A stretch of DNA of 64,000 nucleotides. Source: Allocoleopsis franciscana PCC 7113 (GTDB taxonomy: Bacteria; Cyanobacteriota; Cyanobacteriia; Cyanobacteriales; Coleofasciculaceae). The stretch is taken from NCBI RefSeq assembly GCF_000317515.1, contig NC_019738.1, positions 6,722,001 through 6,786,000 on the forward strand, in the 5' to 3' direction. How positions within the stretch are numbered: position 1 is the stretch's first letter; every line of letters begins with the position of its first letter. This document shows positions 1 to 64,000 of this stretch, piece by piece. The translations under genes and the position numbers were made by a program. The notes below the pieces were generated by a model, which worked only from the letters and a program-made list of their open reading frames with translations, was not told the DNA's origin and ran no database searches.

Positions 1-596
1 AACTTTTGTAGCAACCAAGTTAGCCGCTCTAACGTGAAATAATGAATGTGTCCCCCATCCCACTCTCGCATGTCCCAACAGTTCACTGAAGATGTGACTG
101 GCAATCGACCCACCAGAAGCCCAAGACGATGCTTAATGTAGGCAATATTGGGAACATTGATAACCAGATATCCTTTTGGTTTGGTGACTCTGGCAATTTC
201 CTCAACCACTGTAAAGGGGTCGAAAACATGCTCCAAAACCATTAAGATAGTTACAGCATCAAACATCTCATCAGGAAATGGGAGCGCGCCAGTATCGAGA
301 TTATGCTCGCAGGTCTTAAATCGAGGCGCTAAAGGTTCCCAGCTTGGATAAGCAGCTATGTCTACTCCAAACCCTTTCTCAAATAGATTTTCTAGTGTGA
401 TGAGATTGCTAAGACCTCCACATCCTAAATCTAGAAAGTTACCAAAAGGCGCATAGGGAGAAAGCATTTCGTAAGTAATTTGAATTCGCGATTTGCTACC
501 CCATTTCCCGACAAAAGAAGTAGCCTGGGGGATTATGTCGCTACTATTACTACTGTTTCGGATAGCTGTCGTTTCATAGAAAGTCTTGGCGTCCAT
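1..596 (-). CDS. class I SAM-dependent methyltransferase, 3' end cut by window edge
   Basis: About 198 codons can be read from an ATG at 596 down to the window edge without a stop. The protein shows the class I methyltransferase SAM-binding motif LDLGCGG (about residues 55-61), an acidic strand GVDI (77-80) and LEHV (121-124), the usual order in Methyltransf_11/23 proteins. It probably methylates a sugar or a nucleotide-sugar product of this polysaccharide locus, but the substrate cannot be read from the sequence. Its ATG overlaps the TAA of the upstream glycosyltransferase gene by one base (TAATG), so the two are almost certainly translationally coupled in one operon. The C-terminus lies outside the window. 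Confidence 0.85.
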   Translation of the reverse strand, partial: MDAKTFYETTAIRNSSNSSDIIPQATSFVGKWGSKSRIQITYEMLSPYAPFGNFLDLGCGGLSNLITLENLFEKGFGVDIAAYPSWEPLAPRFKTCEHNLDTGALPFPDEMFDAVTILMVLEHVFDPFTVVEEIARVTKPKGYLVINVPNIAYIKHRLGLLVGRLPVTSSVNCWDMREWDGGHIHYFTLERLTWLLQK

Positions 597-1636
597 TAAG
601 AGTAAGCCTCCATGTGGGTAGATTTCAGTTGTTCATACAGGCTGGCTATTTCTGCAACTCGTTCAGTGATGGTGTGTGTGAGAGCCTTCTTATAACCAGC
701 ATCAGCGATGAATTGAATTAAATTAGGATTTTGCAGAAGATACTCGACTTTTTGCTTCAACTCATCAGGACTTGAAAAGTAAACAGCTTCTCGATCTTCC
801 TCAAATAAATTAAGTAAATCTTGAGAGCGTTCACTGAGCATTAGCGTCCCTGAAACTGGAATCTCAAACGTTCTAATATTGTGTCCCGTTTCATTTTGGG
901 GGCGCAGAATATTTAAACCGATTTTGGCAGAGCCTAAAATTTCAGGTATCTCTTCATAAGTACACATTCCCTTACAACAATTCTTAAGAGAGGTTTCCCG
1001 ACAATGCGTTATCCAGTAGTCAGAACCCCAAATTCCTAATTGGTAATGACTGATTGCTTTTAGATACTGTTCCCGTTTGCGGCTAGCATCCCAATTCCCG
1101 ATAAAAGCAACGTCATAAATCGGGTTAGCCTGTCTTTTAGGGAAGTGATACTGCATATCACTACAAAAAGAATGGAATAAAACCTTTTTGACACCCTGAT
1201 AAATCAGTTTTTCAGCTAATTTTTGACTCCAGATGAAAACAGCATCCCACAGCGGTAATCCCCGCCGTACCCAAACATTACTATGAGTATGATGATGATC
1301 TAAAGGATTATCTGTAAAAAAGACAAAAACTAAACTGTGCTGCTGTAGAGCCTGAATAGTACTAGGTTGCACTAAATTAGGTCCAATGACAAAAGTCAAG
1401 TCAGGCTTAAACTGATTCGTAATTTCAATCATTTTCTGATTTGCCGACCTTGCCAGTAGTTGCCACGCGACGCGCCAAGCTACTCTATACCCCAAAGAAC
1501 GAGAGAATAAAGTGGGTTCAGCCTCTTTCCAAATAAAGTGCTTGACCTCACAGCCAGCAGCCGAAAATCCTCGTCCGTAGACTTCTTCCGTGCGACCCAA
1601 TTCTAATGTTTGTCCAACAATCAAAACTTTTTTCAT
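596..1636 (-). CDS. CgeB-like glycosyltransferase (GT-B fold)
   Basis: A 346-residue protein resembling the CgeB/Glyco_trans_1_2 group of GT-B glycosyltransferases. The C-terminal half has the typical segment GHNIRTFEIPVSGTLMLSE (about residues 251-269) followed by FEEDREAVYFSSPDEL, the nucleotide-sugar-binding part of this group. The N-terminal domain begins with a Rossmann-like strand (KKVLIVGQ). No signal peptide or membrane segment is seen, so it should act in the cytoplasm on a growing glycan. The start ATG directly abuts the stop codon of the gene upstream (1637). The family is clear; donor and acceptor are unknown. Confidence 0.85.
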   Translation of the reverse strand: MKKVLIVGQTLELGRTEEVYGRGFSAAGCEVKHFIWKEAEPTLFSRSLGYRVAWRVAWQLLARSANQKMIEITNQFKPDLTFVIGPNLVQPSTIQALQQHSLVFVFFTDNPLDHHHTHSNVWVRRGLPLWDAVFIWSQKLAEKLIYQGVKKVLFHSFCSDMQYHFPKRQANPIYDVAFIGNWDASRKREQYLKAISHYQLGIWGSDYWITHCRETSLKNCCKGMCTYEEIPEILGSAKIGLNILRPQNETGHNIRTFEIPVSGTLMLSERSQDLLNLFEEDREAVYFSSPDELKQKVEYLLQNPNLIQFIADAGYKKALTHTITERVAEIASLYEQLKSTHMEAYS

Positions 1637-2827
1637 TTATGCTGACTCAATCATCAAGTAATCTAAGGCTTGTTTAAGACCCTGTATATTTTCCTGGAAA
1701 CTCCAACTTTGAATTCGCTTTAAGCTAATATTCTCTGCCGATTTGGAATGCTGAATTCCCCAATGAAGTGCCTCGGCTAAGGCAGCGATATCTCCTACAG
1801 GAAAAGTTCGACCATTCTCACCTTCTAGTACCAAGTCAAGAGCACAGCCAACTTTGTCGCTTACCACTACCGCTTTGCCTGCATTCATCACCTCATTTAC
1901 TGCCAAGCCCCAAGGCTCAAAGCCAGAGGGCAGAACAAACACATCACACAAATCATATATAGCGGGTAGTTCTGACTGATTCCGGAAACCTAAAAAGCGA
2001 ATTGAGTGCCAACCCGTTGCCTTCGCCTCAGCTTCCAGGTGCGATCGCAAATTCCCATCACCCACAAACAGCAAGTATGCTTCTGGTTCCTGTACTCCAT
2101 CCGATGACAACAATCGGTAAGCAGCCAGTAAATCCTGCGGTCGTTTTTTGTCAATTAGTTTGGCGGTATACAGGATAATCGGCCTACTTAACTCTAAATT
2201 AAGAGACTGACGCAACTCCTCCCGATTAGTACGAGCTAGCATTGCCTGCTTTTGAAAAAAGTCGTTATCGACTGCATAGGGCATAGGAAACAAACACTTC
2301 TCACTCACTCCGTAGCTTTGATAAAATTGGTAGTTCAATTTCCCTATATAAAGAAACCCAGCTACCTTCTTAAATAACCAAGTGAGAAACGCTTTTTTGG
2401 CACACTTTTTAATCGAATCAGTTGCTTCCTTTAGTCCATGAGCCTCTCCCCGAAGCAAAACTGGGATACCCAACTGCTCGGCTGCCAAAATTGCTTGTAT
2501 GGTACAAATGTGCAACCACCCATGTACCCAGATTGCATCAAACTGCGTCTGTTTTAGTTGCTGCAAAATGTCTTTAGCAACGGGCTGCTGCCGCCAGCTG
2601 CGCCATTGCTTACTGCCCCAGCAGTCTAGAAATTGGTAATCGTAACCCTCTGTTAGAGGAATATCCCACTCAATTAGCTGCCCGAACTCGCGATCTTGAT
2701 ATGCCTTCAAAGAAAAATCGCTGTAGAAAAATACTTTTAGCTGAATATCTGGATCGGCAGCGATTCGTCTTAACAAAGGCGCTTGATACTGAATCGGGTG
2801 AGAAACAAAATAGGCTAAATGAAACAT
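1637..2827 (-). CDS. GT4-family glycosyltransferase
   Basis: A 396-residue GT-B glycosyltransferase with a variable N-terminal acceptor domain and a C-terminal Glycos_transf_1 domain (about 205-370). The retaining-GT4 EX7E pair is visible as E304 and E312 in FEPWGLAVNE, preceded by the donor-site strand CDVFVLPSG. It likely adds one sugar from a nucleotide donor to the polysaccharide repeat unit at the cytoplasmic face of the membrane. It lies in the minus-strand run with no gap to the next gene. Upstream is a gene-poor 546-bp stretch with a decayed coding fragment, so this gene may start a new transcript. Confidence 0.9.
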   Translation of the reverse strand: MFHLAYFVSHPIQYQAPLLRRIAADPDIQLKVFFYSDFSLKAYQDREFGQLIEWDIPLTEGYDYQFLDCWGSKQWRSWRQQPVAKDILQQLKQTQFDAIWVHGWLHICTIQAILAAEQLGIPVLLRGEAHGLKEATDSIKKCAKKAFLTWLFKKVAGFLYIGKLNYQFYQSYGVSEKCLFPMPYAVDNDFFQKQAMLARTNREELRQSLNLELSRPIILYTAKLIDKKRPQDLLAAYRLLSSDGVQEPEAYLLFVGDGNLRSHLEAEAKATGWHSIRFLGFRNQSELPAIYDLCDVFVLPSGFEPWGLAVNEVMNAGKAVVVSDKVGCALDLVLEGENGRTFPVGDIAALAEALHWGIQHSKSAENISLKRIQSWSFQENIQGLKQALDYLMIESA

Positions 2828-3374
2828 GCTGGAATATGGGTTCGTGGAGATACCCTAGCTAAATCAACCAATTGTGATGCAACACAGTGCAAAACTCTTT
2901 GAGGCAATAGAAAGGTTCGCCTAACTCTGTCAAGTTATTCAGTTCAAATTGACAAGATCAGGATGAATTATCGAGCGATGAGAAAAGAAGCGATCGCACC
3001 GCTTTACCCAACTCCTTTTTTTCCGCTAGAAGACTATCGATAGCGGGGAAGGATTGTGAGAAAAATCTGAATGTGTAGCAGGCTGAAAGGAAATTGCTAT
3101 ATTGCTCCGCTACACTAACGCACATCGGAGTTTGTAACACCCGTTCCCATAGCTCGACGTATCGCTCTGGTGTATAGTTCCAGCCGCTTCTTGTGCAACA
3201 GCAAGGCGTGATCGCTCAAAAATTCATGCTAGGGAAGAATGATTGAGTGATCATGAAGGGATTCACCGCTCCTACCAGACAACCTAGATCGGTACTAAAA
3301 CGTCCGTGGAATAGATTTCCCGCCTGCTCTCAAAATGATGTAAAATTTGAGTTTGAAGACAGTCCTATAACTTA
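2828..3374. other. 546-bp gene-poor gap in the polysaccharide locus
   Basis: Apart from the decayed minus-strand fragment at 2958-3215, no intact gene, RNA or clear terminator is visible here. The stretch includes HIP1-like GCGATCGC-related sites. It probably carries the promoter for the glycosyltransferase gene starting at 2827. Confidence 0.5.
2958..3215 (-). pseudogene. possible glycosyltransferase C-terminal remnant
   Basis: A minus-strand frame is open from 3215 to 2958 with no convincing start codon or ribosome site. It contains GWNYTPERYVELWERV (about 3141-3184), which resembles the C-terminal tail of GT-B glycosyltransferases, where a Y/W-rich helix ends the protein. The rest of the gene is missing upstream. 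This is most simply a leftover of a deleted glycosyltransferase, but a chance frame cannot be excluded. Confidence 0.35.
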
Positions 3375-4274
3375 CTAAGAAAATTTATATTCTTCAACCT
3401 TCCAGTAACTATCTGGTGAGTCCAGGTTCTTTCTAACAATACGTTTCCCAACATAGCTATACATTGGCTGACTCAGTGTACGGACTTTAGGAATTTTATT
3501 GAGTCTCAATTGCAGTGCAATACTTCGAGAATAGTTAGGTGACCAGTTGAATAAAGTCCGCATTTGAGTTAGGGATTTTTGAGCCTCTACTAAATATTTC
3601 TCAAGCTGACGACTCCTTTGATTGGGTTGATAACGAAATCCACCCAGCGGCGAAGGAGTTCCGTATAAATCTGCATGGGAGTAAAAGCGAGACCACAGAT
3701 CAAAGTCGCCAGCTAAACTAAACTCACTAGCAATAAATCCACCCACTCTTTGCCAAAGGTTACGCCTCCAAAAGGTAGATTCTTGTTGAATCCACCCTAG
3801 GCAAGTTTTATGCTCACCAGGTAGATAAAAACCATCGAGATAAGCTTTTCGAGAGTAGCCAGTGATCGAAGTAATTCCATAACAAAATCCATACCAATCC
3901 CAATAAGCGGGGGCGAGGGTGGTTAACCAATCGACTTCAGACAGTTCGGACATGATGCTGGCTACTGTTTTTAGTGCCCAAGAACAATACATGTCGTCAC
4001 TGTTAAGCCATGCCATAATCTCACCTGTGGAGTGAGCAAAGCCTTTATTAATTGCATCATATTGCCCAGCATCTGGCTCACTGCACCAGAAGTGAAGGTA
4101 CTTTTCGTATTTTTTGATAATTTCTACGCTACCATCTGTAGAACCGCCATCAATGATAATGTACTCAAGGTTGGGATATCCCTGGTTTAGGATGCTCTGA
4201 ATCGTTGCTTCAATAAATTCGACTTGATTGAAAGAAGGAGTTACTATTGAAATTTTTGGTAAATCCTTAACCAT
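3375..4274 (-). CDS. GT2-family glycosyltransferase (GT-A fold)
   Basis: A 299-residue GT-A glycosyltransferase. The N-terminus has the hallmark strand ISIVTPSFNQ (8-17), the UDP-binding IDGGSTDGS (41-49) and the metal-binding DXD equivalent in WLNSDDMY (89-96). These are the WcaA/GT2 nucleotide-diphosphate-sugar binding elements, so it is likely an inverting transferase. The C-terminal third is not diagnostic. No membrane segments are seen. It lies 23 bp upstream of an FkbM methyltransferase gene in the same direction, suggesting that sugar addition and methylation are co-expressed. Confidence 0.9.
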   Translation of the reverse strand: MVKDLPKISIVTPSFNQVEFIEATIQSILNQGYPNLEYIIIDGGSTDGSVEIIKKYEKYLHFWCSEPDAGQYDAINKGFAHSTGEIMAWLNSDDMYCSWALKTVASIMSELSEVDWLTTLAPAYWDWYGFCYGITSITGYSRKAYLDGFYLPGEHKTCLGWIQQESTFWRRNLWQRVGGFIASEFSLAGDFDLWSRFYSHADLYGTPSPLGGFRYQPNQRSRQLEKYLVEAQKSLTQMRTLFNWSPNYSRSIALQLRLNKIPKVRTLSQPMYSYVGKRIVRKNLDSPDSYWKVEEYKFS

Positions 4275-4297
4275 ATTGAGTTACGACTGAATTCTAG

Positions 4298-5092
4298 TCA
4301 GCTTAAGAATTGTTTAGTCAGCTCTGCTCTTTGTTCTCGTGTTGCATAAAAATGATATTTTCTGAGCTGACTTTGCTCACGAACAAAGGCGATATCAACT
4401 TGAGACATGGCTCCGTCTAACAAACGATATTGCAAGTCAAATATATCATAGGGGACAAAGCCCAAATTTTTCATAAAACTCAGGCAATCATAGACTTGTG
4501 GCCCACCTTTGAAAAACTCAAAAAATGAGACTTCAAGAATAACAAGCTCTGTGTCTTTCAGGACTGTCTGTGCGCCCTTTAAGACCTCTAACTCATAACC
4601 TTGCGTATCAATCTTGATTAGGTATGGTCCTTCTGTCCCCCGTTCAGAGCAAATATTATCCAAGGGCATTCCAGGAATCGTTCGCTCTACACCATTGACA
4701 TCAGAATCTTCATCTTCTTTATAAAAGGATGACCCTACCAGGTCAGGATGGACATTGATCACCAGATTACCAGGTTTAGCCGTCGCAGCAGCAATAATAT
4801 ATTCAGCTTGCTCCAGCTTATCCACCAAAGAATTAAGGTGAGGGATGTATTCTTCAAGTGGTTCAATCAAGATATGTCTGGCTTCAGGAAATACCTCATA
4901 TAAGGCAAAAGTTCCGCTAGCTGCACCAACATCAATGATGGTTTTAGGTTGAAGCCCATTTTGGCAAGCTTGGCGAAGACAAGCGTACATTGAAGCTCTA
5001 GAAGTTTGCGCGATCGCTTGTCTATGACGGTAAATCTCAAAGCCAAATAATTTAAAAAATTTTCTTACGAGACTTTTGGTTAAATTAAACAT
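4298..5092 (-). CDS. FkbM-family methyltransferase
   Basis: A 264-residue SAM-dependent O-methyltransferase of the FkbM group. Motif I is IIDVGAASG (52-60), the acidic SAM-ribose residue lies in LIEPLE (75-80), and the FkbM signature LIKIDTQGYELEVLKGA is at 158-174. In polysaccharide loci, FkbM enzymes usually methylate a sugar hydroxyl of the repeat unit or chain end; that role here is inferred from context. It sits between a GT2 gene (3375) and a GT4 gene (5164), all on the minus strand. Confidence 0.9.
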   Translation of the reverse strand: MFNLTKSLVRKFFKLFGFEIYRHRQAIAQTSRASMYACLRQACQNGLQPKTIIDVGAASGTFALYEVFPEARHILIEPLEEYIPHLNSLVDKLEQAEYIIAAATAKPGNLVINVHPDLVGSSFYKEDEDSDVNGVERTIPGMPLDNICSERGTEGPYLIKIDTQGYELEVLKGAQTVLKDTELVILEVSFFEFFKGGPQVYDCLSFMKNLGFVPYDIFDLQYRLLDGAMSQVDIAFVREQSQLRKYHFYATREQRAELTKQFLS

Positions 5093-5163
5093 TTTATAAT
5101 TTTCATTCTAAAAGTAATCTTTAACAAAAAAAATCCTGAATTATATTATTTTTCAAAGCCTAT

Positions 5164-6267
5164 TCAGTTGCTGACTGACTGATAAACCTCCACAGTTTTA
5201 TCTACAGTTTTATCCCAGCTAAAAGTTTTGGCTCTTTGGTGTCCTCTGGTAATTAAGCGATCGCGTTCTGTGGGGCTATCGAGCAAAAACAGTAAAATAT
5301 CGGTTAAATCGCTAACGGAATTGGGGTTAAACATTAAACCAGCATCTCCGACGACTTCAGGAATACTGGCGCAGTTAGATGCAACAACAGGGGTTCCGCA
5401 GGACATGGCTTCTAGAGTAGGAATACCAAAGCCTTCATAGAGAGAAGGATATACAAAAGCAATACTGCAACGATAAAGTTTGGCTAAATGGGCGTCGCTA
5501 GCATAGGTGTAGAGTTCAATGCGATCGCTCAATTTAAGTTCAGCAATTCGTTTGCTCTCTGTTTCCCAAAACGGGTAACCAACAACACCAAGCATAACAT
5601 CGGGATTAATAGATGCTACGTTGGCAAAAGCTAATAATAAGGTATCGAAGTTTTTATAACTAGCGTCACGGCTACCTACATAAAGATAGTAGGGACGAGA
5701 GGGAACAGAGCCATCTCCCCAAGACAGACTTGCATCTATTCCGGCTGCAAGATAAGTCACCGTTATTTTTTCTTCCGGTACTGAATACCAATGCATTAAA
5801 TCTTTCTTTGTATTTTCAGAAATACAGATTATTCTATCAGCGGACGAAATGGCTTTATGTTTTAGTTCACCATGTTCACCCTTGGGGTCTATTTTATCGC
5901 GAAATATTTCGTGAACCATATCATAGACTGTCAGCACAACAGGATAGCGATATTCGTTGAGTTCTTGCTCTGAGAGTAACGAATAGTAGGTTGGATGAGC
6001 AAGATCGAAGGAATTGAAGGTTGCGATCGTTTTGAAGTAATGTTTCTCTAATTTGCGATATAGCCTTCCTGGTCTAAATGGCTTATATTTCCAAATTTTT
6101 AGATTAGAATGAACTGGATAAATAATATTTTGCTGCTGAACTGTAGTTAAATTTGGAATAAAACTTAGGGGTATCCTACTAATCAAATTGGTAAAATACC
6201 GAATTACACCTCCCGGTGTGTGTTCATTATAAATCTTATAAATTTTACCATCATAGAGAATACGCAT
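5164..6267 (-). CDS. GT4-family glycosyltransferase
   Basis: A GT-B glycosyltransferase of about 367 residues from the preferred ATG at 6267 (MRILYDGKIY). A start further upstream at 6300 would add 11 residues and deepen the overlap with the preceding gene. The C-terminal Glycos_transf_1 domain contains YVGSRDASYKNFDTLL and the EX7E motif in SLYEGFGIPTLEAM, followed by CGTPVVASN. It probably transfers a hexose or deoxyhexose to the growing glycan in the cytoplasm. Its 5' end overlaps the FkbM gene at 6251 by 17 bp, so the two are translationally coupled. Confidence 0.88.
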   Translation of the reverse strand: MRILYDGKIYKIYNEHTPGGVIRYFTNLISRIPLSFIPNLTTVQQQNIIYPVHSNLKIWKYKPFRPGRLYRKLEKHYFKTIATFNSFDLAHPTYYSLLSEQELNEYRYPVVLTVYDMVHEIFRDKIDPKGEHGELKHKAISSADRIICISENTKKDLMHWYSVPEEKITVTYLAAGIDASLSWGDGSVPSRPYYLYVGSRDASYKNFDTLLLAFANVASINPDVMLGVVGYPFWETESKRIAELKLSDRIELYTYASDAHLAKLYRCSIAFVYPSLYEGFGIPTLEAMSCGTPVVASNCASIPEVVGDAGLMFNPNSVSDLTDILLFLLDSPTERDRLITRGHQRAKTFSWDKTVDKTVEVYQSVSN

Positions 6268-7246
6268 TATTGGCTTCTTTTCTTCCCCTAAGATTTTCAA
6301 AAAACTTAATTTCGCGCTCTCTTGCTATCTCAAACAAATCATTGTCTTCAGTATGAAAAGCGCAAATATCGCAGTAACGATGTCCCAATCGACCTGAAAA
6401 ATATAAATGAAGTTCTTCTAAAAGGCTAGAATTACTGATATTGGCAGATAGCATTAAATCTCCAAAATTGTCATAAATTAATAAATTTTTATAACCATAG
6501 CTACTCAAATCATTGAAAATAGAAATTCCATCATCTCCTTGCTTGGCTAAGAAAAATGGGTCATATTCAAAAAAGATGATAGGTTTTGTGCTTTTAAGGA
6601 AGTCAGCAGCACCTCTGAGGATTTTGCAATCAAAACCGTCAGTGTCCACTTTAATCATTTTAGACTGGAAAAACGATGGATAATCTTTTAATACATTTGA
6701 TAGTTTTTTTACTTCTATAATATTGTCTCCTACCTTATTCTCCCTGAGATGGGCGGTACCACCTTGTTTTATAGTGGTTCCTCTAATATTATTACTGCAT
6801 TCTCCTAGGTAGGCTTTAATGATATAAACTTCTGAAAAAAGAGTAGCATTTTTTTCTAATACGGATAAAAATTGGTCATCTCCTTCAATACACAAAATAG
6901 GAAATTCAGCTTCTTTTCTTAAGATAGCAATAGAGTCGCCAATATTAGCTCCAATATCAATAAATTTTAAATCTTCATATTTTTGCTTTACATACTTAGC
7001 AAGTCTTGCAAGATTTGAAGAGTACAGAGGATAAGTTTTTAGAATAAAGGGTAATTGGTGAGAAAAAGGAAGGAGTAAGTCAAAGCCAGCTATTTTATAG
7101 CTAATTAAAGGATCGCTAAACTTAATAATTTTATAAAATATTTTAGTCAAAATGTTCGCTTTGAGTCTATTAAATTGAGTATCATAAGAGGAATAAAGCA
7201 CCTGATAATAAACAAAATGAAGCCAATAATTAATACTGTTTTGCAT
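6251..7246 (-). CDS. FkbM-family methyltransferase
   Basis: A 331-residue FkbM-type SAM methyltransferase. The SAM motif FIDIGANIGDS is at 95-105, CIEGDDQF at 119-126, and the family signature IKVDTDGFDCKILRGA at 198-213. A hydrophobic, aromatic N-terminal stretch of about 90 residues precedes the catalytic core and may help membrane or acceptor docking (inference). It is the second of three FkbM enzymes here and is coupled to the GT4 gene downstream by a short overlap. Its coding sequence is AT-rich compared with its neighbours, which may mean separate acquisition. Confidence 0.87.
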   Translation of the reverse strand: MQNSINYWLHFVYYQVLYSSYDTQFNRLKANILTKIFYKIIKFSDPLISYKIAGFDLLLPFSHQLPFILKTYPLYSSNLARLAKYVKQKYEDLKFIDIGANIGDSIAILRKEAEFPILCIEGDDQFLSVLEKNATLFSEVYIIKAYLGECSNNIRGTTIKQGGTAHLRENKVGDNIIEVKKLSNVLKDYPSFFQSKMIKVDTDGFDCKILRGAADFLKSTKPIIFFEYDPFFLAKQGDDGISIFNDLSSYGYKNLLIYDNFGDLMLSANISNSSLLEELHLYFSGRLGHRYCDICAFHTEDNDLFEIAREREIKFFENLRGRKEANNAYSL

Positions 7247-7347
7247 GTTTAAATATAAAAAACAAAGTCAAAATTTCTTTATAGAAAACTCTCTTATGAA
7301 TAGCAGAAAAATAGCCTAAATCCTATCATGATATAAATTGCAACAAT

Positions 7348-8199
7348 TCAATTTTTGAATGCCAAAAAGGAAAAATGACGACCAGGGGTATCCAACTTTT
7401 TCGAGAGATGCCAGCCATAAAACTGCTTTATGAATTCTTGGGAAGCCAGCAAACTAGATAGTTTGGTACCAATGTGAAAATGAGTAAGCCTGGATGTAGT
7501 CATCGATTGAAACTCTTGTTGGGTCATTGGTGCATAATTAAGTACGCTCTCATAATGGCCCATCACTTTTTGGAGCTTTAATCCTGCTGAGCTAATGGCG
7601 TCTGTATACTCTTGCAATAGATAAGCGTTTTCTTCTCCATAGAGAGAGTGTAAAGCATGAGAATCTAAAAAGAGTTGCAAGTCTTCTTTTTTAGAAATGA
7701 CGTGTTCGCGAGCTGCTAAAAAAACACCGCCGCGCCTCAAGACTCGTGCGGCCTCTTTACAAAATTGTTTTAAATCTTGGGCATGATGGAGTACAGCTCG
7801 TGCGTAAACAACATCAAAGTAATTGTCTTGAAAGGGTAATGTTTCGCCGTATTCTTGAAGGATTTCAATAGGCAAATTAGTTTTATCAACTAAATCCTGA
7901 ATAGCTTTAGCTCCAACTAGCGCACTAGGGTCAGGTTCTAAAGCTGTGACGGAACATCCAGCTTTAGCAAAAGCATAGCTAACAATTCCCCTTCCTGCTC
8001 CGATGTCTAATACTTTGCTAGGAAGATGTTTTCGCAATAGATGCTTGATCGCGTTCCATTCTTCGCTATTACTAAACCGCTGAGCCGCTGATTCTAAGGG
8101 ATCATCGTAATAACAATGATAGACAAGGTTTTGTTGATCGGGCTGTTCACGTAACCAACTTACGGCTTGTTCTAAGGTATAAGGAAATTGTCTATTCAT
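7348..8199 (-). CDS. class I SAM-dependent methyltransferase
   Basis: A methyltransferase of about 283 residues with motif I VLDIGAGRGIVS (about 63-74), acidic strand TALEPD, and motif VYARAVLHHAQDL with a post-motif VLRRGGVFL, typical of Methyltransf_11. I chose the ATG at 8199 because a purine-rich GGAAGTGAG lies about 7 bases upstream. A GTG at 8217 is also in frame but would overlap the upstream gene further. The likely role is methylation of a polysaccharide precursor, judged only from its neighbours. Confidence 0.85.
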   Translation of the reverse strand: MNRQFPYTLEQAVSWLREQPDQQNLVYHCYYDDPLESAAQRFSNSEEWNAIKHLLRKHLPSKVLDIGAGRGIVSYAFAKAGCSVTALEPDPSALVGAKAIQDLVDKTNLPIEILQEYGETLPFQDNYFDVVYARAVLHHAQDLKQFCKEAARVLRRGGVFLAAREHVISKKEDLQLFLDSHALHSLYGEENAYLLQEYTDAISSAGLKLQKVMGHYESVLNYAPMTQQEFQSMTTSRLTHFHIGTKLSSLLASQEFIKQFYGWHLSKKLDTPGRHFSFLAFKN

Positions 8200-8207
8200 A
8201 TAAAATC

Positions 8208-9110
8208 TCACTTCCACAACTCTAAAGCAGCAACAGCTCTACTAGCAGCAGCATAGTCAGGGTCATAATCTTTCGTGCTTTCTGGATTAAAATATTTTGT
8301 ATCATGGATATTGAAACCTTCAAATTTTTGGCAATACTGCTTGTCGCTAACTGTCCAACCCCCTGATTCATAGCAGTAATAGGTTTCAATAAGCTTATCT
8401 GGAGCAAAAGTCTCGATCAACAGGTTAATCATCTTAGCATCAAACTGCTGATACCAACCAAAATCTGTGTATTTGCCATAAGGTACAGTAATGTAAACTC
8501 TTCCTCCAGGTTTAGTTACTCTCTTCAGTTCTGCTATAGCTTTCAAAAAATCAAACTTGTTTTTTTCAAAAAAGTTTGGATTGGATGAATAAATTGAGTT
8601 GTCCATTCCTAAATGTTCAATAGTTGATATTGAAACAACATCATCAAAGAAATTTTCCTTAAATGGGAGATCGCGGAGGTCACAAAATACATAAGATATT
8701 CGCTTCTGCCAGTAACAATATCCTTCAGGTTCTAGGGTTACAATTGTAATGTCCTTGCCTAAGAGATTTTGGTGTTGGAGGATATAGCCAAAATTAAGTG
8801 CTGAACCTGCATCAAGTAATCTACCTGGTTTTTGGGTAATACGTGAAATAAACCAAGGATATTCAACAACTCTATCATCCAAAAACTCACCATAGCCTTG
8901 AGGTAATGGCAAACAATTCTTAAAATCATCTATAAGATGATCATTATTAAGTGATTGGCTAATAAACTTTTCTTTAAATAGAGAGTATCCTTCTGTCCAA
9001 GGTTTGCGGTTATTGTTTATATATAAATCTATTTGACGTTTTTGCTCTCGTATATAAAGCCAAGTACGCCATTTGTCATAGATTCGTATTATTGAAGATT
9101 GAGAATTCAT
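8208..9110 (-). CDS. class I SAM-dependent methyltransferase
   Basis: A 300-residue methyltransferase-like protein. The SAM-binding loop RLLDAGSALNFG is at about 97-108, less glycine-rich than usual. It is followed by TLEPEGYCYWQKRISYVFCDLRDLPF, then VVSISTIEHLG and the late strand LKRVTKPGGRVYITVPYG. This is the order of a Methyltransf_11/DUF268-like enzyme. It starts with ATG at 9110 and ends within 10 bases of the next methyltransferase start. Two adjacent, dissimilar methyltransferases suggest that two different positions of the glycan are modified. Confidence 0.8.
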   Translation of the reverse strand: MNSQSSIIRIYDKWRTWLYIREQKRQIDLYINNNRKPWTEGYSLFKEKFISQSLNNDHLIDDFKNCLPLPQGYGEFLDDRVVEYPWFISRITQKPGRLLDAGSALNFGYILQHQNLLGKDITIVTLEPEGYCYWQKRISYVFCDLRDLPFKENFFDDVVSISTIEHLGMDNSIYSSNPNFFEKNKFDFLKAIAELKRVTKPGGRVYITVPYGKYTDFGWYQQFDAKMINLLIETFAPDKLIETYYCYESGGWTVSDKQYCQKFEGFNIHDTKYFNPESTKDYDPDYAAASRAVAALELWK

Positions 9111-9132
9111 AGAACATTTATGGATGAAACTT

Positions 9133-10062
9133 TTAAAACTTAATCATGTTACTTAACTCGGTGTATATTTTTTTTATATTCACACTTACTAAATTAGGGT
9201 TTTTCATATTTTTAGGACAGAGGACAGAGTTGAATGTATAATTATCAGCCTTTGTGTGCCTAACGACGAATGGCGGATGTTGTATTTTCCAAATATTAGT
9301 TAGTTGCAATGTTGACAACGGATTTTCACTATTAGAAGTATGTGTTCCATCGATCCCAAAACCGATATTAGATACAAGATTTGAGTCAGGCAATATTGCT
9401 AGACCATTTTGACACCAGCAGGCATAAACCCACTGATAATCCCACGTATCTACAGCATCCTTAAATACACGTTCAAAGATGTCTATCCAGTACTTTTTTT
9501 CATAGGAATCTTCGCATAAAGAAGAAAGTATTTCTAATTTTTTATAGGGTGACCAAGTTTTTATATGAACATCATAGTGTTTCCAGGCTCTACGCCAAGA
9601 AGCCCAGCCCCAAATATGGGGATATTTTGAGAAGTAGTAACTATATTCAGTTCGACTCTGACCAAATTGAAAATTATTCCCGCTAATATGCATAATCCGC
9701 TCATCATGTCGGTAATGCTCGAGCAGAGTCTGACAGAAATAGAAAAAAGATGGTGCTGGCAAGCAATCATCCTCTAAAATAATTGCTTCTTCAACCTGTG
9801 AGAAAACCCAATCTAATCCGCTAGAAACGCGATGTTTACATCCCAAATTTATTTCTGAAAAATTAGTTAAAACTTCACAATCCCAATCAACTCGCTCAAT
9901 AATTGCCCTGGCTTGCCGACACTTCTCTGCTTCTTCAGGGAGGCGAGGACCATCTGACACTACTAGCAACTTCTTAGGTTTGGCTTGAGCGATCGCATCA
10001 AAGACAATACTTGTTAAGTCAGGGCGATTGAAGATTAGGAAAGCAACAGGTGTATTGAGCAT
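9133..10062 (-). CDS. GT-A glycosyltransferase, GNT-I/GT2-like
   Basis: A 309-residue protein with a GT-A architecture. It begins VAFLIFNRPDLT (6-17), carries a nucleotide-sugar loop VVSDGPR (34-40) and a metal-binding acidic motif LEDDCLPAPSFF (96-107), and contains WGWASWRRAWKHYD further on. The NRPD start, EDDC and WGWASWRR elements are typical of bacterial GT2-like proteins related to GNT-I. Donor and acceptor are unknown. Only three bases separate it from the FkbM gene upstream. Confidence 0.82.
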   Translation of the reverse strand: MLNTPVAFLIFNRPDLTSIVFDAIAQAKPKKLLVVSDGPRLPEEAEKCRQARAIIERVDWDCEVLTNFSEINLGCKHRVSSGLDWVFSQVEEAIILEDDCLPAPSFFYFCQTLLEHYRHDERIMHISGNNFQFGQSRTEYSYYFSKYPHIWGWASWRRAWKHYDVHIKTWSPYKKLEILSSLCEDSYEKKYWIDIFERVFKDAVDTWDYQWVYACWCQNGLAILPDSNLVSNIGFGIDGTHTSNSENPLSTLQLTNIWKIQHPPFVVRHTKADNYTFNSVLCPKNMKNPNLVSVNIKKIYTELSNMIKF

Positions 10063-10065
10063 AAT

Positions 10066-10797
10066 TTAGCTTTTTGCCGTAAAAATTAGGGTACAAACAG
10101 ACTTACCATACAGCTTGTAATCTTGCTTATTCATAAATGCAGCTACTGTTGATTCCTCTATACAACTTAATGATGATAAATTTAAATCCTCAATTAAGAC
10201 CATTTTCGGCCTATATTTTTGCCAATTATTTGACTTCAGAACTTGGCAATCTAAACCTTCAACATCAATATTCAAGAAATCAATTTCTTGATTTAAAGGC
10301 AAATATTTATCTAGTATTTCAGCTAACGTATAGGTTATTAATTTTTTCTCATCAATAATCTTATAATGCCTCAGTCCATCCCGCTCATGAGCCGTTTTCT
10401 CACAAAAACCATTTAAAGCAGGCTCATTGAATTCGTAATAAGTCAATGTTTGATTGCTATCAGAAATAGGAAATTCTAAATTAATATCTTCAGGTCTCAG
10501 TTTATTAAAATTTTCCATACTTCCTGGCATAGCATCAATATTAATACCTCGCCACCCTTTTAAATAAAAGTAGTAAGTATTAGAAAATCGTTGGGGATGA
10601 TGTGCGCCAACATCTACATAAAAACCTTGTGTTTGTTCTAAAAAAAATCTTGCTAACATCATATCTTCACCTTCCTGGGAGTAGGAGAGATTATGATAAA
10701 GATACTTATCTTTGGGATAAATATAAAATTTATTAGGAAAACAAGCTACTTGAAAAGCCTCTTTTAATCTTCTTAACGCACCTTTAATTGTTGGCAT
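10066..10797 (-). CDS. FkbM-family methyltransferase
   Basis: A 243-residue FkbM methyltransferase. It has YSQEGEDMML (39-48), the SAM motif FYVDVGAHHP followed by FSNTYYFYLKGWRGINIDAMP, and the signature IDFLNIDVEGLDCQVL near residue 173. This is the short cyanobacterial form lacking extra N-terminal domains. It probably O-methylates a sugar hydroxyl; the target is unknown. It lies directly upstream of the GT2-like gene at 9133 in the same transcript direction. Confidence 0.9.
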   Translation of the reverse strand: MPTIKGALRRLKEAFQVACFPNKFYIYPKDKYLYHNLSYSQEGEDMMLARFFLEQTQGFYVDVGAHHPQRFSNTYYFYLKGWRGINIDAMPGSMENFNKLRPEDINLEFPISDSNQTLTYYEFNEPALNGFCEKTAHERDGLRHYKIIDEKKLITYTLAEILDKYLPLNQEIDFLNIDVEGLDCQVLKSNNWQKYRPKMVLIEDLNLSSLSCIEESTVAAFMNKQDYKLYGKSVCTLIFTAKS

Positions 10798-10833
10798 ATA
10801 TCAGCTTATTTCATATAAAAATAATTCAAAGGG

Positions 10834-11613
10834 TTACTCCGGATTTGCCACTTGAACTAAACTACCAATCCCATATTCTGGCTGTAGTTCAGATCGAGAT
10901 TTTAGCGAAAAATTTCTATTTAAGAATATAGAAGTTGTCCAGGTATAATAATTGATTGGACCTAATCCTGTAAAGTCAACTTGAATTAAACCTGTCTCTC
11001 TTAAAGTCGTTGTTGTCTTAGGAAACCAATCCGAGTTATCCAGTATGATTAACCCACCTGCGGCAAGGCATTGAACAGCTACCTGAGAACAGGCTAATCG
11101 ATGAACACCATCAATCACAATTACATCATACTTTTTCTGTTCTTTAAAAATTGAATTTACATACTCTTGTTCCTCTTCAAGCAAAAGTAATTTTTGATTT
11201 GAATCTATCTGACTTTTTAGGGATACATACCATTCCTTATCGCTTTCGATGCTAATTACACTTCTAGCTTTTTTAGCCCAAAATAAAGAACTATTTCCAG
11301 CCCCATACTCAAAAATATCCTTATCTTGATAATCTAGTTGATTTAAATATTCAAAAGCTGGATAAGTATACCAAGGAATTGGCTCTCCTGCTTGACTTAA
11401 GGGCTTGTTTTCCTGAACAGATAGCAAGTGACCATATTCTATCTCAACAGTTTCTATTGTCCAGAGTAATCTATCAATTCCAATAGTTTTTATATGATTC
11501 CATAACTTTTTAAGTTTACGAGCATTATAAACTTCTTTCCATACTTTAGATTTCAGAGGGGAGGGAACAAGCTTTTTAATAATCTGAGGTGGCGAATATA
11601 GCATTTTGCTCAT
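10834..11613 (-). CDS. SAM-dependent methyltransferase-like protein
   Basis: A 259-residue protein with a Rossmann methyltransferase core. The SAM loop is IFEYGAGNSSLFWA (about 98-111), followed by SVISIESDKEWY, then KYDVIVIDGVHR and GGLIILDNSDW. This pattern matches small class I methyltransferases in glycan loci, with a catalytic or metal-binding Asp pair (IDG and LDN) like the O-methyltransferase group. The N-terminal 80 residues are poorly conserved. It lies just downstream of the ABC exporter ATPase gene, suggesting export-linked modification. Confidence 0.78.
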   Translation of the reverse strand: MSKMLYSPPQIIKKLVPSPLKSKVWKEVYNARKLKKLWNHIKTIGIDRLLWTIETVEIEYGHLLSVQENKPLSQAGEPIPWYTYPAFEYLNQLDYQDKDIFEYGAGNSSLFWAKKARSVISIESDKEWYVSLKSQIDSNQKLLLLEEEQEYVNSIFKEQKKYDVIVIDGVHRLACSQVAVQCLAAGGLIILDNSDWFPKTTTTLRETGLIQVDFTGLGPINYYTWTTSIFLNRNFSLKSRSELQPEYGIGSLVQVANPE

Positions 11614-11650
11614 CTACTTTGATTAAGCTTACTTAGTTTTATAAAAACGC

Positions 11651-12940
11651 TTACAAATTCGACTTAACTCCCCAACTGGCTTCAACGAGGCAAACCCCAT
11701 GAGTGATCTGTGGCACCTCACCACACCCATAGAAATCTCCATCAACAACGGTAAAATTGGCGGCATCTTCCATAAAGTCTAAATACAGTCCATCAAAACC
11801 CTGATTGGGCATAACACTATAGGTGATTTTGTAGGTGGATGGGGGTAAAGGCAAGCGTTTAATTTGGCATACAAAAGCTCCCTTTTCAGGGAGAATCCCA
11901 AAGTCTTCTTGAGATAAACGATTATGCTGAAGAAAAACAGCTACATCTAACGGAGTTTTCACGATTAAACCTATCAGAATATTTGTTAGTTTAATAAGTG
12001 AATAATTCTCAAAATAAAAGTATATATTTAATTCTTGTCCACAAGTCACAGCATCGAGAATATTTCCTTCTTTATCTCTGATTTCAATCGCGACAACCCT
12101 CACTTCACCTGAACCTTGCCGATCAGTTCTTTCTTTTATAGAACTCACAATTGTTGATAAATTTGTTAGGTATTTGGTTAAGCAATCGGTTTGACTACCA
12201 ATATACTGTAGCTTCCCTTGATGTAAAACAATGCCGTGCTGACACAATTTTTCTACCGCTGCCATATTATGACTCACAAACAAAACCGTTCGCCCTTCTT
12301 CCGCAACATCTTCCATCTTCCCCAAACATTTTTTCTGAAACGCTGCATCCCCTACCGCTAGCACCTCATCCACAATTAATATTTCAGGTTCCAAATGCGC
12401 TGCCACAGCAAAAGCTAAACGGACATACATTCCAGAAGAATAACGCTTGACAGGTGTATCAAGAAACCTCTCAACTTCCGCAAAAGCGACAATCTCATCA
12501 AATTTCTTTTTGATTTCCACCTTACTCATCCCCAGAATCGCACCGTTAAGATAGATATTCTCTCGACCCGTCAATTCTGGATGAAAGCCTGTCCCCACTT
12601 CTAAAAGACTGGCTACTCGCCCTTTAATCGAAATACGCCCAGTCGTCGGCTCCGTAATTCGGCTTAAAATCTTTAAGAGAGTGGATTTTCCTGCACCGTT
12701 ACGACCAATAATCCCAACGCGATCGCCTTGCTGAATTTCAAACGACACATCCTTGAGTGCCCAAAATTCTTCAACCGTTGGGTCAACAATCTTTTCTTTT
12801 GAGGGCTTCAACAACTTGTGCCTCAATGACTTGGCACCATTAGATATTACATCTCGAAGTGAGATGTAACCCTCCTGTCTTTGGTGACCAATGATGTACT
12901 TCTTGCTCAGGTTCTCAACCCGAATCACCGTATCAGACAT
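11651..12940 (-). CDS. wzt: polysaccharide ABC exporter ATP-binding subunit (Wzt/TagH type)
   Basis: The nucleotide-binding subunit of an ABC exporter that moves finished or lipid-linked glycan across the inner membrane. The N-terminal ATPase has Walker A GRNGAGKS, the ABC signature YSSGMY and Walker B ILIVDE, with a long insertion before Walker A typical of Wzt/TagH. A C-terminal extension of about 160 residues (SGEVRVVAIEIRDKEG onward) is the Wzt_C-type beta-sandwich that in Wzt proteins recognises a modified glycan end. The ATG at 12940 is preferred: GGAG lies 9 bases upstream, while the longer in-frame version would begin with TTG. Its partner permease is at 13122. Confidence 0.93.
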   Translation of the reverse strand: MSDTVIRVENLSKKYIIGHQRQEGYISLRDVISNGAKSLRHKLLKPSKEKIVDPTVEEFWALKDVSFEIQQGDRVGIIGRNGAGKSTLLKILSRITEPTTGRISIKGRVASLLEVGTGFHPELTGRENIYLNGAILGMSKVEIKKKFDEIVAFAEVERFLDTPVKRYSSGMYVRLAFAVAAHLEPEILIVDEVLAVGDAAFQKKCLGKMEDVAEEGRTVLFVSHNMAAVEKLCQHGIVLHQGKLQYIGSQTDCLTKYLTNLSTIVSSIKERTDRQGSGEVRVVAIEIRDKEGNILDAVTCGQELNIYFYFENYSLIKLTNILIGLIVKTPLDVAVFLQHNRLSQEDFGILPEKGAFVCQIKRLPLPPSTYKITYSVMPNQGFDGLYLDFMEDAANFTVVDGDFYGCGEVPQITHGVCLVEASWGVKSNL

Positions 12941-12955
12941 TACAGCAATCTCCAA

Positions 12956-13050
12956 GAAAGCCCACAGCCTTTAGGTGTGGAATTGCTGCATACTCCAACA
13001 AGAGTACACCCAATGAGTTTACAAGTGAAACGAGGGATTCGTCATCCCGC
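12956..13050 (+). repeat. hairpin remnant resembling an IS200/IS605 end
   Basis: The gap between the exporter ATPase and permease genes contains CCACAGCCTTTAGGTGTGG (about 12961-12979), a foldback with a CCTTTAGG core. Hairpins like this are common at the right end of cyanobacterial IS200/IS605 elements. No tnpA or tnpB sequence is next to it, so at most it is a solo end. The rest of the gap has no recognised feature. Confidence 0.3.
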
Positions 13051-13121
13051 TCTTCGGAGAAATTAATCTAGCAAGGCTTGTCAATCGCACATCACAACCG
13101 ATTAGGCGAGTATACGCCATT

Positions 13122-13946
13122 TTAAATGACATCGGCGAATCGGCGTTCTACCTTACGAAAATACCAAATACCCGTCGCCAATAGTACAATCACCAATCCC
13201 ACAGACACCATAAATCCAGGCCAATAAATCTGGGTTGTTTCCCCGATAATCGCCCAACGGAAGCCATCAATCACTCCCACCATGGGATTGAGCGAATAAA
13301 TGAAGCGCCACTGTTGGGGGACAATACTACTACTAAAACCAACCGGCGAGATGTACAAGCCAAATTGCACAATAAACGTTACAATATAGCGAAAATCTCG
13401 ATATTTTACATTCAGTGCTGCCAACCACAGCCCTCCACCTATCGACGCCGCAAACGCAATTAGAATAAACAGCGGTAGCGTTAAAATTCGCCAACTGGGA
13501 ACAAAATTATACCAAGCCATCAGCCCCAGGAGAATCATCCCAGAAATCAGAAAATCCACAAAGCTGACAATTACACTACTGGCTGGCACAATCAGACGGG
13601 GAAAGTAGACTTTGGAAATCAAGTTAGCATTGCCAATCAAGCTATTACTGCATTCACTCAGGGCATTGGCGAAAAACTGCCAGGGTAGCATTGCTGCAAA
13701 CACTAGAATAGGGTATGGCACACCCTCTGAGGGTAATTTCGCCAATGTGCCAAACACAATGGTGAACACAACCATCGTGAGAAAGGGTCGAATCAGCGCC
13801 CATGCCATACCAATCACCGTCTGCTTGTAACGCACCAAGATGTCGCGCCAAGCCAAGAAGTAAAATAACTCGCGATAGCGCCAGAGGTCTTTCCAATACT
13901 GGCTTTCGGCGCGACCTGCTTCGATAATCAGTTCCTTCGTATGCAT
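13122..13946 (-). CDS. wzm: polysaccharide ABC exporter permease (Wzm/TagG type)
   Basis: A 274-residue integral membrane permease of the ABC-2 type. An amphipathic N-terminus (YRELFYFLAWRDILVRYKQTVIGMAWALIRP) is the classic Wzm/TagG start, followed by about six hydrophobic segments. It forms the membrane channel that works with the ATPase at 11651-12940 to export undecaprenol-linked or similar glycan. The two genes are in the usual permease-then-ATPase order. The 181-bp gap between them is unusually long and contains a possible mobile-element remnant. Confidence 0.93.
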   Translation of the reverse strand: MHTKELIIEAGRAESQYWKDLWRYRELFYFLAWRDILVRYKQTVIGMAWALIRPFLTMVVFTIVFGTLAKLPSEGVPYPILVFAAMLPWQFFANALSECSNSLIGNANLISKVYFPRLIVPASSVIVSFVDFLISGMILLGLMAWYNFVPSWRILTLPLFILIAFAASIGGGLWLAALNVKYRDFRYIVTFIVQFGLYISPVGFSSSIVPQQWRFIYSLNPMVGVIDGFRWAIIGETTQIYWPGFMVSVGLVIVLLATGIWYFRKVERRFADVI

Positions 13947-14085
13947 GGTAAAAGCCCCTAGACTTAATTTCAGAAGTATCCCGTCTGAATGATGAAGGAG
14001 GACTCCCTAGTATGTGAACTCATCCCAGAGTCTGTCACCCGATCAGGTTTCATCCTTCTGCTTTGATACTTCAGCCTTTTCAAAT

Positions 14086-15408
14086 TTATTTGTGAACGGG
14101 AACTGATTGACCCGTAATCGATTCTATAGAACGAGATGAAAATGATTCCATAGCTTCTCCTGCCGCCTCACACAACACCTGCGAGTACTGTTGGGCAATT
14201 AAATCAGGGGTAAAGTTGGACTGTAGATAGCGACGGCCTGCCTGACCCATCTGCTTGGTCAGTTGGCTATCAGCGGCTAAGCGACGAATAAAATCAGCTA
14301 AACCTTCCGCATCGCCGTTACTGAACGCCTCTCCACAGCCAGACTCCTGAAGCATCGTTCGCAGATAGGAATGTTGTTCGCAAATAATGGCTAAGGGACG
14401 CCCTGCTGCCAAAGCAGCATAAAGCTTACTGGGGGCAACCAACCCTTCCATTCCAGGACTGACACTGACCAAGGACAAGTCACAGGCGGTCAGAGAATAG
14501 GGGAGATTTTGTTTATCCTGGTAGGGCAAAAACTGGCAATTGTGCAAGCCTAGCTGACTGGCTTGGGTCCGAAATCCTTCACGTTTCGCCCCATTGCCGA
14601 TGAAGACAAACTGAATCGGCTGATCTTTTAAGAGTTTAGCGGCGGCTAGGATGGTTTCCATATCATGGCAGCGACCCATATTGCCCGAATAGAGAACCGT
14701 GAAGGTATCCACCAGATTGAAGGCTTTGGCAAACCAATTCTGATGTTTGGCGATTGGGACGATTTGATTGGGGTCAGCCCAATTATGAATTACGCTAATT
14801 TTATCCTTAATTTCTGGGCATTTGGCGACAACTCGGTCTTTCATCGTAGAACTCAGAACGATGACTTTTTGTGCCCGCCGCCAAACATGGCGGTTAACGG
14901 TATCCCAAAATCGGACTGCCCAATGTTCGCGAGAAATAACATTGAGTTCGACGGCAACATCGGGATATAGATCGTAGAGCAGGCAAACATAAGGTAAACC
15001 AAAACTCTTGTGAACTAGGTACCCTAGAAGCGGTAAGAAGGGAGGAGCGGTGGTTAGGAGTAATACATCACCACGACTACCGTTTCTGAGTAAATGAACT
15101 CCCGAACGCAGGCAAAAAAGTAGCCCATTTAGGGCTTTGCCACGAATGCGCTTCGACCAAATTCGAGTCATCCGCGATCGCTTAATTTTCACCTGCTCTA
15201 AGTGTTCGATCGCAGGAGCTGACTCTTTGTTAAATGCATAACCGGGCTGTCCTGTAAATATATCAACGGGTAGACCCTGACGTCCCAACTGAAGTGCTAA
15301 TTCTTCGATTAGCTGCCCCGTTGCAGCGTAATCAGGCGGAAAAAACTGCGTAATGATTGACAGTTTGATCCGTCTGTTGTTTCGTACCAAAGTATTTCCT
15401 TTACTCAT
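14086..15408 (-). CDS. GT4-family glycosyltransferase (WcaI/WbuB-like)
   Basis: A 440-residue GT-B glycosyltransferase similar in layout to WcaI/WbuB proteins. It starts with the acceptor-domain motif LSIITQFFPPDYAATGQLIEEL, has hydrophobic helices around 125-150 that favour membrane association, and a donor domain with LYSGNMGRCHDMETIL and VSPGMEGLVAPSKLYAALAAGRPL. The usual EX7E is replaced by the GLVAPSKLY variant seen in this subgroup. Its gene starts divergently from the Wzc-like gene at 15870, sharing a 461-bp intergenic region. Confidence 0.88.
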   Translation of the reverse strand: MSKGNTLVRNNRRIKLSIITQFFPPDYAATGQLIEELALQLGRQGLPVDIFTGQPGYAFNKESAPAIEHLEQVKIKRSRMTRIWSKRIRGKALNGLLFCLRSGVHLLRNGSRGDVLLLTTAPPFLPLLGYLVHKSFGLPYVCLLYDLYPDVAVELNVISREHWAVRFWDTVNRHVWRRAQKVIVLSSTMKDRVVAKCPEIKDKISVIHNWADPNQIVPIAKHQNWFAKAFNLVDTFTVLYSGNMGRCHDMETILAAAKLLKDQPIQFVFIGNGAKREGFRTQASQLGLHNCQFLPYQDKQNLPYSLTACDLSLVSVSPGMEGLVAPSKLYAALAAGRPLAIICEQHSYLRTMLQESGCGEAFSNGDAEGLADFIRRLAADSQLTKQMGQAGRRYLQSNFTPDLIAQQYSQVLCEAAGEAMESFSSRSIESITGQSVPVHK

Positions 15409-15869
15409 TTCGCCTCGCTACTGAGTCAGGTGGGCTTATGAACTATCTTTCCCTTTTTCTGTTGATTTACGATCAAGCTTCAACAAACAGTGGGAATTGT
15501 TGGTTAAATTCTGAGAATAACGCTTCTCAAGGCATTGTGCCTGGTTTTTTCCAAATTATCTCTACTCAGTTTTGAGCTGTTTTCCGGAATAGATTTTCTT
15601 AAAACTCATTACAAATGAATCGAGTTTAACTTGTCATTCGTCAATTCGACGTAAAGGTTCCCTCCTATGTTGCCTGGTTTGCTTACTCTTTATAAAAGGG
15701 ATTAAGAGTTTTATTTGCGAAGAGCAAGTTGTTTATCCTGACGGACGGGTCAAGGGCTGTATCAGTAATTGGTAAGACTTGATCGCTCGGTCTATCCTCA
15801 GCTCAGTTTTTCTGAATTTGAGGAGAATAAAAATTACTTTTCTCACGCCAACTGTAGCGTTTTTGAATT
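15409..15869. promoter_or_regulatory. divergent promoter region of GT4 and Wzc-like genes
   Basis: This 461-bp non-coding stretch separates two divergent genes and should hold both promoters. A possible sigma70-type pair for the plus strand is TTGCCT (15670-15675) and TATAAA (15691-15696), though the 15-bp spacing is short. A weak stem AGGCA/TGCCT followed by T residues lies near 15531-15552. No riboswitch or known RNA was recognised. Confidence 0.4.
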
Positions 15870-18200
15870 ATGGGTCTAGATGGAGAGTATCAACCGTTGC
15901 TGCCCAACGATAACGGTAAGCAGCTATCTCACTTGTCTCCACTCTACACAGCGGAGTTGTCTGAGCTTGACCAAGACAAACTCGATCTGGGTAAGGTTTT
16001 GGCGATTGCCCGTCGGCGATTGATCATTATCGCGGGTGTGGCGATCGCTGTCGCCTCTGGGGTGGCTGCCAAGGTTATGAAACAGGTTCCCAGATACGAG
16101 GGCAAATTTCAACTGCTGGTCGGTTCAGTTTCGGGTGCAGATAAGGTTGATGAGCTGACTCAAGCCCTCAGCAAAAACACCAGTATGCAAGTGGAGAGTC
16201 CGGACTACGAGACCCAGATTCAGGTCTTGTGGAGTCCTCAGGTGATGTCTCCGATTGTCAAGCAAATTCAAAAGCGTTATCCGGAGATTAACTACGACAC
16301 ACTGCGGGACCAACTGGGGATTTCCCGACTGGCAGAAACTAAAATTCTAGAAGTTCGGTATCAGGATTCAGACCCCGAAAAAATTCAGTTCATCTTAGAG
16401 CAAGTCGCCCAAGGCTACATCAAGTACTCGGAGACAGAGCAACGAACCAGCCTCAGTCAAGGGCTGAAGTTTGTCAATGGGCAGACAGAGGAGCTCAAAA
16501 AACGAGTGAATGAGCTTCAGCAGTCTATCCAGAATTTGCGGCAAAAATATAAAATTGTCGATCCAGAAACTCAAGGTCAACTGTTGACCAATCGTGTCGG
16601 CGATATTACCAAACAACGGCAAGAGACCGAAAGCCAGCTAGGTGAAGCGCAAAAGCTCTACGTCGAGCTAGAAACTCAGTTATCGGAGTTAGGGGTAACA
16701 CCAGAACAAGCGATTGTTTCGTCAGCCCTCTCGGAAGCCCCTCGCTACCAACAGTTACTCAACCAGCTCGCTGAAGTCAAAAGTAAAATTGCCAAAGAGT
16801 CGGCGCGGCTGCAAGACGACAACCCGATCATGCAGAGGCTGCGTGATGAGGAACGAAGATTAGAACCCTTGGTAGAGCAGGAAGCGTTAACAGTTGTGGG
16901 CAATGGAGCCTCTGGCGTCCCCGACAATCCTGAATCCCTGGCTTCCCCCAGTTCAATTCGCCAAGATTTGACGAAAAAGCTGGTCGATACCAAAAACCAA
17001 GTGCAGGTTCTTCAAGTTCGCCGCCAAGAAATTGCTGACGCTGAACGCAGGCTCAGTCAGCAACTCACCGATCTACCCGTTGTCGCTCGTTTCTACACGG
17101 ATTTACAGCGGCAGCTCAGTGTCGCAACAGAAAGCTTGAGCCGCTTTCTCGCCGTTCAGGAGAAGCTACAAATTGAGGAATCTCAAAAGACTCCGGCTTG
17201 GCAGAAGTTATCCGAGCCACAAAAGCCCCAAGCCCCCATCTCGCCTAACGTCCCGCGTGGTATAATACTCGCTGGCATCGCGGGGTTACTGGCTGGAGCC
17301 GGTGCCGGATTTTTAGCGGAAAAGCTAGACAAGGTGTTCCACTCACCGGATGAACTGAAAGACAGCACCGGTTTACCCATCTTGGGCACCATTCCCTTTA
17401 CTAAAGACCTGAAGAAACGTGCCTCAGAACCTTCGGTCAATGTGATGCCCGATGCCGAGCGTCAAACGATGAAAGTTGGGCGTTCCTCTTATGGATATAA
17501 TACTTCTCCCTTCTTAGAGTCCTTTCGCACGCTCCACACCAACCTACAATTTATCAGTCCGGATCAACCGATTCGCTCGTTGGTGATTAGTTCCTCAACT
17601 CCCGCAGATGGAAAATCGACCATTACCACATTCTTAGCTCAAGCGGCAGCAGCGATGGGGTTACGAGTGTTGCTGGTGGATGCAGATTTGCGCCGTCCTC
17701 GCATCCATGAAACGACGGATTTGCCGAATGTCTGGGGACTCAGCAATGTGATTTCCAGTGACATCCATGTGGATGATGTGATCCAACGATGCTCCTTTGG
17801 CTCCACTGCCCTAACACCCACAGATGATAATCTGTTTGTGCTGACAGCCGGTCAAATTCCTCCCGATCCCACCCGGCTTCTCGCTTCTAAAAAGATGCGG
17901 CATTTAGTTGAGCGCTTCCAGGAGCAATTTGACTTAGTGCTTTTTGATACGCCACCTCTGCTGGGTTTAGCGGATGCGAGAATTCTCGCGGCTCATACTG
18001 ATGGGATTGCCTTGGTGGTGGGACTGGGAAAAACGGATCGCGCCGTCTTAACCGAAGTGTTGTATGGATTGAGAACCTCTCGCGCTCGTGTCTTGGGATT
18101 GATTGCCAATGGTGTTAAAAACTACACGACCAGCAGTTATGACCAATATCTGCGATATTACACCCAAGATCCCCAAAGGCAAAAGCTGAGCCGACGTTAA
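15870..18200 (+). CDS. wzc: Wzc-like polysaccharide co-polymerase and BY-type tyrosine autokinase
   Basis: A 776-residue fusion of a Wzz/GumC chain-length domain and a cytoplasmic BY-kinase. A first membrane helix is at about 51-68, a long coiled-coil periplasmic part spans about 200-450, and a second helix is near 465-483. The kinase has Walker A STPADGKS (about 576-583), Walker A' VDADLR (603-608) and Walker B VLFDTP (690-695). A C-terminal tyrosine cluster (Y752, Y757, Y760, Y763, Y764) is the expected autophosphorylation site. It should control chain length and export of the polysaccharide. It is the only plus-strand gene in the locus and converges on the GT4 gene at 18226 with a 25-bp gap. 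Confidence 0.93.
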   Translation: MGLDGEYQPLLPNDNGKQLSHLSPLYTAELSELDQDKLDLGKVLAIARRRLIIIAGVAIAVASGVAAKVMKQVPRYEGKFQLLVGSVSGADKVDELTQALSKNTSMQVESPDYETQIQVLWSPQVMSPIVKQIQKRYPEINYDTLRDQLGISRLAETKILEVRYQDSDPEKIQFILEQVAQGYIKYSETEQRTSLSQGLKFVNGQTEELKKRVNELQQSIQNLRQKYKIVDPETQGQLLTNRVGDITKQRQETESQLGEAQKLYVELETQLSELGVTPEQAIVSSALSEAPRYQQLLNQLAEVKSKIAKESARLQDDNPIMQRLRDEERRLEPLVEQEALTVVGNGASGVPDNPESLASPSSIRQDLTKKLVDTKNQVQVLQVRRQEIADAERRLSQQLTDLPVVARFYTDLQRQLSVATESLSRFLAVQEKLQIEESQKTPAWQKLSEPQKPQAPISPNVPRGIILAGIAGLLAGAGAGFLAEKLDKVFHSPDELKDSTGLPILGTIPFTKDLKKRASEPSVNVMPDAERQTMKVGRSSYGYNTSPFLESFRTLHTNLQFISPDQPIRSLVISSSTPADGKSTITTFLAQAAAAMGLRVLLVDADLRRPRIHETTDLPNVWGLSNVISSDIHVDDVIQRCSFGSTALTPTDDNLFVLTAGQIPPDPTRLLASKKMRHLVERFQEQFDLVLFDTPPLLGLADARILAAHTDGIALVVGLGKTDRAVLTEVLYGLRTSRARVLGLIANGVKNYTTSSYDQYLRYYTQDPQRQKLSRR

Positions 18201-18225
18201 GTTCTGGAAGTGGCACCGAGTCAAA

Positions 18226-19413
18226 CTACCGTGCAACCGGGAAGCGCTTTCCTTGCCCGATCGCCTCATAAACAGAGGTAAGGTTAACAGCGATCGCACT
18301 CCAAGAATAACGACGACTCACCAATCGTTTGCCATTCTCACCCAATTCAATCCGACGGTTTGGCGAGATGAGTAACTCTTGTATTGCCCTCACTAAAGCA
18401 TCCAATTCTCCTTCAACCACTAATCCCGCATTGGCGGCGGCAATATCTGGAGCAATTTGAACATCGGGAGTTACAATCACAGGTACTCCTGCCGCCATGG
18501 CTTCAGCTACCGCAATCCCAAAATTTTCCGAAAACGAAGGTAAAACAAAAATATCTGAGCCTTGTAGCAACAAATCTTTATCAGCACCCATCACAAAACC
18601 AGGTATCGTTGTCCGCCTAGCTAAACCCAGAGATGAGACTAAATGGGTGAGGTAGGCAAGATAGTCCGATTCTCCTGAACCCGCCAGAATTAGATGAAAG
18701 TCGTAGTTGAGGCTGGTGAGTTTTGAGAGTGCTTGTAACAACAAATCCGGACGTTTCTTGGGATGGAGGCGAGACAAAAAGAGAACGATTGGAGTTCCCG
18801 GCTTAATGTTATATCTCTCGCGGATGCTTTGCTTAGACTGAAATTGGTAAGTTGGCAGATTAACCCCGTAAGGAACGACAAAGGTAGGAGCCTGTATGCC
18901 AAAATTGCGAACATCTCGTGATTCTTCGGGTGTTGCACAGTGGATAGCTACAGCTTGGTTGAGGTTATGGCGTTCGATGGGGGAATAGACTTGCTTTTTG
19001 AGGCGCTTATGATTGAGCGCCCAAGGAGTCAACATGCCATAGGGCGTTGCGATGTAAGGAATTTTGTGGAATCTCGCGAGTGCAGCAGCACAAGTGGGAG
19101 CGTAGGAAAAGAGGTAGTGAGTATGAACCAAATCATATTCTTTAAGATGTTCCCCTAGCCAGCTCGTTAAAGCCGTAGAGAAAATAAATTCCTTCATCGG
19201 AAGGAAAGTCCGGGGCAAAAACCAGACGGGAACATGCTCATATTGAACTCGCTGATATAACGGTACATCTAACACTTCAGACCCGTTATCATTAGTCGTT
19301 ACAATTTCCGTATCGCATCCTTTGTCTCGTAAAGCTCTGACAATCTCCAGCAAGATTTGAGTAGGGCCTCCTTTTACCTTTGCTAGGGAAGGAATGACGT
19401 GGAGTAATTTCAT
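18226..19413 (-). CDS. GT4-family glycosyltransferase
   Basis: A 395-residue GT-B enzyme. The N-terminal glycine loop is LLHVIPSLAKVKGGPTQILLEIVRAL. The donor domain has IVLFLSRLHPKKRPDLLLQAL and the EX7E motif in SFSENFGIAVAEAMAAGVPVIV. This is a standard retaining GT4, similar in layout to WcaC/PimB-type transferases. The stop lies 25 bp from the Wzc-like gene stop on the opposite strand, and no strong terminator is visible between them, so some transcriptional interference is possible. Confidence 0.9.
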   Translation of the reverse strand: MKLLHVIPSLAKVKGGPTQILLEIVRALRDKGCDTEIVTTNDNGSEVLDVPLYQRVQYEHVPVWFLPRTFLPMKEFIFSTALTSWLGEHLKEYDLVHTHYLFSYAPTCAAALARFHKIPYIATPYGMLTPWALNHKRLKKQVYSPIERHNLNQAVAIHCATPEESRDVRNFGIQAPTFVVPYGVNLPTYQFQSKQSIRERYNIKPGTPIVLFLSRLHPKKRPDLLLQALSKLTSLNYDFHLILAGSGESDYLAYLTHLVSSLGLARRTTIPGFVMGADKDLLLQGSDIFVLPSFSENFGIAVAEAMAAGVPVIVTPDVQIAPDIAAANAGLVVEGELDALVRAIQELLISPNRRIELGENGKRLVSRRYSWSAIAVNLTSVYEAIGQGKRFPVAR

Positions 19414-19561
19414 TTCTAGCTTTTTTTATGAAGTCATATAAGCTCTGATTAAAGCGTTCTCTAGAGAAAAAATCAATAACTCTGTGTCGTAATTATTCTT
19501 TGGGATAGATGAAGGAATTTGGCTTAGATCCTTAAAGAAAGACTAACGCTGCCACTTGCCT

Positions 19562-20545
19562 TTAAGGCAAACAGCCTGGTAACTTTTGCGCCGTACATAG
19601 TCGCTCAAAGAGTAAATCGGCGATCGCTTGATTACCGGGTACCGTTAGGTGTATTCCATCGGGTTGATAAAAGGTTTCTACTGTCTTTTTCGGCAGAGTT
19701 GACCAAGCTTGGTGAGCGTCGATTACGTTGACTTGTAAAGAATTGAGCAACTGAAGAAATTCTGGCTTGTATTTTGGCACATTGAAACTTGGAACCAGAT
19801 TGTTCAGATTAGGCGTAAACAGGACAAAAATAGGACGTTGTTGAGTACGAACCCAAGTGACAAGGGCGTTTAAGTTTTGTAGATTTTGCTGAAATTGCTG
19901 GTCCAGTTCTTGGACAGAAGGCCGCGAAACGTTAGCTGGGGGAGAACCTAAACGCACAAGATTCGCTAATCTAGGCAATATATAGCGAGTCAGAGCCTCC
20001 TGAATTGCCAAAAGTGGGGGTCGATCTGGGTAGGATGGATCGTGTCCGACGCGATCGCTAGTACTCGTAGGTTGCGCTAGGTCATCAGTACCCATTTGCG
20101 AGATCACCGCCTCACTCTCAAATATGCCAAACTTGCGGAGATAGGCTAACTGATTACCAATTGCCCAAGACCCTGCTGAAGCATTAATTACTTCTACGGG
20201 TTGTTTTTTGGCAGCTAATCGCGCTTCAAAAAGTGCTGAAATGGTTTGCGTTTGATCGGTGAGGGTGCCGCCGTTGATAATGGAGTCACCGATGAACAAA
20301 ATCCTCAAAGTACCTTGAGGCTTAGGAGTAGTAACAGGTTGAGAACGTTGAGAGTACTCGTTGTACTTAATGGTTTTGCCAAAGCGAAATACGGTTTGAT
20401 TGGGTCGATAGCGGTAGCCTATATCCGCATCCGCTTGAAATAAAACCGGGCTACCTAATCCCAACGCCAGCCGTAAGACCAATTCAATCACAATTAAGGC
20501 GGCAACTGTACACCCCGGTATCCAGTATTTGGCAGGAAATTTCAT
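19562..20545 (-). CDS. membrane-anchored SGNH/GDSL hydrolase
   Basis: A 327-residue protein with an N-terminal membrane helix (about 9-28, AALIVIELVLRLALGLG) and an SGNH esterase fold. Block I has the nucleophile Ser in FIGDSIINGG, block III is replaced by QMGTDDL, and block V DGIHLTVPGNQ carries the catalytic Asp and His. Such enzymes add or remove acetyl groups or act on lipids and glycans at the cell surface. In this locus a role in trimming or modifying acyl groups on the glycan is likely but unproven. It lies between two glycosyltransferase genes in the same direction. Confidence 0.83.
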   Translation of the reverse strand: MKFPAKYWIPGCTVAALIVIELVLRLALGLGSPVLFQADADIGYRYRPNQTVFRFGKTIKYNEYSQRSQPVTTPKPQGTLRILFIGDSIINGGTLTDQTQTISALFEARLAAKKQPVEVINASAGSWAIGNQLAYLRKFGIFESEAVISQMGTDDLAQPTSTSDRVGHDPSYPDRPPLLAIQEALTRYILPRLANLVRLGSPPANVSRPSVQELDQQFQQNLQNLNALVTWVRTQQRPIFVLFTPNLNNLVPSFNVPKYKPEFLQLLNSLQVNVIDAHQAWSTLPKKTVETFYQPDGIHLTVPGNQAIADLLFERLCTAQKLPGCLP

Positions 20546-20570
20546 GGTAGAAGGATAAAAGTTTTTTAGT

Positions 20571-21743
20571 TCATGGATTGGAATTAGATTCCAGAATTTC
20601 AGAGTTTTTGATTAAATCACCTAATGTTTTTTGAAAGCACTCAAATGAAAATTTTTCAATAACTTTTTGTCGTAATAATTCTGGCTGATAAATTAGAGAG
20701 TTTGGATAAGTGCCTTGCAAAATTTGAAGGATTGTTTTTGCGATCGCCTCCAGATCATCCGGGTCAACTAAGGCTCCCAATTCCCCCTGACATAAAGCAT
20801 CAATTGCCCCATCTTGATTGCCCCCTAAGGTAGGTTTTCCACAAGCTAATGCTTCCAGATAGACAATTCCAAAACCTTCCCCCTTACTCGGCATCACAAA
20901 AACATCACAAAGATTGTAATGGTCGCACAGTTCGCGATCGGGGACAAATCCTGCCAATGTGACACAATCTTGTAAATTGAGCTGATGAATTAACTGCTCA
21001 ATCCGAGGGCGGTCATCTCCTTGACCCACTAAAATGTAGTGGATGTTAGGTATGGATGAGCGAATTTCTGGTAAGGCGTGGAGGATTTGGTCATAACCTT
21101 TGTAGCGGTCAGAACTGGACAAACGACCAACTGTTAAGAGAATGGGTTGTTTAGGTTCTAAGCTATAACGTTGGATTAAATAATCAGGTTTGGGGCTAAT
21201 TTTAAATTGTTTGGCATCAAAGGTAACGGGTAAGAGGCTGATTTTATCCAAGGAAATTTTTTGTTCTTTAATGATGCGATCGCGAGTATAGGTACCGATG
21301 GAAATGACCTTGTCTGCTGAATGGAGTGCTTGAATTTTACCTGGGTCTCGAACCTCCCAAGCATCTGTACCATAGACAATAATCCAATAAGGAATTCTTG
21401 TCAGTCGATGAAGGAAGAGCGCAACAGGTGAAAAATTAATATGACCACATAATATTAAGTTTGGTTTTTTTTTCAAAACTCCGGAAATCAGGGTGATAGA
21501 AAAATAGGGTGTTTGTAAAAATCTGGGCAGGTTTCCACTAAAGACAAATGTAAGATTTTGGGAAGGCAATTGCTCTGGAGAAGAGTGTTTGTCAAGTTTA
21601 TCAAAAATGGACAATCCCAAACTAGGAAATTCATTGATTAACGCTTTTATAACATCCTGTAAATAGACTTGAATTCCCCCCTTAAACTCAAATAGATTGG
21701 GAACCCATAAGTGAAAATACATCACATTCTTAGTTTTTTGCAT
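20571..21743 (-). CDS. GT4-family glycosyltransferase
   Basis: A 390-residue GT-B glycosyltransferase. The N-terminal part has FEFKGGIQVYLQDVIKAL, the usual Gly-rich acceptor-domain loop. The donor domain holds LLTVGRLSSSDRYKGYDQIL, then DVFVMPSKGEGFGIVYLEAL with the EX7E glutamates and ACGKPTLGG. It is a retaining enzyme acting at the inner side of the plasma membrane. It ends 25 bp before the SGNH hydrolase gene and is probably part of the same minus-strand transcript. Confidence 0.9.
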   Translation of the reverse strand: MQKTKNVMYFHLWVPNLFEFKGGIQVYLQDVIKALINEFPSLGLSIFDKLDKHSSPEQLPSQNLTFVFSGNLPRFLQTPYFSITLISGVLKKKPNLILCGHINFSPVALFLHRLTRIPYWIIVYGTDAWEVRDPGKIQALHSADKVISIGTYTRDRIIKEQKISLDKISLLPVTFDAKQFKISPKPDYLIQRYSLEPKQPILLTVGRLSSSDRYKGYDQILHALPEIRSSIPNIHYILVGQGDDRPRIEQLIHQLNLQDCVTLAGFVPDRELCDHYNLCDVFVMPSKGEGFGIVYLEALACGKPTLGGNQDGAIDALCQGELGALVDPDDLEAIAKTILQILQGTYPNSLIYQPELLRQKVIEKFSFECFQKTLGDLIKNSEILESNSNP

Positions 21744-21802
21744 AAGAAAGTTTGAGTTGAATATATTTATTGAATAAATGTTTTATTGATTGATTACTAA
21801 GC

Positions 21803-23059
21803 CTAAATGTGCTTTAAAAGCTGCAAGATCTGACTGGCAACTGTCTGACGGTATCGCTCCCACGTTAGTTGCTCAGCTTGCCGACGAGCAGCGCGACCCA
21901 TTTCCGCTAACTCTAAGGGATGTTGATAGCACCACTCTAGTTTTTCCTTTAACATTTCTGTATCGCGAATATTGACAATAAAGCCCTCTATACCATCGGT
22001 AATAATATCAGAACCGCCAGCATTTGGTGTAGTAATCAGCGGAATTCCACAAGCTAATGCCTCTAATTGCACTAAGGCAAGTCCTTCAACCAGAGACGGG
22101 ATTACTAAAACATTGGCTGAGCTATAGTACTGATTTAATGAGGCATGAGGTACGGATGAAATATAACGGATTTGTCCGGTATATCGCTCTAACCAGCCTT
22201 CCGGAAAATCATTAATTCCTACCAATAAAAGCTCGGATTGAGGAAACTTTAATTCCTGCCAAGCTTTTAATAAATAGTGAACACCTTTACGAGGCCCTAC
22301 ACGACCAACAAATAACACTCGAAAAAGTGGGTCGTTTTTAGGTTGTGGCTGGAAATAATCAATCGGCGCACCGAAGGTAACTACACTTATCTTTTCTTTT
22401 TTTATCCCTGCCTCAAGTAAGGAATTCTGTACAAAGGAAGAGGGGGCAAAAATATGGTCTGCTAATTGAATTTCCTGCTCTTTTCGCTCCAGTTTCCACG
22501 TTGGTTCTTGAGTGACTTGCAACGCTGAAGCTAAGTCGGGAAATCGTTCAGCTTCTTGTGCCAATAGAGCGTGACTTGTGCGATAAAAGGCGATAGGTAG
22601 ATCGTATAAGCACAGGATACCTTGCTGTTTTGCCCTCTGAAATGTCGTAGCTGCACCATCTTCGTAAGCATAGACGGCATCCAACTCTTGAAGATGATGT
22701 TCGGCAACGTGACAATCCAGTGAGAGATAAATGTGATCGACGAGTTCTTGATAGCTGAAACCCAAGCGGCGATATAAACCTGTTTTCACGAGGATCAACC
22801 GTATAATTTCCTGCCAAGGATGTGTCCGCATCAGTGTACCTGGGGGGGGGACCCAAGTTCTACGTCCTAATTCCTGTGTGACACTATCTTTAATTTTCTT
22901 GGGTAGTAGAGTTAAGTAAGGTGAAAAAGAGCCTTCAGGATTATAGGCAATGGTCGTAATAATTTCCTTAAGTAATCCAGTTTCTGATAAAGTGATTGCA
23001 CAATTTCGGGAGTTAGGATTACCTGTAGGATGAATCAGGGAAATACGAGGATAGGACAT
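21803..23059 (-). CDS. GT4-family glycosyltransferase
   Basis: A 418-residue GT-B enzyme. The N-terminal region (RISLIHPTGNPNSRNCAITLSE) is typical of a cyanobacterial GT4 subgroup. The donor domain includes VLFVGRVGPRKGVHYLLKAWQEL and the EX7E motif in SLVEGLALVQLEAL followed by ACGIPLITT. Its start region overlaps the end of the O-antigen-ligase-like gene by 41 bp, so the two are tightly coupled. That suggests it may add a sugar just before polymerisation or chain release (inference). Confidence 0.9.
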   Translation of the reverse strand: MSYPRISLIHPTGNPNSRNCAITLSETGLLKEIITTIAYNPEGSFSPYLTLLPKKIKDSVTQELGRRTWVPPPGTLMRTHPWQEIIRLILVKTGLYRRLGFSYQELVDHIYLSLDCHVAEHHLQELDAVYAYEDGAATTFQRAKQQGILCLYDLPIAFYRTSHALLAQEAERFPDLASALQVTQEPTWKLERKEQEIQLADHIFAPSSFVQNSLLEAGIKKEKISVVTFGAPIDYFQPQPKNDPLFRVLFVGRVGPRKGVHYLLKAWQELKFPQSELLLVGINDFPEGWLERYTGQIRYISSVPHASLNQYYSSANVLVIPSLVEGLALVQLEALACGIPLITTPNAGGSDIITDGIEGFIVNIRDTEMLKEKLEWCYQHPLELAEMGRAARRQAEQLTWERYRQTVASQILQLLKHI

Positions 23060-24431
23060 GTTCTTGCCAAAATTGTTGTTCTTTTTGCCAGTTCTCTATT
23101 TGTTCCAGTCGAGGTAGCAAAAAGATAAAGCTGCTGAGAAACCAATAGTAAACGGCGTAGGTATGGTGAAAAACTAGGAAGCCATTAATTTGGATGAGCT
23201 GGAGAAGGAAAGCCACAAGGGCTAATTCGCGCAGAAATCGTGTTTTTAAGCTCAAAAAGGTACGTAGAAGCATAATTAGAATACTTACCCTTAACCCATA
23301 CCAAAAAAGAAAGCCGATTGGACCCAACTCTAAAGCGATTCTGCCCATTTCTGGTTCAAAATAGGTTGGAATCACTTCACCCGGTGGTAAATTCAAGATT
23401 AGGCGAATTGTAGGGGCAGCTTGATGGGTTGCACCCGTGCCAAAGCCATCCAGTTCTTTATACTTGATAAAGTCAATAGGCTCGGTGAAACTCATTAAAA
23501 TTCGCCCAGATACATCTTTATTAGATGTGGCACGCGACCAAAAAGCCTCGATTGCCGGACTAAACCAGATAAAGCCAGCAATTGTAACAATGATAGTCGG
23601 TAGAATTAGCTTTTTGAGCAGACGTACTGCGCTCGAAGGTCGAGTTAATCCTTTCGCACAAAGATAACCGATTAAAAATAAAACTTCCGCTAAAATTGTG
23701 GTGCGAGAGCCAGTCATAAACGAGTTAATGCTTACCAAAAATAGGGCTATGACACCGAGAACTTGCCATTTGAGCGACTGTTTTACGGAAAGCAGGGCTA
23801 TCAGTAAGGCAAAGCAGACTATTAGATAGACGGCGTAGTTATTAATATAAGAAAAAGTGCCCGTGATTCGGACTGTTAATGTCGCTCCGAATGTAGCTTT
23901 TCCGACTGCTGCTTCGTCAGCATAAGCATTAATAAAACTGTCATAAGGGCTAAAGAACTGAACAATACCGATGAGACCACAAGGTATAGTTAGCAAGAGG
24001 TGCGAGCGCAAAAATTTGTAAAGTTCATCTTCTGAATCAAATAAGTATGGAATCATCCAAATTAGGGGGATGTATACCAAATAGCCTCTGAGTCCGAAAA
24101 TCCCAACCAACGGCGATCCTAAGCTGGGATTAAAAGCCTGGAAAATACACCATCCCATGGCAACAAATATCAAAACATTAACAATTTTTATTCCTCCTTT
24201 TGTGGGTAACTTGTCTTTAGGAACAGAGAAGGCATAAAAATTCAAATAGGCTCCGATCAATACCACATCTTTGAGAAAATAAATCATCTCACTAGCCTGA
24301 GGCAGTACCCACTTTCGCAGTGCTCCCTCAAAAACTAGAAGAATAAATACAGCTTTTACGGAGCGACGCCACTTCAAAGCTGAAAGATAAAAGATAACGA
24401 CACCAGCCAATAAAGCAATTATCAGTTTCAC
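23019..24431 (-). CDS. O-antigen polymerase/ligase-like membrane protein
   Basis: A 470-residue polytopic membrane protein with roughly ten to twelve hydrophobic helices and a larger soluble loop in the C-terminal half (about 300-360, including GFGTGATHQAAPTIRLILNLPPGEVIPTYFE interrupted by polar residues). This layout fits the Wzy/WaaL (O-antigen ligase) family, which polymerises or transfers lipid-linked glycan at the periplasmic face. Sequence alone cannot separate polymerase from ligase. It is unusual beside a Wzm/Wzt exporter, which normally does not need a Wzy polymerase. The 3' end overlaps the GT4 gene at 23059 by 41 bp. Confidence 0.78.
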   Translation of the reverse strand: MKLIIALLAGVVIFYLSALKWRRSVKAVFILLVFEGALRKWVLPQASEMIYFLKDVVLIGAYLNFYAFSVPKDKLPTKGGIKIVNVLIFVAMGWCIFQAFNPSLGSPLVGIFGLRGYLVYIPLIWMIPYLFDSEDELYKFLRSHLLLTIPCGLIGIVQFFSPYDSFINAYADEAAVGKATFGATLTVRITGTFSYINNYAVYLIVCFALLIALLSVKQSLKWQVLGVIALFLVSINSFMTGSRTTILAEVLFLIGYLCAKGLTRPSSAVRLLKKLILPTIIVTIAGFIWFSPAIEAFWSRATSNKDVSGRILMSFTEPIDFIKYKELDGFGTGATHQAAPTIRLILNLPPGEVIPTYFEPEMGRIALELGPIGFLFWYGLRVSILIMLLRTFLSLKTRFLRELALVAFLLQLIQINGFLVFHHTYAVYYWFLSSFIFLLPRLEQIENWQKEQQFWQEHVLSSYFPDSSYR

Positions 24432-24458
24432 TCAATGAACCTTTGAAAACTTTCTAGA

Positions 24459-25145
24459 TTAATTAATTGATTCAGCAATTGTTAAAAGTGATGGGTAGTT
24501 CTTTTTTAGATAACTTAACCAATAAGCAATTTTGACCGCTTGATTCTGAGAAACGATTGAGCCAATGGTTTTCAAAAGAAAAGGGCCATAAAGAAGATTT
24601 TGGTGAACAGGACGCCAGCCGCAGTGAAATAGAAGATTAGTGATAGTTTGAAATGTCCAGCATTGAAAATGTTGGTTAGAGTCTGGCACTAAACTCGGTT
24701 TTAAATCGACTTCTACGGGAAGGACAAGAATTAGTTTACCTCCCGGCTTGAGGTACCGATGAAAATTTTTCAAATCCTCGGCTGGTGTCGGTGAATGTTC
24801 TAGGGAGTGGGAAGAAAGTAAAAAATCAAAAGAGTTTTCAGGAATATTTTCGATACAGTTTAAAGCCTTTTTTCCATTTCGTTTCAGAAAATTCACAGCA
24901 TAGTCTGAATAATCAAAGAATGTAACATTTTTTAGAGCGGCTGAAACCTGCCCCAAACCACAGCCAAAATCTAAAACGTCTAAATCCGGATTGAGTTTGT
25001 TTTGCTCAAAAATTGCTTTTTTCCAGTATAAGGAGAGAATTTCATAATAATTTTTATCTTCAAATACTCGTGCATAATGACTACTATAATAATCCTGATT
25101 ATACAATTCTATATCGCTCCTTTTATTAGTGTCTGAGGAATTCAT
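24459..25145 (-). CDS. class I SAM-dependent methyltransferase
   Basis: A 228-residue methyltransferase with motif I VLDFGCGLGQVSAAL (about 59-73), then FFDYSDYAVNFLKRNG, FDFLLSSHSLEHSPTP (motif with the SxSLEH core) and YLKPGGKLILVLPVE. This is the Methyltransf_11/23 order. The strand order is complete, so it is probably active. The glycan position it methylates is unknown. It lies between a GT4 gene (25191) and the polymerase-like gene (23019). Confidence 0.87.
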   Translation of the reverse strand: MNSSDTNKRSDIELYNQDYYSSHYARVFEDKNYYEILSLYWKKAIFEQNKLNPDLDVLDFGCGLGQVSAALKNVTFFDYSDYAVNFLKRNGKKALNCIENIPENSFDFLLSSHSLEHSPTPAEDLKNFHRYLKPGGKLILVLPVEVDLKPSLVPDSNQHFQCWTFQTITNLLFHCGWRPVHQNLLYGPFLLKTIGSIVSQNQAVKIAYWLSYLKKNYPSLLTIAESIN

Positions 25146-25190
25146 GGTTTTGATAAATTTACATCACAAGTCTTAAGATAACTTAGAGTT

Positions 25191-26333
25191 CTATATATTT
25201 TTTTGAATTGGCTTATGATTTAATAAGGATTGATATATATCTACATATTTTTTTGTCAGATTCATTTCATCAAATAGCTTCACTTGAAGAGAAGCATTTT
25301 CCAGTTGTTCCTTAGCCAGTGACTCATCAGTCATAAGTTTTATCATGCATTCATAAAGTGATTGATAGTCTCCATTCTTAAATTTAAGCCCAGCATTACC
25401 TACACATTCTGCATGACCTCCAAACTCAGATACAATGATATTTTTCCCGGCAGCTAATAATTCTAATGCCACTCCTCCCATTGGTTCTTCCCAAACAGAG
25501 GGGACAACAGCAATCTGGCTTTGAGCCATGATTTCTAGTAAATCTTTACCATACTGAGAACCTAAAAAAAATACATTATCAGTAATTTTTAGTTTTGCTA
25601 CCAGCTTTTCCAAATCTGGCTTTATATTCCCTTCGCCGACAATAGCCAGTTTTTTCCCTCTACCATTAGGAGAAGACAGGAGTAAATGAAATGCATTAAT
25701 TAAATCAGGCACACCCTTCTCACTCACTAAGCGACCCACATAGATAAAATCATACTTTTTAGATAATTTGCTTTTTGATAATTTGAATTGATTAAGAGGA
25801 TAGGGCGTGTAGGATACGATTTGATTTTTTAAAGGTTGTCGTTTAGCTACCCACTCTGTAGCCGCAATATTCAAATCTACCTGAGCAGCGACATAACGCC
25901 TAATTCCTAACTTAATAAACTCTCTTAGAAAGTGAATTAAACCTTTTTTCTTCAAGTGGTAAATTAAGGAAGGTAGGGGAGTCATGGGGGCGGGTTCACC
26001 ATCTACCCAACCTAAACCATCAACACAGGAAACTTGATAGCCATTGTGTGTCCAAATGAACGGTTTATTATTTAATTTAGCAAAAGGGAACATGGCAATA
26101 CTTGCACCATTAGAATGTACCAGATCACATTGACGTGTCAGCTCAAATCGCTCTCTCAGTTTTGGCTGTCTAACCACTCTATAACTCCGGTTATCTTCTT
26201 GCTCAGAAGCAGTTTCTGTAACAACGATACATTCCTGTCCTAACCGAACAATATTTTCAGCGAGTGTAGCCGTGATTGTCTCAACGCCACCCAGAGAAGG
26301 CCAAAATACAGAAGAGTAGAGCAAAATTTTCAT
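25191..26333 (-). CDS. GT4-family glycosyltransferase
   Basis: A 380-residue GT-B glycosyltransferase. The acceptor domain starts KILLYSSVFWPSLGGVETITATLAENI. The donor domain has FIYVGRLVSEKGVPDLINAF and the variant EX7E in WEEPMGGVALELLAAGKNIIVSEFGG. It is a retaining enzyme expected in the cytoplasm. The ATG at 26333 is the only reasonable start. It probably belongs to the same transcript as the TylF-like methyltransferase gene 63 bp upstream. Confidence 0.9.
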   Translation of the reverse strand: MKILLYSSVFWPSLGGVETITATLAENIVRLGQECIVVTETASEQEDNRSYRVVRQPKLRERFELTRQCDLVHSNGASIAMFPFAKLNNKPFIWTHNGYQVSCVDGLGWVDGEPAPMTPLPSLIYHLKKKGLIHFLREFIKLGIRRYVAAQVDLNIAATEWVAKRQPLKNQIVSYTPYPLNQFKLSKSKLSKKYDFIYVGRLVSEKGVPDLINAFHLLLSSPNGRGKKLAIVGEGNIKPDLEKLVAKLKITDNVFFLGSQYGKDLLEIMAQSQIAVVPSVWEEPMGGVALELLAAGKNIIVSEFGGHAECVGNAGLKFKNGDYQSLYECMIKLMTDESLAKEQLENASLQVKLFDEMNLTKKYVDIYQSLLNHKPIQKNI

Positions 26334-26396
26334 CCGATTCTTGGGCTATTCTTAGTCTGCAATTTAATGGATGACGTTATCCAGAAAATCATCCAG

Positions 26397-27122
26397 CTAC
26401 GGCGTAATATTTTCAGAATTCAGCTTTGGTTTTTGAAAGTAATATGCTTCTTTGTCAATCTGTACCAGATGCACGGGATGATTCAACTGACTGATAAATT
26501 CATCCGTGGCTAACCGACTCCCTTGAAAATAACCATAATCGTTTAATAGGACATAACCTCCAGGTTGAACGAATTCATAAAATTTTTCTAAAGACAGTTT
26601 GACTGGATTATAGAAATCACAATCAATGTGTAATAAAGCGATTTCAACTCGCTCTGCCGCAGGGAATGTATCCTCAAATAACCCCACAACAATTGTATAT
26701 TGTTCCTCCGGAACCTTTAGCCGATGCATAATTCTGCGAGTTTGCTGCTCAGATCCAACATAAGAACCTGTCAGTGAACGCGAAGAATCATCATCCTTTT
26801 CCACTGTTTCTGGCATCCCTGCAAATGAGTCATAAAGCCAAAGCCTGCGGCTAAACTTTGAACGCTTTGCTTCGTAACCTAATACGCCTGCACTCCCACC
26901 CCGGTAAACACCACACTCGACAAAATCGCCAGGAATTTCTTCCCGCTCTAATCGCTGCGCTAGTTCTTGTAGAAAGAAAAGATTGATATAAGAAAGAAGA
27001 GAATGGGGCCGTACTGTTCTAAACGGTTCGGGTAAGCCAAAGTACCGAAGATCGTATGCCAGTTCTAGTAGAGGCTGAGGTGATATTTTTTGTAGTTTAG
27101 ATTTGGCAGACTGTCTTAACAT
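26397..27122 (-). CDS. TylF/MycF-family O-methyltransferase
   Basis: A 241-residue SAM- and metal-dependent O-methyltransferase of the TylF/MycF group, known for methylating sugar hydroxyls of macrolides. The SAM motif is FVECGVYRGGSAGVLG (about 66-81), the acidic segment is WLYDSFAGMPE, and the metal/base region is LLHIDCDFYNPVKLSL followed by GGYVLLNDYG. The two Asp positions typical of metal binding are present. It is the strongest sign in the locus that sugar O-methylation takes place. Confidence 0.9.
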   Translation of the reverse strand: MLRQSAKSKLQKISPQPLLELAYDLRYFGLPEPFRTVRPHSLLSYINLFFLQELAQRLEREEIPGDFVECGVYRGGSAGVLGYEAKRSKFSRRLWLYDSFAGMPETVEKDDDSSRSLTGSYVGSEQQTRRIMHRLKVPEEQYTIVVGLFEDTFPAAERVEIALLHIDCDFYNPVKLSLEKFYEFVQPGGYVLLNDYGYFQGSRLATDEFISQLNHPVHLVQIDKEAYYFQKPKLNSENITP

Positions 27123-27175
27123 GAAGATACTGATGCACTGAATGAAACATTAATTTGATAGCATTTATTGTTAAT

Positions 27176-27865
27176 TTAAACCGCTACATACTTAAATACG
27201 CGGTGTTGGTTCGGCGCATCTTTTTCTCCAATAAAACTTCCGACGAAACTTCCCTCAAAACCCGCTTCCTCACCGAATTTCCGCATCTGGCTATGGGTGT
27301 AAACAAATAGTCTGTGGCTATGAGATTGGTAGATTTGAGGAATGGGGATGGGGGCGTCCCCAAAAGTGGTGTAAAAAACAGCGCCTGTCTCTACGTAGGG
27401 ACGCAAATTTTTCAGGCAAAGTTTGATATCTGAAGGAGCAAGGTGAGTAAATAGGGAGAACGCCACACAGAAGGTTGGCTTTTTCGGCAGCTGAGCGAAG
27501 TCAAAGCAATCGGTAATAATAAAGTGAGGTTTTTTTTGTTGCATTAACCCTGGATCGACTTCATGTTCAATGGCTAAGTCGATCAAAAGTTTTTCCCGAT
27601 CAATGCCAATATAGTTCCCTTCTTCCAAATAGGGAATTAGCTTTCGTCCCAGACGCAGTGAACCGCAGCCAATATCAGCAAAGACATCGCTGGGTTTGAG
27701 TCCCCTGTTCATACAGTAGTCGAGCTGCTGGTTGCTACCTTGTTCATAGTCTCCGCCAACGTAAGCTTTGTAACCACACTGCTTGACGCCCTCCTCACCG
27801 TGCTTCATGGCGGGATCGTAATTGCGGATGTAATAGTCTACCAACTTCTTCATGGATTGAAACAT
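27176..27865 (-). CDS. class I SAM-dependent methyltransferase
   Basis: A methyltransferase of about 229 residues. The SAM motif is FADIGCGSLRLGRKL, the acidic segment is YIGIDREKLLIDLAI, and VAFSLFTHLAPSDIKLCLKNLRPYVETGAVFYTTFGD forms motifs II and III. I chose the ATG at 27865 (MFQSMKKLV) because AAGGAG (27875-27880) sits 9 bases upstream; a longer frame would need TTG at 27889. The C-terminus is short and ends in VFKYVAV. It is co-directional with, and close to, the glycosyltransferase gene at 27910. Confidence 0.88.
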   Translation of the reverse strand: MFQSMKKLVDYYIRNYDPAMKHGEEGVKQCGYKAYVGGDYEQGSNQQLDYCMNRGLKPSDVFADIGCGSLRLGRKLIPYLEEGNYIGIDREKLLIDLAIEHEVDPGLMQQKKPHFIITDCFDFAQLPKKPTFCVAFSLFTHLAPSDIKLCLKNLRPYVETGAVFYTTFGDAPIPIPQIYQSHSHRLFVYTHSQMRKFGEEAGFEGSFVGSFIGEKDAPNQHRVFKYVAV

Positions 27866-27909
27866 CGCAACTAGCTCCTTTAAACTCAACTAATCTTACT
27901 AATACCCAC

Positions 27910-29001
27910 TCACTCGTTGTTTGCTAGCAGTGCCGCAAAAGTTTGAGCTTGTACTGATAGGTTATGGGTTTGATACCAAGCGTGAGCCTGATCGGCGATC
28001 GCCTGCAATGATTCTAATGATCTTAAGCCGTCTGTCTGGTGATGCGGAGTCCAAAAGTGCTTTCCCTCAATAATTCCATCAACCGGAAAAGGACTGCCCA
28101 CATGGCTCACAGGAAGTAAACCGTGAGCACAGTATGCGGCATATATCGTTGATTTTGCCAGAAACTCAGGGGTGTAGTTGAAGAAAGCGGCGAGAGATTT
28201 TAACAAGAAACCACTGATTTCGGCAGCCGATCGCTCTCCCAGTTCCACGATCGGTACGCCATTCATAGAAGATAAATTTAAACCCGTTTTTGCACCAATA
28301 TCCCAGATTTCCTCAATCCCTAGTAACTCGCAGGTTAACTGCAACTCGGCCCAAGATTCGCGATACACTCGTCCTCGATTGCTGGGACTGCCAAACACGA
28401 CAATACGTTTTTCGCGCTGAGTTAAAGAAGATACTTGATCAGGTTCTCCGATGTTAGAGAACACGGGTAGGGTAGGAATTTCGGTATGTTTGCCGGAACT
28501 TAAGTCATAGAGTGATTTAGCATAGTTTTGTCGGCTGGTAAGAATGCGATCGCTCAGTCTCGCCAAACGCATCGCCAAATTCTTTTGCAACGCTGATAGC
28601 CAAAAAGAACTTGTCCACGGTGGCCCAAAGGCATAGAGTTCATGGAACATCGTCACTAGAAACCGATGGACACCTGTCGTTCGCCAACCCAGTAAGCCAT
28701 CGATTAACCAGACAGGACAACCCCGTTTCGCGTAACCATAACCCACATAATGCAGTAAAACGGGGGCGGGTGAGGCGCTAATTTCGTTCAGGGATGATAG
28801 CACAGCACCTCTAGAACGATGGGGCAAAACACTAATCGGAAATCCCTCAATTTCCCTCTTTCCCTGCCAGTTTGGATTACCCACTAAAAAATGCGTTTCT
28901 TGGTTAAATTCTCGACGCAGTTGACGAGCAAGATTTAACGCATAATCCCCCAAACCATCAATGGCTGGGGGAAGCATCGGTACAACTTGGATAATTTCCA
29001 T
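27910..29001 (-). CDS. GT-B glycosyltransferase-like protein
   Basis: A protein of about 363 residues starting MEIIQVVPMLPPAIDGLGDYALNLARQL, a clear GT4-like N-terminal acceptor domain. The C-terminal domain is weaker: a donor-domain strand IVVFGSPSNRGRVY is present, but no clear EX7E motif is seen; FFNYTPEFLAKSTIYAAYCAHGLLPV takes its place. It may be a diverged or accessory transferase. The ATG at 29001 is chosen over an in-frame TTG one codon earlier. It is the first gene of the minus-strand polysaccharide cluster, so the main promoter probably lies just upstream. Confidence 0.78.
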   Translation of the reverse strand: MEIIQVVPMLPPAIDGLGDYALNLARQLRREFNQETHFLVGNPNWQGKREIEGFPISVLPHRSRGAVLSSLNEISASPAPVLLHYVGYGYAKRGCPVWLIDGLLGWRTTGVHRFLVTMFHELYAFGPPWTSSFWLSALQKNLAMRLARLSDRILTSRQNYAKSLYDLSSGKHTEIPTLPVFSNIGEPDQVSSLTQREKRIVVFGSPSNRGRVYRESWAELQLTCELLGIEEIWDIGAKTGLNLSSMNGVPIVELGERSAAEISGFLLKSLAAFFNYTPEFLAKSTIYAAYCAHGLLPVSHVGSPFPVDGIIEGKHFWTPHHQTDGLRSLESLQAIADQAHAWYQTHNLSVQAQTFAALLANNE

Positions 29002-29242
29002 CAAATCATTACGTCTGGAGCAAGCAACTTTATCGCTAAGGTGTATCCAGACCTATCATACAGAGCTTTCGTACCTTTCACTTGTCCTTAAATTGACCAC
29101 CGTTTTTTGTGGGGATGGGCATTTTACCAGTCCGGATTCTCCAAATTCTATGTACAACTGCTAACAATTAGAAGTGTCACCCATGTCATAAAACGGTTAT
29201 ACGAGCTTCACATTTTCGTCATATTTATTGAGTATCCTGATC

Positions 29243-29331
29243 GGTGAGCAGAGTTGAAGAAATTGGTCTGCTCCTCACACCACAGACAAATCAGGCTCTC
29301 TTGTTCAGGTAGAAGGCAAGAGAGCTTTTTT
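29243..29331 (+). ncRNA. yfr1: candidate Yfr1 small regulatory RNA
   Basis: Yfr1 is a cyanobacterial small RNA defined by a conserved unpaired ACUCCUCACAC between two hairpins. Here CTCCTCACAC (29271-29280) matches 10 of its 11 bases. It is preceded by a stem GAGCAGA (29246-29252)/TCTGCTC (29267-29273) and followed by a terminator hairpin GCTCTCTTG (29295-29303)/CAAGAGAGC (29317-29325) plus six T. The 3' part of stem 1 overlaps the first bases of the motif, so only the inner CAGA/TCTG pairs may form. The 5' end is estimated from a weak -10 TATCCT at 29233. It lies on the opposite strand to both flanking genes. Confidence 0.65.
29295..29331 (+). terminator. rho-independent terminator ending the Yfr1 candidate
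   Basis: A perfect 9-bp stem GCTCTCTTG/CAAGAGAGC with a 13-base loop is followed by TTTTTT at 29326-29331 on the plus strand. The same stem could also stop minus-strand readthrough from cphA2. Confidence 0.8.
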
Positions 29332-29347
29332 CTTTTCGCCTGCTTAA

Positions 29348-31258
29348 TTATAAAAGCGTTCCAATTTCCTTTAAATGGACACGGGTAAAGGGTTCAGCCG
29401 CACCCAGGGTGTACTGTTCAATTAAACCTTCGCGTCGGATTGAGACACTATCTCCTTCTTTAATCACCACAATGGAGTCGTCAAAAATATCTCGCGTCAG
29501 CATCATTTCCGTCTCTGTAGGATTATCCAGCACAACCATATTGCTGCCGTGATAAAACATCCCATCTCGTTCCAAAACGCCTTCCTGATACTCGGCAATT
29601 AATAGGTCAAGCTTGGGATTACGTAACAGGTTTTGCACGTTGGTATTATAATCTCGATGCAGAATTTTTTCGGAGCGATTGACAAAGACGGCATCGCGAC
29701 ATACAGCCCCAATTGTCCAATCGGGATGTTGTAGAAGAATATGGTCAATTGTTTCTTGCAGGTCTTGAACCGAAATCCGGTTAAAGGTGATAATCGGAAT
29801 CCTGGCATCCGTACCCGATGCAAAGAATGTTTCCAGGATATGAGAAGGCACATCTACACTTTCACCGACAGCCGGTCGAAGATGCATCGAAATGCCCGGA
29901 GCTGCATTGATTTCAATAATGCCAAAGTTGCCAGATTTCCATGATTTTGTCAAACTTTGGGCAATCACATCAATGCCCAAGCAAGTCAGCTTAAAGTGCT
30001 GGGCGATGTCTTGCGCCAGGATAATATTGTCAGGGTGAACCGTGCGTGTGGCATCAATACTCAAGCCTCCCGCTGACAGATTCGCGACTTTGCGAAGATA
30101 GACGGTGCGGCCTTTTTCAATCACGCTATCCGTTGATAAGCCTTGCTCCTCTAGATACCGTGCCATGGACTCATCCGACTGAATCTTACCTAAAGGGGAG
30201 GTAGCGGAGTCTGTCCGTTCCGGCTTACGGTTTTCGCGCTCAATTAACTGTGCGATCGTGGAATAGCCATCACCCACGACTGAGGCGGGACGGCGTTCGG
30301 TTGCAGCAACGAATCTCCCATTAACACAAAGCAGGCGAAAATCCACCCCAGAGATACTTTTCTCAACAATGACTTCAATTCCTTGGTTCTCAGGAATGGC
30401 ATCGACAGCCCGCTCAAAGGCAAATTCGAGTTCTTCGGCGTTTTGCACCTCAGCTGTCACTCCAATTCCTTTATGACCGGCTACGGGTTTGACGGCGACA
30501 GGATAACCAATCTTGTCGGCGACTTTCAAAGCTTCCTTGCGGGAGACAACCACATCCCCTTTCGGTACAGGAAAGCCGAGATTGTTTAAAAATGCCTTAC
30601 AGTCATCCTTGCGGGTGGTAAAGTCAGAGTCTAGATGGCTATCACAGTCAAAAGTTGTGGCGCTGCCGCGAACTTGCTTTTTCCCATAGCCGTATTGCAT
30701 GAGTCCTTCATCCCACAGATAAAAGGCAGGAATCCCTTGATCCCCGGCTGTCCGGAGCAAGGCGTAGACGGTTGGACCACCGTAAACAGAACGCCGGAAC
30801 ATATCCTGAAGCGCTTTGATCTGTTCCTCAAATAAAAATTCTTCGCCTTGAGTGATCGCTTCAAACCAGTCCCAAACGGCGTAAACGACGGCTCGCTGAG
30901 TACGGGCATGAACGGTTGGGACGCTAACCCTGACGAAATCCTTATAGGGTTTGAGATTCCAACGATCCAGGTGCAGCCCCATGTCGAGTTTTCCCGCTTC
31001 AGATACCGTTCGCGCAAACAAATCGGCGTAAGAGTCGGCAGTTTGGTTCCTCAACTCTGGGAAGCGATCGCTAATAATGGCGACATAGTCCTCAATCGGT
31101 CGAGGCGCTAAATGCCCAGTAAAGGCAAAATCAAAGACGAGCGCCGCACTGTCTAAGTAGGGATTGGGTCCGATGTAATGCTGGATGTTAAAAATATCGA
31201 AAGCATCGGTCTTCCTAGCATTGATCCGAAGAGTATCCGCATTTATCTCTAAAATCAT
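29348..31258 (-). CDS. cphA2: cyanophycin synthetase 2 (CphA2)
   Basis: A 636-residue cyanophycin synthetase of the short CphA2 type. It has the N-terminal CphA domain (about 1-160), then an ATP-grasp domain (about 210-475) with VAVKPVAGHKGIGVT and IIEINAAPGISMHLRPA. The C-terminal part aligns in outline with the Mur-ligase half of CphA1, but the P-loop GTNGKTT is missing (IPIITFNRIS stands in its place) and the domain is only about 160 residues. CphA1 is normally near 870-900 residues. CphA2 enzymes join beta-Asp-Arg dipeptides into cyanophycin with one ATP site, so this likely recycles dipeptide released by cyanophycinase. A GGGAG ribosome site precedes the ATG. Confidence 0.92.
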   Translation of the reverse strand: MILEINADTLRINARKTDAFDIFNIQHYIGPNPYLDSAALVFDFAFTGHLAPRPIEDYVAIISDRFPELRNQTADSYADLFARTVSEAGKLDMGLHLDRWNLKPYKDFVRVSVPTVHARTQRAVVYAVWDWFEAITQGEEFLFEEQIKALQDMFRRSVYGGPTVYALLRTAGDQGIPAFYLWDEGLMQYGYGKKQVRGSATTFDCDSHLDSDFTTRKDDCKAFLNNLGFPVPKGDVVVSRKEALKVADKIGYPVAVKPVAGHKGIGVTAEVQNAEELEFAFERAVDAIPENQGIEVIVEKSISGVDFRLLCVNGRFVAATERRPASVVGDGYSTIAQLIERENRKPERTDSATSPLGKIQSDESMARYLEEQGLSTDSVIEKGRTVYLRKVANLSAGGLSIDATRTVHPDNIILAQDIAQHFKLTCLGIDVIAQSLTKSWKSGNFGIIEINAAPGISMHLRPAVGESVDVPSHILETFFASGTDARIPIITFNRISVQDLQETIDHILLQHPDWTIGAVCRDAVFVNRSEKILHRDYNTNVQNLLRNPKLDLLIAEYQEGVLERDGMFYHGSNMVVLDNPTETEMMLTRDIFDDSIVVIKEGDSVSIRREGLIEQYTLGAAEPFTRVHLKEIGTLL

Positions 31259-32059
31259 TAATTATCTCCCTATCTCTAAATCTCTAAATATTCAATAATC
31301 TATAGACGGAGTCGTGCTTACAAGAGACTTTTAATAGTTAGGTCAAGTTGAGCCTTGAGGGTGACGACTGAGTCCAGGGATTGAACTTAAAGGTTGGGCA
31401 TCTTACCCGCTTTCCACCTGAATCTTGCTCCCCATTGAACTTATCTTAATGACCACTGTGTTTTCCTCTATCGCAGGATATCTAGAGGTGGAGATCACCC
31501 CTCAATCCAGAGAGTCTTTTGTTAAGAGAAAATAAAAAACGTGTTGGAGGTGACAGACAAGGAGAAGATAGTACCAAGGACTGCAACTCAAGACCGGGCT
31601 TTACAGGATCGGCGCTTTCGCGAGGCACATCTTTGTATGCCTGATCAAACTCACTAACCCTCAATGGTTTGGCTAGTGCATTGTATATGACGAGGCTTCT
31701 CAAGCGTAATTATTCCGATTCGCTAGTGCAAATGCGACCAACCAGGGCGATGCGGCGATCGCTCTACCATTCCAGTTCGGCTCGGAGAGCTTATGGCTGA
31801 AGCGACAGTACGTTTTGCGCGACTGCTTAAGGGTTCGGGCTGCTCTATCCAGTGGCGTTACGAGGGTTTAGTGGAATCACACCCAAAATTCACTCCTCTC
31901 ACTCACCCTCTAATCGCTCAAAAGACTCAAAAGAGGACGTATCTTTGCTGCTCAATCCTTGGGAAGAAGGGTTTTGTATCGAATGATACAACTTTTGAGG
32001 GAGGTTAGAGAAACCCACGCGATTGAATAAATAGAAGAAAGCCTTAGGAGGCAGTAGAG
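31259..32059. other. 801-bp divergent intergenic region between cphA2 and a small gene
   Basis: This long stretch lies between divergent genes, so it must contain at least two promoters. Two short open frames (31482-31703 minus and 31793-32008 plus) lack ribosome sites and recognisable composition, and I do not count them as genes. No clear NtcA box (GTA-N8-TAC) was found by eye. A HIP1-like GCGATCGC is present at about 31752. Confidence 0.45.
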
Positions 32060-32278
32060 ATGAATAGCACAAAAACTTCTCTCAGAGATGAAGTCCGAGA
32101 ACTTGCTGAAAAAGCGTTTCACCTCAAACTAATTTCTGGCTATGGCGATGGTCAATATAGTGACGAGTACCAGATTGTTGCCAACGGCAAACCCAAGCAT
32201 TTTCCCTTAGAGCGTGCACGCTTGCTTTTAGAAAACTTAATTGCCAGCCAGCAGCACAATCACTACAGTTTTCATTAA
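32060..32278 (+). CDS. conserved-looking small protein, 72 residues
   Basis: A short gene with an excellent ribosome site, AGGAGG at 32046-32051, eight bases before ATG. The 72-residue product is soluble and charged, with a helical N-terminus (RDEVRELAEKAFHLKLISGYGDG) and a second helix (FPLERARLLLENLIASQ). No known domain was recognised. It lies upstream of cphB in the same direction and divergent from cphA2, so a role tied to cyanophycin metabolism is possible. Its own terminator follows at 32413. Confidence 0.75.
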   Translation: MNSTKTSLRDEVRELAEKAFHLKLISGYGDGQYSDEYQIVANGKPKHFPLERARLLLENLIASQQHNHYSFH

Positions 32279-32412
32279 GAAACTGGATTGAACACTAAAA
32301 AGGGGATTCTGGGTTAAGAATTACAAACTCCTGCTTTATACCTCATCCTCAAGGAAGAAAGCGTAGCATTTCGCTAACAGACTTCAGTCTTAATTAAACC
32401 TGTTTCCCCTTT

Positions 32413-32437
32413 GACCCTTGGAGTAAGGGTCTTTTTT
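32413..32437 (+). terminator. rho-independent terminator after the 72-residue gene
   Basis: A perfect stem GACCCTT (32413-32419)/AAGGGTC (32425-32431) with a 5-base loop, followed by TTTTTT (32432-32437). It separates the small gene from cphB, so the two are probably independent transcripts. Confidence 0.85.
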
Positions 32438-32561
32438 ATGACTAAAATCTTTTTGAGTTTCTGTATAAAAATCTACCATTCGGCTGTTTAAGGAGCCAAA
32501 ATTGTCAGTCTTAATAGATAAAGGAATCAACTAAAGGCTCAAGGTAAAGGCTCAAGGGACT

Positions 32562-33434
32562 ATGGTGGTCAGCGACACGAACAGACAGTTGGTGATTATC
32601 GGCGGGGCGGAAGACAAGCAAGGAGACTGCACAATTCTTCGGGAATTTGTGCGACGTTCTGGGGGAATTAATGCTCGAATTGTTGTGATGACAGTGGCAA
32701 CGGAACTACCCAGGGAAGTCGGCGAAGACTATATGCGAATATTCGAGCGACTGGGGGTTGAGGATGTCCGCATTGTTGACACTGTTGAGCGAGAAGATGC
32801 TAATACATCAACCTACTTAGAAGCAATTGACAAGGCTACGGGTGTATTTTTTACAGGCGGCAATCAGGCTCGTATTACCAGCGTTCTCAGGGAGACTGAA
32901 CTCGATAGGCTGCTTCACAAACGGCTGGCTGAAGGACTGGTAATTGGAGGCACCAGCGCGGGAGCTGCCATGATGCCCGATATGATGATTGTAGAGGGAG
33001 ATTCCGAGACCAATCCTCGCATCGAAATTGTGGAAATGGAACCTGGGATGGCGTTCCTTCCGGGGGTCGTCATTGACCAGCATTTTGCTCAGCGCGGACG
33101 TATTGGACGCTTACTCTCAGCGGTGGCACAACAGCCGGTTAACTTGGGATTTGGGATCGATGAAAACACAGCCATTGTAGTGACGAATAATCAGATTGAG
33201 GTCGTTGGAGAAGGTGCTATTACCGTTCTTGATGTATCAGGAATTACTCATACCAACCTGGGTCAAATTTTAAAGGACGAAGACTTAGCACTGTGTGGAG
33301 TTAAGCTTCATATTCTGCCCCATGGCTATCGCTTTGATTTGGCTTCTCGTCAGCCAATTTTTGAAAACAACGTTTCTACAACGAACCAAACTGATGCTCA
33401 AGCACAAGACATGCCGCTAGTGGAATCAGCTTAA
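32562..33434 (+). CDS. cphB: cyanophycinase
   Basis: A 290-residue serine exopeptidase of the S51 group that cuts cyanophycin into beta-Asp-Arg dipeptides. The nucleophile elbow is GGTSAGA (129-135), placing the catalytic serine at residue 132, the same position reported for the Synechocystis enzyme. FFTGGNQARI (96-105) and GIDENTAIVV further on are also typical, and length matches the family. The ATG at 32562 starts MVVSDTNRQLVIIGG. cphB is usually followed by cphA1; here no cphA1 follows, and the divergent synthetase is the CphA2 type. The enzyme is expected to be cytoplasmic. Confidence 0.95.
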   Translation: MVVSDTNRQLVIIGGAEDKQGDCTILREFVRRSGGINARIVVMTVATELPREVGEDYMRIFERLGVEDVRIVDTVEREDANTSTYLEAIDKATGVFFTGGNQARITSVLRETELDRLLHKRLAEGLVIGGTSAGAAMMPDMMIVEGDSETNPRIEIVEMEPGMAFLPGVVIDQHFAQRGRIGRLLSAVAQQPVNLGFGIDENTAIVVTNNQIEVVGEGAITVLDVSGITHTNLGQILKDEDLALCGVKLHILPHGYRFDLASRQPIFENNVSTTNQTDAQAQDMPLVESA

Positions 33435-33485
33435 ACTATCGATTCAATGATTGAATTGGGTTAAGTTGGAGGCATAAGAGGATGG

Positions 33486-33516
33486 GGGGATAAGGGGCGT
33501 GATTCTTCTTATCTCC
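33486..33516. terminator. weak stem-loop between convergent cphB and DUF4178 genes
   Basis: GGGGATAAG (33486-33494) can pair with CTTATCTCC (33508-33516) with one wobble pair. It lies between two convergent genes and may act as a shared terminator, but no T tract follows directly. Confidence 0.35.
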
Positions 33517-33590
33517 TCAAAATCAACTATATTTTTGTAGCATCCCCTGTTATCGTGAAAGCGGGATAGATTCTTGGTGTTCTCGTTTAG

Positions 33591-34181
33591 CTAATTCCTA
33601 TACACCCGGCTGCCATCACCCGGTAACAGCATCAGCATTCTGGGATTAATCCGCTGTCCCACAGTGACCTCAATTTCTCCATTCCAGTCCTCGATGGAAA
33701 GCACTTGATCATTGCTGCCTTGATAGTCAAAATATCGACAATGCTCCCCTGTGCGCCTTAAGGTGGTGCCGATGCGAGTCATAGTTGCCCTGCCTGACTC
33801 AACACAACGGTAAGTTTCACCCGCAAAGGTGATTTGCTTGGGGGGTTGCTGGCTAACTTCTAGTTGAGTCGTCGGTTCTAGTAAGGCAACCTCAACACGG
33901 TCATCTTCATCCACAGAAAGCCAACGGATGCGCTCCCCATCTTGGAGGAGATACTCAAACCAGGTATAGTCCTTGTCCTCATAGGTGAGGCGTCCTTCCA
34001 CAACCCAATCCGTATCCATATACTGCACAATATCCCCAATTTCCAGGGTAAACACCGTGCGTTCTACAGGTGGCAGATGCCGACTGCCGCCAGTGCCTGG
34101 TAAGACACCCCGTTGCTGGAGTACTAACAGGACAATTCCAGCACTCACAATGGCAATGATTCCAATCCAAACCAATAGCAT
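33591..34181 (-). CDS. DUF4178 domain protein with N-terminal membrane anchor
   Basis: A protein of about 196 residues from the ATG at 34181; a longer in-frame version would start with TTG. An N-terminal membrane helix (LLVWIGIIAIVSAGIVLLVL) is followed by a DUF4178 domain: VFTLEIGDIVQYMDTDWVVEGRLTY interrupted by variable residues, then YTWFEYLLQDGERIRWLSVDEDD. DUF4178 proteins have no firm biochemical role. They often occur with membrane spermidine-synthase-like proteins, as here: the stop of that gene lies three bases before this start. The role is probably in envelope or polyamine-linked stress (inference). Confidence 0.82.
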   Translation of the reverse strand: MLLVWIGIIAIVSAGIVLLVLQQRGVLPGTGGSRHLPPVERTVFTLEIGDIVQYMDTDWVVEGRLTYEDKDYTWFEYLLQDGERIRWLSVDEDDRVEVALLEPTTQLEVSQQPPKQITFAGETYRCVESGRATMTRIGTTLRRTGEHCRYFDYQGSNDQVLSIEDWNGEIEVTVGQRINPRMLMLLPGDGSRVYRN

Positions 34182-34183
34182 AT

Positions 34184-35776
34184 TTAGTAAGCCGCCCAAC
34201 GAGGGTCAGACTGGTAGCGTACAATCACGGGGTGGGAGAGGCGATTGACCTCAACATTCCCTAACTTGACATCCCCCGGTAGCTGAAACAAAGTGTGCAG
34301 CATGGGTTGAGTCAGAAAGCGAGTCGGCACTGATAACTTTAGGCTGTCCGATTGAATCGACTGCCTCGACGCCAAGACAAAACCCCAGGGGCCAAAACTG
34401 GGAACATCCACAACATAAGGATGTACGGATAGTCCCACATCTGCCAGGGTTGCCGCAATACAACTCAAGACCTTGGGTGCAAAAAAGGGGCTAGAAGCCT
34501 GAGTCACTAAAACGCCTGTATCTGTCAGTCGGGACAAGAGGCGGCGGTAGAACCCTTCGGCATAAAGCTTGGCAAGAATCTCTTGATCGGGGTCGGGAAA
34601 GTCAGCAATAATCACATCAAAGGTTTCGTTCAGGGCGGGTGCACTCACAAACGCATCAGCAAAGACTACTTCCACACGAGGGTCAGCAAACGCCTTGCCA
34701 TTCACCTGTACCAACTGAGGATGATGGCGTGCCAAGTTCACCACGGCGGCATCTAGATCAATCAGCACGACCCGTTCTACCTCAGGCCACTTCAGCACTT
34801 CCCGCAGCGCCATCCCATCACCCGCACCGAGAACCAAAACTTGGCGCTTCCCCGTACTGGCACTCATGGCAGGATGTACTAACGCTTCATGGTAGCGGTA
34901 TTCATCCAGGGTGGAGAATTGCAAATCGCCGTTGAGGAAGAGACGCACATCGTTTGCCTGCCGCGTCAAGACGATACGTTGATAGGGGGTTTGGATGCGG
35001 GTGATAACAGGGGCGTTATAAAGAGTGTTTTCCAAAGCATTACTCAGGGGTACGGATAGAGGAGCTAAGCCACACAACAGAACACCAGTCAATAACCCGA
35101 TACGTCCCCAGAAACGCAGTTTGGGAAATCGCCACCCGATCGCACCTACCATAAAAGCCGGTAAAGCACCCAAAACAAAGGCCGTGGGAAACATCCCAAT
35201 TAGCGGTAACAAAAGCACAGGAAAGGCGAGGGAACCCAACAGTGCACCGACATAATCCAGCGCTAAAACACCCGCTAAAGCCTCACGCACACCTTCCTCT
35301 AGTTCCAATATCCGCGTCAGTAGGGGAACCTCCAGTCCGGCGAGGATTCCCAGCACAATGGTGACGAAGAATAAACCCAGCCAGATAGAACCATTGCTGA
35401 CAAACAGCGCAAACAGCCCTAGGGGTAAAACAGCCGTGAGGGGGGCAATCAGCAGTTCAATTTTGACAAAGGTTAACAGGAGTTGGCGTTGTAGAAACTG
35501 GGAACTGGTATTTACTGCAATGAACCGACTCAGGTAAGAACCGATACCCATGGCGGCTAAGAAGACGCCAACCGAGACGCCATAGGCTAAAGCTTGATTC
35601 CCAACGAGGTAGCTGGCGAGGGTTCCCAGTAGGAGTTCTACCGCCAGTCCACAGCTAGAGGAAACAGCCGCAGCAGCGAGTAGTAGCCAACGTTGATCGC
35701 GACAGAGAGAGGGATGCGGAGATTTAGAGGGAGATAACCCGACTTCTGGGTTGTTCGGTGGGATTGCATCTTCCAT
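34184..35776 (-). CDS. membrane-bound spermidine-synthase-like protein
   Basis: A 530-residue protein with about seven N-terminal membrane helices (residues about 30-245) fused to a spermidine-synthase-like Rossmann domain. The SAM-type site is VLVLGAGDGMALREVLK (canonical GGGDG.LREVLK), followed by VVLIDLDAAVVNLAR and the active-site region IIADFPDPD in place of the classical DSSDP. These membrane SpeE-like proteins are widespread, but their substrate is not established, so aminopropyl transfer should not be assumed. It is followed three bases later by the DUF4178 gene and preceded by two small membrane or secreted protein genes, forming a four-gene operon. Confidence 0.9.
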   Translation of the reverse strand: MEDAIPPNNPEVGLSPSKSPHPSLCRDQRWLLLAAAAVSSSCGLAVELLLGTLASYLVGNQALAYGVSVGVFLAAMGIGSYLSRFIAVNTSSQFLQRQLLLTFVKIELLIAPLTAVLPLGLFALFVSNGSIWLGLFFVTIVLGILAGLEVPLLTRILELEEGVREALAGVLALDYVGALLGSLAFPVLLLPLIGMFPTAFVLGALPAFMVGAIGWRFPKLRFWGRIGLLTGVLLCGLAPLSVPLSNALENTLYNAPVITRIQTPYQRIVLTRQANDVRLFLNGDLQFSTLDEYRYHEALVHPAMSASTGKRQVLVLGAGDGMALREVLKWPEVERVVLIDLDAAVVNLARHHPQLVQVNGKAFADPRVEVVFADAFVSAPALNETFDVIIADFPDPDQEILAKLYAEGFYRRLLSRLTDTGVLVTQASSPFFAPKVLSCIAATLADVGLSVHPYVVDVPSFGPWGFVLASRQSIQSDSLKLSVPTRFLTQPMLHTLFQLPGDVKLGNVEVNRLSHPVIVRYQSDPRWAAY

Positions 35777-35779
35777 CGT

Positions 35780-36010
35780 CTATTTTCCGGTACTCGGACC
35801 GCCCCCGCGAAAGCTACCATAAGCTGAACGATTAGGCAGAGGGTCCCAAACGCCTCGGTAGTAATAACCAGAGATGTATGTGCTATGCCGGGGCCAGTAG
35901 TGGCTCTGTCGTTCTTCCCGCAGGGTGAGGGCTGAGCGCTGACTGTAACCGGCGGTAATGGTGAATAGGGCGATGATGATCGCGGCGGCTGTCAAAATCT
36001 TAGTTAACAT
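35780..36010 (-). CDS. small secreted or membrane-anchored protein, 76 residues
   Basis: A 76-residue protein with an N-terminal hydrophobic segment (LTAAAIIIALFTITAGY) that may be a signal peptide or anchor, followed by a short polar, aromatic and glycine-rich tail (SGYYYRGVWDPLPNRSAYGSFRGGG). No known domain was recognised. It is three bases from the spermidine-synthase-like gene and so is part of the same operon. The tail should face the periplasm. Confidence 0.72.
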   Translation of the reverse strand: MLTKILTAAAIIIALFTITAGYSQRSALTLREERQSHYWPRHSTYISGYYYRGVWDPLPNRSAYGSFRGGGPSTGK

Positions 36011-36062
36011 GGCAGGAATTTATATTTTGAGCGGTATTAGGCAACAGTGAGATTGTGTGTTC

Positions 36063-37088
36063 TCAGGCCGGGGGACTATCCTGGGGCGAACTGGATGCTG
36101 GACTCATTGAGGAGTCAATTTTCACTACCTCGACGCTTTTCAGAGTACGGGTTCCATCACGGACGGTGAGCGTTGTGCTATCAATCGGTCTATCGGGCAA
36201 TACTTCCACATGGAAACCGTAGGAACTGCGGGGTTCTAAAATGAAGAATGTCTGTAAATGACCCGTGGCTCCTTTGATTTTGCCTTCTTCTTTTTTAAAG
36301 CTGAGATGCAGAGGAAAGGAGCGAGTATAGATTTGTTCGCCATAGGGGTCGTTCAGCCAGAGACGAACTTCCAGTTGGGGTGGGGAGGTTTCGTCGGAAG
36401 CGACATCGACATTGACGCGCACCAGGCGACCTGCTCCACCTACTGTAGCGCGATCGCTGGGGTCGCTATCCTTAATGGTTTTGGCGATCGCTTTTTTCCC
36501 TGTGAGCGGAGTGGCGCATAAGGCTACAAGAGCCAGAGATGAAGTCCCAACCAAACCCGCCCACAGATAGCGTGTATCTATAGCACCATTTTGCACGATC
36601 ACTTCAAACGGCACGGGTTGATCGAGTTCTTGCCCTAATGCATTGCCATACTCTAAAACAGCGATCGCAATTGTCACTGTTTCATTCTGCTTGGCACGAA
36701 CATCGAGTCCTCCTAACACGTCTTCTTCTTGCCAACTCCCAGATTCCCCATCCTCATACCAGGTGCCGGATTCATTCCAGGCTTGCTTGATGGCAGAGGC
36801 GAAGGGCTTCCCTTGGTTATCGAGGAGCTGAATTTCGTAGGTTACCCATGTGTTGGTTGGCAGCAAGGCTTTGACTTCGACACGCAGCGCACCAATCATT
36901 TGCCGCCGGAGGGTGAGTGGTGCTAATTGAACGGGTTCGTCTTCGCTGGCATTGACGGTTGTCGATAGCAGGGTTTTCTGGAATGAGCCGGCACTGAGCA
37001 AGGCTAAAAACACCAGCAGCGCTGCCCCCAGAGCCACATAAGGCCAAGGGTCGATAAAGCGACTGGTGCGCTGAGTTTGAATAGTCAC
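36063..37088 (-). CDS. membrane protein of unknown function in the DUF4178 operon
   Basis: A 341-residue protein with a membrane helix near the N-terminus (about 15-35, YVALGAALLVFLALLSAGSF) and a second near residue 175-195 (YLWAGLVGTSSLALVALCATPL). Two extracytoplasmic beta-rich segments surround them, including LEVRLWLNDPYGEQIYTRSF. The composition suggests a DUF4178-like or immunoglobulin-like envelope protein, but no family is certain. It is the first gene of the minus-strand operon that continues with the small secreted protein, the spermidine-synthase-like protein and the DUF4178 protein. Confidence 0.75.
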   Translation of the reverse strand: MTIQTQRTSRFIDPWPYVALGAALLVFLALLSAGSFQKTLLSTTVNASEDEPVQLAPLTLRRQMIGALRVEVKALLPTNTWVTYEIQLLDNQGKPFASAIKQAWNESGTWYEDGESGSWQEEDVLGGLDVRAKQNETVTIAIAVLEYGNALGQELDQPVPFEVIVQNGAIDTRYLWAGLVGTSSLALVALCATPLTGKKAIAKTIKDSDPSDRATVGGAGRLVRVNVDVASDETSPPQLEVRLWLNDPYGEQIYTRSFPLHLSFKKEEGKIKGATGHLQTFFILEPRSSYGFHVEVLPDRPIDSTTLTVRDGTRTLKSVEVVKIDSSMSPASSSPQDSPPA

Positions 37089-37295
37089 TGGCTTTTGTTT
37101 TTTATCTATAAGTTATTATCTACACGTTGCCAATAGGGATTTCCAGAACAGCGTCGTTATAAGTTGGGGCTGGATTAGCTATTTTTTATCTAGTTTTAGA
37201 GGGTAATCTAAGCCAGCAAATAATTTCAGACGCTAACTTTTCAAATTTAGATGCGCGTCAGCTTATAAGGCGAACCCCTCTTTACATTGTCTTGG

Positions 37296-37976
37296 TTAAC
37301 CTTCTGCTAAGACTATCAAACGCTCTCGATTTAACAACTGAATCTTAGAACCCTCGATCGCAATCAACCCATCTTGACTCATCTTGGCAAACACCCGCGA
37401 GAGAGTTTCCGGAATCGTCCCCAAAAAAGCCGCCAATTGAGTCTTGGTCATATCGAGTTCTACTTCATTGCTTTGGTCATTGCGATCGCTCAAATACAGC
37501 AAATAAACTGCCAGTCGTCCTGGCACTTCTTTAAATGAAAGATTTTCAATAATCTGGGCAAATCGGCGCAAGTGACGGGCGAAAATTGCCAGTATATTAA
37601 TAGTTAGAGTTGGGTGCTGTTCTAGGAGTGCCAAAAACTCAGTTCGGGGAAAAAATAATAACTCACTTTTCTCAATAGCCGCCGCTGAGGCGGGGAAACA
37701 TTGCCCATCAAATGCCGGTACTTCAGCAAAATGCTCTCCAGCTCCAAACAAATGTAAGATTTGTTCTTTCCCTTCAATCGAGAGCTTATAAACTTTAACT
37801 CGACCCGACTTGACCACAAAAAATCCCCGACCTTCATCCCCATCCTCAAAAATGACTTTACCTTTAGGATAGGTTTGTGCGATCGCAATTTTAGCTAACG
37901 CATCCAATTGGTCTTCTGGTAGACCCCGCCACAGTTGAACAGTAGCTAAAAATTTACGAAGTTCAGAGGCTTGCAT
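37296..37976 (-). CDS. Crp/Fnr-family transcription regulator
   Basis: A 226-residue Crp/Fnr regulator with an N-terminal cyclic-nucleotide-binding-type beta roll (about 15-125, GKVIFEDGDEGRGFFVVKSGRVKVYK), a dimerisation helix and a C-terminal winged helix. The recognition helix GTIPETLSRVFAKM carries the E..SR signature that in FNR, FixK and DNR reads TTGA half-sites. It lacks the N-terminal cysteines of oxygen-sensing FNR, so it may sense NO or redox through another cofactor, as DNR/HcpR proteins do. A TTGA-N6-TCAA palindrome lies upstream of hcp 1 kb away, the probable target. Confidence 0.88.
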   Translation of the reverse strand: MQASELRKFLATVQLWRGLPEDQLDALAKIAIAQTYPKGKVIFEDGDEGRGFFVVKSGRVKVYKLSIEGKEQILHLFGAGEHFAEVPAFDGQCFPASAAAIEKSELLFFPRTEFLALLEQHPTLTINILAIFARHLRRFAQIIENLSFKEVPGRLAVYLLYLSDRNDQSNEVELDMTKTQLAAFLGTIPETLSRVFAKMSQDGLIAIEGSKIQLLNRERLIVLAEG

Positions 37977-38048
37977 CGAACATCCTCAAACGTTGACCGC
38001 TTTGATTTTGCATCCTTACTGGTTGAGGATATCATTTTTTAGAAGCGT

Positions 38049-38669
38049 TCATTGACCACAGTAGCCTAGATTGTCTGAACGTACAAAGCCGCTTATCGGT
38101 GTTTCAATGGGCACCCAACCGTTAACACCCTCGTTGGCGATAAACACCCTCTGATTTTCATCGAGTGTTCCAACTACCTCACCATCGGGTTTGGAACGAA
38201 CGGCTAGATTGGGAGAAACAGCCCTACGGCAATTACTGCCCGGTACAGTAGAAATCCTTTCACCTGCTATAGGATTTGGCATTGTTTGAGCCATAGGTGT
38301 TTGAGTCATGGGTTGGGGTGGTACTGCTGCTCCAGCACAGTAGTTCAAATACCTGGCAAATACATAACCATCCATGGGGCCTGAAATACTGACCCATCCA
38401 TTCATCGGCTCACCGGAAATATTAACATTTTGTCCATTCTGTAATGTACCAATTACTTGTCCCCCCGGTTGCTGACGAACGTTAAGGGCTGTATTAACAT
38501 CTACTTCTCGGCAGCTAGTTCCAGTGGCTTGCGCGACCTGATATCCATCGGAAGTCTGGGATAATGATGGGGCTTGATTAGCCATGGAAGTCTTAGGGAA
38601 GATTGCCAATCCTAAGGAAGATAAGGCAGTAACTCCCAAGATTTGCCAACGATTTTTCTTGAATTTCAT
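38049..38669 (-). CDS. secreted protein with two bacterial SH3 domains
   Basis: A 206-residue protein with an N-terminal signal peptide (WQILGVTALSSLGLAIFP) and two SH3_3-type repeats: DVNTALNVRQQPGGQVIGTL about 58-77 and SPNLAVRSKPDGEVVGTL about 152-169. Each is followed by GWVSI/GWVPI and YVFARYLNYC/FVRSDNLGYC. The matching cysteines in both repeats suggest a disulfide in each. Bacterial SH3 domains often bind peptidoglycan, so it likely acts in the periplasm or at the cell wall. It lies between the Crp/Fnr gene and hcp but on the minus strand. Confidence 0.88.
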   Translation of the reverse strand: MKFKKNRWQILGVTALSSLGLAIFPKTSMANQAPSLSQTSDGYQVAQATGTSCREVDVNTALNVRQQPGGQVIGTLQNGQNVNISGEPMNGWVSISGPMDGYVFARYLNYCAGAAVPPQPMTQTPMAQTMPNPIAGERISTVPGSNCRRAVSPNLAVRSKPDGEVVGTLDENQRVFIANEGVNGWVPIETPISGFVRSDNLGYCGQ

Positions 38670-38876
38670 GAGAACAATTTTTCCTTTTAGTGCTTCTATC
38701 TAATTCCCTATTTTCCAGAAGATTTTATCTATCTCATCTATCTCAAGTTGAATAATTTTTATTGTTTGTTGCAATGAATACAAACCTCTAACTAAAGACA
38801 GAAACCTAAAATTTGTTGAGAGTAAATTATCCGATCAGTATTTGTAGGGGTAATCCTTCCGTAGTTGCCCCGTAAT

Positions 38877-38908
38877 GCTGAGGAGCTGGGGTGCTGAGGA
38901 GCTGGGGA
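38877..38908. repeat. tandem 16-bp duplication
   Basis: Two near-identical copies of GCTGAGGAGCTGGGG(T/A) lie at 38877-38892 and 38893-38908. Short tandem repeats of this kind are common in filamentous cyanobacteria. No function is indicated. Confidence 0.7.
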
Positions 38909-38963
38909 GTTGGTTAGTTATGTTCGCCAGTCTGCACTACTGAGAAAGGCAATTTCCGCAAGA

Positions 38964-38977
38964 TTGACTTAAGTCAA
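38964..38977 (+). promoter_or_regulatory. Crp/Fnr (TTGA-N6-TCAA) operator upstream of hcp
   Basis: TTGACTTAAGTCAA is a perfect 14-bp palindrome with the TTGA/TCAA half-sites read by FNR, FixK and DNR type regulators. Its centre is about 66 bp before the hcp ATG and about 41 bp before a start point estimated from TAGAGT at 39000. That position fits class II activation, but the start point itself is inferred. Confidence 0.7.
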
Positions 38978-39036
38978 GGCGCTTTCCTTTGACCAATCCT
39001 AGAGTAGGCATAGATGAGACAAGAAGGAAGTGAGCT

Positions 39037-40671
39037 ATGTTTTGCAGCCAGTGTGAACAAACCGCCAGAGGACAAGGATGCGAGCAATGGGGCGCTTGTG
39101 GTAAAAGTCCAGAAGTCGATGCACTACAAGATTTGTTGACCCACTGCCTGCGCGGACTCGGAGAAGTGGCGCTAGCAGCTCATCAGTTGGGTATCCGTAG
39201 CCGCGAAGCCGATGTCTTTAGCTGTGAAACGCTCTTTTCTACCTTAACGAACGTTAACTTTGACCCAGAGTGTTTTGTCCAGTATATTCAGCGTGCGATC
39301 GCACTGCGTGATGATTTAAAAGCGAAAATTCAACTCACTGGTACACCCGTAGAATTTACTGCTCTCTCATCCTTCCAACCGGCTGACACTCTCGAAGCCT
39401 TAGTCCAACAAGGTAAAGATATCGAATTCGAGTTTATCAGCAGTTCTGCCAAAAACGTCGATATTTTCTCCCTGAAACTCACCATCCTTTACGGACTCAA
39501 AGGGATTGCCGCCTACGCCTATCACGCCCAAGAATTGGGTCAAGAAGATGACCGCGTTTATAACTTCTGCCACGAAGCCTTAGCCGCACTCGGTCGCCAA
39601 GACATCAGCCTCGATGAGTGGGTCAATATGGCGCTGAAGTTGGGCGAAATCAACCTACGAGTGATGGAACTCCTCGACGCCGGCAACACCAGCACTTACG
39701 GTCATCCTGTCCCTACCTCGGTTCCCCTCAATGCCAAGCAAGGCAAAGCCATCCTGATTTCGGGACACGACCTCAAACACCTGGAAGAACTCCTCAAACA
39801 AACCGAAAATACGGGAATTTCCATCTACACCCACGGGGAAATGCTACCCGCTCACGGCTACCCCCGCTTAAAGCAGCAATACCCCCATCTTTACGGGCAT
39901 TACGGCACCGCATGGCAGAATCAAGTTCGGGAATTTGCTCAATTTCCTGGGCCTATTGTGATGACCACCAATTGCTTGATGCCGCCTCATGATGCTTACA
40001 GTAACCGCGTTTTCACCCTTGGCCCGGTTGGTTGGCCTGGACTTAAGCACCTAGAAACCGATGACTATACCTCTGTTATCCAACAAGCGTTAGAACTGCC
40101 AGGGTTTACCGCTGATGGCGAACCGCGCCAAGTCCTAACCGGTTTTGCTCGCAACGCCGTCCTCAGTGTGGCGGGTGAAGTGATTGAAGCCGTCAAACGG
40201 GGAGATATTCGCCACTTCTTCTTAGTCGGCGGTTGTGATGGTGCCAAGTCAGGGCGTAGTTACTACAGCGAGTTTGTAGAAAAAGTACCTCAAGACTGCG
40301 TGGTGCTGACTCTTGCTTGCGGTAAGTTCCGCTTCTTCGACAAAGACTTAGGAGATATTGGTGGTATTCCCCGCTTAATGGATGTGGGTCAATGCAACGA
40401 TGCTTACTCCGCGATTCAGATTGCTCTAGCGTTGGCGAATGCCTTCAATGTAGATGTGAATCAGTTGCCCTTGTCCATGATTCTTTCTTGGTACGAACAG
40501 AAAGCTGTATCGATTTTGCTGACACTCCTGTATCTGGGAATTCAGGATATCCGCTTAGGGCCAACGCTGCCAGCGTTTATTTCACCAAATGTGTTTAAAT
40601 TACTATCGGAAAAATACAACCTTAAGCCCATTACAACGCCGGATCAGGATTTAGCAGCTTGTCTGGGTTAA
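39037..40671 (+). CDS. hcp: hydroxylamine reductase / hybrid cluster protein
   Basis: A 544-residue hybrid cluster protein. The N-terminal cysteines C3, C6, C15 and C21 (spacing C-X2-C-X8-C-X5-C, as in Desulfovibrio-type class I Hcp) bind the first iron-sulfur cluster. Later conserved segments include VGGCDGAKSGRSYYSEF and LTLACGKFRFF, which carry hybrid-cluster cysteine ligands. The enzyme reduces hydroxylamine to ammonia or NO to N2O and protects against nitrosative stress in low oxygen. It has its own terminator at 40741. The Crp/Fnr gene 1 kb upstream and the palindrome before the gene suggest it is switched on by NO or anaerobiosis. Confidence 0.95.
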   Translation: MFCSQCEQTARGQGCEQWGACGKSPEVDALQDLLTHCLRGLGEVALAAHQLGIRSREADVFSCETLFSTLTNVNFDPECFVQYIQRAIALRDDLKAKIQLTGTPVEFTALSSFQPADTLEALVQQGKDIEFEFISSSAKNVDIFSLKLTILYGLKGIAAYAYHAQELGQEDDRVYNFCHEALAALGRQDISLDEWVNMALKLGEINLRVMELLDAGNTSTYGHPVPTSVPLNAKQGKAILISGHDLKHLEELLKQTENTGISIYTHGEMLPAHGYPRLKQQYPHLYGHYGTAWQNQVREFAQFPGPIVMTTNCLMPPHDAYSNRVFTLGPVGWPGLKHLETDDYTSVIQQALELPGFTADGEPRQVLTGFARNAVLSVAGEVIEAVKRGDIRHFFLVGGCDGAKSGRSYYSEFVEKVPQDCVVLTLACGKFRFFDKDLGDIGGIPRLMDVGQCNDAYSAIQIALALANAFNVDVNQLPLSMILSWYEQKAVSILLTLLYLGIQDIRLGPTLPAFISPNVFKLLSEKYNLKPITTPDQDLAACLG

Positions 40672-40740
40672 GGGACTAGGATAGACGCGACTCAAAGATC
40701 GGATTGCACCGCTTCCACAACCAAGCCAAGATCATTGAAA

Positions 40741-40771
40741 ATTAGAGGGATTCCATATCTCTCTAATTTTT
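40741..40771 (+). terminator. rho-independent terminator after hcp
   Basis: Stem ATTAGAGGGAT (40741-40751)/ATCTCTCTAAT (40757-40767) with one mismatch and a 5-base loop, followed by a T tract to 40771. It ends the hcp transcript. Confidence 0.85.
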
Positions 40772-40841
40772 CCCGATCTTTTCCCCCCCTTAATAATGAA
40801 GTAGGGTAGGGACTGCTGCGCCCTGTTCAAAAGCTAGGAAG

Positions 40842-41948
40842 ATGGTTGTTAATCCGTTTGTGCCGCAATATTTAGTTGGAAGAGAACAAGAACTGCAACA
40901 GGTGCTTGAGATTCTCTCCGTTGATGGAGATTTGCTGATTGCAGGAGTGCCCGGTAGTGGACGGCGTTCTCTGATCCGTTGGGCGGCAGACAAGATTGGG
41001 GCTAGAGTCATAGAAATTGACTGTATGCGAGCCACGGACGGAGAGCGTTTTTTGCTCTTGTTGGCGGAGAGTTTGATGTCCGTCTTTGCGGCACCGGAGG
41101 AATTGACGTTAATTGAGCAGTGGATTCGATCGCATCCTCTGAGTTTGGAGGAATCGCCCAACGGACAACCTCGTTTAGTCTGGCACCTATCCGCCGGGGG
41201 GGAATGGACGCTGTTGCAAACCCTGCTGCACTTACCCCAAGTGATGGCTGAGAAACTCAATTGCCGAGTGTTGATGATGTTTCGGAATTTCCCTCATATC
41301 CGCTCTTGGGATCGAGCAGGCAAATGGGAAGCGTTTTTGCGTCAAGAAATCGCCAATCACGCTCATGTCAGTTATGCGCTGATTGCCACAGTCGCAGAGC
41401 CTTGGGTGGAAGATATTAGCTTACAGGTTGTCTCGTTAGCCCCTCTGGGGGATGAAGAACTTCGGACATGGCTGCTGGCTGCGATGAGTTCTGTGGGATT
41501 AACTTTTGATGCGGATGGACAAGCGATCGCCTTATTCTTAAGTTATGTTCAGGGACACTTAGGGGATGCGATCGCACTGGCTCGACGTATTTGGCTCGAT
41601 TGCCGGGATTCACTCCTTCTCAATGGCAACCAACCAGAAGGGCTAATTCAAGCGCATCACGTCCATCGTAGTGCTTTGGCCCTCATGGAAGATTTATCCA
41701 TTACCTACGAATCGCTGATTTTACTACTCCCTCCTAGTCAAGTTCAGGTATTAGAAAGCCTAGCTCTCGATCCTACGGATAGCCCTCATAGCCGCGAATA
41801 CATTAAAAAACACCGACTTTCTAGAGGGGGTTCTCTTCAAGGGGCTTTGGCAAGTTTAGAGCATAAAGGTCTCGTTTATGGCTCTAAGTACAGCTATCAA
41901 ATTGCTTTACCTTTGCTGGGCTTCTGGCTCAAGCAGCGTATTGGCTGA
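40842..41948 (+). CDS. AAA/STAND-like ATPase domain protein with degenerate nucleotide site
   Basis: A 368-residue protein beginning PQYLVGREQELQQVLEIL, the start seen in AAA/STAND-type ATPases. The Walker A region GVPGSGRRS (35-43) has Arg where Lys is normal, and the Walker B region RVLMMFRNFPHI lacks the usual acidic pair. A C-terminal winged-helix-like part (about 290-368, with SREYIKKHRLSRGGSLQGALASLEHKGLV) may bind DNA. It may be an ATP-binding or regulatory protein without hydrolysis. It is a single-gene unit after the hcp terminator, and its role is unknown. Confidence 0.75.
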   Translation: MVVNPFVPQYLVGREQELQQVLEILSVDGDLLIAGVPGSGRRSLIRWAADKIGARVIEIDCMRATDGERFLLLLAESLMSVFAAPEELTLIEQWIRSHPLSLEESPNGQPRLVWHLSAGGEWTLLQTLLHLPQVMAEKLNCRVLMMFRNFPHIRSWDRAGKWEAFLRQEIANHAHVSYALIATVAEPWVEDISLQVVSLAPLGDEELRTWLLAAMSSVGLTFDADGQAIALFLSYVQGHLGDAIALARRIWLDCRDSLLLNGNQPEGLIQAHHVHRSALALMEDLSITYESLILLLPPSQVQVLESLALDPTDSPHSREYIKKHRLSRGGSLQGALASLEHKGLVYGSKYSYQIALPLLGFWLKQRIG

Positions 41949-42087
41949 AATTCAGGCGGTGGAACACAAGGAGCATCCCGAATTTGCCAATGCACATTTT
42001 TCATGCCCCTTAATTCTCCCCAATGTCTTATATCATGTCCGGCTAAACAGCCATCATGTCCTTTTACCTTGCAACCTTCCTCCTTCT

Positions 42088-42132
42088 CTTCTGCCTTCTG
42101 CCTTCTGCCTTCTGCCTTCTGCCTTCTGCCTT
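42088..42132. repeat. heptamer tandem repeat (CTTCTGC)n
   Basis: Six perfect copies of CTTCTGC (42088-42129) followed by a partial CTT. This is a cyanobacterial short tandemly repeated repetitive (STRR-type) sequence. It lies in a non-coding gap of about 286 bp between the ATPase gene and msrA. Confidence 0.9.
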
Positions 42133-42234
42133 ATCTCCACCAAAGTGTAAGTATTCAGCCGGACATAATCTTAGAGGGGAATCATGCTGATTGAGCCAAT
42201 CTATGGGAGCAAAAAGAACCGTTAGTGATCTGTA

Positions 42235-42891
42235 CTAACTCCCCAGTGTCACATTTTCAGGGAAACAAACTCTCGTACCCCCTAAACCACAATACCCACC
42301 AGGATTTTTGGCGAGATATTGTTGATGGTAGCCTTCTGCGTAGTAGAACTCAGGCGCATCGATAATTTCTGTTGTCGTCTTCCCAAAACCGGATGCTTTT
42401 AGAGCTTGCTCATAAGCGTCTCGTGAAGCTTCAGCTAATTTCTTTTGGCTTTCGGAATAGACGTAAATTCCCGAACGATATTGAGTGCCAACATCATTCC
42501 CTTGACGCATTCCTTGAGTGGGATCGTGGCTTTCCCAGAAGGCTTTTAATAGTGTTTCGTAACGGATGACTTTTGGGTCAAATACCACGTAAACCACTTC
42601 ATTGTGACCCGTCATACCCGAACAAACTTCTTTGTAGGTGGGGTTGGGAGTAATTCCGGCGGCATAGCCAACAGCGGTGGTGAAAACCCCGTCAAGCTGC
42701 CAAAATTTACGTTCTGCTCCCCAGAAACACCCCATGCCAAACATCGCAATTTCCATTCCCTCTGGATAGGGCGGCTTGAGGGGATTACCGTTAACAAAGT
42801 GATGGGCAGGTACTGGCATAGGTTCTGCCCGTCCTGGCAATGCCTCTTGGGAAGAGGGAATACTGTGCTTTTTACCAAATCCAAATATCAT
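42235..42891 (-). CDS. msrA: peptide-methionine (S)-S-oxide reductase
   Basis: A 218-residue MsrA. The catalytic Cys lies in [12 protein letters not shown] (about 52-63), with [25 protein letters not shown] and [23 protein letters not shown] split over the usual active-site loops. The N-terminal 45 residues precede the catalytic domain and contain no clear signal peptide. The enzyme repairs oxidised methionine using thioredoxin. It is a stand-alone minus-strand gene. Confidence 0.96.
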
Positions 42892-43170
42892 CTGTAACTC
42901 TAACTCTGATTTTTGAGATAATTATTTACCTTCCTTAATAATAGCTTGTCTCCTTGTTCAGGAGGGTTACAGGATGAACTGAGGTCATCACTCTTGCCCC
43001 CTAAAGACAAGACAGGGGCACGATGGATATTACCGTACCCCTGAAACTATATGCTTGCATTCGATTTAAAATCGCTAGAATTAGCGATCGCGATGTGAAA
43101 AAATGCACCCTGCCTACTAAAACCGTAAGATGCCGTAAATCTCCGGCAGCAGGGATGTTAACAGATAGGC

Positions 43171-43329
43171 TTACTGAGAAACCGCAATCGCAGCCACTCT
43201 ACTCATCTCCATCACCGTTCCCTGCCTGTCAACATTCCCGTGTTGGAAAAACAAGCAAGCCAGTAAAATAAAGCCTAAGAGGGATAAGCTGAACTCGACA
43301 AAAACCGGGAGAGTAATAGTACGTTCCAT
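43171..43329 (-). CDS. possible small membrane protein, 52 residues
   Basis: An ATG at 43329 preceded by AAAAGG opens a 52-residue frame with one membrane helix (FVEFSLSLLGFILLACLFF). No known family was recognised. Short single-helix proteins are common in cyanobacteria, but the evidence is only the ribosome site and the hydrophobic segment. Confidence 0.4.
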   Translation of the reverse strand: MERTITLPVFVEFSLSLLGFILLACLFFQHGNVDRQGTVMEMSRVAAIAVSQ

Positions 43330-43628
43330 AAAAACCTTTTGCTCGTAACCAAGAGCGCTCATTCATCCACAGATCCATGACTAAGCTCAGTGAACTCTGG
43401 TTGTGGTCTACCTACCAAGATAAGAGTACGGATATGTGAATACCTCCGTAAATTCTCGGAAATTATCATCTATCCAATGGACTACTTTTAGGAGATTACC
43501 CTGAGGACATTTGCTTAATTGTGTTGCAAGCCGACTAAACTGGTTGGTGATGTGTAAAGCGCCGTTAGCGCCTTACTCTTCCCCGACTGCGTGACTAACC
43601 AACCCTTAGAGATTGCAAATTTTTGGCA

Positions 43629-43829
43629 ATGACAGATGATTCTACGATTAAGCTTGACCAATTTTTGAAGTGGATTGGTGCCGCCCAGACCGGTGGTGAA
43701 GCGAAAATAATGATCCAAGGTGGTGAAGTGCAAGTGAACGGTACGACTGAGACTCGACGCGCCCGGAAATTGGTAGCAGGAGATGCCGTCATGGTGAACC
43801 GACAAATTTACAAAGTAGAGTTTCCCTGA
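43629..43829 (+). CDS. S4-domain RNA-binding protein
   Basis: A 66-residue S4 RNA-binding domain protein of the YaaA/RlbA type. The pattern IKLDQFLKWIGAAQTGGEAK and VQVNGTTETRRARKL is the S4 fold. It begins with ATG at 43629 (MTDDSTIKLD); an in-frame TTG six bases earlier is less likely. Small stand-alone S4 proteins bind structured RNA and often act in ribosome quality control, but its exact target is unknown. Confidence 0.9.
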   Translation: MTDDSTIKLDQFLKWIGAAQTGGEAKIMIQGGEVQVNGTTETRRARKLVAGDAVMVNRQIYKVEFP

Positions 43830-43975
43830 ACTCTGCTAAGGTTATGACGGCTTAGAAATACCAGGGAGGGGTAAGCTGTTACCCATTTAATTGGCTGAGT
43901 TGTTGCCGCTAGGGAGCGGGATTGATCGCTTTTATCCTGTATTTAGACTATGCCAGTTAAATGCACATTCGTTTT

Positions 43976-44842
43976 TTAAAGTCCATCTGGTTTAGATAAC
44001 TGCCACAGTTGGATTTCATAACAGAGATGCCGCTCAAAAAGTTGACGTGCTTCTAATCCTTCAACAACCAGCTTTTTTACCCAGCGATGAAAGATCCAAC
44101 GCAGAAGTTTGTATAACGGTGGAACTGCGATCGCAATCAAATCTGCAATATAGTTGATCGTGTTCATGCCAAATCGGCGAAAAGTGTCAACATACAGATC
44201 GATGGTGGGCAGAATTTGGGCGGAAATATCCTCAGATTTGACTAAACTGAACCCAGCCTGCTTTAAGGCTGTATGAAGCTCTGTGACAACATGACAGTTA
44301 GAAAAAATTCCTTCTTGATAATTGGGATCAGAGCGCATCATATCAGCCAGCAGAAGGTAGCCACCACCGCTAAGAAGATTGGCAGCACCTTGAGCAATAT
44401 CGACAGCCGCCATATACTGGCTACTTTCACTCAACAAAATGAGATCATAGGAGTGGGTTGCCTTAAAATTTTCAAAATTCGTTAGGTGGAAGATGGCATG
44501 ACCGTGGGTACACTGGAGAAACCGCTCTTGTTGAAACGGATCGGGTGCGAGTCCTTCAACAGCAAAGCCACGCTCAAGCAGGTAAGCTGCATTTCCCCCA
44601 ATGCCACAGCCAACATCTAACACTGTATGTGTCCCTGCGGGAATGAAATCAAAGAGTTTAGCGGCATAAGCTTCCTGAGCAATTCGTAGCCGCCCAATCG
44701 TTAGTTCCTCAGCGGGAACCGGTAAAGTTTCCCAATAGCCATAATGAAGATAGGGCGAATCTAACAGCCCCAGGTAGTAATTAAGTGCTGCATTTTGGTA
44801 GCGAGTTACTTTTGAAATAGAGATTGATTCTGACTTCGGCAT
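43976..44842 (-). CDS. class I SAM-dependent methyltransferase
   Basis: A 288-residue methyltransferase outside the polysaccharide locus. Motif I is VLDVGCGIGGNAAYLL (about 75-90), followed by VEGLAPDPFQQERF, then DLILLSESSQYMA and SGGGYLLLADMM. The N-terminus (NYYLGLLDSPYLHYGYW) resembles sarcosine/glycine and sterol-type small-molecule methyltransferases that begin with a similar tyrosine-rich motif. The substrate is unknown. It is a single-gene unit. Confidence 0.83.
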   Translation of the reverse strand: MPKSESISISKVTRYQNAALNYYLGLLDSPYLHYGYWETLPVPAEELTIGRLRIAQEAYAAKLFDFIPAGTHTVLDVGCGIGGNAAYLLERGFAVEGLAPDPFQQERFLQCTHGHAIFHLTNFENFKATHSYDLILLSESSQYMAAVDIAQGAANLLSGGGYLLLADMMRSDPNYQEGIFSNCHVVTELHTALKQAGFSLVKSEDISAQILPTIDLYVDTFRRFGMNTINYIADLIAIAVPPLYKLLRWIFHRWVKKLVVEGLEARQLFERHLCYEIQLWQLSKPDGL

Positions 44843-45239
44843 TAAGAAAATTGGGTAAATTTTAGGATGTCAGGCAGGGGTGAAATTCTTCTCAGCAATT
44901 GCCTACCTATTCATAACATTCAGTCGGAGAAATTTCTAATTTTAAACTTATATCATTTAATTGTATTTCTGTCAACATACAAGTCCTACTCAGTCCTTTC
45001 AATGTGTCTATATGATGCCGCAATCAAAAAATTCAAAGTACAAAAATTCTGGCTGACTATCCACACATCATATTTTGTCACTGTAGGCAGCACATTATTA
45101 AGTGGGAAACGCTCGTTAATATGCAGATTTTTGCCAGTAAACACATCAATAGCTAACCTTAAAATTGGATAAATAGTTACTTAGGTTTATTTTGAAGTTC
45201 ATAAGTTCCAATTTTGGATTGAACGGTATTTCTCTAACA
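44843..45239. other. 397-bp gap with no clear gene
   Basis: A plus-strand open frame (44867-45172) crosses this gap but has no ribosome site and no recognisable composition, so I treat it as chance. No RNA gene or terminator was recognised. The gap lies between the methyltransferase gene and the Nudix pseudogene. Confidence 0.5.
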
Positions 45240-45785
45240 TTACTGAGCAAGTACGTTACGAGCTTTGAGAATCATTACACAGCTTAGTCCCTGTGTGATT
45301 TTGCTATCCATCACCATTTGGACGGCTTCATCCAAGGAAATACGAAGTCTTTCTATCGTTTCTGTACCTTCTTGATGGATTTGTGTGAATGTTAACTGAC
45401 GAGCCAGAAATAGATACACGGGGCAATAAACAATTGATGTATCTATATGAAAAAACCCTAGTTCACTCCATTCCTTTGCTTTGATTCCAAGCTCTTCTTG
45501 AACTTCGCGTTGTGCGGCTTCTTGGGGAGGTTCATCCTCCTCAATTGTACCACACACTACTTCGATACTTTCTTTCCCAAGCGTATATCGAAATTGCCGA
45601 AAAAGATAGACTACGCGATCGCTATCTATCGGCAGAATCGCAACGCCAGGTTTTATCGTGACGGTGCCATAGATACCCGGTTTCCCGTCTGGTTGAATAA
45701 CTTGGTCTTCACGGACATTGATAAACGGATTTTGATACTTGTGGCTAGTTTATTTTATTGTCCAAGACCCATGTTTTTGTACCAT
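45240..45785 (-). pseudogene. Nudix hydrolase gene with a premature stop codon
   Basis: Reading from an ATG at 45785 (AGGA ribosome site 8 bases upstream) gives a Nudix protein interrupted by TAA at codon 12 (45750-45752). The frame resumes at once and contains YQNPFINVREDQVIQPDG, then the complete Nudix box G-x5-E-x7-REVQEELGI near 45556-45488. The total length (181 codons) suits an ADP-ribose or nucleotide-sugar pyrophosphatase. No alternative ATG or GTG lies between the stop and the Nudix box except a GTG directly before it, too late for a complete domain. It is likely inactive unless the stop is read through or is a sequencing error. Confidence 0.8.
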
Positions 45786-45902
45786 GATGAGTTTCCTCGC
45801 TATAAGGATTGAGATTAATGATGAATGCTTTTATTTATAGTTATATTCGCTACCTTGCAATCAGCAATAAATGGCTTTAGTAGTGTAGTAATTATTTGAT
45901 TT

Positions 45903-46452
45903 TTATTCAATTTTTTTTGGATGAAGTTTAATTAAAAACTCAAGGCGATCGCTATTAATCGACCATGTGTGAGGAAACTGGAATAGAATCGGTCTAAGCT
46001 TTTCCTCCAAACCCGATGACCGCTCCATCAGGCGAGATAGGGGTTCTTCAGGGTCTTTCAACTTCTTCATGTGAGCCTGCAAGGGACGCTTCGCGCATCC
46101 CCAACAGATGGAAGAAACACAATTAGCTGAAATCATTCAACCATAAGGGTTTGAGAATGTGTTTCTTAAGAGTGAGAAAGCGGCTACCTTTGACGGCGAA
46201 GAGAAACTCTGGAGGTGTCTGATTTCGCCAAGTTTCAAAGACAGACCGCTCTGGCAGACGGTAGAAGGAAAAGATAAGTGTTGAAGGTAAAACGGCGAGA
46301 GTCAATAACTCGCACCCATCTGAGTTAAATGCTTGTGTTGCCAGCAAGGCTAACGCCGCTACACCCGCTATTGCGCCCCACCCAAGAGCGGGATTCTGAG
46401 CCAGCCAGTCGGAAACGCTCGGTATCACCAGATGGCTAAAGTCTCCATCCAC
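45903..46452 (-). pseudogene. DUF72-family gene broken by a MITE-like insertion and frameshifts
   Basis: The minus strand encodes two halves of a DUF72 (YecE-type) protein in different frames. The upstream half has SFYRLPERSVFETWRNQTPP and FAVKGSRFLT; the downstream half has HMKKLKDPEEPLSRLMERS and LRPILFQFPHTW. These should be contiguous but are separated by a 96-bp insertion (46076-46171). Upstream, a second frame break is likely near the expected FNTVEINFSFYRLP segment. An N-terminal hydrophobic stretch in the open frame does not fit DUF72 and may be unrelated. The gene is clearly not functional. Confidence 0.8.
46076..46171. mobile_element. 96-bp MITE-like insertion with 5-bp target duplication
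   Basis: Both ends of this insertion are flanked by GTGAG (46071-46075 and 46172-46176), the pattern of target-site duplication. The element contains a 10-bp inverted repeat AAGAAACACA (46112-46121)/TGTGTTTCTT (46158-46167) and a GGGACGC/GCATCCC foldback (about 46083-46101). No reading frame is present. It interrupts the DUF72 gene and shifts the frame. Confidence 0.6.
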
Positions 46453-46743
46453 TTTGGCTCTGAATTAACTGAAAAAAGCTCAACTTAGCTCAGTTAATGC
46501 TAAAACCTCTGACTCTGCAAGGATTCCCGGCCTTCGTCGAGACAAATTAGCCCGCTAAGTACGGAAGACCCGTATTCCCTGATGAGGACGCTTCTAACGG
46601 AAGTTCCCCCGTACAGATGAACTACAAAGGGAGAAAAAGCTTGAGTGACGGGAACTAGAGCCATTTACTCCCAGAAAGCCGTACCCATGTTTTTAAGAAT
46701 TTTTTAAGATTTTGGCGGGGAGATTTCTGGGACAATAGTAGCC

Positions 46744-48148
46744 ATGTATATTGAACGAGTCCCTAACAGAAATTCACCCCCCGCTGTCCTCCTACGAGAG
46801 TCCTATCGTGAAGGGGGTAAAATCCGTAAAAGAACTTTAGCTAACCTGTCAAAATTACCGGATACTGTCATTGATAACTTGAGAATAGTGCTCAAAGGCG
46901 GCGCAGCTATTGAAAATCTCTCCGAATCATTCTCTGTAGAAAGAAGTCTACCTCATGGTCATGTAGCTGCGGTTTTAGGAACAATCAAAAAACTGTCTTT
47001 GCACCATCTAATCTCACCCTCAAATTCGAGAAAACGAGCTCTAGTTTTGGCGATGATCGTGGCGCGTCTCCTTGACCCTCGTTCCAAGTTAGCCACAGCG
47101 AGAGGATTGCACAGCGAAACGTGCAATTCATCGTTAAGTGAACTGTTGGGCTTAGAAAAAGCCGATGAAGATGAATTGTATGAAGCAATGGATTGGCTGG
47201 TATCCAAACAAGAATTAATCGAAAATGAGTTAGCCCTAAGACATCTATCCGAAGGAGCTTCGGAAACTTCTTGAACAAGAAGCTGTTCAACTCTCATTAT
47301 TTGATGAAACTGACTTAGTAGAATTTTCTTGTTCTGATTACCCCAGTGAGCGGCTAATTGCTTGTCGCAACCCGATGCTTGCTCAAGAAAAGTCTTTGAC
47401 TAGAATTGCTTTATTACAGGCGACACAGCAGGAACTCAATAAGATTGTTATCGCCACTTCACGAGATAAACGCGCCCTCAAAGGAGCCGACCAGATTGGA
47501 CTGAGAGTGGGGCGAGTTCTCAATGCTACATGTGTGGGGAAATACTTTAATATTGCCATCACTGAGACAAGTTTTTCTTACTCATTGAATGAAGCGGCTA
47601 TCGCCAATGATTCGGCTTTGGATGGAGTCTATATTATTCGGACTTCAGTCAAACCGGAGACTTTAGATGCGGCTCAAACGGTGAGAACCTATAAAAGCCT
47701 TTCTACTGTCGAACAAGCTTTCCGCAGTTATAAAACTATCGATTTGAAAGTACGTCCAATTTATCACCGTTTAGAACAGCGCGTCAAAGCTCACGTCTTC
47801 TTGTGTATGCTGGCTTATTATGTGGAGTGGCACATGAGGAAAGCTTTAGCTCCACTGCTGTTTGACAATGAAAAAGTCACAGTTGAACCGGAGGGAAAAA
47901 GTTCAATTGTTGCTCCATCTAAGCGTTCAAAGAAAGCCCGCGCTAAGGCAGCGACTAAAAAGACACCTGAAAAGCTTCCTGTCCATAGTTTTCGGACTTT
48001 AATGACTGATTTAGCAACGATTGTCAAAAATAAATTCCAGTCTAGTGGTCTGGAGACTTCTCTAATGTTTGAGAAAATTACTCAACCGACTCCACTCCAA
48101 CAAAAAGCGTTAGATTTGTTAGAAGTTTCCTTAATTTGTACCCAGTAA
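46744..48148 (+). pseudogene. IS1634-family transposase, catalytic core deleted and frameshifted
   Basis: The first 176 codons (46744-47274) match the N-terminal half of IS1634 transposases (LRESYREGGKIRKRTLANLS, then AMDWLVSKQELIENELALRHL). From about 47249 a different frame continues with KLLEQEAVQLSLFDETDL, IGLRVGRVLNA, AFRSYKTIDLKVRPIYHR and HVFLCMLAYYVEWHMR, the C-terminal half. The middle, which normally carries the DDE catalytic residues, is missing. The junction carries a perfect palindrome TCCGAAG-GAG-CTTCGGA. The gene cannot make an active transposase. Confidence 0.88.
47248..47264. repeat. palindrome at the transposase deletion junction
   Basis: TCCGAAG-GAG-CTTCGGA (about 47248-47264) forms a 7-bp stem with a 3-base loop exactly where the two transposase halves meet. 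It may have formed at, or promoted, the deletion. Confidence 0.6.
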
Positions 48149-48325
48149 CAGCCGAGGAGTTGAGTCTCTCCCTCTCTCACAGCATAGGTTGTAGTTTTTT
48201 GTCAAAGGGGAACTTCCGTTCTAAGCCTGCCCCAACAGCGTAGAAGCTGCCTTGAGTAAAGGACAAATGGAACCTAACTAAATTTCTACAATTAATTAAA
48301 GATTTATTAAATAAGTGATCGCAGT

Positions 48326-49090
48326 ATGGATTGGCAAGAAGTATCAAGTAGCTGGGTTTTAATTCCTCCACGTCCCAAGGGGATTGTGCATTTTCTGGGA
48401 GGGGCTTTCGTCGCGACAGCCCCCCAAGTAACCTATCGGTGGATACTAGAACAATTGGCACGTCAGGGGTATGCCGTGGTTGCAACGCCCTTTGTGAATA
48501 CCCTGAATCATACAGCGATCGCACGAGATGTACTCAACCAATTCGAGACAACCCTATACCGCTTACAGGCAAAATCTGTTTTAAGTAAACGCTATCTGCC
48601 CATCTATGGTGTGGGACATAGCATGGGTTGTAAATTGCATTTACTAATCGGGAGTTTATTTTCGGTTGAACGTGCGGGGAATATCTTAATTTCTTTCAAT
48701 AATTATCCCGCCAAACGTGCCATTCCTTTTATTGAGCAGATTAATCTCAATCCCACTTTTGATATCGAGTTTACACCCTCACCGATAGAAACCAACGAGC
48801 TAATCGCTCAGCGCTACGAAGTCCGCCGCAATTTACTCATTAAATTTACCAACGATGACATTGACCAAACCGCGAGCTTAATCCAAGTCCTGCAAAAACG
48901 CTTCCCCGATATGGTGGGAATGCGGATGCTACCAGGCAATCATTTAACCCCGTTAGGGCAAGATGTTAGCTGGAAAACGGGAGATGTCTTTACTCCCTTT
49001 GATGCGTTTGGTCAGTGGATGAAACAAGGAGTCTATCGCGACTTGAATCAGCTTCAACGAGAAATACTGCGATGGTTAGAGCCGTTTTAA
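48326..49090 (+). CDS. DUF1350 family protein (alpha/beta-hydrolase-like)
   Basis: A 254-residue protein of the cyanobacterial/plastid DUF1350 group. It begins WVLIPPRPKGIVHFLGGAFVATAPQVTYRWILEQL, with an alpha/beta-hydrolase-like YGVGHSMGCKLH segment (nucleophile-elbow position G-H-S-M-G) about residue 92-103. PGNHLTPLGQDV near the C-terminus may supply the catalytic His. The function of the family is not established; esterase or lipase activity is plausible. It is a single-gene unit and converges on the FMN reductase gene, with two hairpins between them. Confidence 0.9.
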   Translation: MDWQEVSSSWVLIPPRPKGIVHFLGGAFVATAPQVTYRWILEQLARQGYAVVATPFVNTLNHTAIARDVLNQFETTLYRLQAKSVLSKRYLPIYGVGHSMGCKLHLLIGSLFSVERAGNILISFNNYPAKRAIPFIEQINLNPTFDIEFTPSPIETNELIAQRYEVRRNLLIKFTNDDIDQTASLIQVLQKRFPDMVGMRMLPGNHLTPLGQDVSWKTGDVFTPFDAFGQWMKQGVYRDLNQLQREILRWLEPF

Positions 49091-49109
49091 GCTATCTAAA
49101 TAGTCTTGT

Positions 49110-49168
49110 TTAGACTTGATAAAGTCTAATTTATGTCTGTTAGGGGTGGATATACCAAAACCCCTAAC
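49110..49168. terminator. two stem-loops between convergent DUF1350 and FMN-reductase genes
   Basis: A stem TTAGACTT (49110-49117)/AAGTCTAA (49122-49129) is followed by a second, GTTAGGGGT (49139-49147)/ACCCCTAAC (49160-49168). They lie between two convergent stops and probably terminate transcription in both directions. Confidence 0.7.
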
Positions 49169-49180
49169 ACTAAGTGTCTG

Positions 49181-49762
49181 TTAAGCGATTAACTTGGCTA
49201 ATACGGTAGTCAACTTATTACCGAGTTGTTCAACTGCCGACTGTTGCATTGAGTCTTTCAACCTGCCATCCGGAGCAAATGCTTCATAGGCTTTGGGAAT
49301 GGACTTCTGATCTGGCAATACCAAAACACCAATACTGCTGAGAATGGCACGGACATGAGTTAAGCCACGCAAGCCTCCCAACGCTCCAGGTGAGGCACTC
49401 ATCAAGATAGCAACCTTATCTTTAAAACAAGCCAACATTGGCTCTCCTGGCTCTGGACGTGATGCCCAATCAATCGTATTTTTCAGGAGCGGTGTAATCG
49501 AGCTATTGTACTCCGGTGCTGCAATTAACAGTCCTTGATGGGTAATCATCAGTTGTTTAAAGGTTTTGACATTGGCGGGAATCCCCTCTTTGGCTTCCAA
49601 ATCTTCATCAAATAGCGGCATCGGTAAATCGCGCAAGTCTACATACGTCACTTCTGCGCCTGCTGTCCGCGCTCCCTCGGCGGCAATCTTCACCAGTGTT
49701 TTGTTGTAGGAAGCTTCACGAGCACTGCCGGCAAAGGCCAGGATTTTAGGTGCGTTGGTCAT
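49181..49762 (-). CDS. NADPH-dependent FMN reductase family protein
   Basis: A 193-residue flavodoxin-like reductase. FMN-phosphate binding is in FAGSAREASYNK (9-20), and the isoalloxazine region is IAAPEYNSSITPLLKNTIDWASRP, typical of the ChrR/NAD(P)H:FMN reductase group. It likely reduces quinones, FMN or chromate and defends against redox-active compounds. It lies 88 bp downstream of the ThuA-like gene, both on the minus strand, and divergent from an HxlR regulator gene at 50834, an arrangement common for electrophile-response reductases. Confidence 0.92.
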   Translation of the reverse strand: MTNAPKILAFAGSAREASYNKTLVKIAAEGARTAGAEVTYVDLRDLPMPLFDEDLEAKEGIPANVKTFKQLMITHQGLLIAAPEYNSSITPLLKNTIDWASRPEPGEPMLACFKDKVAILMSASPGALGGLRGLTHVRAILSSIGVLVLPDQKSIPKAYEAFAPDGRLKDSMQQSAVEQLGNKLTTVLAKLIA

Positions 49763-49850
49763 GGTTTACTCCTGAAAGTGGTTTTGAATCATACCTATTG
49801 GGTTTGAGTTTGACACATATTTTCTGATGCCTTCTCCCTTACCGAACTCA

Positions 49851-50750
49851 TCATCCTTTGGCAGGAGCCAACCACAGCGCTAAGTTACGAATATAAGTCT
49901 TAAGGTCTTCAAGAGCACGGGATTCGGTTTGCATACCATCACCGGGAGGCTCATCCACAAAGCTGGGACTCCCCATCTGGGCATCCCAGTTGTAATCACA
50001 AAAATGATGAAACGTGGATTCTGCGACTACCCGTCCCAATGTGTTCCCCTGTGCGTCCTGCATCTGCTCAATTGCTACAGCGAGATTGAAGGGGCGACCT
50101 GAAACCAAGCTTTTGCCTGTAGCAATGACACGAGCATGTGCATCATTAATAGAGGTGCCGACTGCCCCCTCATGAGGATGCGCTGGAAAAAACTCAATGA
50201 ACCCAGAAGGCGAGGTAGGATTTTTCAGCAGTTCGTGAATGGGTTCAACAGGCACTATCTTTTGATAGTCCCCATTGCGACCAGAGTGGTAGTTAGGCCA
50301 GGAAATCGTTTGGGTGTAGATGTCGTCAATGCAGTGTCGAGATTCATCAGGGTCGGGATTGTGGTTTTGGAAAAAGTGATATGTACCAATATTGTCAAGT
50401 TGGCAAACTGAGCAACCTAAATCCTGATGATCGCGGGTGACAAGCAGACCCCCACCCCGTTGATGAAAAGCTGTGATACCTGCACAATCTTTTTGCGTGA
50501 GTCCATCACCGACATCAACGGCAAACAGCCAGAGTTCATCAAAACCTGAGTGATCGAGTTGGCTCAAAACTGGATCATTGCCGACGGCATCTGATTCTCG
50601 ATTCCGTGCGGTTACTTCGCATAAATAGTGACCTGTTTCGTTTTTGAGGGATGCCAGATAGTCCTTTAACAAGGAGAAACGCTCAATACTCCAGTCATCT
50701 TCAGTAGTCCGAATGGTTGTTTGTAACAGAATGCGAATCGGTTTTGTCAT
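49851..50750 (-). CDS. ThuA-like or amidotransferase-fold protein of unknown function
   Basis: A 299-residue soluble protein. FDELWLFAVDVGDGLTQKDC and AFHQRGGGLLVTRDHQDLG have the strand-turn-strand look of ThuA-like or class I glutamine-amidotransferase-fold proteins, which bind sugars or remodel small molecules. No catalytic triad is certain. It shares a minus-strand transcript with the FMN reductase gene and is probably under control of the divergent HxlR-type regulator. Confidence 0.6.
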   Translation of the reverse strand: MTKPIRILLQTTIRTTEDDWSIERFSLLKDYLASLKNETGHYLCEVTARNRESDAVGNDPVLSQLDHSGFDELWLFAVDVGDGLTQKDCAGITAFHQRGGGLLVTRDHQDLGCSVCQLDNIGTYHFFQNHNPDPDESRHCIDDIYTQTISWPNYHSGRNGDYQKIVPVEPIHELLKNPTSPSGFIEFFPAHPHEGAVGTSINDAHARVIATGKSLVSGRPFNLAVAIEQMQDAQGNTLGRVVAESTFHHFCDYNWDAQMGSPSFVDEPPGDGMQTESRALEDLKTYIRNLALWLAPAKG

Positions 50751-50833
50751 AACAGCTATATTTATCTAAAGGTATGATGTCGAGTGTACAAATGTTTTAG
50801 CAAGTAGGCACCGAAAAGTGCTGTACTTACTCG

Positions 50834-51214
50834 ATGGTGCGTAAATTTCCAGAACCTGATGTTTTTCAGGCCAACTGCCCAACCCAGCGTGTACTCGAAA
50901 CGATTGCTGATAAGTGGAGTGTAATCGTAATTTATGCTCTCTCCCAACAAGAGACGAGGCGCTACAGCGAACTGCAACGAGTTATTGGTGGAATATCGCA
51001 AAAAATGCTGACACAGACGTTGAGGAAGTTGGAGCGTGATGGGTTAGTGGATCGTAAGGTATACCCCGTTGTTCCACCAAAAGTTGAGTATTCGTTAACG
51101 CCTGTAGGCCATACATTGACTGAATTATTGAAGGCGATTTGTCAGTGGACTCAGATTCACTGGGATGAGATAGAAGCGGCTCGCGTGCGTTATGACCAAG
51201 GAAGCGATCCCTAA
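50834..51214 (+). CDS. HxlR-family transcription regulator
   Basis: A 126-residue winged-helix regulator of the HxlR group. The pattern CPTQRVLETIADKWSVIVIY, RYSELQRVIGGISQKMLTQTLRKLERDGL and PPKVEYSLTPVGHTL is characteristic. A cysteine near the N-terminus (C15) matches the redox- and electrophile-sensing Cys of YodB-type members. It is divergent from the FMN-reductase/ThuA-like pair with an 83-bp gap, so it most likely represses those genes and is released by quinones or aldehydes. Confidence 0.93.
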   Translation: MVRKFPEPDVFQANCPTQRVLETIADKWSVIVIYALSQQETRRYSELQRVIGGISQKMLTQTLRKLERDGLVDRKVYPVVPPKVEYSLTPVGHTLTELLKAICQWTQIHWDEIEAARVRYDQGSDP

Positions 51215-51384
51215 AGTTGACCACCTTACAACGGTTGTGGGTTGGGATGGTCGGTTGTGACGGTTCATCTGAAACAGGCGATAGGGCGCAGGCGATCGCT
51301 ATCTCTTACCCATTTTGTGGGAATTGTCCTGATGCGGTTAGAGTTTCCAGGAATAAGGGAATGGTAGATGCACCCTGATTCAAT

Positions 51385-51411
51385 CCCTGGCGAACACGCT
51401 GGGGGTTTTTT
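51385..51411 (+). terminator. rho-independent terminator after the HxlR gene
   Basis: Stem CCCTGGCG (51385-51392)/CGCTGGGG (51397-51404) with two GU pairs, a 4-base loop and a T tract to 51411. It lies 170 bp after the HxlR stop, so the transcript may include an untranslated tail. Confidence 0.75.
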
Positions 51412-51449
51412 ATTTGTAAGTGATTGGCTCACAAGGATGTGCTAGCATC

Positions 51450-51983
51450 CTAGGCTACGGGAGCATAAATTCTAAATTGATGCAAAACATCTGGGTTAAA
51501 TAATACGACTTTTTGATGTTTGGGGAACTCTCCCTGGTTAAGTCTGACAGCGACTTGACCAATCGTTTCACTAAATATAATCTGCTTGAATAAAAGATTG
51601 TTGGTAAAAGACATGAGGTGAAAAGCCGTAGCGCATTCTCCTTTCCAGCCAAAATCTACATTGAGTTTGATGTGATGCATTTCATGGATGCAGCGAAAAA
51701 TGAGATTTATCTCTGAACCTAACAAATCTGAATTGTTGAATAGCCGAGTTACCAATAATTTCCCTTGCTTAACATCAGCATGAATATCTTCTAAGGATAA
51801 CTCTGGTCCTCTAAAGTAAGGTTCAAAGTCAACATACTGAAAATCTATTCCTGGCAATTCTACGTGTGCTAAATCAATGATAAATTGACGAAAAATCTTG
51901 ACTATAGAAGAAGACATATCATAGCCTGGAGAAGCCACATAATGCCGAGCTATGTCTTCAATATTCATGAGGGCTATATCCAT
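51450..51983 (-). CDS. protein of unknown function with an HExxH-type motif
   Basis: A 177-residue protein without a recognised family. Residues 100-104 are HEMHH, matching the HExxH zinc-protease motif. It is followed by conserved-looking GWKGECATAFHLMSF and IIFSETIGQ, where E116 or E139 could be a third metal ligand. The HEMHH could also be part of a ferritin-like ExxH site. An ATG at 51983 is used; a second ATG at codon 6 is possible. No signal peptide or membrane helix is seen. It is a single-gene minus-strand unit. Confidence 0.6.
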   Translation of the reverse strand: MDIALMNIEDIARHYVASPGYDMSSSIVKIFRQFIIDLAHVELPGIDFQYVDFEPYFRGPELSLEDIHADVKQGKLLVTRLFNNSDLLGSEINLIFRCIHEMHHIKLNVDFGWKGECATAFHLMSFTNNLLFKQIIFSETIGQVAVRLNQGEFPKHQKVVLFNPDVLHQFRIYAPVA

Positions 51984-52232
51984 AGATGCTGCTAGATGTT
52001 ATACTGACCCATTTGCTGTTATCTTCAGCTATTGTCAAACCGAGTCACTTTTAACATCATTTATTGTGGGGCTTTTGACCCAAAAAATCTTCGAGGTAAA
52101 TACGGAAATTGAGTTCCGATTTTTTTTTAATATCGATGAAGTTCCTATGTTAAACCGTAATTTTACGTAGATAATCTGCCTAGATATGGCTGATACCAAA
52201 TCTGCATCTATCTGATATCTTTTACCTGGCGA

Positions 52233-52436
52233 TTAGAAAGAATTAGCAATCTTCTCCCCATCACTCGTTGCAATCAAGGAGGCGATTCCAGCGTCAATCC
52301 CTACAGCTTTATCAAGCTGAGAAAATGCCTTGACGGTATGGTTTTCGACTAACAGGGAGACGAACCAGCACCCTGACGCATCCAATTTTACTGTGACAGT
52401 AGAAGGCTCACAGTTTTCCGCAAGAGTGGGACACAG
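52233..52436 (-). pseudogene. tnpB: TnpB (IS200/IS605-type) remnant
   Basis: About 67 codons resemble the middle of TnpB/OrfB proteins: STVTVKLDASGCWFVSLLVE, then VGIDAGIASLIATSDGEKI, where the GID..IASL segment carries the first RuvC-type Asp. The frame ends at TAA (52235-52233). It begins directly after, and in frame with, the TAG stop of the alpha/beta hydrolase gene. No tnpA or intact guide-RNA end is seen. It is a decayed insertion. Confidence 0.85.
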
Positions 52437-53360
52437 CTAACTTTGTTGAGGAATTGCAGGTCTTCCTACTTTTTCCATGTTAGATAACCACTGGAGCATG
52501 AGCTGATTTACAGCCTCCGGTTTCTCATCGTGGGGACAGTGACCGGCATTGGCAATGCTAACAAACTCAACATCCTTACCCGTCTCACTCTGCTGTTGGT
52601 AGATTGCTGCACCAGCAATCGGCGTCCAAGGGTCATCTTCTCCCCAAATCACCAGTAGGGGATGCTCTACTTTGGGTAATAGTTCTGTTGGAGAAGGACC
52701 CGGAGGGGCGGTGAGAACGGAAGCAAATACCTGTTGAGCACCAGGGTCACAGGAAGGTGTGTATATTAAGTCTACTAGTTCCTCGGTAATGGCTTCGCGA
52801 TCGCGGTACACCTGCATAAGGGTACGACGAATGCGCGGTTTCTGGCGAATGAGATTAAACAGGAGTGGCCCTGTAAGTTTAGAACTAACAAACTTTGTAA
52901 ACATTCCCATGACTAAACGCAAGGGAGGATTTAGCTCATCGGGGCGGTGATTGAGTCCACCGGCACAGTTAATTAAAATGCCACCCGCAGCGATTTCTGG
53001 CTCATTCGTCACTACCATCAAGCTGAGCAAAGCACCGATAGAGTTACCAATAAATACAGTGGGTTCCTGGATATGAGCGTGCCAGAAATCTTTTAACTGT
53101 TGCTGCCACAAATCTAAGGTATAGTCCAATGCGGGTTTATCGGAACCGCCAAATCCCAGCAAGTCAATTGCAAACACCTGGTAGCCAGCTTCTGCGAGTA
53201 CCGGAATATTTTTACGCCAATGACCAATCGATGCGCCAAAACCATGAATCAGCACTAACGGCTTACCCGTACCCATTGATGTGTACTGGATTTGATGACC
53301 CTGCCATGTCCAAAAGTGCTTTTCAATAGTGTTTGTCGATATCAGGAGTGGAGTTGTCAC
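52437..53360 (-). CDS. alpha/beta-fold hydrolase
   Basis: A 307-residue alpha/beta hydrolase. The oxyanion region is HGFGASIGHW, the nucleophile elbow is FIGNSIGALLS, the acid is in IWGEDDPWTPI, and the His is in ANAGHCPHDEKPE. It likely hydrolyses an ester or epoxide; the exact substrate is unknown. The apparent start is GTG (53360). A strong AAGGAG (53385-53390) lies 24 bp upstream and is better placed for a separate 17-codon frame at 53323-53376. The 3' end borders the TnpB remnant. Confidence 0.92.
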   Translation of the reverse strand: MTTPLLISTNTIEKHFWTWQGHQIQYTSMGTGKPLVLIHGFGASIGHWRKNIPVLAEAGYQVFAIDLLGFGGSDKPALDYTLDLWQQQLKDFWHAHIQEPTVFIGNSIGALLSLMVVTNEPEIAAGGILINCAGGLNHRPDELNPPLRLVMGMFTKFVSSKLTGPLLFNLIRQKPRIRRTLMQVYRDREAITEELVDLIYTPSCDPGAQQVFASVLTAPPGPSPTELLPKVEHPLLVIWGEDDPWTPIAGAAIYQQQSETGKDVEFVSIANAGHCPHDEKPEAVNQLMLQWLSNMEKVGRPAIPQQS

Positions 53361-53376
53361 AGAACTTCATGAACAT
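53323..53376 (-). CDS. possible 17-codon leader peptide overlapping the hydrolase start
   Basis: An ATG at 53376, eight bases after AAGGAG (53385-53390), opens a 17-codon frame (MFMKFCDNSTPDIDKHY) that overlaps the beginning of the hydrolase gene in another frame. It may be a regulatory leader, or the sign of an old frameshift in the hydrolase 5' end. Confidence 0.35.
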   Translation of the reverse strand: MFMKFCDNSTPDIDKHY

Positions 53377-53517
53377 TTGTTTAACTCCTTCTAGGATAAC
53401 CAAGTTTTATGAAGATTCTTAGTGGAGATAGGATAGAACGATTTCTCAACCTCTACTCTGAAGCAAGTGAGGCTCAACAATCTCTAAACCCCTGGATATG
53501 ACCTTCTGCAACATTGT

Positions 53518-53708
53518 GTCATAGCCCTATCATAAATCTGCCTCTGCTGCACTGGGGGAATTACCCCATTTTGTATTACACCGGATAACGGCAGGAGCCT
53601 TACTTGACTTAAACAGGGCCATCTACTCTCCTTTGCGTATTACACATTGGTAAAGCAGAAGTGTGGCTTTACGGGACTAGGGCAATCACCCCGCTTCCTG
53701 TATTACAC
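53518..53708. repeat. three imperfect ~63-bp tandem repeats ending in GTATTACAC
   Basis: Three units (53518-53581, 53582-53645, 53646-53708) each end in GTATTACAC at 63-64 bp spacing. Units 1 and 3 share a central pattern close to ACTRGGGSAATYACCCC; unit 2 has a diverged version. On the minus strand, each unit begins GTGTAATAC; unit 3 also contains a GTAAAG/CTTTAC hairpin. They lie in a 515-bp non-coding region between the hydrolase gene and a small-protein gene. Confidence 0.65.
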
Positions 53709-53875
53709 TTTACTCGATAGAATGAGTTTCAGCGGTAGCGGGAACGTGGAAAACTCTGAGCGCTAAAAAGAGGGAGTACTCGTTCTGATTCCTCTTGCTC
53801 ACTATTGCTTCTTGTAAGTACCATAACCCTGCTATCTGTATCTGGTGCAATGCGTTCTTTATCAGGAGAATCTAC

Positions 53876-54163
53876 ATGGGCTTAACAGATCGCAGTCGAT
53901 TAGGTGGCATCAAAAGTAGACAACAACGTCTACAACGAAAGCTTGAAAAGATCGAGCCAAAACCTCAATCGGCTTTTACTTCAGCCTCAGAGAATACCAC
54001 CATCTCTGATGATTCATCTGCTCAAAAAAATGCTTGGGAAAAATATATGTTTGCCAAAGCTATTTATGAGGAAACCAGAGACATGGAGCATTGGCTATAC
54101 ATGCAGAAGTGTATTTCTGAGTACGAAAAAACCTTGAAATCCAAGGTCAACGTCAAAGCTTAA
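53876..54163 (+). CDS. small protein, first copy of a duplicated pair
   Basis: A 95-residue protein starting at ATG 53876, with AGGAGA at 53864-53869 as ribosome site; an upstream extension of the frame to 53795 lacks one. It begins GLTDRSRLGGIKSRQQRLQRKLEKI, has a variable Ser/Thr-rich middle, and ends with AWEKYMFAKAIYEETRDMEHW and YMQKCISEYEK. The two conserved blocks are basic and then charged-helical, suggesting RNA or protein binding. No known domain was recognised. A close paralogue lies at 54720. Confidence 0.75.
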   Translation: MGLTDRSRLGGIKSRQQRLQRKLEKIEPKPQSAFTSASENTTISDDSSAQKNAWEKYMFAKAIYEETRDMEHWLYMQKCISEYEKTLKSKVNVKA

Positions 54164-54719
54164 TGAAGACTGGGTAACTATATTTTTTTACAGAGTTCAG
54201 ATTTAGGCTTGTAGCATAGCACCTCTATCAAAATCTTAACAATCGCTCTCTTTGAGCCTGATGGCCTTAAAAACACTTTTATTGAGATCAGGGAAAAGCT
54301 TTCATAAAAACTAAAAGCTGAAGTCTAAGGGAGAGGGTAAGGAGGCTAGAAAACTGGATAAACAGTATTATAGCTTCCTTAAATTGTCTCAAAATACGTC
54401 TCGTTTTTAGCAAAATTTGTAATACAGAGTGAAAATTTTGAGGAGTATTAAATATAGAATCTGTGTTACAAAGCCGTCTGCGATCGCATCTTACTAAAAA
54501 CTAATTTCTCACTGATCACCTCAGCGAATAGAGATACTAGACAACCCCTAGTAATTACGAGTGAACTCTCTGGCTTTTATTGAGATTTGTTAACACGATT
54601 TGGATAGACTTTTTAAAGTTTTATTCAAAATTTACAGGATATGGCTTTGGCTTCACATAATATTCACATTCTCTGATTAATCATAGCTAATAGAGAAACT
54701 TTTAATCAGGAGAATCTAC
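54164..54719. other. 556-bp gap between two paralogous genes
   Basis: This AT-rich non-coding stretch separates the two copies of the duplicated small-protein gene. No gene, RNA or clear terminator was recognised. It includes a GCGATCGC-type site at about 54480. The last bases before the second copy repeat the ATCAGGAGAATCTACATG found before the first copy. Confidence 0.5.
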
Positions 54720-55007
54720 ATGAGTTTAACAGATCGGAGCCGATTAGGGGGCATCAAAAGTAGACAGAAGCGCCTACAACGTAAGCTGAGAAAGCTTGAT
54801 CAAAATTCTCAATCAGCTTCAACTCCAGATGATGCATTGGTATCCAAGCAAGATTTAACTGCTCAAAAAAAAGCTTGGGAAAAATATCTATTTGCTAAAT
54901 CTATTTATGAGGAGACTAGAGATAGCGATCATTGGCGATACATGCAAAAATGTATTTCTGAGTACGAAAACGCTTTGAAAACCAATTTAGGTATCAAAGC
55001 TATTTGA
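54720..55007 (+). CDS. small protein, second copy of a duplicated pair
   Basis: A 95-residue paralogue of the protein at 53876, preceded by the same ATCAGGAGAATCTAC ribosome-site stretch. It has SLTDRSRLGGIKSRQKRLQRKL at the N-terminus and AWEKYLFAKSIYEETRDSDHW with YMQKCISEYEN at the C-terminus. The central segment diverges most (NSQSASTPDDALVSKQDL). The two copies probably arose by tandem duplication including the ribosome site. No known domain was recognised. Confidence 0.8.
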   Translation: MSLTDRSRLGGIKSRQKRLQRKLRKLDQNSQSASTPDDALVSKQDLTAQKKAWEKYLFAKSIYEETRDSDHWRYMQKCISEYENALKTNLGIKAI

Positions 55008-55095
55008 AATAACAAGAAATTCATTTCTGCTGGGATTCAGCTTTAGGGTTGCCATCTAGCCTGCTTCAGAATAATAGGTATTCTGTGAAGCGTTA

Positions 55096-55124
55096 TTGCC
55101 TCAAAAGTTAGGTTTTTGAGGCAA
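55096..55124. terminator. perfect 11-bp hairpin after the small-protein pair
   Basis: TTGCCTCAAAA (55096-55106) pairs perfectly with TTTTGAGGCAA (55114-55124). It follows the second paralogue and precedes the convergent TPR gene. No T tract follows directly, but the strength and position suit a bidirectional terminator. Confidence 0.6.
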
Positions 55125-55194
55125 TCTATATACGTTAGACCATATATAGTATTGGGAGCTGTTCAGAATCTTAGTGTATTCATGGACTAACGGG

Positions 55195-55941
55195 TTAATC
55201 CTTCGGTGAATATCTACATTTTCTCAAGAATTTTTGAGCATCTCTCACTACATGTAAATTCCGTCTATAGTGATATTCTGGACTGCCTCTGAGGTTACAC
55301 AACATCATCTCAACCAGACGGCAGGCTTCCTGGGAATTACCTTGTTTGGCATGGATTTTTGCCAGCATTAAATACGCTTCTGGCTTCTTCCAGAGCTTCA
55401 GATGTTTTTCTAGATGAACTCTTGCAGCTTCTAGTTCTTCCAAGGCCAAAAGTGTTTTACCATAAGCCAGAGAAGCATCCCCATATTTATACTCTGGGTC
55501 TAATTTCAATAAGGTTTCCAGATGGCTTTTGGCAGTCTCAAAGTTTTTATTTTTCATAGCCAGGGATGCAGTCCCCCAAAGTGCCTGAGGGTTAAATGGA
55601 TCTTTTTCTAACGCTGTCTCATAAGCATTTCTTGCTCTATCAAATAATTCTAAATCGCAAAGCAGATTGCCGAGAGCCACAAACTGATGAGCTTTTCCGA
55701 TATTCATCGCCGCCGCTTCAGCATTCCAAAGTTCACGACGACGCATCCAACGCCTAACATAGTTGGGGATGGGAAGATCGATTAGAGGAAGGCGACGTAC
55801 TAAGAAGTAAATGATGGCACCCGGAACGTTGAGAAAGATTAAGATCCAAAGCCATGTATTCTTTTCTGGATCATTGCGAACACAGTCATAGATCATCCAC
55901 ATCCAGAAGAGAGTTGGTATAAACCATAAAACTTGGGACAT
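55195..55941 (-). CDS. membrane protein with PLDc_N-like region and TPR repeats
   Basis: A 248-residue protein. The N-terminus has two membrane helices in a PLDc_N-like arrangement (LWFIPTLFWMWMIYDCVRNDPEKN, then LWILIFLNVPGAIIYFLVRRLP about residues 31-52). From about 80 on, several TPR helices follow (QFVALGNLLCDLELFDRARNAYETAL and NFETAKSHLETLLKLDPEYKYG). It is likely an inner-membrane scaffold for protein interactions. It converges on the duplicated small-protein genes. Confidence 0.85.
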   Translation of the reverse strand: MSQVLWFIPTLFWMWMIYDCVRNDPEKNTWLWILIFLNVPGAIIYFLVRRLPLIDLPIPNYVRRWMRRRELWNAEAAAMNIGKAHQFVALGNLLCDLELFDRARNAYETALEKDPFNPQALWGTASLAMKNKNFETAKSHLETLLKLDPEYKYGDASLAYGKTLLALEELEAARVHLEKHLKLWKKPEAYLMLAKIHAKQGNSQEACRLVEMMLCNLRGSPEYHYRRNLHVVRDAQKFLRKCRYSPKD

Positions 55942-56192
55942 TTGTCAAGCCACTTTAACTAAAGTTTGTATGCTACCCAATAATTTTCTGGTTGAAGGCA
56001 AAGCACCCAAAATTAGGACTACTCATTACATTGCAGGAGGTTCTAGCTGAGTCCTCAGGCAAGTTGCGTAGTCTGTTGGCTTATGGGTGGTGACATATAC
56101 GGTTTAGGTGTATATGGCTTGGGTAGAGATACACTGAATCTACAAACTCAAGTTGTAGTTTTACGGATTTTTTCTCCTCTAGATGAGCCATC

Positions 56193-56576
56193 CTATTTTG
56201 GTAGGCGGCGTCCCACCCAAGCAACGGCAAAAAATCCCAAAAGCAGCCAGATAACCGCAATTACAACGGCGGCTATCCAGCTTGTAGGCTTAACTTCATT
56301 CATGGTGGCTTCCGCCTTTTCACGGCACTCCGTTAAAACCGTTGGAGGAATCATCTTTATCACCAAAATTATCCCCAACGGCACTAATACCAGGTCATCC
56401 ACATAACCTAGGATGGGAATCACATCTGGAATTAAGTCAATTGGGCTTAAAGCATAAGCTACAACAAAGCCTGCAAAAACTCTGGCGTACCAAGGTACTC
56501 TAGGGTCTTTACAGGCTATATAGATAGCATAGGTTTCTTTTTTTAGTTGCCTAACCCGTCGCTTCCAGGTTTGCAT
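56193..56576 (-). CDS. YkvA/DUF1232 family membrane protein
   Basis: A 127-residue protein with a DUF1232 segment RVFAGFVVAYALSPIDLIPDVIP followed by ILGYVDDLVLVPLG, and a C-terminal membrane helix (WIAAVVIAVIWLLLGFFAVAWVG). DUF1232 proteins are small membrane proteins without a firm role. It lies 27 bp after metK in the same direction and may be co-transcribed with it. Confidence 0.88.
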   Translation of the reverse strand: MQTWKRRVRQLKKETYAIYIACKDPRVPWYARVFAGFVVAYALSPIDLIPDVIPILGYVDDLVLVPLGIILVIKMIPPTVLTECREKAEATMNEVKPTSWIAAVVIAVIWLLLGFFAVAWVGRRLPK

Positions 56577-56603
56577 TTTGGGGACTTTCGCACAGAAACT
56601 TCC

Positions 56604-57866
56604 TTATCCCAACACGGCTGAAACCGGTTGTTTGAGCGCTTCTTTCAGCAGTTCTACCTTATCGGTTTGTTCCCAAGGCAGATCCAAATCATTACGTCCA
56701 AAATGACCGTAAGCCGCAATATTTTGATAGAAACGACCGCCACGTTCTGCGGGTAAGCGACGCAGATTAAACGCCTGGATAATCCCAGCCGGACGGAGTT
56801 CAAAATGCTGCTTAGCCAGTTCCAGTAATTGCTCTTCTGGGATTTTGCCAGTCCCAAAGGTTTCTATCATGATACTGACGGGTCGAGCTACCCCGATCGC
56901 ATAACTCACCTGAACTTCACATTTGTCCGCTAGACCCGCTGCCACAATATTTTTCGCCATATAGCGACAAGCATAAGCCGCAGAGCGGTCTACCTTGGTG
57001 GGGTCTTTGCCGGAGAACGCACCGCCACCATGACGGGAGTAGCCACCATAGGTATCCACAATGATTTTACGACCCGTCAGACCTGAATCGCCCTGAGGGC
57101 CACCAATGACAAATTTGCCGGTGGGATTAACCAGAAAGCGAGTTTGGTTATCGGGCTGAATTTCCAGGTCGGTGAAAATCGGTTGTACCACCGCTGACCA
57201 CAAATCTTCTCTAATCTTGGCTTGAACATCCGCATCACTCGTAAGATCGCCAATTGTAGCGGTATGTTGGGTGGAAATCAAAATCGTGTCAATTCCAACG
57301 GGTTTTCCGTCTTCGTAGATGACACTCACTTGGGTTTTTCCATCCGGGCGGAGATAGGGTAACTGCCCCAATTTCCGCACCTCTGCCAAACGGCGAGAGA
57401 TTCTGTGGGCGAGGCTGATGGGCAAGGGCATCATTTCGGGCGTTTCGTTGCAAGCAAAGCCAAACATCAGACCTTGATCGCCTGCGCCGATCGCATCTAA
57501 TTCATCTTCACTCAGGTCTTCCCGGCTTTCCTGCGCGGTTGTCACGCCTTGAGCAATATCAGGGGATTGCTCATCCAAAGCCACTAAGACAGCACAGCTA
57601 TTCGCCGAGAAACCATTGACGGCATCCGTGTAGCCAATTTCAGCAATTTTCTTACGTGCTAAATCGACAAAATTAACGTGAGCTTTGGAAGTGATTTCAC
57701 CCGTAATCAGAACCAACCCAGTATTAACAACAACCTCAGCAGCAACACGGCTGTGGTCGTCTAAAGTCAGTAGAGCATCCAAGATGGTATCAGAAATCTG
57801 ATCGCAGATTTTGTCAGGATGACCTTCAGTAACCGATTCAGAGGTAAATAAGTAACGACGTGACAA
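56604..57866 (-). CDS. metK: S-adenosylmethionine synthetase
   Basis: A 420-residue MetK, which makes SAM from methionine and ATP. Clear motifs are [17 protein letters not shown] (7-23), [12 protein letters not shown] (about 126-137) and [16 protein letters not shown], all canonical. The start codon is TTG at 57866 (reading MSRRYLFTS), supported by AAGGAG at 57876-57881, nine bases upstream. SAM made here is the donor for the many methyltransferases of the polysaccharide locus. The upstream 258 bp hold no recognised riboswitch. Confidence 0.97.
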
Positions 57867-58124
57867 CGATCAATTCTCCTTGAGAGGTGACTGGCTCAAT
57901 GAAGGGTTTGGGCTAATTTCAGCCACAGTAGCCTTCAATCAGAACAACATTAGCCTGCAATCATACCAGCAATTGCAGCTTTTGGTAGCTTGATAAGCTG
58001 ACTCTTGAGAAAGTCTTTAAAAAGTTTAGGCAAATATTAACCTCGATTTGCCTTATTTTCAATCTATAGATAGTTTCTTAAATCTAAAAAAGCCGCTATC
58101 TGCAATTTTCAGATGAGATTTGAG

Positions 58125-59090
58125 CTAAAGCTTCTCCTCAATCCTTAATTCAGGAAGTCCCTCTAGTTTTTCCAGAGGCTGAACTTCTTCTAACAAGGGC
58201 ATGAGAATCGTTAAGCCACCCGGAATACATTCAACATCAATCGGCGTCGTGCCAATAATTTCTCCATCAAGGGCAACTTTCTGAGGTGGATCGGTGGTAA
58301 CTTTGATACGTCTGGCTCGCAGATAGCCAATATCATCCCGTTCGGCAGCATCGCCACTCAAAGCTGTTTGTAGTAGATGGTAGGCTGATGCGATCGCACC
58401 GGCTGGATTGGTGGGGGCTACTACGGTTAAATCGAGCAGTCCATCATCACAAATAATACCGGCTGGGCCTTGAGCTAATACTGATGTTGGGGGCGCAGCA
58501 TTGGCGATGGTCACAGCACTGGCTATAACCGTAATCACTTTCTCCTGTGTCTCGATCCTCGCTTCAAACGACTCAAACTCCCCTAACTGTTTTACCCCTG
58601 CCATAATGTAAGCCAACATGCCAAAGCGGTTTTTCGTGTCTCGATCCGCCTTTTCCACCATTTCTGCCTCAAAGCCAATACCCGCCAGCAACACCATATG
58701 CTTACCGTTGCACAAGGCCGCATCGACCACTTTCGGTCTTCCCTGCAAAATCGTTTCACAAGCCGCTTCAACGGTGTTGGGCAGTGCTAGTGCTGAGGCA
58801 AAAGCATTGGCGGTACCCCGCGAAATCACACCTAACGGAATACTGGTTCCGACCACCGCTTCAGCCGCCGCTGATATTGTGCCATCACCGCCAGAGACAA
58901 TAATCGTATGAACACCGCGTTCAACCGCCTCACGCGCCAATTGACCTGCATCCACTTCAGGGGTGGTCAAACGAATATCCAGCTCAATTTCTGGCTCTAA
59001 CAGAGACTGAATTGTCAACAAATCTTGCTCTGGGTCACCTTGACCAGCAACTGGATTGAAAATTAGGCAAGCAGAACGCTCAATAGTCAT
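58125..59090 (-). CDS. diacylglycerol-kinase-family lipid kinase
   Basis: A 321-residue protein of the DAGK catalytic (YegS/BmrU) family. It begins LIFNPVAGQGDPEQDL, has the nucleotide-binding SGGDGTISAAAEAV (about 66-79) and RGTANAFASAL, and a C-terminal part with VALDGEIIGTTPIDVEC. It likely phosphorylates a lipid such as diacylglycerol, sphingoid base or a prenyl alcohol; which one is unknown. It is a single-gene minus-strand unit between metK and the RelA/SpoT gene. Confidence 0.93.
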   Translation of the reverse strand: MTIERSACLIFNPVAGQGDPEQDLLTIQSLLEPEIELDIRLTTPEVDAGQLAREAVERGVHTIIVSGGDGTISAAAEAVVGTSIPLGVISRGTANAFASALALPNTVEAACETILQGRPKVVDAALCNGKHMVLLAGIGFEAEMVEKADRDTKNRFGMLAYIMAGVKQLGEFESFEARIETQEKVITVIASAVTIANAAPPTSVLAQGPAGIICDDGLLDLTVVAPTNPAGAIASAYHLLQTALSGDAAERDDIGYLRARRIKVTTDPPQKVALDGEIIGTTPIDVECIPGGLTILMPLLEEVQPLEKLEGLPELRIEEKL

Positions 59091-59358
59091 GGTCAGTTTT
59101 CAGTTGTCGGTTATGGTTTCGGGAGTTGGGGGTGCTTCTCAGGGGTAGATTTCCGGCTGGGATTGCTTCGAGCCATGAGTTCCTAGCCCGGTCAGAAAAT
59201 CTGAATTCAGTTCAACTTTGATTACCAACTCACATTTCTAATGCTCTCCAAATTCCGTCCCCCATATCCTCTCCCTTAAGAGGGGCGTTGCTGGGTTTCC
59301 ACGTCCCGCTCACAACCAATACTGATTATGCCTTAACCTCAACGGATGCCGTGCCGTT

Positions 59359-61614
59359 TCAACAAGCCTCCTCAACCTGACTGACACGACGTATGTTTAA
59401 GATGTCACTCATTTTTTTGATTTGGCAAAAGCTACGCTCTAGTTGTTGATGGTCGCAAATGTCGATGCACAAATCAATGATCGCCGGTCTTCCTTCTTGA
59501 GTTCTCACCTGGGCATTGCGAACATTGATATTTTGGTCACTCAAGCGAGATAATATATCTTTGAAGACGCCAACTCGGTCGATCACTTCGATTTGAATAT
59601 TCACTGGGTAGGTTTGGGGACGCCCATGAGCAACATCGGTGGGATTCCAGCTTACAGGAATCACCCGTTCTCCAGGTACACTCTCCACATTCAGACAACC
59701 CTGGCGATGAATGGAAATGCCTCGTGTGCGCGTCACGACTCCAATAATCGCTTCACCCGGAATCGGATTACAGCAACCTGCCAGGTGATGAAGCAACCCT
59801 TCGACGCCAGCAATGGGTTCAATTTTCTTCGCCCCTCCTGTCGCTTGGGGTTTGGCAACGGGGGGTTGGGGAATGAGAGGCTCTTGGGGTTCTGTTTCTA
59901 GGGGTTGCCGAGCTTTTACAGCTTCCCGTAGACGCTTCACGACTAAGTTCAAGGTCAACTCGCCGTAACCCAAAGCCGCGAGTAAATCTTCGACGCTGTG
60001 GTAGTTACATCGCTCTGCCGCTGCTTGCATGGGTTCAGATTTGAGTAAAGCTTCAAAGCCTCTTTTACCCAGTTCTTTTTCCAGCAGTTCTTTCCCGCGA
60101 GCCACATTGGCATCCCGATGCGATCGCTTATACCATTGCCGAATCCGATTTCGGGCACTGGGTGTTGCCACAAAGTTCAGCCAATCCAGACTGGGATGGC
60201 TATTCTCTTTGGTGATAATCTCCACAATATCCCCGTTATTCAAGGGAGTATCCAGTACCGTCCACCGTCCATTCACCCGAGCACCGGCACAATGGTTTCC
60301 GACTTCCGAGTGAATGCGGTAAGCAAAATCAACGGGTGTTGCTCCTCGCGAGAGCGGAATCACATCTCCATTGGGCGTAAACACATAAACATCATCATCA
60401 AATAAATTGTCTTTGATGGTGTCCATGTATTCCTGAGCATCTTTCAGGTCATTCTGCCATTCCAGTAACTGCCGCAGCCAAGTAAACTTTTCATCTTCTG
60501 CTGAAATCCGGTTATTACTAGAACCACCGCTTTCCTTATACTTCCAGTGAGCCGCAATTCCATATTCAGCGATATGGTGCATTTCCAGGGTGCGAATTTG
60601 CACCTCAATTGGACGACCGGATGGCCCCATCACCCCGGTATGCAACGACTGGTAGCGGTTTGGTTTCGGCAAACCGATGTAATCTTTAAACCGACCTGGA
60701 ATGGGTCGAAAAGCATCGTGAACAATGGCTAATGCGCGATAACAATCTTCCTTCGTCTGTAAAATCAGTCGCATAGCAGCGAGGTCGTAGATTTCATGAA
60801 ATCCCTTTTGCTGCCGCTGCATTTTTTGATAAATTCCATACAGGTGCTTGGGACGTCCACTGATTTCCAGGCAATGAATTTCAGTGGACTCCAGGCGTTC
60901 CCGCAAAATGTCTCCGACTTTACTTAAGCGAGTTTCCCGATCCGTTCGTCGTTCTGCCACCAGTTGTTGCATCTGCCGATAGGATTCGGGTTCGAGATAC
61001 TTAAACGCTAAATCTTCTAGCTCCCATTTGACGCGCCCAATTCCCAGACGGTTGGCTAGTGGTGCGAAGATTTCTCGTGTCTCTTGGGAGATACTGCGCT
61101 GTTTTTGCGGATTCAAGTGTTCTAATGTCCGCATATTGTGTAGTCTATCTGCCAGCTTCACCACAATCACCCGAATATCGGCTGCCATGGCAAGGAACAT
61201 ACGGCGGAAATTCTCGGCTTGACGTTCGGTTTTGCTGGAGAAGTTAAACTTAGAAAGTTTGGTAACGCCTTCTACCAGCCGCCTTACCTCGACTCCAAAC
61301 CGAGATTCGATCTCTTCGGGAGTAACGTCTGTATCCTCAACCACATCGTGTAGAAACCCAGCGGCAATCATCACGCTGCTACCGCCTAAATCCCGTAACA
61401 AACCCGCCACGGCTACAGGGTGAGCAATGTAAGGTTCTCCTGAAGCTCGCAACTGACCCTCATGGAGTTTATACGCAAATTCAAAAGCTCGACTGATTAG
61501 GTTAATATCGTCAGGGACTGGTTCATTCGCGGCGGCGGATGTGGCTAGGATACATTCCTGTAACCATTCTGGAACATCGAAGTTAAACCTGGAAGTGGTA
61601 GCGATGGCGTCCAT
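59359..61614 (-). CDS. bifunctional (p)ppGpp synthetase/hydrolase (RelA/SpoT homologue)
   Basis: A protein of about 751 residues that makes and breaks down the alarmone (p)ppGpp. The HD hydrolase domain keeps FLHDVVEDTDV; the synthetase domain has GIYQKMQRQQKGF and the RxKD-type segment RFKDYIGLPKPNRYQSLHTGV, which is typical of enzymes able to do both reactions. TGS (VYVFTPNGDVIPLSRGATPVDFAY interrupted) and a C-terminal ACT domain (VNIQIEVIDRVGVFKDIL) follow. The ATG at 61614 (MDAIATTSRF) is preferred over an in-frame TTG six codons earlier. It is the main stringent-response enzyme. Confidence 0.96.
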   Translation of the reverse strand: MDAIATTSRFNFDVPEWLQECILATSAAANEPVPDDINLISRAFEFAYKLHEGQLRASGEPYIAHPVAVAGLLRDLGGSSVMIAAGFLHDVVEDTDVTPEEIESRFGVEVRRLVEGVTKLSKFNFSSKTERQAENFRRMFLAMAADIRVIVVKLADRLHNMRTLEHLNPQKQRSISQETREIFAPLANRLGIGRVKWELEDLAFKYLEPESYRQMQQLVAERRTDRETRLSKVGDILRERLESTEIHCLEISGRPKHLYGIYQKMQRQQKGFHEIYDLAAMRLILQTKEDCYRALAIVHDAFRPIPGRFKDYIGLPKPNRYQSLHTGVMGPSGRPIEVQIRTLEMHHIAEYGIAAHWKYKESGGSSNNRISAEDEKFTWLRQLLEWQNDLKDAQEYMDTIKDNLFDDDVYVFTPNGDVIPLSRGATPVDFAYRIHSEVGNHCAGARVNGRWTVLDTPLNNGDIVEIITKENSHPSLDWLNFVATPSARNRIRQWYKRSHRDANVARGKELLEKELGKRGFEALLKSEPMQAAAERCNYHSVEDLLAALGYGELTLNLVVKRLREAVKARQPLETEPQEPLIPQPPVAKPQATGGAKKIEPIAGVEGLLHHLAGCCNPIPGEAIIGVVTRTRGISIHRQGCLNVESVPGERVIPVSWNPTDVAHGRPQTYPVNIQIEVIDRVGVFKDILSRLSDQNINVRNAQVRTQEGRPAIIDLCIDICDHQQLERSFCQIKKMSDILNIRRVSQVEEAC

Positions 61615-62178
61615 AATTCTTTGCCTAACCAATAAAAAATAGAAATGAGTTTAGCGCAACTGCTATGAGATTATCAGTAGCGTTTATCCGGTTGGTTCAA
61701 TTTCTTCCTTTCCTATCAAGGTAACGTGTTACAAGATGATGCTGGGTACGCTCCATCCAGCCGGTTCAGGACGAGGCTGGAGCAAAGGGGAAGCAATCGT
61801 AGAATAAGACACTGATAGAAGCGAGAAGACCCATTGGCTCATCGCTTTGTCGTCAAGAAAGCTTGCTTTCTGGTTTTATCCTTAGAATCGCGAGCTTTGG
61901 ATGTAACGATAACCAACCTGCGGTCTACACTGGAATTCTCGGATTAGCAATTGGGGATCGGTAATGGTGATTGGGTTTCCAGTCCCTATCGCTTCTAATT
62001 TCCAGTGGAGCTTTAGCAATAGCGTTAGCACTGGCAGAGCTTGTCTTCGTTATGATCTCCGGGTAGCGCGTAGCGTTCCCTAAGGAAGGGGAAGGAGAGT
62101 ACCGGAGGACTCCGAGTTCCCCAATCCTCAGAAGTCACGCCATACGATTCAGACTGCAACTTGGTGTTAATCGCCTTT
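61615..62178. other. 564-bp non-coding region with a small foldback
   Basis: Between the RelA/SpoT start and the PatD-like gene no gene is recognised. A GC-rich foldback of the type GGGTAGCGCGTAGCGTTCCC occurs near 62065-62084, like the GGGATGCGC-type cyanobacterial repeat inside the element at 46076. A second imperfect palindrome TTCCCTAAGGAAGGGGAA follows it. Confidence 0.4.
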
Positions 62179-62589
62179 ATGAGTAAAGACAAAATTCTTT
62201 ACATTGATTCTAAACCAACACGAGCCAGAATGTTGCCACTATTACATTTTCAACAGTATCAGGCGTTTCAACAGGCTTTGGAGCAACTGCTCCAGACGAT
62301 TACGCTTGCCGATGGGCAGGAAGCTGGACTCCGAGAGGGTTACCAAAACGTTCAACTACTGTTTAAACGTCAAATATCGGCGCTGAGTGCAGAGGACTTT
62401 GCACCCGAACATGCACCTCGATGGCAATCGCTTCAGACGGAAATTTACAAACAAATGCGGCTATTGGAGACCGATATGATGTTATTGCAGGCATCGCGCA
62501 GTTCTGCAACATCCCAGCGTCGGGTTTTGAGCGTGCGCGATCGCCTCAATACCCTGATTCAATATTGCGAAGCGTTGCTTCAACTCTAA
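62179..62589 (+). CDS. PatD-like small protein (heterocyst-frequency control type)
   Basis: A protein of about 136 residues similar in layout to cyanobacterial PatD: LLHFQQYQAFQQALEQLLQTI, then RWQSLQTEIYKQMRLLETDMMLLQA and VRDRLNTLIQYCEALL. The likely body starts near the ATG at 62230 (MLPLLHFQQ); the ATG at 62179 adds 17 residues, so the exact start is uncertain. In Anabaena, PatD limits heterocyst number and interacts with FtsZ; homologues also occur in cyanobacteria without heterocysts. The identity rests on pattern similarity only. Confidence 0.6.
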   Translation: MSKDKILYIDSKPTRARMLPLLHFQQYQAFQQALEQLLQTITLADGQEAGLREGYQNVQLLFKRQISALSAEDFAPEHAPRWQSLQTEIYKQMRLLETDMMLLQASRSSATSQRRVLSVRDRLNTLIQYCEALLQL

Positions 62590-62803
62590 CACGGCCTAGT
62601 TTAACTTAGGGGAGGGGAGAGCAATCGATATTTTTTTGCAGACAAGAGGGGGATTCTGCCAGATTTTGCTAAATCCCTACTTGATACAGCAGATTGCAGG
62701 TAAATAGAGTACATCTGTAGGGGCGAAGCATTGGGATAGGCACTCTCGCACATTCTCCAGTAGATTGAAAAGGGAAAGTAGACATTTTGAGGAAGAAAAA
62801 CCC

Positions 62804-63388
62804 GTGCAGTGTCCGAAATGCAAGAAGGTAATGCTATTGGACGGTGTTCTGAGCGAAAATTTGGCTGTCAAGTACTGCCAGGAGTGCAAAGGCACCTGGA
62901 TTCCCGCCAAGGAGTACGAAGCTTGGCAGACGGATCAAATTGGAAAGCCACAATCCGAGGTGCCCTCTGGAACGCTCAATGTGGATTTTGTTCTGTCTCC
63001 TTTCGATACGAAAGCTGCTTTGTGTCCAGAGTGTCAGCGCTATCTCTCTCGCGCTAAGGTTAACCTCAAGACGCCGTTTTATGTAGAGCGGTGTATGCAG
63101 TGTCGGGGGATTTGGTGCGATTACGGCGAGTGGGAGGTTCTGGAGCAACTCGGCTTGCATACAACCATTGAGCAGTTATTTTCTAATGAATGGCAGTCAC
63201 GATCGCGAGAGCGGCAATTCTTTGATCAAGAGCGTCAAGCCACTATCGACAAGCTGGGGAGTGAATTAGCAGCCAGTGTGTTTGAACTCGCTGACGCCTT
63301 AGCCCAGCATCCTAACGGAGATTTTGGCGTTGCCTATTTGATGCGGCGAGTCACGGCTAACCGTCAACCTCCCAATGCGAAAACGTAA
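62804..63388 (+). CDS. protein with two zf-TFIIB-type zinc ribbons
   Basis: A protein of about 194 residues. The first zinc ribbon begins at the start (QCPKCKKVM...KYCQECKGTWIPAKEYEAW), the second near 70-110 (LCPECQRYLS...VERCMQCRGIWCDYGEWEVL). Both have CPxC...CxxC-GxW, typical of zf-TFIIB proteins. A helical C-terminus follows, of unknown role. The GTG at 62804 is preferred because GAGGAAG lies eight bases upstream; a TTG at 62765 would add 13 residues. It stands just upstream of an ABC transporter ATPase gene in the same direction. Confidence 0.85.
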   Translation: MQCPKCKKVMLLDGVLSENLAVKYCQECKGTWIPAKEYEAWQTDQIGKPQSEVPSGTLNVDFVLSPFDTKAALCPECQRYLSRAKVNLKTPFYVERCMQCRGIWCDYGEWEVLEQLGLHTTIEQLFSNEWQSRSRERQFFDQERQATIDKLGSELAASVFELADALAQHPNGDFGVAYLMRRVTANRQPPNAKT

Positions 63389-63424
63389 CCGTAGGGGAAT
63401 GGGTCAAAACGTTGAAGGTTAAAT

Positions 63425-64000
63425 ATGAGTGAAGCCCTGTTTTGTGTAGAAAATTTACGGGTTGCTTATCCCAACAGCCGTTCGGTGACGATGAGTCGCT
63501 GGGCAGTCGATGATGTCTCTTTTACCTTGAATGCTGGGGAACGCCTGGGATTAGTGGGAGAATCGGGTTGTGGCAAGTCAACATTAGGACGGGCGGCAAT
63601 GCGGTTACTACCCACCTCCACCCAAATTGAGGGACGGGTGAGGTTTGCAGGGCAGTCGGTTTTTGATTTGACACCCAAACAATTGCGTCAGTTTCGCGGG
63701 GAAGCCGTGGCGTTGGTGTTTCAAGACCCCATGACTAGACTTGACCCCCTGATGACAATTGGGGAACACTGCATTGAAACATTGATGGCACACCAACCGC
63801 AGTTGAATCGAAGCCAATGCAAGGCAAGGGCGCTGGAAACATTGGATGCGGTGAAAATTCCCGCTAACCGTTGGTCGCAGTATCCCCATGAGTTTAGTGG
63901 CGGAATGCGGCAACGGGTGGCGATCGCACTGGCCCTTTTACTCAATCCCAAGCTGATTGTGGCAGATGAACCAACCACATCCCTAGATGTCACGGTTTCC
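63425..64000 (+). CDS. oligopeptide/nickel-type ABC transporter ATP-binding protein, 3' end cut by window edge
   Basis: From ATG 63425 a frame runs to the window end (192 codons). It has Walker A GESGCGKS (about 44-51), Q-loop [11 protein letters not shown] (about 98-108), the ABC signature FSGGMRQRV (about 158-166) and Walker B LIVADEPT (about 178-185). The QDPMTRLDP and SGGMRQR patterns mark the DppD/OppD (peptide or nickel) family. It energises uptake of peptides or a metal; the partner permeases are outside the window. The C-terminus is not visible. Confidence 0.92.

Follow-up and report, generated by a model that had tools for sequence, protein, structure and literature searches.

Does the Crp/Fnr-type regulator encoded beside hcp in Allocoleopsis franciscana PCC 7113 control this gene, which is linked to nitric oxide defence, and, if so, through which site and in which direction? 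The question was addressed in a window of 64,000 nucleotides, the whole stretch of DNA analysed, whose relevant features are listed in Table 1. Over its full length, the hcp product matched the hydroxylamine reductase/Hcp equivalog (802 bits, cut-off 367), and its N-terminal cysteines are arranged as C3-x2-C6-x8-C15-x5-C21, a C-x2-C-x8-C-x5-C pattern that we take to be the class I spacing. In this window the regulator and hcp do not form a directly divergent pair, because an ORF with an SH3 domain, codirectional with the regulator and 72 bp upstream of it, stands between the two genes. In a genome of the same genus (G001), the regulator faces hcp across about 150 bp, and no SH3 ORF lies in between. 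Elsewhere in the window, a short tandem repeat of CTTCTGC-type units (42087-42132) separates an AAA ORF from an ORF which, from reading the sequence, we presume to be methionine sulfoxide reductase-like.

Table 1. Features of the regulator-hcp locus, in window coordinates.
Feature	Position	Strand	Basis or remark
HcpR/Dnr-type Crp/Fnr regulator, 226 aa	37296..37976	-	ORF and domain search
SH3-domain ORF between regulator and hcp	38049..38669	-	Domain search
Predicted operator TTGACTTAAGTCAA, perfect TTGAC-N4-GTCAA palindrome	38964..38977	+	Pattern scan
Predicted -10, TAGAGT	39000..39005	+	22 nt after operator
hcp, hybrid cluster protein, 544 aa	39037..40671	+	ATG at 39037

Domain searches revealed that the regulator has the Crp/Fnr architecture of cyanobacterial HcpR, with cNMP_binding and HTH_Crp_2 domains, and that its recognition helix (TIPETLSR) carries the E..SR signature of DNR-type helices as PETLSR. 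The only cysteine, at position 93, is not conserved, and thus the protein lacks the FNR-type cysteines of an Fe-S sensor, as the earlier note had stated. A Phe-Pro pair aligns with the Arg-Ser of the phosphate-binding cassette in the Crp-family protein 4ev0, so that the CRP-type cassette was not recognised in this indirect comparison, made via 4ev0. None of the Cys, His or Met residues is the same in all 38 regulator orthologues, the best conserved being His135 (in 31) and His75 (in 28), and hence none of them supports heme or Fe-S sensing; the same note had likewise assigned no sensing cofactor. A heme sensor may nevertheless be present, since ligation does not require a strictly conserved side chain; heme sensing has been reported for DNR. 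The AlphaFold model of the regulator has a mean pLDDT of 62.5, with much of the sensor domain below 50.

The perfect TTGA-N6-TCAA that the note had placed upstream of hcp was recovered as the longer palindrome TTGACTTAAGTCAA, an operator of the TTGACnnnnGTCAA type described for cyanobacterial HcpR. When the first base of TAGAGT is taken as -12, the palindrome is centred (38970.5) at -41.5 and transcription is predicted to start near 39012. No recognisable -35 element precedes this -10 in the window, the hexamer at 17-bp spacing being AGGCGC, far from TTGACA, which fits a promoter that depends on an activator. Upstream regions of hcp, 250 bases each, were then compared in 56 genomes, 30 with and 26 without an orthologue of the regulator. 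All 30 upstream regions from genomes with the orthologue contain the operator, with no mismatch (18) or one (12), at 70-97 nt before the hcp ATG among the regions listed. In 29 of these 30 a TANNNT element follows, at a distance of 22 nt in 19 and of 23 nt in 10; no other spacing between 10 and 34 nt has more than one such element. Of the 14 positions of the site, nine are invariant (up to 2 bits) and the remaining ones hold 1.2-1.65 bits, against less than 0.5 bit in most columns of the flanks. The class II position claimed for this site, centred near -41.5 and fixed relative to the -10, is therefore found across many families, with the start itself being predicted.

The same geometry bears on the direction of control. 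Repression of hcp at the operator, relieved by NO, would follow the model for HcpR2 of D. desulfuricans, which is held to repress hcp (PMC5701242), and a protein bound over the -35 region could block the polymerase. Repression does not need a -10 held at exactly 22-23 nt in 29 of 30 promoters, whereas class II activation does, and a usable -35 is absent in the window, which makes the regulator an unlikely repressor of hcp and leaves class II activation as the preferred reading.

About one quarter of 97 relatives, as well as 25 non-basal genomes of the 386-genome phylum sample, encode an orthologue of the regulator, with about 46-83% identity over most of the protein; other Crp/Fnr matches in the relatives had E-values of about 1e-21 or weaker. 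Where the orthologue is absent, none of the 26 hcp upstream regions contains the operator, the best candidates having 2-4 mismatches. The difference between 30/30 and 0/26 gives a Fisher p of 1.5e-16, a value that treats related genomes as independent; when 54 Hcp proteins are placed on a tree, the presence of the regulator changes only about four times, and the three independent pairs on supported branches of this tree are all concordant, too few for significance. The operator is also kept in seven genomes in which regulator and hcp are unlinked (G024, G027, G046, G055, G077, G093, and G399), and therefore linkage does not explain its conservation. In one locus (L109, G064) the regulator is degraded and the only hcp in the genome is a fragment with a stop, so that both seem to have decayed together.

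A scan of the 386 genomes of the phylum for TTGACTTAAGTCAA followed by N22-23 and TANNNT returned 11 matches in 10 genomes, and none for the reversed-pattern control in the same genomes. Six of the matches lie before hcp (G000, G027, G043, G073, G159, and G387), four before norB (G026, G027, G346, and G393), and one before a truncated haemoglobin gene (G311). All 10 genomes encode the regulator, the copy in G311 being short or broken. The assignment of NorB was based on its COX1 and NorB_cytochrome_c-like domains, and that of the truncated haemoglobin on a Bac_globin domain, with one representative searched in each case. In another genome (G405), the gene next to that of the globin encodes a RIC-type protein for Fe-S repair (TIGR03652, 254 bits, cut-off 205). 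No norB was found in the genome of the window with a query that found it in 8 of 20 genomes searched. As the targets are nitrogen-oxide genes, NO would be the most probable signal, and the nature of these targets is the main ground for proposing it. In L093 (about 6765) and L094 (about 7619), from G055 and G077, a perfect operator was also observed between the regulator and an ORF resembling a methyltransferase, with TAAGCT 22 nt downstream of it towards that ORF, which may represent a further target; G011 holds a second TTGACTTAAGTCAA (G011:C102:24036-24049) besides the one before hcp.

The linkage and co-occurrence of the regulator with hcp or norB match what is described for cyanobacterial HcpR, and they also bear on which protein would read the site. 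The operator could be real and be bound by another Crp/Fnr protein of the cell, since 11 other proteins or domains of the superfamily are encoded in the genome, weakly similar and several of them without a DNA-binding match. However, the operator goes together with orthologues of this regulator only (30/30 versus 0/26 before hcp and 11/11 in the phylum scan), also when unlinked, so that another binder seems quite improbable, even more so than repression. NtcA reads GTA-N8-TAC, a pattern absent here by inspection. The pairing of this regulator with this operator, as proposed in the earlier note, is thus borne out by co-occurrence, conservation, and the fixed -10 spacing across many families.

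The bare TTGA-N6-TCAA was rejected as evidence, since its frequency is near chance in the window (4 occurrences, 2.58 expected). It occurs 513 times in the whole genome (G000) versus 247 for the reversed pattern, and the longer TTGAC-N4-GTCAA is no more frequent in the 7.97-Mb genome than its reversed control (14 occurrences of each). Only one of these 14 sites, the one before hcp, has TANNNT 22 or 23 nt downstream on either strand, and this uniqueness, together with the conservation in 30/30 versus 0/26 upstream regions, lifts the hcp site above chance. That the palindrome arose by chance and has no function, as the common TTGA-N6-TCAA and the control-level TTGAC-N4-GTCAA might suggest, is scarcely credible, and the conservation at a fixed position within divergent upstream regions and the unique combination of operator and -10 argue strongly against it on the sequence evidence. 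A wider regulon in this genome was considered and rejected, as the 13 other TTGAC-N4-GTCAA sites have no -10 at 22-23 nt. A looser search for TTGA-N6-TCAA with a -10 gave 31 places versus 13 in controls, the other matches being without the TTGAC/GTCAA core. From these patterns, hcp appears to be the only strong target of the regulator in this genome.

Taken together, the regulator is probably an HcpR/Dnr-type, nitrogen-oxide-responsive class II activator of hcp that acts through TTGACTTAAGTCAA at -41.5. On sensing nitrogen oxides, NO being the likeliest of them, a regulator dimer would bind the operator and activate hcp, the bound site replacing the missing -35 and the regulator contacting RNA polymerase, which would read the -10 TAGAGT. 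In relatives, the same operator would also serve norB and the truncated haemoglobin gene, with ric adjoining in one genome. The parts of the system, their geometry, their conservation and their co-occurrence are observed; from them we infer binding, the direction of its effect, and the NO signal. The case rests mainly on the phylum scan and on how well the site is conserved compared with its scrambled flanks. The predicted switch is real and conserved, and its anatomy gives good support to the proposed mechanism.

The pair is probably the system of Rodionov et al. (2005) in another lineage, and its kind had already been predicted. These authors predicted cyanobacterial HcpR in Anabaena variabilis and Synechocystis, a Crp/Fnr regulator linked to hcp or norB with TTGACnnnnGTCAA before its target as found here, HcpR (Avar17201) being divergent to hcp in the former and slr0449 to norB in the latter (PMC1274295). 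The slr0449-norB layout was seen in G026 and others. The present locus differs in the SH3 ORF that separates regulator and hcp; the layout is now tested over 56 hcp upstream regions, and in relatives the targets further include the truncated haemoglobin gene. As slr0449 is called dnr in PMC5318462, the names HcpR and dnr point to the same thing. Among solved structures, DNR of Pseudomonas aeruginosa (PDB 3dkw) is the best match of the regulator-family profile (2e-45); its helix is PETFSR compared with PETLSR here, and its operator, TTGATnnnnATCAA, is nearly the same (PMC1274295), but it serves denitrification genes, and its long branch in the regulator tree is placed with little certainty. HcpR of Porphyromonas gingivalis (PDB 9DAY) resembles the protein proposed here in being a Crp/Fnr protein that activates hcp under stress from NO or nitrite (PMC12750200), although it is more distant (52 bits versus 95 for DNR), belongs to Rodionov's HcpR2 branch and has another operator. 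Its heme ligand is Met68 (PMC12750200), and no invariant methionine matches this residue in the 38 orthologues. The idea of a DNR/HcpR-like nitrosative-stress switch thus stands as to its family, with DNR as the best solved structure and the orthologues of 2005 named HcpR, while its NO signal is read from the target genes alone. The literature search found no experimental test of the control of cyanobacterial hcp by this regulator.

One argument of the earlier note proved weaker than stated, namely that the E..SR signature reads TTGA. Although PETLSR is present, the regulators linked to norB or glbN all group in a single clade (support 100/99), in which PATLSR replaces the PETLSR of the hcp-linked regulators, with Ala instead of Glu. 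Members were observed in G026, G027 (C40), G078, G393, G307, G346, and G405, as well as L108, L110, L104, L163, L164, L165, and L167. The promoters of this clade carry TTGACTTAAGTCAA or a near variant with a -10 at 22-23 nt, the operators, where found (not in L104), being identical to TTGACTTAAGTCAA or a one-base variant. Because the Ala clade keeps the same operator, the recognition-helix Glu is apparently not required for it. The specificity position of the helix is discussed in PMC1274295, and the Ala clade runs against a literal E..SR rule.

There is a small chance that the locus holds something beyond the known kind, namely a switch by which an oxygenic phototroph would control one single target in response to nitrogen oxides, with a sensor whose lack of conserved Cys, His or Met would imply a cofactor or ligand undescribed for HcpR/DNR, and an operator code that would tolerate Ala for Glu in the norB-linked sister clade. 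With the present analysis, a prediction made in 2005 from two genomes becomes a regulon with a precise promoter geometry across several families, and the fact that the operator stays the same when Ala replaces Glu speaks against a simple recognition code in this family of regulators.
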